DNA from: SAR202 cluster bacterium
Lineage (GTDB): Bacteria > Chloroflexota > Dehalococcoidia > Lucifugimonadales > VXLM01
Direction: 5' to 3'
DNA: 33,101 nt
Assembly (NCBI GenBank): GCA_022448725.1
Contig: JAKUTR010000021.1
Span: forward strand, 1-33,101
Below are positions 1-33,101 of this stretch, one piece after another; position 1 is the stretch's first letter; the number at the start of each line of letters is the position of its first letter. A program made the position numbers and the translations under genes. The notes under the pieces were generated by a model. The model had not been told where the DNA came from, ran no database searches, and saw only the letters and a list, made by a program, of their open reading frames with translations.

Positions 1-1
1 C

Positions 2-676
2 GGTGCCGGCAAGACGACCCTTGTTTCGTTGATAGCGCGATTCTATGACGGTGAGCGTGGCAGAGGGCAGGTTTTGAGAGATGGGTATGATGTCCGCGAG
101 GTCGTTCGCAATTCACTTGTGAGCCAGATGAGCATGGTATTACAGGAACCTTTCCTGTTCTCGGGGACCGTCAGAGAGAACATCAAGTACATCAATACCA
201 ACCTATCTGATGATCGAATGGTTGAAGCTGCTATAGCTGTAGGAGCACACGAATTTATTGAGAAACTCGAAGATGGTTACGATACATATCTTGAGGAGCG
301 TGGGGTCAACCTAAGTGTTGGCCAGCGTCAACTCTTGAGTTTTGCACGGGCTATCGTTGCCGACCCACGTATTTTAATCTTGGATGAGGCTACTGCCAAT
401 ATAGATAGTCATACCGAAATCCAAATACAAAGTGCCCTTCGGACACTTCTAGAGGGTAGGACTGCAGTTGTCATAGCACATCGACTTTCCACGATCCGTA
501 ACGCGGATACCATAATCGTGATGAACAAAGGTGAATTAGTTGAGCAAGGTACACATGATGAACTGATGGACGGGGACGGCTTATATGCTCACCTATACCA
601 TATGAACTATGCTGTCCTCGAAGAGGTTAAAGGTATTGGTACCGAACCTAGGTCTGGCCAGATGTCGTCTTCCTAA
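2..676 (+). CDS. ABC exporter ATPase domain, C-terminal part (5' end outside window)
   Basis: This is the nucleotide-binding domain of an ABC transporter, most likely a fused membrane-plus-ATPase exporter half of the MsbA/MdlB type that drives export of a lipid, peptide or drug. The reading frame is open from base 2 and begins inside the Walker A loop (GAGKTT), so the gene starts upstream of the window. Next come the Q-loop (VLQEPFLFSGTVREN), the signature LSVGQRQLLSFARA, the Walker B ILILDEATA and the H-loop AHRLSTI, in the correct order and spacing. The phrase after the Q-loop and the short tail beyond the H-loop are typical of exporter-type ATPases rather than of binding-protein-dependent importers. 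The dioxygenase gene begins 49 bp downstream on the same strand. The substrate cannot be told from this fragment. Confidence 0.93.
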   Translation, partial: GAGKTTLVSLIARFYDGERGRGQVLRDGYDVREVVRNSLVSQMSMVLQEPFLFSGTVRENIKYINTNLSDDRMVEAAIAVGAHEFIEKLEDGYDTYLEERGVNLSVGQRQLLSFARAIVADPRILILDEATANIDSHTEIQIQSALRTLLEGRTAVVIAHRLSTIRNADTIIVMNKGELVEQGTHDELMDGDGLYAHLYHMNYAVLEEVKGIGTEPRSGQMSSS

Positions 677-725
677 CAACACTTATTCTTAATAAAACAG
701 AATAGTTTGGCTCATAGGGGGGATA

Positions 726-1508
726 GTGCTAACTCAGAATCAGATTGACCATTATGATGCATTTGGATTCTTAAAACTCCCCAACTTATTCTCTACAAGC
801 GAGATAGATGAACTGAGAAGTGCATCACTGAGCGTAATGAGAGAACTAAGAGGCACCGACGATTACACTACTGCTGCGAACCAATCGGTCCAGCCGTGGT
901 GTGAGAGACATCCCGCGATGCAGTACCTGATAGATGACGAACGCATTCACCAGATCCCTGAGTCGTTGTTAGGTGAGGACTTTTGGTTGGATGGGACCGA
1001 AGGTCATCTACGCGTGGGGGATACGGCTTGGCATGGGGATACCGATGTCACCGGTGTATTAGGATGGGTTAAGGTAGCGATTTATCTCGATCCCCTTGCG
1101 AGTGAAGATGGGTGTCTGAGGGTGATCCCAGGTAGCCATCGGTGGAACCAGCCGGATTTGTTAGCCCCTTTGCGTGCATCCGATACGAGCTTAGACTCTC
1201 AGTGGTTCGGTTTGCAGTCTACTGAAATCCCTAGCGTTGCCTTGGAAACGCGCCCGGGGGACGTACTAGTCTTTACTGAGCGCATTATTCATGGTGCTTT
1301 CGGGGGTGGTGTTGGTCGCCATCAAATATGTGCCAGCTTTGTTGAATCGATTAAGACCGAGGAGCAAGAAAGAAAAGTAATGGAGTTCTACAAGAGCAGT
1401 AACTATTCGATGCGTCCTGTTCGCACTAACGTTGAGAGCGACCGGCCAAGGATCAGGCGAATGGTCCAGACTCCACTATCCTTGGGGTTTGAGGTATTTG
1501 ATATCTAA
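726..1508 (+). CDS. Phytanoyl-CoA dioxygenase (PhyH) family protein
   Basis: This is a 260-residue Fe(II)/2-oxoglutarate-dependent oxygenase of the PhyH family, which hydroxylates acyl-CoA or small organic substrates in the cytoplasm. The iron-binding triad is visible as H103-x-D105 in WHGDTD and H189 in IIHGAF. R198, nine residues later, is placed to bind 2-oxoglutarate. The PGSH segment (H138) is also a family hallmark. Length is normal. The start is GTG, with a G-rich ribosome site (AGGGGGG) just upstream. The gene ends 6 bp from the convergent hisG stop. The family is very diverse, so the substrate is unknown. Carriage next to an exporter gene may be chance. Confidence 0.88.
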   Translation: MLTQNQIDHYDAFGFLKLPNLFSTSEIDELRSASLSVMRELRGTDDYTTAANQSVQPWCERHPAMQYLIDDERIHQIPESLLGEDFWLDGTEGHLRVGDTAWHGDTDVTGVLGWVKVAIYLDPLASEDGCLRVIPGSHRWNQPDLLAPLRASDTSLDSQWFGLQSTEIPSVALETRPGDVLVFTERIIHGAFGGGVGRHQICASFVESIKTEEQERKVMEFYKSSNYSMRPVRTNVESDRPRIRRMVQTPLSLGFEVFDI

Positions 1509-1514
1509 TCTTCG

Positions 1515-2390
1515 TCAAACTACCTTGTTCAAGGGATACTCTATTAGATCCTCTGCCCCTTCCTTGATTAATTGAGGCATAAGATCCCTTACCGTCTCGT
1601 TGCTCACAACGGTCTCTACGGAGAACCAGTTTGTTTTGTACAGTTGTGCAACTGTTGGAGCTTTCATACTCGGCAGGACATTCACGACGGCTTCTACACA
1701 TGATTCTGGAACGTTCATTTTAAGTCCAACTAGTTTCTCACCCAACAGTGCGCCGTTTAACATTCTACCGATCTGCTCGATCTTTTCTCGTTTTGCAGGG
1801 TCTGCCCAGGCATCTTTGTTAGCAATAAGCTGTGGATTCGTCTCCATCAACTCGTGAATAATTTTAAGGCCGTGGGCTCGAATAGTGCTACCAGTTTCTG
1901 TAACTTCTACTATGGCATCAGCTAGTCCAGACACGACCTTGGCCTCCGTTGCTCCCCACGAGAACTCGACATTGACATCGATTTGTCTATCGGAGAAATA
2001 TCTTCTTGTGTAGTTAGTCAGTTCTGTTGCGATGGTTTTACCATTTAAGTCCTCAAGCTCCTTGATGTCGGAGTCGCTGGGTACGGCTAGAACCCATCTT
2101 GCTGGTCGAGCGCTCACCTTCGAGTAGACTAAATCCATAACGACTTGGATGTCAGAGTTATTTTCTGCGATCCAGTCTTTACCTGTGAGTCCAGAGTCGA
2201 GGTTGCCGGATTCAACGTAGCGTGACATTTCTTGCGCTCGGCAAATCGAGCAATCGATATCGTCGTCGTTGATATCGGGAAAATAGCTTCGCGAATTGAC
2301 ATTAATCTGCCAACCAGCTCTCCGAAAGAGACTAATAGTAGCGTCTTCTAAGCTGCCTTTTGGGATGCCGAGTTTAAGCTTTTGGGTCAC
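1515..2390 (-). CDS. hisG: ATP phosphoribosyltransferase (long form)
   Basis: HisG catalyses the first step of histidine synthesis, joining ATP and PRPP to form phosphoribosyl-ATP. The N-terminal catalytic fold opens with [17 protein letters not shown]. The segment [11 protein letters not shown] and the product-type loop [18 protein letters not shown] (PRPP-binding region) are in place. Roughly the last 80 residues form the regulatory domain of the long, hexameric, HisZ-independent type, which is usually feedback-inhibited by histidine. The frame extends to a TTG at 2405, but I prefer the GTG at 2390 because TTGGAG lies about 9 nt ahead of it, while no ribosome site precedes the TTG. No other his gene is present. 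About 250 bp without a gene separates it from thiL upstream. Confidence 0.92.
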
Positions 2391-2641
2391 GGTTGTATTC
2401 TCCAATGATAGCGAGGACCTGATGTTACGTTAGCACCTGTACACCGTACCATATGGGTTGTGATGGGGTAAGATTAGTCAGACGGATTAGGAAGATAAAG
2501 TGAGCCCTATTTTACCGTATGGGGCAATCATTGCTTGATTTGAAGTTGTCGGGGACTGTTCGTCAGGACCTCGTGCCCTTCTTCTGTTATTACAGATGTT
2601 TCACTGAACGTTACGCCATAGTGAAGCTGCATTATTGCCTC

Positions 2642-3619
2642 TTAATTATCGAAATGGTCCCAACCTGTCGCGTCGTAAGTTATCGGACTTTCATTAGCTT
2701 GCTGCACTACTACTTCCGCTCCGCTAACAATATGTCCGATGGCAGTTACAAGCACGTCTGTTGTAGTGCTAATACTCTGAATGGTCTCTAGCGGCCCAGT
2801 AAACAGCAACTCATAATCTTCCCCGCCAGTCATCGCGAGGTTCTGCCATTCATTCGGGAAGGTGGATTTGAGAGTTGGATCTACCGGTAGCAAACTGGGA
2901 TCTATTACCGCCCCTACACTACTTGCTGTACATAGTTTACTAAGGTCGTCGATTAGCCCATCACTGATATCTATTGCGGAGTGTGCACCGTGAACGCCTA
3001 ATAAGCTCCCAGTCTCAACACGAGGTGTCGGCCGCATATGAGCACGGCTTAGTATGGTATCGGCACTGGGGTCTTTGGCCAGTTGTCGTAGCCCGCCAGC
3101 CGAGGTCCCAAGCGTCCCTGTTACCGCAATCGTGTCCCCTGATTGTGCTGTGTCGCGTTGCAAGATCAAACTATTTTGACTAGTGCCAACAATCGCTACG
3201 CTTATAAAGAAGGTCTCCGAGCGGACCAAATCGCCTCCGACTACCCCAAACTCGTATTTTTTTGACGCTGCTGAGAACCCTTGATAAATTTCCACAAGTT
3301 CGCTAACTGGTTGATCTTTGGCTAGACCGAGGGTGACAACAGCGTAGTCCGGGTGGCAGCCCATCGCAGCGATATCACTCAGGTTCACAGCCATTGCTTT
3401 CCACCCAACGTCACTCCAACGGCTTGGGTTTCGAGTGAAGTGTACTCCCTCGACCATGGTATCTGTAGTCAGCACGGTTGTAGAGGCGTTAGTGGTCCAA
3501 GCTGCCGCGTCATCACCGATACCAACAAGTAGCCTAGCATCCACCTGGAAGGCTTCGGATTCAAGTACTTTCTTTAGTATCTCGATCAGACCGAATTCGC
3601 CAACGTCCTTAATTAGCAT
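2642..3619 (-). CDS. thiL: Thiamine-monophosphate kinase
   Basis: ThiL phosphorylates thiamine monophosphate to the active cofactor thiamine diphosphate, using ATP in the cytoplasm. The N-terminus has the family order GEFGLIEIL then GIGDDAA (about residues 33-39), the metal and phosphate site. TTDTMVEGVHF follows, then GWKAMAVNLSDIAAMG, DISDGL, and GGEDYELLF near the C-terminus. The frame can be extended 18 codons upstream to 3673, but those residues are not ThiL-like, so the ATG at 3619 is chosen. The final product is about 325 residues, normal for the family. It is divergent from the molybdoenzyme gene at 3815. Confidence 0.93.
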   Translation of the reverse strand: MLIKDVGEFGLIEILKKVLESEAFQVDARLLVGIGDDAAAWTTNASTTVLTTDTMVEGVHFTRNPSRWSDVGWKAMAVNLSDIAAMGCHPDYAVVTLGLAKDQPVSELVEIYQGFSAASKKYEFGVVGGDLVRSETFFISVAIVGTSQNSLILQRDTAQSGDTIAVTGTLGTSAGGLRQLAKDPSADTILSRAHMRPTPRVETGSLLGVHGAHSAIDISDGLIDDLSKLCTASSVGAVIDPSLLPVDPTLKSTFPNEWQNLAMTGGEDYELLFTGPLETIQSISTTTDVLVTAIGHIVSGAEVVVQQANESPITYDATGWDHFDN

Positions 3620-3814
3620 AGTGTCATTGTATCGGGGAACGATCCTAAAGGGATTGCATTCTGTAATGCACACCAGTTTATTGCCTGCTTATCCTAGGCT
3701 AATTTGGCAATATAGTATGATTGCGATTGCTGGGAAGTTCCCGACAAGGTAGTGGCTGGTTGTGATTTAGAAGTGAGCTTGGCCCAGTTCTATTACGAAG
3801 TCGGACGAGGATAA

Positions 3815-4426
3815 ATGCTTTTTAAAAGGTTGCTTGGTTCCAGCAAGGTGAATCAACACAGTGGAAACGTAGCACCTCCTGGGCAATATGTGACTGAAAA
3901 ATTTCCAGTTATGAGCTTTGGCGCTGCTCCAAAAGTCGACCTGGCAACGTGGCAGTTTGATATCTTTGGCCTAGTAGAGAGCGAAGTTTCTTTGAATTGG
4001 CAAGACTTCACAGGCTTACCAAAGACGATCGTTGATGCGGAATTTCACTGCGTCACCCAATGGAGCCGGTTGCAGAATACATGGGAGGGTGTTGCATTTA
4101 GCGAAGTCGCCAAGTTGGTAAGTTTCGAGAATCCAGTCACCCATGTCATGATTCACTGCTATGGTGGCTATAGCACTAATATGGATCTGGAATCTCTTCT
4201 TGAAGATGACGTCCTATTTGCCTACAACCATGATGGACAACCCCTTGACCAAGATCATGGAGGACCACTACGGCTGGTTGTGCCCAAGCGCTATGCTTGG
4301 AAGAGTGCAAAATGGGTAAATGGGATTGAGTTTATGGACGTGGACAAACCTGGATTCTGGGAACTACGTGGCTACCATATGAAAGCTGATCCCTGGGAGG
4401 AGCAGCGTTTTGGGAGCCCTGATTAA
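3815..4426 (+). CDS. Molybdopterin-dependent oxidoreductase, sulfite-oxidase-like (short form)
   Basis: This 203-residue protein is the oxidoreductase molybdopterin-binding domain of the sulfite oxidase / MsrP family. The molybdenum-ligating cysteine is C79 in EFHCVTQWS. Downstream are WEGVAFSEV, HCYGGYSTNMDLE, the segment PLDQDHGGPLRLVVPKRYAW and SAKWVNGIEFM, all typical of this domain. It lacks the C-terminal dimerisation domain of true sulfite oxidases and has no Tat or Sec signal, so a cytoplasmic location is likely. The donor could be sulfite, a sulfoxide or something else. ATG follows GGACGAGG by 4 nt. No heme or electron-carrier partner gene is adjacent. Confidence 0.85.
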   Translation: MLFKRLLGSSKVNQHSGNVAPPGQYVTEKFPVMSFGAAPKVDLATWQFDIFGLVESEVSLNWQDFTGLPKTIVDAEFHCVTQWSRLQNTWEGVAFSEVAKLVSFENPVTHVMIHCYGGYSTNMDLESLLEDDVLFAYNHDGQPLDQDHGGPLRLVVPKRYAWKSAKWVNGIEFMDVDKPGFWELRGYHMKADPWEEQRFGSPD

Positions 4427-4539
4427 GGGCTGCACACGACCGATATACACTGACACTATTGGTACGTATATGCTTTGTCACTAGAGATGGATCCGTTAGG
4501 ATGACTTGGCTGTTGATAGCGCAGCTCGTATTATTATCA

Positions 4540-4568
4540 TTGACATGGCTCGTATCAACTTTTAAAAT
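4540..4568 (+). promoter_or_regulatory. Promoter of the hspR-grpE-dnaK operon
   Basis: A perfect -35 box TTGACA (4540-4545) is followed by a 17-bp spacer and the -10 box TAAAAT (4563-4568, five of six matches). Transcription would start near 4575, leaving a leader of about 90 nt before the hspR GTG. It is the best sigma70-type match I found in the window and is placed where a heat-shock operon needs it. Confidence 0.65.
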
Positions 4569-4611
4569 TGAATCAGGTGCTAACCATTCGACTTCTGAGC
4601 CAGTGAGACGA

Positions 4612-4622
4612 CCTTGTCAAGG
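4612..4622. repeat. Inverted repeat CCTTGTCAAGG in the hspR leader
   Basis: CCTTG and CAAGG are perfect 5-bp arms around one base, and a further CAAGG copy stands at 4627-4631. The site lies between the putative transcription start and the hspR start. HspR operators (HAIR, CTTGAGT-N7-ACTCAAG) have CTTG...CAAG arms of the same kind but wider spacing, so this is at best a divergent operator candidate. Confidence 0.25.
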
Positions 4623-4662
4623 TGCACAAGGCATCTGACAAAACCGCCGAGGGGAGGGATAC

Positions 4663-5079
4663 GTGAACCGGATATTTGAATTCCAGTTTGAAGATCCAAG
4701 AAGCCGCCGTACCTCTGCTGAACATATGACTTCTGAACAAATAGAAGGCGTCTATATTATCAGCGTGGCAGCACGTATTCTGGAGATGCACCCGCAGACT
4801 CTCCGTAAATACGAACGAGTTGGGTTGGTAAACCCTTCGAGGACTGGAGGGAAGCTACGGCTTTATTCTGAAGTTGATATTGCCCGATTGCGCCTTATTA
4901 AACATCTGGTGAACGAATTAGGATTGAATCTGGCCGGAGTTCAGCTTGTTCTCGAAGTTTTTAACCAACTGCTCAATGCTAAGGCGGTTGTCCGAGAGAC
5001 GCCCTCCGGAAAACTTCGGGCTATTCTGAATGAGAAGATTGATGAGATTATCCAGACCCTGTACGCGCACCAACGGTAG
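4663..5079 (+). CDS. hspR: MerR-family heat-shock repressor HspR
   Basis: HspR represses chaperone genes under normal conditions and is released when DnaK is busy with unfolded proteins. The 138-residue protein has a short variable N-terminus. Then comes the MerR-type winged helix: VYIISVAARILEMHPQTLRKYE (about 30-51), VNPSRTGGKLRLYSEVDIARL and a dimerisation helix with ELGLNLAGVQLVLE. The phrase HPQTLRKYE-GLV-P-RT-G-RLYS is diagnostic of HspR against other MerR proteins. The GTG start has a strong GGGGAGGG site 4-5 nt upstream. It is first in the operon with grpE (22 bp gap) and dnaK, so it probably controls its own promoter. In actinobacteria hspR usually comes last, after dnaJ. Confidence 0.9.
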   Translation: MNRIFEFQFEDPRSRRTSAEHMTSEQIEGVYIISVAARILEMHPQTLRKYERVGLVNPSRTGGKLRLYSEVDIARLRLIKHLVNELGLNLAGVQLVLEVFNQLLNAKAVVRETPSGKLRAILNEKIDEIIQTLYAHQR

Positions 5080-5101
5080 AGACGACACTTAGGTAATAGA
5101 A

Positions 5102-5668
5102 ATGACCGAACTAACGAATGAGAATGAGCCCATCGAAAATGATAGTGGTAGTAATGATACACAGGAACTTCTGGATCAGGCTGAACGTGAGAGGGATCAA
5201 TTCAAATCTATAGCAGCGCGTGCTCAGGCTGATTTAGTTAACTACCGCCGAAGAGTTGACGACGAGAAAAGCGAGATCCGTCGTAATGCGAAGGCAGGTA
5301 TCCTCACCAAGGTACTCTCAAGTTTGGATGACTTAGACCGGGCTATGGAACTGATTCCGGAAAATGCCGCACCTGGTTGGGTCGAGGGTATTGAATTAGT
5401 ACGACGTAATCTCGTAAATGCCCTAGAAGCTGAGGGAGTAACGAAAATACTGACCTTGGGAATGGGGTATGACCCGATGAATGCAGAGGCCCTTCAGTAC
5501 AGGGAAACAGAGGACGCGTCAGAAGGCACAGTGGTTGAGGTTTTCCGTGAAGGCTATAGCTACAATGGCCAGATCCTACGGGCTGCACAAGTTGCAGTTG
5601 CGAGACTACCCCAACCAGAAACAGAAATTAATATTTGTGAAGACCAGGAGGAGACGGGAGATGACTAA
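5102..5668 (+). CDS. grpE: Nucleotide exchange factor GrpE
   Basis: GrpE releases ADP from DnaK and so resets the chaperone cycle. The 188-residue product has an acidic, disordered N-terminus (about residues 1-22) and a long coiled coil including [20 protein letters not shown] and [21 protein letters not shown]. The C-terminal beta domain carries [31 protein letters not shown] and [16 protein letters not shown], the usual GrpE signature. Length is normal. It overlaps dnaK by 8 bp (ATGACTAA), implying translational coupling. Confidence 0.95.
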
Positions 5669-7595
5669 GATCTTAGGGATAGACCTTGGAACGACAAACT
5701 CATGCATGGCTGTTATTGAGGGAGGCGAGCCGCGTGTTCTCGAAAATGCTGAAGGTGGTAGGACCACTCCGTCAGTTGTTGCGACCAATCCGAAATCCGG
5801 AGAACGATACGTTGGGATGACGGCTAAACGTCAAGCTGTTACCAACCCAGAAAACACGGTGTTCTCTGTAAAGAGGTTTATGGGCAGGCAATATGAGGAT
5901 GAGAATGTTCAGCGAGATCTTTCACTAGTGCCATTTAGCGTGACCAAGCACGAAGAAAATGGGGACGTTCGAGTCACCATGAATGACAACGCTGCTGCAC
6001 CACCAGAGATTTCTGCGATGGTTTTGCAGAAGTTGAAGCAGGATGCGGAGGCTAAACTTGGTGAAGAAATAACTCAAGCAGTGATCACGGTGCCAGCCTA
6101 TTTTAATGATAGCCAGCGTAATGCCACAAAGGATGCTGGACGTATAGCCGGCTTGGAGATTCTCCGGATCATAAATGAACCTACCGCGGCAGCATTAGCT
6201 TATGGATTAGAGAAAAAAGGCGACGAAATGATCGCTGTCTATGATCTTGGCGGTGGTACGTTTGACGTCACGATTCTTCAACTCGGTGAAGGTCTTTTTG
6301 AGGTAAAGGCCACCGCTGGTGACACGCATCTAGGTGGTGACGATTTCGACCAACAAGTTATGGACTGGATCGTCGAAGAATTTAAAAAGGACCAGGGTAT
6401 CGATCTTGGAGAAGACCGGATGGCCCTTCAGAGGCTGCGAGAAGCTGCTGAAAAGGCGAAGATCGAACTTTCCACTCTCGCTGAGACAGAAATCAATTTG
6501 CCTTTTATTACTGCGGACGCCTCTGGTCCCAAGCATCTAGTAATGAGCTTATCTCGTGCCAAGTTGGAGCAACTGGTTCAAGGGTTAGTTCAAAAGAGTA
6601 TTGGCCCGTGCGAGCAGGCATTGAAAGATGCCGGTGTTTTAAAAGGGAATATCGATCAAGTGATCCTAGTTGGTGGAATGACTCGAATGCCTGCAGTCCA
6701 GAAGGTTGTAGTTGATCTATTTGGCAAAGAGCCTCATCAGGGGGTAAATCCAGATGAAGTGGTTGCAGTAGGAGCAGCTGTCCAAGCAGGTGTATTACAA
6801 GGAGATGTACAGGATCTCCTATTGCTTGACGTCACTCCGTTGACCTTAGGTATCGAAACCCTTGGCGGAGTTACTACCCCACTTATACAACGCAATACAA
6901 CCATTCCGACAGCCAAGACTGAAACGTTTAGTACGGCTGCTGATGGTCAGACTAGTGTAGAAATAAACGTGCTCCAGGGTGAGCGTGAAATGGCGGAGGA
7001 CAACAAGACATTGGGCAAATTTATGCTTGATGGGATATTGCCAGCGCCACGTGGTGTGCCACAGATCGAGGTTACATTTGACATAGATGCAAATGGTATT
7101 GTGAATGTTGCCGCTCGTGACCAAGGTACCGGAAAAGAACAGAAGATTACGATAACAGCAAGCTCTGGTCTTAGTGATGCTGAAGTCGAACAAATGGTTG
7201 CTGATGCGGAAGAACATGCTGAGGAGGATCAAAAGCGCCGTGAAGTAGTTGAGCTTCGTAATACAGCAGACAGTTCTGTATTTGCTGCTGAAAAACTGAT
7301 TCAGGAGAATGAAGACAGTATTCCTGTTGAGACCAAGACCGATATCGAAGGTAAAATCAAGGCTACACGCGATGCTATAGAAGCGGATGATACAGATAGC
7401 ATACGTTCTGCGATGGAAGAGTTGAACTCTGCACTCCAGCAGATGGGAGAGGTTGTGTATGGTCAGGGCAACGCTGGGGCCTCAGAGGCGAGTGAACACG
7501 TACATTCTCAGGATGAATCTTCCGATGAAGATGCGGATGACGGTGCTGTGGAAGGTGAGTTTCGAGAGGTCAAGGATCCTGAAAAAGGCGATTGA
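5661..7595 (+). CDS. dnaK: Chaperone protein DnaK (Hsp70)
   Basis: DnaK is the ATP-driven Hsp70 chaperone of the cytoplasm. The frame is open upstream to 5481 inside grpE, but the ATG at 5661 begins the conserved [18 protein letters not shown] and has the strong site AGGAGGAG (5645-5652). The product is about 644 residues. All Hsp70 landmarks are present: the phosphate loop GIDLGTTNS, the hinge region [38 protein letters not shown] and [10 protein letters not shown]. The linker [13 protein letters not shown] and the substrate domain follow. The C-terminus is acidic and ends [13 protein letters not shown]. No dnaJ follows. Instead a convergent deacetylase gene ends 43 bp away. Confidence 0.97.
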
Positions 7596-7638
7596 AGACG
7601 CTAGGGATTCAGATGTTGTTTGGGCTTGCTTGGTGGCC

Positions 7639-8769
7639 TTAAGGTGATGCTGCTCCGATTATTGGGAATATGAGGTTATGTATTGCCCTAACGCTAAGTT
7701 CGGCAAAGGCCTGTGCTTGGTCTTGCGATGCGATAACCATATCGGGTAGTTCCTGGTGATCATTCAATTTCGAAACAGAGTGATTAGAATGGTACGAGGC
7801 AGGTATGTCGTCAGCTAATTTTCTTTCACTCATGATGCTCCAAGCTGACGTCCACGCACGAGCTACCGCTTCAAGATCGTAGCCACCCCCTCCTGTGGCC
7901 AACCACATTGGCGCCATACCAACAAATTCTGACACAACACTGCTGAATCCTTGGACAGTCAGTGCCAGATGTGTGATCGGGTCATGGTAATGAGAATCGA
8001 CCCCAAGCTGTGTAACTAGCACGTCGGGTTGATATGCTTCGATGAGTGGAGGAACCACTTGTTGAAAAGCCCATAAATAGGCTTTGTCACTTGTGTAGGG
8101 GAAAAGAGGAACATTTACTGAGTATCCTTGCCCGGATCCAGTTCCGATCTCTTCAGTGAAACCTGTGCCGGGGAAAAGGAACTCTCCTGATTCGTGTAAG
8201 GATATAGTGAGCACATCACTGGTGTCGTAGAAGGCATGCTGAACTCCATCGCCGTGATGACAGTCAATGTCAACGTATGCCACCTTTTTTCCTTTTCGGA
8301 GTAGTTCCATGATAGCTATCACTGGGTCATTAAAAATACAGAAACCAGATGTGTAAGCTGGCATTGCGTGGTGTAGTCCCCCAGAGATGTTGAAAGCTAC
8401 ATTAACCTGACCAGATAGCAACAAGTCGATGCCTTTCATGGACCCACCAGTTGATAGTATTGCTGCGTCGTACATTCCTGGATACACCGGGTTGTCTCCA
8501 GAACCAAATCCAAACAGTGATGGTTGTAAAGTTATGTCTCCTTGACTCAAGCGACGGGTCGCGTTGACGTATGTATCACTGTGAAACTGTAATATCTCAG
8601 CTTCAGAAGCTAGCCTCGGCTCTTGGAGTAGAGTGGAATCGATCAATCCGTAGGAACTAGCCAGCTCGTAGGTATAACGCAACCGTGTGGGTTGCATTGG
8701 GTGACTTGGACTTAAAACGTGCTTAGACATCGTGTCGTCATAAATGAACGCTGCGGGAGTCTGTCTCAT
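7639..8769 (-). CDS. Histone deacetylase family protein (AcuC-like)
   Basis: This is a 376-residue zinc-dependent deacetylase of the arginase/HDAC superfamily, close to AcuC-type bacterial proteins. Known relatives remove acetyl groups from acetyl-CoA synthetase or from acetylpolyamines. Catalytic histidines H133-H134 lie in GGLHHAMP. Zinc ligands are D169 and H171 in YVDIDCHHGDGVQ and D258 in QLGVDSHYHDP. The transition-state tyrosine is in GGGGYDLEAVARAW. The ATG has a GTAGGAG site about 10 nt upstream. It is the last gene of a minus-strand run behind fabF (63 bp gap). An acetyl-CoA synthetase gene is not adjacent, so the target is not indicated. Confidence 0.9.
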   Translation of the reverse strand: MRQTPAAFIYDDTMSKHVLSPSHPMQPTRLRYTYELASSYGLIDSTLLQEPRLASEAEILQFHSDTYVNATRRLSQGDITLQPSLFGFGSGDNPVYPGMYDAAILSTGGSMKGIDLLLSGQVNVAFNISGGLHHAMPAYTSGFCIFNDPVIAIMELLRKGKKVAYVDIDCHHGDGVQHAFYDTSDVLTISLHESGEFLFPGTGFTEEIGTGSGQGYSVNVPLFPYTSDKAYLWAFQQVVPPLIEAYQPDVLVTQLGVDSHYHDPITHLALTVQGFSSVVSEFVGMAPMWLATGGGGYDLEAVARAWTSAWSIMSERKLADDIPASYHSNHSVSKLNDHQELPDMVIASQDQAQAFAELSVRAIHNLIFPIIGAASP

Positions 8770-8832
8770 TAGATAGCGACTCCTACCTTACGGTTCATTG
8801 ATAAACAGATGTCTTATTGGTGAGGCGAATTA

Positions 8833-10092
8833 CTATTCTTCGAAGCGACGGAAGATGAGGACAGCGTTCTGTCCGCCGAAACCAAAACTATTGGACATAA
8901 CCGTATCAACTGTTTGCTTGCGGGATTTATTAGGGACGTAGTCTAGGTCGCAGTCAGGGTCAGGGTATTCGTAATTGATAGTTGGATGGATCTCGTTGTT
9001 ATTGATACTTGAAACAGAAGCGATTGCTTCGAGCGCTCCTGCTCCACCTAGTGCATGCCCAATCATTGATTTTGTGGAACTAATTGGGACCTTGTACGCT
9101 GTCTCCCCGAACGCTTTCTTGATCCCTAGGGTTTCGGCAAGATCATTTAGTGGAGTGGAGGTCCCGTGAGCGTTGATGTAATCGATCTCATCTGGGCCGA
9201 TTTCTGCATCCTGGAGTGCCCAACTAATAGCACGAGCTGCGCCTTCGCCATTCTTTTCCGGTTGAACGGTATGGTAAGCGTCGGAGGAAACCCCTTGTCC
9301 GATCACCTCAGCTAAGATGTTGGCGCCACGATCGGTGGCATGCTCAAGACTTTCAAGAATGAGGATGCCAGCTCCCTCAGCAGGGACAAACCCGTCACGT
9401 TTGGCGTCGAAGGGCCGACTTGCTTTGGTTGGGTCTCCTTTCTGCCGTGTGAGTGCATGGATTGTATTGAATCCTCCAAGACCAAGTTCACATATCCCTG
9501 ACTCGCATCCGCCGCCAAGGACGACATCAGCACTGCCGCGTCGGATGATTTCTAAGGCTTCTCCTATTCCCTGAGTCCCCGCAGCGCAGGCAGTGATTAT
9601 AGTGGAGGTGTAGCCCTTAATACGGTAGGTGCGGCTAACGTTTGCTGCTGCCATGTTAGGTAGGATCATCGGAATAAAGAATGGGCTCATCTTCATACCA
9701 CCCTTTGCAATAAGGGTTCGTGCATTTTCTTCAGTGGTAGGGAATCCTCCGTTTCCATTGCCCATGACGATACCTACTCGTTCGGTATCCTCATTGGATA
9801 GATTCAAAGATGCATCCGTTAATGCGAGTCCGGCTGCTGCTACCGCAAGCTGAGAGAAGCGAGCCATGCGGCGGGACTCTTTTTTATCTATATAGTCGCT
9901 GGGGTCAAAATTAGTTACCTCGCCAGCAATTTTACTTGGAAAATCACTGGTGTTTGCTTGGGTAAGTGGGCCGATGCCTGATACTCCGTTGACTAAATTC
10001 CCCCAGTAATCACCAACAGAATTACCTAGAGGACTTACAACCCCCATGCCTGTTACAACAACTCTTGGTCTATTTTGTGTTTCCCTGTTCAT
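8833..10092 (-). CDS. fabF: 3-oxoacyl-[acyl-carrier-protein] synthase II
   Basis: FabF condenses malonyl-ACP with a growing acyl-ACP in type II fatty-acid synthesis. The 419-residue thiolase-fold protein opens with RVVVTGMGVVSPLGNSV. The nucleophile is C169 in TACAAGTQGIGEAL, and the two histidines are H309 (NAHGTSTPLND) and H346 (KSMIGHALGGAGALE) with K341. The C-terminus NSFGFGGQNAVLIFRR is typical. No acpP, fabD or fabG is adjacent, so this copy is separate from a main fab cluster. It starts 11 bp after folC, and the two are surely co-transcribed. Confidence 0.95.
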   Translation of the reverse strand: MNRETQNRPRVVVTGMGVVSPLGNSVGDYWGNLVNGVSGIGPLTQANTSDFPSKIAGEVTNFDPSDYIDKKESRRMARFSQLAVAAAGLALTDASLNLSNEDTERVGIVMGNGNGGFPTTEENARTLIAKGGMKMSPFFIPMILPNMAAANVSRTYRIKGYTSTIITACAAGTQGIGEALEIIRRGSADVVLGGGCESGICELGLGGFNTIHALTRQKGDPTKASRPFDAKRDGFVPAEGAGILILESLEHATDRGANILAEVIGQGVSSDAYHTVQPEKNGEGAARAISWALQDAEIGPDEIDYINAHGTSTPLNDLAETLGIKKAFGETAYKVPISSTKSMIGHALGGAGALEAIASVSSINNNEIHPTINYEYPDPDCDLDYVPNKSRKQTVDTVMSNSFGFGGQNAVLIFRRFEE

Positions 10093-10103
10093 CCCATCAC
10101 CAA

Positions 10104-11495
10104 TTATGCCTTAATAACGCCTCGGAAGGGCGGATACAATTCCGGCTTTCGCTTTTCTATCTCCTCTATTACCTCTGCTACAACTGCGAGCGATCCAGTT
10201 CCAACTATAAGATCATTCTTATGGGCTGTAGATAAAGCTAGGTTCGTTGCTACGCTAACTCCACCACACTGCTCAATATATTCTAGACCCGTGTCCCTGA
10301 TAATGTTAGTGACTTGTTTTACCGCGATGGCTTTAGGGTGTCGCGACTGGGTGGCAATTACAATGGGATTAAGTGCCGCTAATTCAGCGGCCATATCTGC
10401 TGTGTTATGACCCCCTGTAGAACCAAAAATTACAATCACTTGGCTCGCTTCGATAGATTCTTTGATACTCTTCACTAGTAATCGCATGGAATATGGATTG
10501 TGGGCACCATCTACTAGAACAATTGGGCCATCGCGTTTGAGTAGTTGCATACGTCCAGGCCAGCGTACCTGGCTAAGGCCATCCGTGATGTCTTTCGTGG
10601 TAATTCGATACCCATTGGTAGCTAAGATCTCAGCGGTTGCTGCCGCTGTTGCTGCGTTATCCTGCTGGTATCGCCCTAACAAGTTCAGCACTAAATCGTA
10701 ATTATCTAATTTTCCTTGGATTCTGAGATGTTGCCCCTCGAGACTAGCTTGTTCGGCATAGCTGAGAGGGTGATCTATTAGGATCATCGGTGCATTTTTG
10801 TTTGCAGCCGTTTTTTCAAGAACTGGCATGACGTTACTAGTTTGAGGTGCGATCACTACAGGGATGCCTGGTTTGATGATCCCAGCTTTCTCTGAAGCAA
10901 TCTCAGGTAGGGTGTTACCCAGAACGCTAGTATGGTCGAGACTGATGTTCGTTATCACTGAAACCGTTGGGGTTACCACATTGGTTGCATCCAACCTGCC
11001 CCCTAAACCTACCTCTATGACTTGGAAGTCTGCTCGGATATTTTTGAAGTGTGTGAAAGCCATGGCAGTTATTAGTTCGAAGTAGGTGATTTCACCAAAT
11101 CTATGTTGGGTGCCAACCCACTGGACGGCGGGCCACACGTAGTTCACTAGTCCAGCGAATATCTCTTTACCAATTGGATCCAATCCAACTCGGATTCGCT
11201 CAGTTATAGTATGTAACGAGGGGGAAGTGTACAGGCCAGTTTTGTACCCTGCAGTTGTCAGAATAGAGGTTACCATGGCGGAAGTACTCCCCTTACCTTT
11301 CGTCCCGGCAACGTGGATGGTGGGTGTTCCCAAGTGAGGATTTCCGAGCCGATCAAGTAGTAGGCTTATCCGCTCTAGATGAAAACTAGAGTGAGAGGGA
11401 CTGTGAGAACCCCGCTCGAAGTCCGCCAAGCCCATCGCTTTAGCGACGGCGGTTTCGTAGGAGAGTTGAGTTTGGGAACTAACCTCAGTAGTCAC
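10104..11495 (-). CDS. folC: Bifunctional folylpolyglutamate / dihydrofolate synthase
   Basis: FolC adds glutamate to dihydropteroate and to folates, retaining them in the cytoplasm. The 463-residue Mur-ligase-fold protein has the P-loop GTKGKGST (G64-T71), SPSLHTITERIRV, the segment VIEVGLGGRLDATNV, ITNISLDHTSVLG, EKAGIIKPG, and the second domain with RWPGRMQLL and VDGAHNP. Length is slightly long but normal. The GTG start has AGAGG about 5 nt upstream. It sits between the epimerase gene (54 bp gap) and fabF. Confidence 0.95.
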   Translation of the reverse strand: MTTEVSSQTQLSYETAVAKAMGLADFERGSHSPSHSSFHLERISLLLDRLGNPHLGTPTIHVAGTKGKGSTSAMVTSILTTAGYKTGLYTSPSLHTITERIRVGLDPIGKEIFAGLVNYVWPAVQWVGTQHRFGEITYFELITAMAFTHFKNIRADFQVIEVGLGGRLDATNVVTPTVSVITNISLDHTSVLGNTLPEIASEKAGIIKPGIPVVIAPQTSNVMPVLEKTAANKNAPMILIDHPLSYAEQASLEGQHLRIQGKLDNYDLVLNLLGRYQQDNAATAAATAEILATNGYRITTKDITDGLSQVRWPGRMQLLKRDGPIVLVDGAHNPYSMRLLVKSIKESIEASQVIVIFGSTGGHNTADMAAELAALNPIVIATQSRHPKAIAVKQVTNIIRDTGLEYIEQCGGVSVATNLALSTAHKNDLIVGTGSLAVVAEVIEEIEKRKPELYPPFRGVIKA

Positions 11496-11549
11496 GTTTA
11501 CCTCTAATTAGTTGCTCCAATATTAATTAGTACACCAAGGGAGGTTCGG

Positions 11550-12494
11550 TTAATGGTCTCGAATGTGGTTGGGCATGAAGCCAATGTTCATTTTGAGGGC
11601 GTCAACTAGCCCAATTTGCTGGATGTAACCTATGTTGCCTCTCACTGGCCTAGGTTCAAATCCAAAATGACGTACTACAGAATCTAGGTCAGTAATGTTG
11701 TTTAACTTTAGAATTTTCAGTTGTTCTGGAGTGACGGGAGGGCTCGGTACTAGTGTCTCAAGTAGCATGGCTACTGGTGACATGAGTCTTATGGGAGTGT
11801 GCATCTTCAGGGTCTTTGCTCCTAGCGTCTCCGATATAACTTCTACGATCTCATCATACGTATAATGCTCAGGCCCTCCGATATCAACTGTTTGGCTAAT
11901 TTTGTCATCATCTATATACGCCTCAGAAATGCACCGGGCAACATCGTCAACATGGATCGGTTGGAAGAGCGCTTTCCCGTCTCCGACTACTGGAACTATT
12001 GGGAGTAACTTAACCAGCGCAGCTATTTGATTGAAGAACTGGTCTCCCGTCCCAAAACCTACAGAGAATCTCAATATTGTGGAAGGTATGTCACTGCGGA
12101 TTACCTCTTGTTCAGCCATCCATCTTGAGTGGAGGTATGGTATGGAAGGGTTTGAGGTACTGCCGACGGCGCTTGTGTACACTAAGCGTTTGGTACCTGT
12201 TTCCTTAATTGCAGATATCACATTGCGGGTGCCGTGGTAGTTGAGACTTTGAAACGTACAGTCACCAACTTCGCGAATTGTTGAAGCGAGATGGATTACC
12301 CCGTCAACTCCATCACAGGCATTCTTGAGGGATGACAAGTCAAGTATGTCACCCACAACGATTTGAGTACTTTTAGGCAGAATCTCCGAACGAGTCTCTG
12401 AGCGAACCAATGCACGGACTTTTTGTCCGGACTCTAGAAGTTTAGAGACCAGGTATCGGCCGATGAATCCTGTGGCTCCGGTAACGAGAATCAT
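11550..12494 (-). CDS. NAD(P)-dependent epimerase / NDUFA9-like atypical SDR
   Basis: This is a 314-residue extended or atypical short-chain dehydrogenase. The nucleotide-binding loop GATGFIGRYLV is at residues 6-16, and GDILDLSSL, VIHLAS and VYTSAVGS are in the expected places. At the active-site position the sequence is Y120-LHS-R124 (YLHSRWMAE), so the usual YxxxK lysine is replaced by arginine. Such changes are common in the NDUFA9 / NAD(P)-binding-13-like subgroup, whose members act on sugars, quinone-complex assembly or unknown substrates. The ATG is preceded by AGGAGG, which overlaps the GNAT stop codon (4 bp gap). Confidence 0.85.
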   Translation of the reverse strand: MILVTGATGFIGRYLVSKLLESGQKVRALVRSETRSEILPKSTQIVVGDILDLSSLKNACDGVDGVIHLASTIREVGDCTFQSLNYHGTRNVISAIKETGTKRLVYTSAVGSTSNPSIPYLHSRWMAEQEVIRSDIPSTILRFSVGFGTGDQFFNQIAALVKLLPIVPVVGDGKALFQPIHVDDVARCISEAYIDDDKISQTVDIGGPEHYTYDEIVEVISETLGAKTLKMHTPIRLMSPVAMLLETLVPSPPVTPEQLKILKLNNITDLDSVVRHFGFEPRPVRGNIGYIQQIGLVDALKMNIGFMPNHIRDH

Positions 12495-12498
12495 TAAA

Positions 12499-13149
12499 CT
12501 AATCCTCCTGAATGGTATCGGCCGCTAGAGTATGATCTTGTGTTAATGGAGGTGAATTATGATGCTTCCATTGACCTCTGAGTATCTCCATTTGAATGAA
12601 ATTCTGTCCGTTGCGATGAACTTCTCCAATCTCCCGGAAGCCTGATTTTGTAAACGCTTTGCGCGCACGAGCGTTCCACGAGAGAGTATGCAAGTAGATT
12701 CTGTCCAAATCTGTTTCAGTGAAGATGTGTCGTAGTAGGGTAGTTACTGCATCCGTACCATAGCCATTTCCCCAAAAGGCATCGTCGCCGATCATAATGC
12801 CCAACTCAGCCTCACCGCGGCTGCTTGATATGTCGTAGTACATGCAGTTACCAATGTGGTTACCATCCAGCGTGTCGATTGCTAACCTTTTGGTTGTTGG
12901 GCTTGCGTATATCATCTCCTCTTTTGAGTAGCGGTAGAAAGAATCGTATGACATAGTGATTGGACGGGTAGCGTCCAACCTGGCAAGCTGCTCGTCGGTG
13001 CGCCAGCGGTAGTCGTCCTGAGCATCCCGAAGGCTCTTTTCACGCAGGATCACTTTTTTACCCTGGATGATAGTTTTCCCTTCTTGCGTCAGGTCGTCGC
13101 TATATTTGTAAAGCCAGGGAAAGGCCCTTCGAAACAACCTTCGCCTCAT
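12499..13149 (-). CDS. GNAT family N-acetyltransferase (RimJ/RimL-like)
   Basis: This is a 216-residue acetyl-CoA-dependent acetyltransferase of the GNAT_3 (RimJ/RimL/ribosomal-protein) type. The GNAT fold runs from about residue 28 (GKKVILREKSLRDAQDDYRW) to 190. ELGIMIGDDAFWGNGYGTDAV is the acetyl-CoA-binding motif A. YLHTLSWNARARKAFTKSGF is motif B, with the N-A-R-A-x-K-A-F pattern. The first 25 residues are basic and not part of the fold. They overlap the Nudix gene's 3' end by 50 bp, so translation may begin further in, for example at the TTG of residue 5 behind GGCGAAGG. The target is unknown. Confidence 0.85.
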   Translation of the reverse strand: MRRRLFRRAFPWLYKYSDDLTQEGKTIIQGKKVILREKSLRDAQDDYRWRTDEQLARLDATRPITMSYDSFYRYSKEEMIYASPTTKRLAIDTLDGNHIGNCMYYDISSSRGEAELGIMIGDDAFWGNGYGTDAVTTLLRHIFTETDLDRIYLHTLSWNARARKAFTKSGFREIGEVHRNGQNFIQMEILRGQWKHHNSPPLTQDHTLAADTIQED

Positions 13150-13546
13150 TTCCGTATGTCATCAATTTTAGTGCTTCATCCGCAGGGAACCATTTAACAT
13201 CATCGAACTCATTATCGTGCATTGATGTGTCCCCTCCTATAGGCGACATCAGGTAAAAAAGCACTTTCTTGTGAACGGGAGTACCCGTAGAAGGACTCGT
13301 GAACCAGTACTGAACACTGTCGATATAGCACTCAGTTTTTACCTCAAGGCCAGTTTCTTCTAAGACCTCACGGAGCGCAGTTTCCTCACGCGTTTCACCC
13401 ATTTCTGGTGTGCCCTTTGGGAGGGCCCAAACTGGAGGTGAGATACGTCCACACAGGATCACTTGAGGGCCGTTGCTTATATCTTTTATCACCACGCCAC
13501 CAGCGGAAACTAACTGTTCTACTGGTGTCTTGCGTGTAGTATGCAT
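13100..13546 (-). CDS. Nudix hydrolase
   Basis: This small hydrolase cleaves nucleoside diphosphates linked to another group, for instance dinucleoside polyphosphates or oxidised dNTPs. The Nudix box G-x5-E-x7-REVLEETGL is complete in the segment starting PKGTPEMGE, which supplies the metal-binding glutamates. WALPKG just before it is family-typical and is often seen in the Ap4A-hydrolase-like subgroup. The frame reaches a TTG at 13558, but the promoter's likely start point near 13561 leaves no room for a leader there. The ATG at 13546 is therefore preferred (about 148 residues). It appears to head the six-gene minus-strand run down to the deacetylase gene. Confidence 0.88.
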   Translation of the reverse strand: MHTTRKTPVEQLVSAGGVVIKDISNGPQVILCGRISPPVWALPKGTPEMGETREETALREVLEETGLEVKTECYIDSVQYWFTSPSTGTPVHKKVLFYLMSPIGGDTSMHDNEFDDVKWFPADEALKLMTYGNEAKVVSKGLSLALQI

Positions 13547-13567
13547 TGTAGGGCACAATCCATCTCT

Positions 13568-13597
13568 ATTTTAGGGTGAGCTTATTTCGAGGGTCAA
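13568..13597 (-). promoter_or_regulatory. Promoter of the Nudix-GNAT-epimerase-folC-fabF-deacetylase run
   Basis: Read on the minus strand, the -35 box TTGACC (13592-13597) is followed by an 18-bp spacer and the -10 box TAAAAT (13568-13573). The predicted start near 13561 gives a leader of about 15 nt before the Nudix ATG at 13546. All six genes downstream are on the same strand with gaps no larger than 63 bp. Confidence 0.55.
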
Positions 13598-13764
13598 GGT
13601 TGGAATTGGACTACGAATGCTCAAAATACAGACCCAAGGATAGATTACGATGTTCTAGAGACTGGGCAAACGATTGGCAATATGGCTCAGCCACGCTAAG
13701 GTAACACGGTCTTCGGGGCTAGTGTTACTGGTGCCACTAAAATATACGTAATCAGAGATGGTGA

Positions 13765-16700
13765 TTGTTTTCCACTTGGCAATTTGTTAAAAGGCGCCTG
13801 AGCCACGATAAGTGGCTAATTACGAACACCCTGGCTGGTGTTTTAGCTGCTGCTACTTTGGTAGCGACAACTCCGATTTTTCTTCGATCAGTTGACCAAT
13901 TGGGTGTTCGACTTGTAATCGAAGAACTAGGGCATCGTAATACGACCATAACGGCATTTGCTCGCCGAGTATCCCTTGCATCCGGCGAGATAGATGAGGT
14001 TGAGAGAGAACTTGATACATCTATCACTTTGCATCTTGCTGATATATATGGTGGGCGTGAACGGTTTCTGACATCGTACGATCTGGCTGTCGAAATCCCC
14101 GATAAACCAGGGGACATACAAGCCGACGATATTATCGCGAGATTCCGGAACTTGACTAATATAACTCATCACGTGCCGCTGGTAGCTGGAGTAATGAGTC
14201 GGTCAGGCGTAGAAACATCTGAGACTGCGATACAGGTAGAAGCTATCACAAGCGCAACAATCGCAGCTTTTTTTCAGTTTGGGGTTGGAGATACTCTGAT
14301 AGTACGCTCGGGCACCGATGTGATTCAGGCGCACATTACTGGTTTATACGAAGGAAATGCCGGGATCACACCTCTCGTGTCCCTAGCAAATGTATTCCTT
14401 GAGCCGCCACTACCGGCTGTTGATGTTGATCCGAACACTGGTGAACCTGTTTTGGTTGACGAGATCCCTCCGATACCTCTGTTTGTCACTGAGTCCTCAC
14501 TTCTCCAACTAGCTCCTGTTCTAAGATCTGGCGCACTTTTCGATTCAATCTGGTTTATTCAGATCCAGCCTGAGCCACTTAAAAAATGGACTGACGATAA
14601 AGCCGTTCACAGGATTTCAAGTTTTGAATCTGAGTTCCACAAAGCGTTTCCAGGTTCGAGTATCACTTCACCAATAAGGCGGGTGATGCTGACTCTTGAG
14701 CCAAAGGCATTCTTGTCCAAGGTTCCAGTGCTGTTACTCATGGCTGCAATTGTGTCGACTGTGTTGATGTACTTAGCGATGATGATTTCATATTTGACCC
14801 GAGCCCGGACAAAAGAGACAGGTTTGTTACAAGCTCGCGGTATTGATAGTAAGCAGTTGTGGAAGGTTTACGGAACCGAGGCAATTGCCATCGTAGCGTT
14901 GAGTGTGTTTCTGGCCCCGTTTATAGGTTATGGACTCGTTGCACTGGCTGGGTTCCTTCCCGAATTTCAGTCACTGACCAAAGGTGGCCCACTGCCACTA
15001 ATTTGGGAGCCGACTCCTTTTATAACTGCGTTAATATCAGGGATTGCTTGTCTAGCTATCTTGTCAGTTACAGGAGTCCTCCAAGCCCGTAAAGGGCTAT
15101 TGGTTGAACGCCTCAAGTCGGCTAGACCCCCACGGTTGAATGTGTTACATCGCTACAACCTTGATCTATTGCTGTGCGCGATCGGCGGCGTTGTTTTTTG
15201 GGAGTTACAGACACGAGGCCAGTTCGTATCTGGAGGCTTGTTTCAAGACATCCAGATAAATGAACCTCTGTTGCTGGCACCGATTCTACTACTGGTTGTA
15301 GTTGGATTGGCATTTATGCGGGTATTCCCCCTCGCGACCCGGTTCTTGGCGGGAGAATCAAAGGATCTTTTACACCTCTTAGTGGTGCTCACGGTGGGGT
15401 TAGCGGTTGCTGAATTCGTTATCCGTGACATCACTACAAGTGACGTGTTCACTCAAATGAAAGTAGTTTTCATCCTTCTTGGTTTCGTTATTGTCTATTG
15501 GTGGACGAATAGAAGGCGGGTATTTCCCTTAATTGTATTTGGAGTCATTGTTCAAGGTTTACTGATTGGCTGGCTTTTTTCAGCTGAGCAAGTTTACTCC
15601 GGTGAACTATTTAACAGTGCTGTAACTGGGTTCACCATTGTTATCGTTGGACAAGTGATTTTTTTAATCCTCCGGAGATTGGCGAAAAGCATGCCTTTGT
15701 GGATTGGACTGACGATCCAGCGGCTGGCGCGTAGCTCTCAGGATTACACCTGGATCGTCCTTCTGTTTTTACTTGTAACAGGGGTCGGGATATTAGGAAC
15801 TACAGTTGGAGGTACACTGCTCCGCAGTCACGAAGAGAGAGTTTTGTACCAGGTTGCTGCCGATTTACGGTTACATACAGATTTCTATTTCATTAGAGGA
15901 GGGCCAGAAATCGTTAACGAAAGTAAGGCGGTGGCTCTTTCATCACCCGCGCTGCGTACGACAGGAACTCTCCTTTCTCGTAATATCCAGGTCTTAGGCG
16001 TGGAGTCAAAAACTTTCCATGGGATTTCCTGGTACCGCGACGATTTTTCGGAACGTCCTTTGACTAGTTTAATGAGATCTATACGTAAAGGTTCAGCCGT
16101 TGCCAAACTCGAGTTACCAGACGAAACAGAGGAGATTGGCTTGTGGGCTGCTCAGGAAGACAGGTCAGGCAAAATGAGTATAAACATGTTGATCGAAGAC
16201 AGCTTTGGAGAACTCACAACGGTATTCCTTGGTTCAGTGAATCCTGATGGATGGAACAGAATGATTACCCAGATCCCCAGTCGTCTTGATCCTCCACTTT
16301 ATCTGGTTGCAGTGCACGTTGATGAACATGGCAGTACGTCAGGCCGTACTAGCGAAACAGGAACTATTCTGATTGATGATATCTATGTTGTTACAGATAC
16401 TCAGACGAAGGTAATTGACAACTTTGAGAGCCAGATTTTTGGATGGCAGCCGGTCATTACCAACTTAGTAGCTCCGGATAAACTTGAAATTGTTGGCTCC
16501 CCCTTAAATGCCGGCACGAAGGCACTCAGGTTTAGTTTTGGTCAAGCTACGGTCCGCGGGGTACGTGGGTTTTATAGGACGCCTTCGCAGCCCTTGTTAC
16601 CCGTCATTCTTAGTGAAGAGTTACGACAAATGACGGGTCTCAGGTTGGGAGACCCCGTTATTGGGTCTGTTGCCGGGCAGCTTGTGCCGTTTGTAGTTAA

Positions 16701-17382
16701 AGACACCGCTAGTTTCTTCCCCACTTTAGATCCGCACGATGGGCCATTTATTGTTGCCGATCTCGAACAGCTCCTAGGGCACCTCAATGTTCTTGGATCA
16801 GCGTACGATACCCGACCTAACGAAATATTTGTTGCTGGTTTTCCTGGAGAAGGGTTGAGTAAATTAGAGGGTCAGTTAAAGGGGAACGTTCTTAATTCTG
16901 TCGTGTCCCGTGAGGCTCTTCTTAGAGGCATCAATATCTCGCCAGCTGTATCCGCTGGATGGAAGTTCTTATCGGTTCTTTCTGTTGTGGTAGCGATCGT
17001 CGCAACAATAGGAGGTTGCCTCAGCCATCTCCTCCTATCGGCTGAGCGACGTCGTATTGAGGTAGGAATCCTTCAATCAATGGGATTGTCACGTCATCAA
17101 TTGATCAGTTTAATTACCTTTGAACATGTGGTGGTTTATTCACTTGCGGTTAGTTTGGGTACCTGGGCAGGCGTACAAATGAGCCGGCTGATGGTTGCAC
17201 CGTTGGCGGTAACGGAAACCGGCGATCGTCTCGTACCGCCTTTCATTCTAGTAACAGATTGGGCAGTGCTAGGTCCTATGTATGTATGCATCATAGGTAT
17301 TATGTTAGCGATGCTCGTTGTCACAGGTTATATAACTGTGCGTCGAGATCTTGCTACGGCATTGAAACTTGATGAAGGGTAG
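13765..17382 (+). CDS. Large FtsX-like ABC transporter permease
   Basis: This is a 1205-residue integral membrane protein of the MacB/FtsX/LolE permease superfamily. A first membrane helix at about 18-38 leads to an extracytoplasmic region. The first FtsX domain lies at about 320-440 (with TRARTKETGLLQARGID as the cytoplasmic loop). Further helices lie at about 466-686, then a second extracytoplasmic region of some 380 residues. The second FtsX domain is at about 1070-1200 (with AERRRIEVGILQSMGLSRHQL). The paired loops E-x-G-x-L-Q-A/S-x-G are the family's ATPase-coupling sites. No ATPase gene is next to it. The start is uncertain: TTG at 13765 directly follows an in-frame TGA and has only a weak GAGATGG ahead. 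Such proteins move lipoproteins or lipids, or act by mechanotransmission. Confidence 0.88.
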   Translation: MFSTWQFVKRRLSHDKWLITNTLAGVLAAATLVATTPIFLRSVDQLGVRLVIEELGHRNTTITAFARRVSLASGEIDEVERELDTSITLHLADIYGGRERFLTSYDLAVEIPDKPGDIQADDIIARFRNLTNITHHVPLVAGVMSRSGVETSETAIQVEAITSATIAAFFQFGVGDTLIVRSGTDVIQAHITGLYEGNAGITPLVSLANVFLEPPLPAVDVDPNTGEPVLVDEIPPIPLFVTESSLLQLAPVLRSGALFDSIWFIQIQPEPLKKWTDDKAVHRISSFESEFHKAFPGSSITSPIRRVMLTLEPKAFLSKVPVLLLMAAIVSTVLMYLAMMISYLTRARTKETGLLQARGIDSKQLWKVYGTEAIAIVALSVFLAPFIGYGLVALAGFLPEFQSLTKGGPLPLIWEPTPFITALISGIACLAILSVTGVLQARKGLLVERLKSARPPRLNVLHRYNLDLLLCAIGGVVFWELQTRGQFVSGGLFQDIQINEPLLLAPILLLVVVGLAFMRVFPLATRFLAGESKDLLHLLVVLTVGLAVAEFVIRDITTSDVFTQMKVVFILLGFVIVYWWTNRRRVFPLIVFGVIVQGLLIGWLFSAEQVYSGELFNSAVTGFTIVIVGQVIFLILRRLAKSMPLWIGLTIQRLARSSQDYTWIVLLFLLVTGVGILGTTVGGTLLRSHEERVLYQVAADLRLHTDFYFIRGGPEIVNESKAVALSSPALRTTGTLLSRNIQVLGVESKTFHGISWYRDDFSERPLTSLMRSIRKGSAVAKLELPDETEEIGLWAAQEDRSGKMSINMLIEDSFGELTTVFLGSVNPDGWNRMITQIPSRLDPPLYLVAVHVDEHGSTSGRTSETGTILIDDIYVVTDTQTKVIDNFESQIFGWQPVITNLVAPDKLEIVGSPLNAGTKALRFSFGQATVRGVRGFYRTPSQPLLPVILSEELRQMTGLRLGDPVIGSVAGQLVPFVVKDTASFFPTLDPHDGPFIVADLEQLLGHLNVLGSAYDTRPNEIFVAGFPGEGLSKLEGQLKGNVLNSVVSREALLRGINISPAVSAGWKFLSVLSVVVAIVATIGGCLSHLLLSAERRRIEVGILQSMGLSRHQLISLITFEHVVVYSLAVSLGTWAGVQMSRLMVAPLAVTETGDRLVPPFILVTDWAVLGPMYVCIIGIMLAMLVVTGYITVRRDLATALKLDEG

Positions 17383-17436
17383 GCGACTCTCTTTCCTGTG
17401 TGTTTGGTTTTTAACCTGGTCAGTGTTTGGGACCGA

Positions 17437-18330
17437 CTAGTTAACGAACCAGCGGATCGCAAAACGAGTCGAACTGTCCTGAAAGCTTAGGGAATATGGG
17501 TCGGTAATTCGGAGAGTGGCTAATCCATCGGTGCGTACCACGGCCCAGCCAAAGTCCCAGCCCCCGCTTACGTACTCCATAGGGATTCCGGGTTGTACTC
17601 TTACAAATGGATGAGTGGCGGCCAATAAATGTCCTGTCTCTGTTGCATAGTACGCGGAGTTGGTGTGAACGAACATTTCGTGACTGAGGGCCCCATCTGG
17701 GTTGCCTGTCAGTTGTTCCGCAACATCTCTGATACTTACCTTAAGCTCTCTGCCTTTAGTAAACGCCTCAACCAAAGCATCGGTAGAACCTGAGAGCACG
17801 TTACCGTCTTTATCATGTGAGAGCACTTCCTCCCATTCGTCACGAACTCTGAATCGGTAGACTTCAAAGTCATACACGAAGTTCTGACTGGGAGCGTTGC
17901 TGGTGAGGTCGTGCTGGCTATCGAGATGGTACTTTGGCATATCGATATACTCGTTGGGATCTTTGCCATCAACAGGGGACCCTAGGTCCTGTCCATCAAG
18001 ATAGGGGCGAGCTATAGCTTGCTGGCCATTTTCGTTGTACATGAAAAACGACATAGAAGGCCGTGGTCCAAATTTGTCGAACGGCTCGACAGGTTGCCTC
18101 TGTGTCATGATCCCAGCCACCCACTGGTCTTCCACTAGGTAAGTGCAACGAAATTCTGATACCTCTTTAACTACTTCTGTGTTGCAGGACGTCGTATCAA
18201 TGTGTTCGTTATAGAGGAATTCTGTATAGACGCGGAGGTCTGCGCCACGCCGGATGGCCTCTCGCAGAGCCTCAGGACTTCCAGATATAGGCTCGCGTCT
18301 TTCGTTAAGTTCAAGCGGGGTTGTCCACAT
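17437..18330 (-). CDS. Uncharacterised protein with two tandem copies of one domain
   Basis: I do not recognise the family. The 297 residues hold an internal duplication. ISGSPEALREAIRRGADLRV at 15-34 matches LSGSTDALVEAFTKGRELKV at 179-198, with ten of twenty residues identical. Each copy is followed by a beta-rich stretch ending in an aromatic segment (PSMSFFMYNENGQ near 91; MEYVSGGWDFGWAVVRTDG near 251). No signal peptide, membrane helix or metal motif is seen. The start ATG lies only 5 bp after the stop of the barrel-type protein gene, with GGAG about 11 nt upstream, so the two are co-translated. The role is probably tied to the two larger upstream proteins, perhaps binding the same ligand. 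Confidence 0.75.
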   Translation of the reverse strand: MWTTPLELNERREPISGSPEALREAIRRGADLRVYTEFLYNEHIDTTSCNTEVVKEVSEFRCTYLVEDQWVAGIMTQRQPVEPFDKFGPRPSMSFFMYNENGQQAIARPYLDGQDLGSPVDGKDPNEYIDMPKYHLDSQHDLTSNAPSQNFVYDFEVYRFRVRDEWEEVLSHDKDGNVLSGSTDALVEAFTKGRELKVSIRDVAEQLTGNPDGALSHEMFVHTNSAYYATETGHLLAATHPFVRVQPGIPMEYVSGGWDFGWAVVRTDGLATLRITDPYSLSFQDSSTRFAIRWFVN

Positions 18331-18335
18331 GATAT

Positions 18336-19913
18336 CTATGACTCCAAGAAGTTTTCATCGTCACGCAAAGCGTTCCGATGAGCAATGTATTCGACCTCTA
18401 CTTCAACATGGTGCACAGAAACGTCTGTAATGAGCTTCTCATCTCTCTTAACGAGATCGATACGAAGGTTGTTGACACCCCGTACTGGTAATAGACCCTG
18501 CGTGAGGTCGACGTGTGCTCGGTACCCTGAAATAGGCATGTCAGGCTTGGGCCGGAGATGGTAAGTCCAATCAGCCCATCTTATAGCTGAATCTGGGACT
18601 TCCAGTCCGTTCCAGTGGATCCTGATCTCGTCGGTGTGGAGCAGTTGGTTTATAAGAACGTTAAGTTTGCAAGCCCAGAGCTGGCCAGTATCAGCTTTAC
18701 CTGCGATGTCATCATGTATCTCTAGCTTGATTTCCGTACCCGTCTCTTCAGGTTTTAGAATCACAGGGAGTTGATCAGTTAACCCAGCGAACCTCCCTAT
18801 GCCACTCCGGGCAGGCGTCGGCGGAAGCCTATAAGTTTTGTCAAAATTCTCAATTAGCTCAGGGTATCCAAGGAATCGCAGTCGTCCAGCGCCCTCAAAG
18901 TCATACGGATAACGGTTGGGAGGTGGGTAGTAGGTGGCGAACAATATACCTTGAGCCCCAACGGCATAGCAGTTACTCACGGCAGCGTAATTGGTCTTTC
19001 GAGTGTTTTGGTCATCTACATCCTGTCCTGCAAGTACCTTCACACTGGTTCCTCTGGTCGATTCTACAACCGATTGGAGATCAGTCGTCTCATTTGCCCA
19101 ACCGCCCCGCACAGGCATCGCAACAACGGTGTGCACGATCTCTTCCCGTATCCATCGAGGTACATCCAATCCTATAGACAGGGAACCTTCAAGTGTCGCT
19201 GGAACACGGACAACCAGCCGTTTTTTTCGACCTTGTGTTTCTGAAGCTTGTTCACAGATCGCTCGGACTTGGCGTACGAATTCTGTCAATGTGTCAGTGT
19301 GATCGTTGACTTCAGATCGAGCTATTAATGGAGTGTAGTCATCTAGGTTTAGTTCTATCCCATCAGTAGGATAGTCCTCTAGTAGTTCCCTGATAATAGC
19401 AAGCCGATTTTCTCTTACCTCAGGATGAGAATAGGAGAGACGACCGGGGTTGTCCTTGGCTGCCTCGGGGAACGCGGGCTCAGGTCCTACCTGCCACTCG
19501 GGATGAGAGGAGGTGAAGTCGGCCACACGGCAGTTGGTTACACGGCCGTGATCCGTGTGGTTCATATTTAGTAGCAGGTGTGGGAGAAACTGAAACCCAC
19601 GTTTGTGTGCATGATCACAGACCAGTTTAAGAGGATCTGTTCCGCTCTCGATCATCTGTGTTGCGTTTGCACCGGCACGGTACCAGATGAGGTGGTCAGT
19701 TAGATCGACGTTATGGCCCCAGCGCTCTCCTGCTCTGGTTTCGTATAGTAGTACGCTGCAATCACCAACCGCATAGGTTATTGTGTCGATCCCTAGGTCC
19801 AGTAACTCGTCGATTGGCTGGCAGTATTGCTCAGTGCCCATCGGGGGTTCATAGAGATAGACGCTGGAATGTCTTCCATCAGTGTAGAACATTACTTCAT
19901 GTGTTTGGCTCAA
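18336..19913 (-). CDS. Glycoside-hydrolase-like TIM-barrel protein, paralogue 2
   Basis: This 525-residue protein seems to be a TIM barrel resembling the GHL10/DUF187-type glycoside-hydrolase-like proteins, with a C-terminal beta-sandwich. Barrel-like features are YTDGRH at the start, DTITYAVGD, LKLVCDHAHKRGFQFLPHLLLN (strand 3) and the strand-4 motif D184-GIE-LNLDDY with acidic residues that could be catalytic. LVVRVPATLE and VKVLAGQD follow. Residues about 400-515 look all-beta (EIRIHWNGLEVPDSA). There is no signal peptide. The TTG start is well supported by AAAGGAGG 5 nt upstream. It is clearly paralogous to the neighbour at 20014-21567. The enzyme assignment is inference and the substrate is unknown. 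Confidence 0.72.
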   Translation of the reverse strand: MSQTHEVMFYTDGRHSSVYLYEPPMGTEQYCQPIDELLDLGIDTITYAVGDCSVLLYETRAGERWGHNVDLTDHLIWYRAGANATQMIESGTDPLKLVCDHAHKRGFQFLPHLLLNMNHTDHGRVTNCRVADFTSSHPEWQVGPEPAFPEAAKDNPGRLSYSHPEVRENRLAIIRELLEDYPTDGIELNLDDYTPLIARSEVNDHTDTLTEFVRQVRAICEQASETQGRKKRLVVRVPATLEGSLSIGLDVPRWIREEIVHTVVAMPVRGGWANETTDLQSVVESTRGTSVKVLAGQDVDDQNTRKTNYAAVSNCYAVGAQGILFATYYPPPNRYPYDFEGAGRLRFLGYPELIENFDKTYRLPPTPARSGIGRFAGLTDQLPVILKPEETGTEIKLEIHDDIAGKADTGQLWACKLNVLINQLLHTDEIRIHWNGLEVPDSAIRWADWTYHLRPKPDMPISGYRAHVDLTQGLLPVRGVNNLRIDLVKRDEKLITDVSVHHVEVEVEYIAHRNALRDDENFLES

Positions 19914-19947
19914 TGAAGCCTCCTTTGAAACTATTTATTTTTTCGAT

Positions 19948-19962
19948 CGAGGCATTGCCTCG
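19948..19962. repeat. 15-bp inverted repeat between the two paralogue genes
   Basis: CGAGGCATTGCCTCG has perfect 7-bp arms around one base. On the minus strand it is followed by ATCGAAAAAAT, so it is not a T-tailed terminator for the upstream paralogue. It stands 35 bp before the TTG start of paralogue 2, in the 100-bp gap, and could be an operator or a leader hairpin. Confidence 0.4.
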
Positions 19963-20013
19963 TTACAAACGGTCATCTATACAATTCGAATATACGATTC
20001 ATAATTTAACCAC

Positions 20014-21567
20014 CTACATTTGACCATTGACAGGGATAGGGACATCTTTGTAGTTGACCCAAATTTCTACAGACTGCAATACGCGATCGGCTGTGAACCT
20101 TGCGTACCGTTTTTCCATCGTGACCTCAACTAGGTTTTTACCGTGCTGAATTAGATCATGCGGAACATCAAACTCGAACCAATAGTGAGTATTGATTCGT
20201 ATATCCATGCCTACTTTCACAGGGAAGTAAGGCACGGATCCACCATAGAAATGGCTGGTTTTAGCATCGGAGTCATTAAGAGTTTGGCCATTTAATTTGA
20301 ATACAATAGTGTCATTAGGGTGAGGTTGTACAAGACGGATCCCAAGCTTGACACTGTCTAGTTCCCCATCGGTAATTGCGGAGTCAAGGTCATCATTGAC
20401 CGAAACTTCTACAGCTGCTGTGGTATCTTGATCAAGGGTAAACGGGATGTCGCGAACCGGCATGTACGGGTCAGGTTTCGCAGTCGTTGGGGCAACCATG
20501 TAGTGTTTCGTTTTACGGGCGTACGCATCCGGATCGGCCATTTCTCGCATTATTTTGTATTCGTCATCCCCATGTGGCCAAGGGAGATCAGCGAGGTAGA
20601 TCCCACTGGCACCGGCTGCCACGAAATTAGTTGCGGTGGCTCTAGTCATTTCTGGTGTTACAACATGGAAGCGGTCATCGTAAGGCTCTCGACCTAACGG
20701 AGGATAGATATTAGTTCCCACCTTGCTTGCTTCCTGTGCTATCCACTCGAAGTTCGGCTTAGGGTCAATCAATAAAACGTCGCCGAATGGCGTGATCCAG
20801 TCGAGTAAGCCTTCACTTGTCCATGTTCTTAGGTCCATTCCAGCTTCAAGACAGGCACGTTCAGTTGGGTGGACTCGGACTGACAGCGAGAGATGTTGTC
20901 CGCGCTTTTTCCCAATGTCGTCCAGGAGACTGCGGACATCACGTATCCATTGCGTCAATATGGGAATATTCTCCTGGACCTGTGAAGGTTTGAAGAAAAC
21001 CCGTATGTACTCGTCAATCTCGATGCCGTCAGCGTTGTATCGGTCGCATACTTCTTCGATTACAGAAAGCCGTTCATTTCGGACGTCTTCGCGAGCGAAA
21101 TCGAGACAGGTAGAGACGTAAGGTCTGCCAGGATCCTCTTCACCAATCATCACGTCTGGGTTCTCGTACTTGAGTCTACCAATGGAATAGGTGCTCTCTT
21201 CTGGAGCACCGGCATCATTGATACGGATACTGCCAACGAGTTTGATCCCCTTTTCATGAGCTCGGTCAACAACTATTTTGAATGGGTCATAACCTGCCTT
21301 AATGGCTTGTCGTAGGTTTTCTTCCGCGCGCCACCAGACCAGACCAGCGGTATGTTTTGTTGCCTTCTCACCGAACTTGTAACCAACTTTGGTATCGTAA
21401 AGAAACGTCTGGCCCATCCCAGTCCCGTACACAATCGTGTCGACTGGTGTACCAATTAAATCATCTATGGGTTTACGGAGCTGATGCAGGCTCATTGGTG
21501 GGTCAAATCTGTACATTAGATAGTGCCGCGAATCGTGGTAGTAGATCAGCTTTGGTTTTGCTTTCAT
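20014..21567 (-). CDS. Glycoside-hydrolase-like TIM-barrel protein, paralogue 1
   Basis: This 517-residue protein is the first gene of the minus-strand trio and a paralogue of the next gene. The two share the opening Y-x-D-x-RH-x4-Y-x3-PPM, the stretch PID-L----DTI-Y--G, the -R-A-E/G--K/T-- and D--HE/KKG patterns, and the strand-4 motif. Here that motif is D180-GIEIDEY. The barrel continues with LSLSVRVHPTERACLEAG and GASGIYLADLPWPHG. Residues about 385-510 form a beta domain (DTIVFKLNGQTLNDSD). No signal peptide is present. The ATG has AGAGGTAAC about 11 nt ahead. Related proteins annotated as family 10 glycosylhydrolase-like act on carbohydrates, but I cannot confirm activity here. Confidence 0.72.
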   Translation of the reverse strand: MKAKPKLIYYHDSRHYLMYRFDPPMSLHQLRKPIDDLIGTPVDTIVYGTGMGQTFLYDTKVGYKFGEKATKHTAGLVWWRAEENLRQAIKAGYDPFKIVVDRAHEKGIKLVGSIRINDAGAPEESTYSIGRLKYENPDVMIGEEDPGRPYVSTCLDFAREDVRNERLSVIEEVCDRYNADGIEIDEYIRVFFKPSQVQENIPILTQWIRDVRSLLDDIGKKRGQHLSLSVRVHPTERACLEAGMDLRTWTSEGLLDWITPFGDVLLIDPKPNFEWIAQEASKVGTNIYPPLGREPYDDRFHVVTPEMTRATATNFVAAGASGIYLADLPWPHGDDEYKIMREMADPDAYARKTKHYMVAPTTAKPDPYMPVRDIPFTLDQDTTAAVEVSVNDDLDSAITDGELDSVKLGIRLVQPHPNDTIVFKLNGQTLNDSDAKTSHFYGGSVPYFPVKVGMDIRINTHYWFEFDVPHDLIQHGKNLVEVTMEKRYARFTADRVLQSVEIWVNYKDVPIPVNGQM

Positions 21568-21895
21568 TGGTTCTTGTTACCTCTGAATTGAGTTGGAAAC
21601 CATCTCATCAATTTCTATCTGATTAAGCAGCGTCTACTCTTTTGCTGCAACTTCATTCTCAAACTGTTCTGACGTCGTCTTTGCCAGTGAGTTCTAAAGT
21701 AGGGCAATGGTAGCGTTGCAATTACCAAGTGACAAGAAACGAGGGTTTACCCAAGTTGACCTGTTTAGTGGCCGGCCAATTAATTTCAGACAGCAGGTGT
21801 TATATGCCTGAAAGGGTTTTCGAACGACAGATTGTGGCTAAGAGGCTGAAGGCTTTTACGTCTGAGAGTAAGCAAATACGTTAATATTGCTGATC
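21568..21895. other. Divergent intergenic region between paralogue 1 and the M48 protease gene
   Basis: About 330 bp lies between two divergent starts and I find no convincing gene in it. A 34-codon plus-strand frame from ATG near 21706 has almost no ribosome site. On the plus strand TTGACC (21756-21761) is a fair -35 box, but the best -10 at the right distance, TTAATT, is poor. The palindrome TGGCCGGCCA lies between them at about 21769-21778. Promoters for both flanking genes must be here. Confidence 0.4.
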
Positions 21896-23146
21896 ATGAA
21901 TATCTTTTTAATCATAATCATCATCGCTCTAGTGGCTGAGTACTTTTTGGGGATTGTCTCGAATGTGCTCAATTTGCGGGCACTAAAGCCCGAACCCCCA
22001 GAACAACTCCAAGATATTTACGAACCGGAACAGTACAAAAAATCCCAGCAATATACTCGGGTCAACACTGGTTACGACATGATTACTGGCACTTTTAACC
22101 TCGCAGTTCTTTTGACCTTTTGGTTCTTCGGAGGCTTCAATGAGATGGATGTACTTGTCCGAGGTTGGGAACTCCCTGAGATAGTAACAGGAGTCCTGTA
22201 CATAGGAATCCTTGGGCTGCTCTACACGGCGATCACCCTCCCTTTCAGTGCGTACCATACCTTCGTTATAGAGGCAGAGTTCGGATTCAATAAAACAACC
22301 TTAGCTACATTTGTGATGGACCGATTGAAGGGGTTGGCACTTGCTGTCGTTTTAGGGGTTCCCATAATGGGCGCTATCATAGGCTTCTTTGAGTATGCAG
22401 ACAGTCTTGCATGGCTATATGCCTGGGTTGTGTTGACAGTGATAACAGTGTTTGTCCAGTTTGTTGCCCCGACTTGGATCATGCCACTTTTCAATAAGTT
22501 CACACCTCTGGAACCGGGGGAGTTGAGAGATGCGATTTTTGACTACGCTGGTTCAGTCGACTTCAAGATCGACAATATCTTTGTGGTGGATGGGTCTAAG
22601 AGATCTAGTAAGGCGAATGCTTTTTTCACTGGCTTTGGGAAAAATAAGAGAATAGCCCTCTTCGATACGCTTGTTGAGAGCCACACAGTCCCGGAGCTTG
22701 TCGCTGTGTTAGCGCATGAGATTGGGCACTACAAAAAACGCCACATAATGCAAGGATTGGTTACCAGTATTCTCCATACTGGAGTGATTTTCTTTCTCCT
22801 TTCGATTTTCTTGGAAAGTCAGGGCTTATTTGATGCCTTCTTTATCGATGAAAAGTCTGTGTATACGGGACTACTGTTCTTCGGTCTTCTATATACTCCC
22901 ATCGAAGTTGTTCTTTCAGTAGTGATGCAAGCCATTTCACGGAAACATGAGTACGAAGCGGACCGTTGGTCGGTCCAGACTTTTCAACACCCGGGTGAAT
23001 TATCGGAGGCTCTTCGAAAGTTGTCTAAAGAAAACCTCTCAAATCTTGCGCCTCACCCGTTTTATGTATCGTTAAATTATTCTCACCCACCGTTGCTTCA
23101 AAGGGTGCGAGGGATAGAAGAGGAACAGACCCGATTGTCCGATTGA
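21896..23146 (+). CDS. M48 family metallopeptidase, Ste24/CAAX-prenyl-protease type
   Basis: This is an integral-membrane zinc protease of the Ste24 type, about 416 residues. Counting from the upstream TTG at 21887, helices fall at about 5-25, 64-80, 99-122, 145-168, 175-198, 293-310 and 327-350. The zinc site is H276-E277-x-x-H280 (AHEIGHYKKRH) plus E354 in HEYEADRWS. The N-terminal CAAX_prenyl_protease domain includes EAEFGFNKTT. KANAFFTGFGKNKRIALFDTL just before the zinc site is a family hallmark. Bacterial members are membrane quality-control proteases of largely unknown substrate. Neither start has a good ribosome site. I prefer the ATG at 21896 to the TTG three codons before. Confidence 0.93.
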   Translation: MNIFLIIIIIALVAEYFLGIVSNVLNLRALKPEPPEQLQDIYEPEQYKKSQQYTRVNTGYDMITGTFNLAVLLTFWFFGGFNEMDVLVRGWELPEIVTGVLYIGILGLLYTAITLPFSAYHTFVIEAEFGFNKTTLATFVMDRLKGLALAVVLGVPIMGAIIGFFEYADSLAWLYAWVVLTVITVFVQFVAPTWIMPLFNKFTPLEPGELRDAIFDYAGSVDFKIDNIFVVDGSKRSSKANAFFTGFGKNKRIALFDTLVESHTVPELVAVLAHEIGHYKKRHIMQGLVTSILHTGVIFFLLSIFLESQGLFDAFFIDEKSVYTGLLFFGLLYTPIEVVLSVVMQAISRKHEYEADRWSVQTFQHPGELSEALRKLSKENLSNLAPHPFYVSLNYSHPPLLQRVRGIEEEQTRLSD

Positions 23147-23241
23147 GGCAGGCATAAGAGTCGTAAAGGGACACTGGCAACTTGTGCTATGGCTCACACA
23201 GTGATCCGGATGTTAAGATACCGTTCCTTAGGAGGATATCG

Positions 23242-23379
23242 ATGGATAAAAAAGAGCTTCCTTTCATAGTTAAAGTTCACAACGCTACTTGTCCTGTGTG
23301 GATACTGAAACTTGGTTTTCTCAAGAAGATAGAACCTGGATGCCAGATCGCTTCTAACTACATCGAAGATACCGAATAA
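23242..23379 (+). CDS. Small uncharacterised protein, 45 residues
   Basis: An ATG at 23242 follows a strong site AGGAGG (23230-23235) by 6 nt and opens a 45-codon frame. The product is soluble and slightly basic in the middle, with two cysteines (C17 in NATCPVW and C34 in EPGCQI) and a hydrophobic patch VWILKLGFL. The frame is open further upstream to 23182, but the ribosome site decides the shorter form. It follows the M48 protease gene by 95 bp. I do not recognise a family. The cysteine pair could bind a metal or form a disulfide. Confidence 0.5.
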   Translation: MDKKELPFIVKVHNATCPVWILKLGFLKKIEPGCQIASNYIEDTE

Positions 23380-23640
23380 GCTAGGTAGTACCTGTTTTGG
23401 GTCGAGAGGGTGATCTTACGGACAGTATCGAGAGACACAAGACTTGTGTTCCCACATACTGAAGGGTAAGCACATTTCCTCTCAGTTCGGTTATTAGGTT
23501 CGGATACGTTCGCTACACTTAGGTGCTGTAGTCATAGGCGCTGCTTAAAGTTGGTTATCTTGGGCCTCTTTACCCGGCTATTTGGATATTAGTTCGGATC
23601 ATGCTGTGGATAGTATGCCGACGAGCTCGAGGAGGTTTTT

Positions 23641-24615
23641 ATGGCAGTTATAGGCACCGGGGATTTCACTTACGAGGTTTCAGGAGACAACTGGGGGCAC
23701 TTGCCAGACGGATGGTCATACCAGGAAGCGACGGCAGTGGCAGTTGATTCGAAAGATAACGTTTACGTTTTCAACAGAGGTGAGCACCCTGTCATTGTTC
23801 TCGATAAGTCTGGTGACTTCGTTCGTTCTTGGGGCGAAGGTGTACACACGAGTGCTCATGGTGTCAACGTTGGACCGGACGACTCGATTTACTGCGTAGA
23901 TGCGGGGGATCATAGTCTTCGTAAGTACAGCCCCGCAGGGGAGTTGCTGATGACCATCGGCGAACCAGGGACAGCCGCGGAACGAGATAGCGGAGACCCG
24001 TTCAGGAATCCTACACATTCTGCAGTCAATGTGGACACCGGTGATATTTACATCTCTGATGGATACAGTAATGCCCGTGTTCACAAGTACGATGCTGATG
24101 GTGAGCACATATTGTCTTGGGGGCGATCTGGTACTGAATCGGGAGAGTTCAACACCGTGCACAATATCGCTGTTGATAGGTCAGGTATGGTGTACGTTGC
24201 TGATAGAGAGAACCAACGAATACAGGTCTTTGATCCTGACGGAAACTTTGTGAGTCAGTGGAAAGACTTAGCTAAGACATCTTGTATTGCTATTGTTTCT
24301 CAAGGTGGGGCAGAGTTGGCTTACGTCGGTGAGATGTATGCTGGCCTACCTGATAATCCAATGGGCTGGGGTAATTGGGTAGCGAAGCGTCTTGGACCTC
24401 GGGTCAGCGTCCTGGATCTTCAAGGTAATATTGTTGCACGAGTAGGTGATGCAAGATCGGGCCTAGACGCAGGACAGTTCATTGCGCCACACGGCATAGC
24501 AGTCGATTCCCAGGGCCGTATCTATTTGGCCGAGGTTTCATATTCTGCTTACGGATCACGACAGACCCCTCCTCGCGAAGTGCGTTCATTGCAGAGGCTG
24601 GATCCAACCGGATAA
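23641..24615 (+). CDS. NHL-repeat beta-propeller protein
   Basis: This 324-residue protein is made of NHL repeats, probably a six-bladed propeller. Repeating units of the type AVDSKDNVYVFNRGEHPVIVLDKSG, NIAVDRSGMVYVADRENQRIQVFDPDG and GIAVDSQGRIYLAEVS are spread along the whole chain, each joined by a -SWG- or -IGE-G- turn. The arrangement resembles the peptidyl-alpha-hydroxyglycine amidating lyase domain and bacterial 6-bladed lactonase-like proteins. There is no signal peptide, unusual for this group. ATG follows GAGGAGG by about 6 nt. A binding or lyase/lactonase role is possible, but no catalytic assignment can be made. Confidence 0.82.
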   Translation: MAVIGTGDFTYEVSGDNWGHLPDGWSYQEATAVAVDSKDNVYVFNRGEHPVIVLDKSGDFVRSWGEGVHTSAHGVNVGPDDSIYCVDAGDHSLRKYSPAGELLMTIGEPGTAAERDSGDPFRNPTHSAVNVDTGDIYISDGYSNARVHKYDADGEHILSWGRSGTESGEFNTVHNIAVDRSGMVYVADRENQRIQVFDPDGNFVSQWKDLAKTSCIAIVSQGGAELAYVGEMYAGLPDNPMGWGNWVAKRLGPRVSVLDLQGNIVARVGDARSGLDAGQFIAPHGIAVDSQGRIYLAEVSYSAYGSRQTPPREVRSLQRLDPTG

Positions 24616-24733
24616 CAATGAGGAGTTGAGGGGCGCAAGCATTCGGCCGGAGAGACAGAAACTGGCGTCGTTGACCTAGGTTGCTACTCTAAATGAGGGC
24701 CACGCGAATCAGAAGCTGGGTTAGTGTGAATAT

Positions 24734-25285
24734 CTAGTTGGCCTTTTCCTTGATTGCTTCGAGTTTCTCATCAGCCTGTTGCTGGGTAATTTCCCCAGCG
24801 GCAACTGAAGCTTTGACTTTCTTTTCTAGGCCCTGTAGGTATTGTTCACCTGTGATCTTCGGGCCGAATTTTTTGCCTCGTGCCTTTTTGCCTCCCCAGG
24901 TTTTGGTATCTTTCGATCGCGCGGTCCACTCGCTCAGTCGCTGGTCAGCTTGTTCTTGAGTTATCGTGCCAGCATCTACTGCAGCTTTGAGTCTTGCCTG
25001 AACCCTTTCCTTATCTGGCTGTCCCAGCCTACTAAATCTTGACCGTTTCCCATCGCGAGAAGTCCCGTTCTGAACGGCTTCTTCCTTAAGTTCTTTACGT
25101 GCCTGATTTATTGCATTGTCGACTGCTTGTTCATCCAATCCAAGAATCTGGGCTACTTTCGTTGCTAGCTTACTTACGTTCGACTCCCCGGATTCGCTTT
25201 CCACAGCGAAAAGTACACCGGCGCTGACAGCAGTTGCGAGGATTATTGATGCGATTGTGGTGATGATGATACGGGTACCGGTCAT
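24734..25285 (-). CDS. Membrane-anchored or secreted protein with DUF2680-like repeats
   Basis: This is a 183-residue protein with an N-terminal signal or anchor helix (about residues 5-28, no lipobox) and a charged extracytoplasmic part. Three helix-pair repeats can be seen: VAQILGLDEQAVDNAINQAR at 44-63, LKAAVDAGTITQEQADQRL at 99-117, and VKASVAAGEITQQQADEKL at 157-175. The G-T/E-ITQ-EQAD pattern resembles the DUF2680/YckD repeats common in Firmicutes and Chloroflexota. Between the repeats lies a very basic stretch (GGKKARGKKFGPK). The function is not known; cell-envelope stress or binding is a guess. The ATG has AGGAGA about 10 nt upstream. Confidence 0.78.
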   Translation of the reverse strand: MTGTRIIITTIASIILATAVSAGVLFAVESESGESNVSKLATKVAQILGLDEQAVDNAINQARKELKEEAVQNGTSRDGKRSRFSRLGQPDKERVQARLKAAVDAGTITQEQADQRLSEWTARSKDTKTWGGKKARGKKFGPKITGEQYLQGLEKKVKASVAAGEITQQQADEKLEAIKEKAN

Positions 25286-25396
25286 TGTGAGTTTTCTCCT
25301 GCGAAATTCAGTCCCCCTCGGGGGTCCTATTTTGTGTAACGTGTCATTAGCGAGGAAAGTTATTTACTAAATTATACGATCAATAACTCGGCTGAC

Positions 25397-25426
25397 ATTA
25401 TAGGCGAGATCCTGCTCCCCGGTAAA
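25397..25426 (-). promoter_or_regulatory. Candidate promoter of the DUF2680-like gene
   Basis: Minus-strand TTTACC (25421-25426) and a perfect TATAAT (25397-25402) are separated by 18 bp. A second perfect TATAAT lies at 25371-25376 without a good -35 box, and could act as an alternative start. The leader to the ATG at 25285 would be about 80-105 nt. It contains a GC-rich inverted repeat CCCCCTCGGGGG near 25313-25324, close to the ribosome site. Confidence 0.5.
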
Positions 25427-25500
25427 CGCAGTTTAAAAAACAGATAATTGAGGGTATGCGGTCAGGCCCATCTGACAGCGCATGTAATGTTCACCTACAG

Positions 25501-25617
25501 TTAGACTTGAGGGGGCGTGAAATCCATGCCACCGACGATGTAAGAACTGACTAACAGTATCAATAGTAAGACTAATAGGGTAGATCGGATTTTGTGCCTT
25601 ACGATCCATGATCGCAT
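25501..25617 (-). CDS. Putative small single-pass membrane protein, 38 residues
   Basis: An ATG at 25617 follows AGGAGA (25625-25630) by 7 nt, an ideal ribosome site, and opens a 38-codon frame ending in TAA. The peptide starts with a basic segment (MRSWIVRHKIRS). It continues with one hydrophobic helix TLLVLLLILLVSSYIVGG and a short tail MDFTPPQV. This is the layout of a small membrane protein with its N-terminus in the cytoplasm. I do not recognise the family. It lies in a 530-bp stretch otherwise without a gene, upstream of the DUF2680-like gene on the same strand. The alternative frame over the same bases (25433-25657) has no such support. Confidence 0.5.
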   Translation of the reverse strand: MRSWIVRHKIRSTLLVLLLILLVSSYIVGGMDFTPPQV

Positions 25618-25632
25618 ATAGGATTCTCCTAT
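25618..25632 (-). promoter_or_regulatory. Hairpin that includes the ribosome site of the small membrane protein
   Basis: Read on the minus strand ATAGGA-GAA-TCCTAT has perfect 6-bp arms and a 3-nt loop. The Shine-Dalgarno AGGAGA falls in its 5' arm and loop, directly before the ATG. The structure could hide the ribosome site, for example in a temperature-dependent manner, but an AT-rich 6-bp stem is weak. Confidence 0.35.
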
Positions 25633-25817
25633 TGGGTGGTTCTACTAAAAAACACAAAACTACTTAGCATCAAGACAGATCGCTTTTGTGGGTAGTTACA
25701 TTAGTTTATCGTTCGGAATCGAAATATCTTTTCCCCTCTCCCTTGGCGGCTTAAAAAGCCTCGTTGCAGAAACTGATGGGATCGAGTTATTTACGACACC
25801 TGCCAAGCTGGCTTATG

Positions 25818-26105
25818 TTAGACAGAAAACCAGACGCCTTCGAACACACCCCGATCCGGTACTCCTGCGATTATTGAAGCTAACTCGCCGAATACTTCTT
25901 GCACTAGTGAGGCTGCAGCATTTGCGGCCGCTGTGTTGTCGTATACCCCTATGACGGTGATCTCATTTTCTCCAGTTATAGCCAAGCCGAAGCCTGTTAT
26001 CCCGTCCAACTCTGATGCCCGTGCTTCCACGGACTTTATAAATTCGACTGCCTCGTCTACCTTACCGGGTTGGATCTGTAGTACTGTTTTTGATATCCCA
26101 GCCAC
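25818..26105 (-). CDS. Small ABM-like dimeric alpha/beta-barrel protein
   Basis: This 95-residue protein has a ferredoxin-like pattern: strand ISKTVLQIQPGKVDE, helix AVEFIKSVEARASE, strand GITGFGLAITGENEITVIGVY, helix AAANAAASLVQEVFGEL, and a final strand GVFEGVWFSV. This is the make-up of antibiotic-biosynthesis-monooxygenase (ABM) and related dimeric alpha/beta barrels, which bind small aromatic compounds or heme or carry out cofactor-free oxygenation. No catalytic residue can be pointed out. The GTG start follows the perfect site AGGAGGT by 6 nt. It is divergent from the amidohydrolase gene, and the two may share control. Confidence 0.75.
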   Translation of the reverse strand: MAGISKTVLQIQPGKVDEAVEFIKSVEARASELDGITGFGLAITGENEITVIGVYDNTAAANAAASLVQEVFGELASIIAGVPDRGVFEGVWFSV

Positions 26106-26288
26106 GTTGTACCTCCTAATATAGTTATCGTGTTTGGTTAGTGAGGATTGTGCAACTTCACCAGGCCGAACTAGAACAGTTTACTGGTTACGTGATAATT
26201 TTTGCACCCTTATCCCCTGGATTGAATTATCTTAGAATGCACGGATACACACCAATACGAGTTCATGGAATAAAGGAGGGTTGAAACC

Positions 26289-27386
26289 ATGTCGGTTATT
26301 TTTGACAACCACTGCCACTGCTTCCCCCCTCTGGGGCATCCAGGTGAAGCAGAGGTAGCTCGCTTAGCTGAGCATCAATACCACGTCCGATTCCACGGAC
26401 AAGGGGTGACTCGTAAACGGGATAACGTTCGCATTTCTGAGCATATCCTTGCTGGTGAAAAAGACGGTATATCTTGGCAACCGGACGTTAATTTCCGTAT
26501 TGGGGAGTTTGGCAAACTCGAGTACACCAAGGACGGTGAGGAATACTACACCCAGTGGATGCCTCCCACTTTACCGGATATGTCCAGTTCGGCTGACTAC
26601 ATCGTTGCGCAGATGGACTATGTAGGAGTGGATAGGGCAGTGCTGCAGCACGACAGAATCTATGGAAAGCTTGATGATTTCCTTGGTGATTGTGTGCGTC
26701 GGTATCCTACGCGATTTGTAGCCGCAGCGCAGGTAGATGAATGGGTAGGTGGACGAACTGACCAACTCGATCGTTTGAAACGACAAGTCGAGGAGCTAGG
26801 ATTTCGTAGTGTGTACTTCTCAACTGGCGGCTTCTTCCATACTGACTTCAGCTTAGAGGTAAATGATCCGTCTCTTGAACCACTCTGGACATTGGTAAAA
26901 GATCTAGGAATTACTGTCCACTGGTATGCTGCTAAGCTTAGGCAACCATCTATCCCGGACTATCTGGGTGAATTAAGGCAGTTCATTAAGTGGGCAGAAG
27001 CGCATCCGGATATCCCATCAGTGTTAACCCACGGCCTCAATAACATCCATTACAACAAGGACAAGCCAAACCGGTTCTCCGTTCCAGATGAGTTGTTTCA
27101 GTTGCTGAGTTTTCCTAATTGGCACATGGAACTAATGCTGCATCTCATGGCTGGCGATATCGAGTTTCCACCGTATGAGCCTGGGCTTAAAAAGGTAGTT
27201 CGCGAACTGGTCAGTGGAGTCGGGGCTGAGAGTCTGGTATGGGGATCGGATATGCCTGCCTGTGAACGCACTGTGACCTATAAGCAGTCGATGATTCTAT
27301 TCCAGACCCAGTGTGACTTCCTTACGGATGAGCAGAGAGCTTTAATTATGGGTGGTAACCTCGCCAGATTATACCCAGTGGGGTAG
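26289..27386 (+). CDS. Amidohydrolase family protein (amidohydrolase_2, ACMSD-like)
   Basis: This 365-residue TIM-barrel metal-dependent hydrolase or decarboxylase belongs to the amidohydrolase_2 group. Metal ligands are H8-x-H10 in FDNHCHCF, H211 in TVHWYAA, H248 in VLTHGLNN, and D321 in VWGSDMP, all in the usual order. The tail QRALIMGGNLARLYP is family-typical. Members include aminocarboxymuconate-semialdehyde decarboxylase and aromatic acid decarboxylases or hydrolases. The substrate is unknown. ATG follows AGGAGGG (26275-26281) by about 7 nt. Confidence 0.9.
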   Translation: MSVIFDNHCHCFPPLGHPGEAEVARLAEHQYHVRFHGQGVTRKRDNVRISEHILAGEKDGISWQPDVNFRIGEFGKLEYTKDGEEYYTQWMPPTLPDMSSSADYIVAQMDYVGVDRAVLQHDRIYGKLDDFLGDCVRRYPTRFVAAAQVDEWVGGRTDQLDRLKRQVEELGFRSVYFSTGGFFHTDFSLEVNDPSLEPLWTLVKDLGITVHWYAAKLRQPSIPDYLGELRQFIKWAEAHPDIPSVLTHGLNNIHYNKDKPNRFSVPDELFQLLSFPNWHMELMLHLMAGDIEFPPYEPGLKKVVRELVSGVGAESLVWGSDMPACERTVTYKQSMILFQTQCDFLTDEQRALIMGGNLARLYPVG

Positions 27387-27415
27387 CGGTTATCTCTCAG
27401 GATCGTCCCTGAAGG

Positions 27416-28948
27416 TTATGTGGTGATCTGACCTTTCTGGGATGATGATGATCCTGCCACCAAGTAGCGGTACCCTAAATCGATATGATTTCGCAAATCT
27501 GCCCACGAGCGTATGGCCCTGAATCTTCTGAGCACCTGGTTTGGGCGCAGATAGAATTTACGCCACGCTTTCTTGTACGCAGCTTCTAACTCTGTCGCTG
27601 TAAGGTTCTCGTGTTCGATCACTACGCCGAAGTTAGGGTCGAACTGGTACCAAGGTTTGTCATGTAACCTGTTTCGAGAACTGTAGTAGTGGTACAACTC
27701 AGTTCCAGGGAATGGGATTGCGATTGTAAAACCCGCTGTTGAAATGGGTACGCTGCACGCAAACTTTATAGTCTCGTCTACGGTTTGTTTGGTTTCTCCG
27801 GGCATTCCTATTATGAAGTATCCATGCACGTCAATGCCTGCGTCTGCTGTCATGTGCACAACTTCCGCCACCTTCTCCACGCTAAAGTTCTTTGAAAGCA
27901 GGTATGGATTAGCATTAAGGACAGTCTCACTTCCGGTCTCAATTCCATATTCGATCGATGTACAGCCCGCCTCTTTCATCAATCGAAACATCTCAGGATC
28001 AGCGCTCGAGATGGTAGCAGTACAGGTCCAGCTTAAGTTCAACTCCTCTTCGATCATGCGCTGGCATATCTGTTTCATCCGAGTTTTTCGCAGTGTTGCG
28101 ACCCCTTCGCGGAAGGAAGTCATAGTAACGCCCTGCTCGTTCTTAAGCATCTTTAGTTCTTCGATAACGTTCTCTACGCTACGGAACCGATATTTTGTTC
28201 CCTGATAGGCTGTTATGGAACAGAATTCACAGTTGTATGGGCAACCCCGGGTGGTATTAACCGGAGCAAACCGTCCGCTTCTACCATGATGAGGAGAGAT
28301 CGTGTAATCCGTGATTGAAGGTAATAGGTCTAGAGCCGGGAATGGCAGATTGTCCAGATGGTGGTTAGGGACGCGGTTGGGGTTTCGTTTAACTTTGCCA
28401 TCAGGTGTCCGATAAGCGATGCCGGCTATTTCTGAAAAGTCTCGGGTATCGATCTCTGCAAGTATCTCTAGGAATATGAACTCCCCCTCTCCGACGACGG
28501 CTACATCGGTATTCTCATCCCGAGCAACGTCTTCGGGTATGTGAGAAGCATGTGGGCCACCATTGACCGTAAGGATATCCGAATTCATTTCTTTCGCAAT
28601 TCGGTGAATTGCCCAAGCATCATATATATAGGGGGTGGTTGAGGTCGTAGCGACCACGTCAGGTCGTTCGGTGGCGATAAATTCTCGAATTTCTTCCTCA
28701 CCAAAACCGAATGAATAGGCATCGCACACAGCTACATGATGCCCTGCATCGCGGGTGGCAGCAGCCATGTATGCGAGGCCGAGAGGTTGCATCCCGGCTA
28801 ACTGTCTATCACCTCCGCCAGCGTGTAGCCCATAGGGGGGGTTGAACATCGATACTCTGAGAGGGCGGTTTGTTTTGGGTAGCTGGGCATGAATCTCAGC
28901 GCTTATCTCCTCTTCGGACATTTTCAAAGGAGAGAGAGATATAGTCAT
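27416..28948 (-). CDS. B12-binding domain radical SAM protein
   Basis: This is a 510-residue class B radical SAM enzyme. Residues 30-170 form the cobalamin-binding fold (RVSMFNPPYGLHAGGG, GLAYMAAATRDAGHHVAVCDA, VNGGPHASHIPED, VVGEGEF), without the DxHxxG base-off motif. The radical SAM core has the cluster motif C236-x3-C240-x2-C243 in TTRGCPYNCEFCS. IEYGIETGSE and GYFIIGMPGET follow. Relatives are BchE, hopanoid and lipid methylases, and many others. An oddity is that the stretch usually reading F-x-DD-x-F-T is SFREGVATLRKTR (278-290). The ATG follows GGAGG by 7 nt, behind a 14-bp palindrome. Confidence 0.92.
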   Translation of the reverse strand: MTISLSPLKMSEEEISAEIHAQLPKTNRPLRVSMFNPPYGLHAGGGDRQLAGMQPLGLAYMAAATRDAGHHVAVCDAYSFGFGEEEIREFIATERPDVVATTSTTPYIYDAWAIHRIAKEMNSDILTVNGGPHASHIPEDVARDENTDVAVVGEGEFIFLEILAEIDTRDFSEIAGIAYRTPDGKVKRNPNRVPNHHLDNLPFPALDLLPSITDYTISPHHGRSGRFAPVNTTRGCPYNCEFCSITAYQGTKYRFRSVENVIEELKMLKNEQGVTMTSFREGVATLRKTRMKQICQRMIEEELNLSWTCTATISSADPEMFRLMKEAGCTSIEYGIETGSETVLNANPYLLSKNFSVEKVAEVVHMTADAGIDVHGYFIIGMPGETKQTVDETIKFACSVPISTAGFTIAIPFPGTELYHYYSSRNRLHDKPWYQFDPNFGVVIEHENLTATELEAAYKKAWRKFYLRPNQVLRRFRAIRSWADLRNHIDLGYRYLVAGSSSSQKGQITT

Positions 28949-28967
28949 TCAAGTCCTCCAACAGCAT

Positions 28968-28981
28968 CGTGGCGCGCCACG
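28968..28981. repeat. 14-bp perfect palindrome upstream of the radical SAM gene
   Basis: CGTGGCGCGCCACG reads the same on both strands and lies 19 bp before the radical SAM ATG, just upstream of its ribosome site. It may be a repressor site or a leader hairpin. I found no second copy in the window. Confidence 0.5.
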
Positions 28982-29067
28982 TTCATCGTGCACTTTAACA
29001 GATTAATTATCGTATTAGAATAAGGCTTTGGGCTGACCACCGTTAAAAGATGCTGTATTTTGCTGCG

Positions 29068-30078
29068 CTATAGTAATGAGTTTTCGCATTTGGGAGAGTC
29101 TCCCCGCTGCGTGTGAGTCATGAGGGTGATCGCTCCATGTAACAATAAATTTAGGCTCACTAGTAGTCGCAATGCAATTAAATATGTCACTGCGGATTGA
29201 GCCGAAACCCCTGTCAAGACGAATGCTCCGAAGAACCCACCTTCAACGAATCCTATGCCACCAGGTGTAATAGCCATAACTGCGCCAAGCTGTGCGATCG
29301 GAAGGGCGGATAGCACTTCTATGAGTCCCATATCGGAAAGCGGAAGTGCATAAGCTAAAAGTACCAGATAGACCCCAATAAGCACGTATCTTACCACTGT
29401 GAGAGCGACCAACTTCGTCATCGTAGTCTTATCTTCGGAAGCTCGGGTTATCCTATCAACGGACTGAGCGACTGACTCTGTAATTGAGCTGAACCGAGAT
29501 CTAGTAACTCGTGTGAAAATATACATTGCGTTAAGTATTATTTTGCCAGCCCAACGCAAGACAAAGGGACCGAATGCCACCATAACTATGGACCATATAG
29601 TGACAACTGAGAACAGTAGTACGACGAACCAACTTGAATCGACCAGATTCACGATAAACAAGATTGCGGGGATACTCATACTCAATGCCAGAGAGACATC
29701 CAATAATTTCTCAGTTATTGAGCCAGCGAAAGCATCGATACGAGAAGATGACCTTGATAGCCCATGAAGCACTGGCCTGACAGCGAGATCACTCACCACT
29801 TGAGGTATGAAGAGGCCCGAAACCCGAGATAAGACGAACGATCGATAGTACGTTTTAAAGGACGTATGGTTATGACCAACAAACCAATCTAGTGTTATAG
29901 CCCAACGCCAGGCTGATAGTAGCGTCGCAAAAAAACCTACCACAAGAAAAATTGTTATGTAACCTAAATGACTGCTCATTAAGCTCTTAAGGACATCGGA
30001 GCCGCCCCAAAATATGAGTGCCATAAAAACGGCCAGACCCAATACACTTAGGGAGATTTGCCGGGGGTTTACCCTCAC
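29068..30078 (-). CDS. Lysylphosphatidylglycerol-synthase-type transmembrane protein (UPF0104)
   Basis: This is a 336-residue polytopic membrane protein of the LPG_synthase_TM family, the flippase-like part of MprF. It has about eight helices (for instance 12-25, 40-60, 130-150, 155-175, 235-260, 275-320). The hallmark ITPGGIGFVEGGFFGAFVLTG near residue 275 and an early SRVSGLFIPQVVSDLAVRP segment are present. It lacks the MprF synthase domain, as do many stand-alone members next to glycosyltransferases, whose products they may move or stabilise. The start is GTG with AGGTAA about 9 nt ahead. The radical SAM gene follows 119 bp downstream on the same strand. Confidence 0.85.
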   Translation of the reverse strand: MRVNPRQISLSVLGLAVFMALIFWGGSDVLKSLMSSHLGYITIFLVVGFFATLLSAWRWAITLDWFVGHNHTSFKTYYRSFVLSRVSGLFIPQVVSDLAVRPVLHGLSRSSSRIDAFAGSITEKLLDVSLALSMSIPAILFIVNLVDSSWFVVLLFSVVTIWSIVMVAFGPFVLRWAGKIILNAMYIFTRVTRSRFSSITESVAQSVDRITRASEDKTTMTKLVALTVVRYVLIGVYLVLLAYALPLSDMGLIEVLSALPIAQLGAVMAITPGGIGFVEGGFFGAFVLTGVSAQSAVTYLIALRLLVSLNLLLHGAITLMTHTQRGDSPKCENSLL

Positions 30079-30366
30079 AATGAGTTACCTGATCTAGGAC
30101 TAGCGGGTGGTGTATTTGAACCTAGCATATGCTTTCTATATCTCTCATATCAGTTAATTCTTATGACGATTGGTACGCAGGAGGCTATTTCGTTCCAAGA
30201 GACTGCCATTCTTTCTCTCTGAGGGCGAGTATTAGCGTAGGTGTATTGAGTGTGACGAGATTTGGTAAGGACAGAAAAGACTAACAATGAAGCGACTTAA
30301 AATCCATAAGGACTCACCAAATCATGATTCTTATCGATGGCACTGCGCAAAAGACCTCCGTTTTCT

Positions 30367-30993
30367 CTAACCAACGCACTGTTTTCGAGCCCTATAACAA
30401 CGGTTTAACCCCCATGAGAAGGGACGAGCATCTATGACCTTGAGGCCTGCGCCATTCAAAAGGTGACGGAACTCGGAATCTGTAAACCCCCAAACTTCTC
30501 CTTCTTCCATCCCTCTTTCATGCTGATCAGAGTCCCACCATGCGATCTTATGCCAAATCTTAGATATTGTTGGAGTAAGGTTGGTAGACACGATAACTCC
30601 ATTTGGTTTCAGTACCCGGACGGCTTCCTGCAATACTGATTCTCTATTGGGAATGTGATTTAGACAGGCAACGAAAGTCACTACATCGAAGGAATCGTTC
30701 TCCAAGGGTAAATTGCTACTGTCTTCTACTAGCATGTCGACGTCTCCCCAATCATGTATATCAACTCCGACACCTTTACCTCCCCTTTCTTGGTGTTTCC
30801 TGACAAGTCGGTTAGTCCCACAGCCGATGTCAAGAATCGTAGCGCGGTTAGGAATTGCTTCTAGTACGATGGATGTTCGGATGTCGTAATTCGTCATAAG
30901 TCCTGGGATAAAGTTGACAAACGGTTGCGGGATAATTAAGCGTATGGGTGAAAGTAACCCGTTAATCAGACGTAGCAGGCGATTTTGTAACAT
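30367..30993 (-). CDS. Class I SAM-dependent methyltransferase
   Basis: This is a methyltransferase of about 208 residues with the Methyltransf_11 pattern: motif I ILDIGCGTNRLVRKH, an acidic loop GVGVDIHDW, motif II/III SNLPLENDSFDVVTFVACLNHIPN and VLKPNGVIVS. The substrate is not evident, though the family often acts on quinones, lipids or small molecules. The frame also allows an ATG at 31008, but the ATG at 30993 has GGAGAG 8 nt upstream, whereas nothing precedes the earlier one. It lies about 290 bp upstream of the LPG-type membrane protein gene on the same strand. Confidence 0.85.
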   Translation of the reverse strand: MLQNRLLRLINGLLSPIRLIIPQPFVNFIPGLMTNYDIRTSIVLEAIPNRATILDIGCGTNRLVRKHQERGGKGVGVDIHDWGDVDMLVEDSSNLPLENDSFDVVTFVACLNHIPNRESVLQEAVRVLKPNGVIVSTNLTPTISKIWHKIAWWDSDQHERGMEEGEVWGFTDSEFRHLLNGAGLKVIDARPFSWGLNRCYRARKQCVG

Positions 30994-31292
30994 CAATGCT
31001 CTCCGCATTCAAAATTAGGTGAAACTTGGTGCTTCTAAGCAACCTTAAACTTTAAGACGAATATAATCTTATTCTTATTTTGACCATACCAGATAGCATC
31101 CGTCCACGTTACTGCCATGGTTACAAATTGATCATGATTTTGTGTGCGCATTACTCCGACAAGTTTCTTAAGTGTGTTTGATAAGTAAGAACTGGCACGT
31201 GAAATATGTTGTAACCGTGATGCTATTCGAATCTCGAGGTGGTGTTTAGAATAGATGGATAGATTTGTATCGGGGCGCAAGGAGTAGCCATC

Positions 31293-32195
31293 TTGAAATT
31301 CACTCAGGCAAGTCGACGAGAGATGGATTCTGTCGCTGAGGACTTTCCGGGTCAGATGGGCTTCTACGTGGAAGATATCCTGAGTGGAGAATATCACCAA
31401 CACAAAGCTAACTCTCGTTACCCAACTGCAAGCGTGTGTAAGGTACCTGTGATGATTGAACTGTTTAGGCAATCGGTAGAAGGCCGAATAAGGCTTGATC
31501 AGCGGCAGCGACTCGGATCACATATTTCTCATCATGGCACTGGTACTCTCAAAATGTTGAAGGACGACCCCGAACTTACGCTTTACGACTATGCCAGGCT
31601 GATGATAGGGGTGAGCGACAATATGGCGACAGACACGGTTATGGAGTCTGTGGGTCTACAAAATGTCAACGCTACGATGGATGAACTTGGCTATCCGAAT
31701 ACGCGAACCAGTATGACCATGAGCCAATGGCACTACACAATTGCAGGTCTTCAGCATCTCGATCAGACCGCAGATAACAACGACTATGTTCATAAGCGAC
31801 TCGTTGAAGGTCACTTGGACCACGGTGGGATCGGGTACACCGATTCTGTCGGCAGTAATGTCACTACACCTCGAGAGATAGCTAGCATAATTAAGCGATT
31901 GTATTTGGGGGATATCGTTTCTGCATCGGCTTCGGAGGCTATGATTGAATTACTCAAAGGTTGTAGTGACCGTAGTATGATCCCCTTGCACCTTAGTAGC
32001 TCAACATTGGTTGCACATAAGATCGGTTCTAGCACTCGTATTAAGGCCGATGTAGGGATCGTCTATCTTTCGACCGGACCGATGGTCGTATCGGGAATGA
32101 CGCTTGCGGACGATGGGCAGAATGATCCGGGCGAGGCCGCGATTGCCGAGATTGTAAGACTCGCAATCAAGGGTGTCTCTGCTGAAAGTAAATAG
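31293..32195 (+). CDS. Serine hydrolase with class A beta-lactamase fold
   Basis: This 300-residue protein has the beta-lactamase2/transpeptidase-like fold. Catalytic motifs are S47-VC-K50 (SxxK) in TASVCKVPVMIELF, S108-D109-N110 in VSDNMATD, and K243-I-G245 in AHKIGSSTR. NVTTPREIASII also fits the family. No E-x-x-L-N omega-loop glutamate, needed for fast beta-lactam hydrolysis, is visible. No signal peptide is present either, so an intracellular or differently exported hydrolase or esterase is more likely than a resistance enzyme. The TTG start is favoured by AAGGAG (31279-31284) 8 nt upstream. Confidence 0.85.
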   Translation: MKFTQASRREMDSVAEDFPGQMGFYVEDILSGEYHQHKANSRYPTASVCKVPVMIELFRQSVEGRIRLDQRQRLGSHISHHGTGTLKMLKDDPELTLYDYARLMIGVSDNMATDTVMESVGLQNVNATMDELGYPNTRTSMTMSQWHYTIAGLQHLDQTADNNDYVHKRLVEGHLDHGGIGYTDSVGSNVTTPREIASIIKRLYLGDIVSASASEAMIELLKGCSDRSMIPLHLSSSTLVAHKIGSSTRIKADVGIVYLSTGPMVVSGMTLADDGQNDPGEAAIAEIVRLAIKGVSAESK

Positions 32196-32258
32196 GGCTA
32201 AGGCTGCGACCCGTCGCATCGGATCTTGAACTGGCGTTTGTCTAGCGTCTAGTCGGTT

Positions 32259-32492
32259 TCACGTGTTTGGATTCTGTTCTCGTTTTAGTCGCTCAATATA
32301 CTCATACACTGACCTTAATGATATACGCCTCGATCGGCCGATTTTGACACTGGCGAACTCACCCTCATTCAGTAAGTTGAAAGTTTTTGTACGCCCGATA
32401 CTTAATATCGAAGCTACCGTCTTGACGGTGACGAGCCTGTCCCCATTAGAGAACTGTCGTGGATCCCACAGTCCCATCGTTTCTTCTTGCAT
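32259..32492 (-). CDS. Excisionase-type (HTH_17) DNA-binding protein
   Basis: This 77-residue protein has a MerR/AlpA-like helix-turn-helix of the excisionase family. Residues about 19-65 read RLVTVKTVASILSIGRTKTFNLL then ASVKIGRSRRISLRSVYEYIE, which matches the pattern TVxEAAxxLxIGRxxxYxLxxxGxxxxxKIGRxxRI of the HTH_17 group. The ATG follows TGGAGG by 6 nt. It might be a regulator or a mobile-element excision factor, but no integrase or attachment site is near. The preceding gene on the same strand ends 66 bp upstream. Confidence 0.85.
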   Translation of the reverse strand: MQEETMGLWDPRQFSNGDRLVTVKTVASILSIGRTKTFNLLNEGEFASVKIGRSRRISLRSVYEYIERLKREQNPNT

Positions 32493-32558
32493 TCCAGCCT
32501 CCAGGCGACTAGGGCCTCAAGTTTTTAGCCACCTGCGGATAGAAGATTTAAGCGGATG

Positions 32559-33101
32559 CTAAGCAGTTGGAGAGACCTTTCGGATCCTCCGAATGTACAA
32601 AAATCCGCCGCCTACAATCACAACGGCAACAATCCCAATGATCGCAAACACTGTGATCGAGCCTGTCCCTGATTCTTCGGGGATTGGCTCCCTATCGAAG
32701 ATGTTACCGAACATCACTGAAACAGTGCCCGTTTCCTCTCCGTTGGGGGAGTCCGCTCCGTGGGAACCAATTATTAGATCAGCGGCACCATCGCCGTTGA
32801 TGTCTCCTATAGCGACTGCGGTGCCCAGCCGTTCGATTGCGGCCTCACCCGAAACAGTAGCATTCGCTTTTCTGCTGATCTTAGTTTTTTGCTGCTCCTG
32901 CCAGCGATTAGTTCCAGGTATCAAGTATGTAGCATCCAATGGACCTTTCACGACCGATACCTGTCCGGTACCAACACGCTCGCCAACAACCATGCCCATT
33001 CCGCCAACTGCTAAATCATTTACTCCATCACCATCAATGTCACCAATATCAGAAGAGCTTCCCAGAGCTTCCCCCTCATCAGTACCTGGCGCTTTTAAGG
33101 G
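32559..33101 (-). CDS. FG-GAP repeat surface protein, C-terminal part (start outside window)
   Basis: The minus-strand frame is open to the window edge, so only the last 180 residues are seen. It carries two FG-GAP (integrin alpha-like) repeats with calcium loops, DIDGDGVNDLAVGG near the window edge and DINGDGAADLIIGSHG further on. A C-terminal membrane helix ITVFAIIGIVAVVIVGGGFL is followed by the basic tail YIRRIRKVSPTA. The protein is thus probably exported and held by its C-terminus, with a calcium-binding beta-propeller outside. The N-terminal part and signal peptide must lie beyond 33101. Confidence 0.85.
   Translation of the reverse strand, partial: PLKAPGTDEGEALGSSSDIGDIDGDGVNDLAVGGMGMVVGERVGTGQVSVVKGPLDATYLIPGTNRWQEQQKTKISRKANATVSGEAAIERLGTAVAIGDINGDGAADLIIGSHGADSPNGEETGTVSVMFGNIFDREPIPEESGTGSITVFAIIGIVAVVIVGGGFLYIRRIRKVSPTA

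Follow-up and report, generated by a model that had tools for sequence, protein, structure and literature searches.

Two adjacent genes of a SAR202 bacterium, here termed gA and gB, are probably members of a large and old expansion of cytoplasmic glycosidases related to family GH156, which runs to about 33 copies in this genome, most of them with a changed substrate pocket. The two proteins are most likely cytoplasmic inverting glycosidases that act on substrates other than sialic acid. From the fold of gA, homology, copy number, the age of the subfamilies, residue conservation and the lack of room for a signal peptide, all of which are directly supported, we infer catalysis, inversion and a change of substrate in gA and gB. 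The genes lie in a window of 33,101 nucleotides, which is the whole stretch of DNA that was analyzed, and a preliminary description had grouped them with a third gene, gC, as a unit that might constitute an undescribed intracellular pathway. As a three-gene pathway this proposal fails, but it deserves further study as a pointer to a GH156-related expansion in which active sites have diversified. The features of the locus are as follows.

20014-21567, minus strand: gA, 517 residues with an ATG start, GH156-related on the basis of the ORF call, phmmer, the model and the fold match
20494-21567, minus strand: predicted (beta/alpha)8 barrel of gA, about residues 1-358, from the secondary structure of the model
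20050-20442, minus strand: predicted C-terminal beta-sandwich of gA, about residues 376-506, from the secondary structure of the model
21532-21534, minus strand: codon for Asp12 of gA, aligned with the general base Asp14 of EnvSia156
21223-21225, minus strand: codon for Arg115 of gA, aligned with Arg129 of EnvSia156 (carboxylate binding)
18336-19913, minus strand: gB, 525 residues with a TTG start, a paralogous GH156/GHL10-related protein
19878-19880, minus strand: codon for Asp12 of gB, aligned with Asp14 of EnvSia156
19557-19559, minus strand: codon for His119 of gB, aligned, by sequence alignment only, with the acid His134 of EnvSia156
17437-18330, minus strand: gC, 297 residues with an ATG start and an internal repeat

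All three are intact open reading frames on the minus strand, with 100 bp between gA and gB and 5 bp between gB and gC. A plausible ribosome-binding site precedes each start, and the TTG codon of gB is preceded by a strong AAGGAGG. An alignment of gA with gB spans both proteins in full, with 25% identity (E 4e-46). Coordinates and alignment thus agree with the earlier account of three real genes, two encoding related tandem proteins of around 520 residues and the third following the second after 5 bp. The strand-4 motifs also differ as that account had quoted them, being DGIELNLDDY and DGIEIDEY.

The predicted structure of gA (pLDDT 93.2, pTM 0.92) consists of a TIM barrel followed by an all-beta C-terminal domain, and its closest match is EnvSia156, the inverting exosialidase of CAZy family GH156 (PDB 6RZD, 6S00 and 6S04; PMC6811678, PMC6254351). 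The likeness extends over the whole chain (VIA Z 34.0, rmsd 3.0 over 461 residues at 22% identity; about 20-22% identity in general), such that residues 4-506 of the model superpose on residues 6-502 of EnvSia156, C-terminal module included. Foldseek gives the same pairing with a TMq of 0.77 and an E value of 1.6e-34. At the level of sequence, phmmer matches 6rzd with E values of 4.7e-20 for gA and 1.4e-11 for gB, and a profile built from the gA/gB family matches it at E 1.6e-63. EnvSia156 is the sole convincing solved-structure relative of either protein. On the strength of this homology, gB would also be expected to combine a barrel with a beta-sandwich.

Next in the ranking by VIA Z comes the Clostridioides difficile autolysin Cwp19 (PDB 5OQ2), a related GHL10 barrel that scores 23.6 in the form of 5oq3, ahead of all remaining barrels, which reach about 18 at most. 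Cwp19 differs from EnvSia156 as a relative of gA in that the match is to the barrel only and the Z score is lower, and the two solved enzymes are reported to have no active-centre residues in common (PMC6811678). Against the Pfam GHL10 family (PF02638, cut-off 27.9 bits), gB scores 44.8 bits and gA 22.3 bits, and a match at E 0.01 or better is found for 25 of the 32 near-complete copies in the genome. Membership of GH13 can be rejected, as the alpha-amylase family PF00128 matches neither gA nor gB in a Pfam search; this family was not found anywhere in the genome, and is present in 13 of 14 control genomes. The description of the proteins as glycoside-hydrolase-like, with a barrel and an all-beta part, is therefore upheld by the gA model, but GH156 is closer than the GH13 and GH42 folds that had been suggested for comparison.

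The catalytic roles within EnvSia156 have been assigned by Bule et al. (PMC6811678): Asp14 is the general base, His134 the acid, and Arg129, Arg202 and Asn346 bind the carboxylate of the substrate. The chain numbering of EnvSia156 was verified against the residues in that paper before alignments were scored. Equivalents of Asp14 and of the strand-4 residue Glu197 are found in all 32 near-complete copies, gA and gB included. The complete set of D14, R129, H134, R202 and N346 is retained in seven of these paralogues, C15:21724-23271 and C23:140319-141911 among them, and the carboxylate triad in 12. In five of these 12 copies a Tyr is aligned at position 134 with a His one residue earlier, where an alignment shift is possible. 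The motif RMN(E/S/N)HYD, in which the His comes one position before that of His134 in EnvSia156, occurs in five triad-intact copies (L021:5559-7124, L032, L033, L017:12344-13924 and L037), which are possibly a shifted-His variant.

Both gA and gB share with EnvSia156 the strand-1 Asp and the strand-4 Glu, and depart from it elsewhere. Compared with EnvSia156, gA has neither the His that acts as acid nor the Asn of the triad: Asp12 and Arg115 are kept, Gly120 is found at the position of His134 in an ungapped local alignment, and Asp327 at that of Asn346. Its loss of Arg202 is uncertain, as Arg189, an invariant residue, stands one or two columns away in the alignment. In gB, the sequence alignment places the Asp12/His119 dyad intact and the entire triad as replaced by Leu114, Asp and Thr. 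The resulting signatures, DRNDGEDYRD for gA and DLNMHENDRT for gB, are each identical in the orthologues from genomes G063 and TB39. The earlier suggestion of two activities or substrates gains from these differing signatures, each conserved in the orthologues of two other genomes, and the specificities probably do differ. Its focus on the strand-4 acids as a catalytic pair is doubtful, since the tested catalytic residues of EnvSia156 are Asp14, on strand 1, and His134 (PMC6811678).

A mechanism may be outlined along these lines. Each enzyme would cleave one kind of imported glycoside inside the cell. The reaction would take place in the barrel by single displacement with inversion, and Asp12 on strand 1 would be the general base. 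The Arg/Arg/Asn set that holds the carboxylate of sialic acid is changed in most copies, among them gA and gB, and the substrates are thus probably not ordinary sialosides. The protein gB would work with a retained Asp12/His119 dyad after loss of the carboxylate triad. Because Gly120 occupies the place of the acid His, gA would need another proton donor. As the GH156 mechanism is characterized, the residue changes can be turned into specific predictions: full-set copies would be sialidases, those of the gB type would use Asp and His on uncharged sugars, and those of the gA type would need another acid.

Two other readings of these active sites have to be weighed. One takes gA and gB for pseudoenzymes, or for proteins that bind sugars without hydrolyzing them, which would fit the missing acid His and incomplete triad of gA and the missing triad of gB. 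We regard this as quite improbable, as both the base Asp and the Glu on strand 4 persist in 32 of 32 copies and the orthologues of gA are under purifying selection, with a dN/dS of about 0.10-0.15. This ratio was taken between homologues from other genomes, the window genes being saturated at synonymous sites against their own orthologues. A binding or regulatory role may nevertheless apply to copies that are without the His. Active sites that are altered yet preserved suggest new substrates rather than decay.

The other reading is unlikely too. It takes both proteins for genuine GH156 sialidases whose substrates would be imported glycosides of sialic acid, KDN or related nonulosonic acids. 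The whole-chain fold match to EnvSia156, the catalytic Asp in both proteins, and the equivalents of Arg129 in gA and His134 in gB are what it would predict. Against this, gB has none of the triad and gA only part of it, and the changes are identical in orthologues. Moreover, the NanE family (PF04131) was not found in this genome or in three relatives, versus its presence in 8 of 14 control genomes, and canonical sialate catabolism via NanE is therefore rejected for these four genomes. Glycosidases directed at substrates other than sialic acid accordingly remain our preferred reading of gA and gB.

With regard to cellular location, the Asp14 equivalent is found at residues 11-24 in 30 of the 32 copies, and the two copies with longer starts resemble upstream extensions of the reading frame. 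In both gA and gB it is already residue 12, the chain beginning at strand 1 as in EnvSia156, which leaves no room for a signal peptide. This bears out the earlier remark that these are intracellular proteins without signal peptides. According to the founding GH156 study, many other homologues carry signal peptides (PMC6254351). The missing signal peptides are best explained by cytoplasmic enzymes that act on imported material.

The family is present on a large scale. Within the genome of 2.09 Mb, which is 95% complete, there are 33 matches, comprising 32 near-complete copies and one that is cut by a contig end, and these account for roughly 2.5% of the DNA when estimated at about 1.57 kb per copy. 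Contig C10 has one more match, weak and partial, that probably represents another kind of protein, of GHL10 type. Three genomes of the same genus (G063, SB0661_bin_13; G037, APA_bin_48; G078, IRC4_bin_30; names assigned from identical match positions) have 35-37 matches each, inclusive of a few contig-end fragments and weak matches; judging by their names, we take these metagenome-assembled genomes to be sponge-derived. On the same basis, with a few fragments and weak matches counted, there are 22 matches in OSU_TB39 (G015), a SAR202 genome from another family of the order, and 23 in G031. Elsewhere the family is rare: among 147 genomes sampled from the order, 18 show any match, some of them weak or partial, and about 88% have none. 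In the class sample, 14 of 294 genomes have any match, again some weak and partial, and in the phylum sample 105 of 400 genomes are matched, mostly by short and weak hits with few of full length. GH156 itself, in contrast, was described by its founding paper as a small family spread over about eight phyla, whereas here there are dozens of copies per genome.

The relationships between copies were followed in a tree, built with FastTree, of EnvSia156 and 100 homologues drawn from four genomes. For 25 of the 32 copies the nearest neighbor is in G063, and for only two is it in the same genome; 14 of the 32 are closer to a TB39 copy than to any copy alongside them in their own genome. Since the copies group with their counterparts in G063 and TB39, the subfamilies are older than the split of these lineages. 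The pair L026/L031 is the only recent duplication in the tree among the copies of this genome. A recent tandem duplication giving rise to gA and gB is rejected, since the orthologues of each in other genomes are closer to it than its neighbor is.

In having tens of ancient and divergent paralogues from a single enzyme family within one genome, the expansion resembles those already recognized in SAR202, namely the FMNO (COG2141), enolase superfamily (COG4948), RHD (COG4638) and sulfatase (COG3119) families (PMC6946804, PMC10444878). It is unlike them in involving a glycosidase-like family, which is unmentioned in the searched passages of these two papers. Paralogue surveys of SAR202, in the parts consulted, center on oxidases, enolases and sulfatases (PMC6946804). 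More generally, GH156 does not appear in the searched main-text passages of the SAR202 paralogue papers, whose supplements may hold a count; a later paper lists it for a single large SAR202 genome as part of the CAZy gene set (PMC11994032). Among the papers searched, none ties GH156 to sponge Chloroflexota. Sponge-associated SAR202 genomes have been reported to be without carbohydrate transporters and degradation pathways, in bins that may represent other lineages (PMC6306507).

The roughly 33 GH156-related copies point to the uptake and intracellular cleavage of diverse glycosides. A broader proposal, which we put forward tentatively and consider possible rather than probable, is that bacteria of the SAR202 order related to sponge-associated genomes carry around 30 cytoplasmic glycosidases of the GH156 fold whose Asp-based inverting scaffold has been adapted, one subfamily after another, from sialic acids to many other imported glycosides. 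If true, a clade described as having no carbohydrate metabolism would prove to harbor a hidden one, and several new glycosidase families would come to light.

The surroundings of the paralogues show no recurrent partner gene, with 96 flanking proteins spread over 140 Pfam families and at most three per family. As the family has no recurrent genomic partner, the genome offers no substrate clue in this respect. Within L039:2118-9299 (contig C6 of the same genome), one copy with the full signature lies amid genes for a sulfatase, an SDR, a GFO/IDH/MocA protein, a 2-hydroxyacid dehydrogenase and an aldo/keto reductase. This is a clear carbohydrate-catabolic cluster and the best lead to a substrate; others of the paralogues sit among housekeeping genes.

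It is very unlikely that gA, gB and gC form a functional operon in which an enzyme pair and a partner serve a dedicated pathway. The shared strand and the short spacing of the genes are in keeping with such an operon, as is the restriction of gC to genomes that also carry many GH156-related genes. Adjacency, however, is not kept in other genomes, and a conserved gA-gB-gC unit is rejected on this ground. Directly downstream of the gA orthologues (60-71% identity; L001, L002 and L003), where 1.5 to 8 kb of sequence is present, no family member is encoded, and the gB orthologues sit at loci other than those of gA. Homologues of gC, with 48-55% identity at six loci (L087-L092) in five other genomes, adjoin no family member, the one exception in proximity lying about 7 kb away, and in three genomes of the same genus gC has no match at all. 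With the homologues thus scattered apart, an outcome that the preliminary description had itself named as refuting its proposal, the three genes cannot carry the claim of an undescribed intracellular pathway, and a genome-wide expansion of a single family describes the situation better.

The description of gC as a duplicated-domain protein is a fair one, given an internal repeat of about 34 residues in which residues 2-34 match 165-197 at 36% identity (E 1.6e-4). Six of the 147 genomes sampled from the order carry this small family, which is characterized by a repeated motif, W..L....G...GS...L..A...G. Its homologues from other genomes are under purifying selection, with a dN/dS of 0.15 between them. 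No match to gC was found in Pfam, NCBIfam or PDB sequences. The model is poor (pLDDT 56, from 7 sequences), and a fold search with it returned nothing at E 1e-3 or better. The one lead to its identity is faint: 5xta_A, a protein of the VirK family, is matched in part, over about 105 columns at E 0.17, and no conclusion is drawn from this. All genomes with gC are rich in GH156-related genes, the five other such genomes all falling among the 9 other rich ones of 146, a co-occurrence with a hypergeometric probability of 2.4e-7 that ignores shared ancestry and habitat. This may reflect shared ecology. The adjacency of gC to the gA/gB family is seen in this genome only, and functionally it probably stands outside that family.

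Conserved pairing is seen elsewhere in the family. A tandem pair of full-signature copies on contig C15 of this genome (C15:21724-24893; L034:5225-8403) is also found in G063 (C131:29646-32791; L161), and each member groups with its counterpart in the tree, making this a conserved pair, unlike gA-gB. Lastly, a single-contig genome of the order (G033:C1) harbors a separate array of some 20 longer relatives of about 600 residues, several in tandem, whose match to the profile is confined to the barrel (for example at 1642000-1651000 and 1952000-1961000) and which apparently represent another expanded subfamily.
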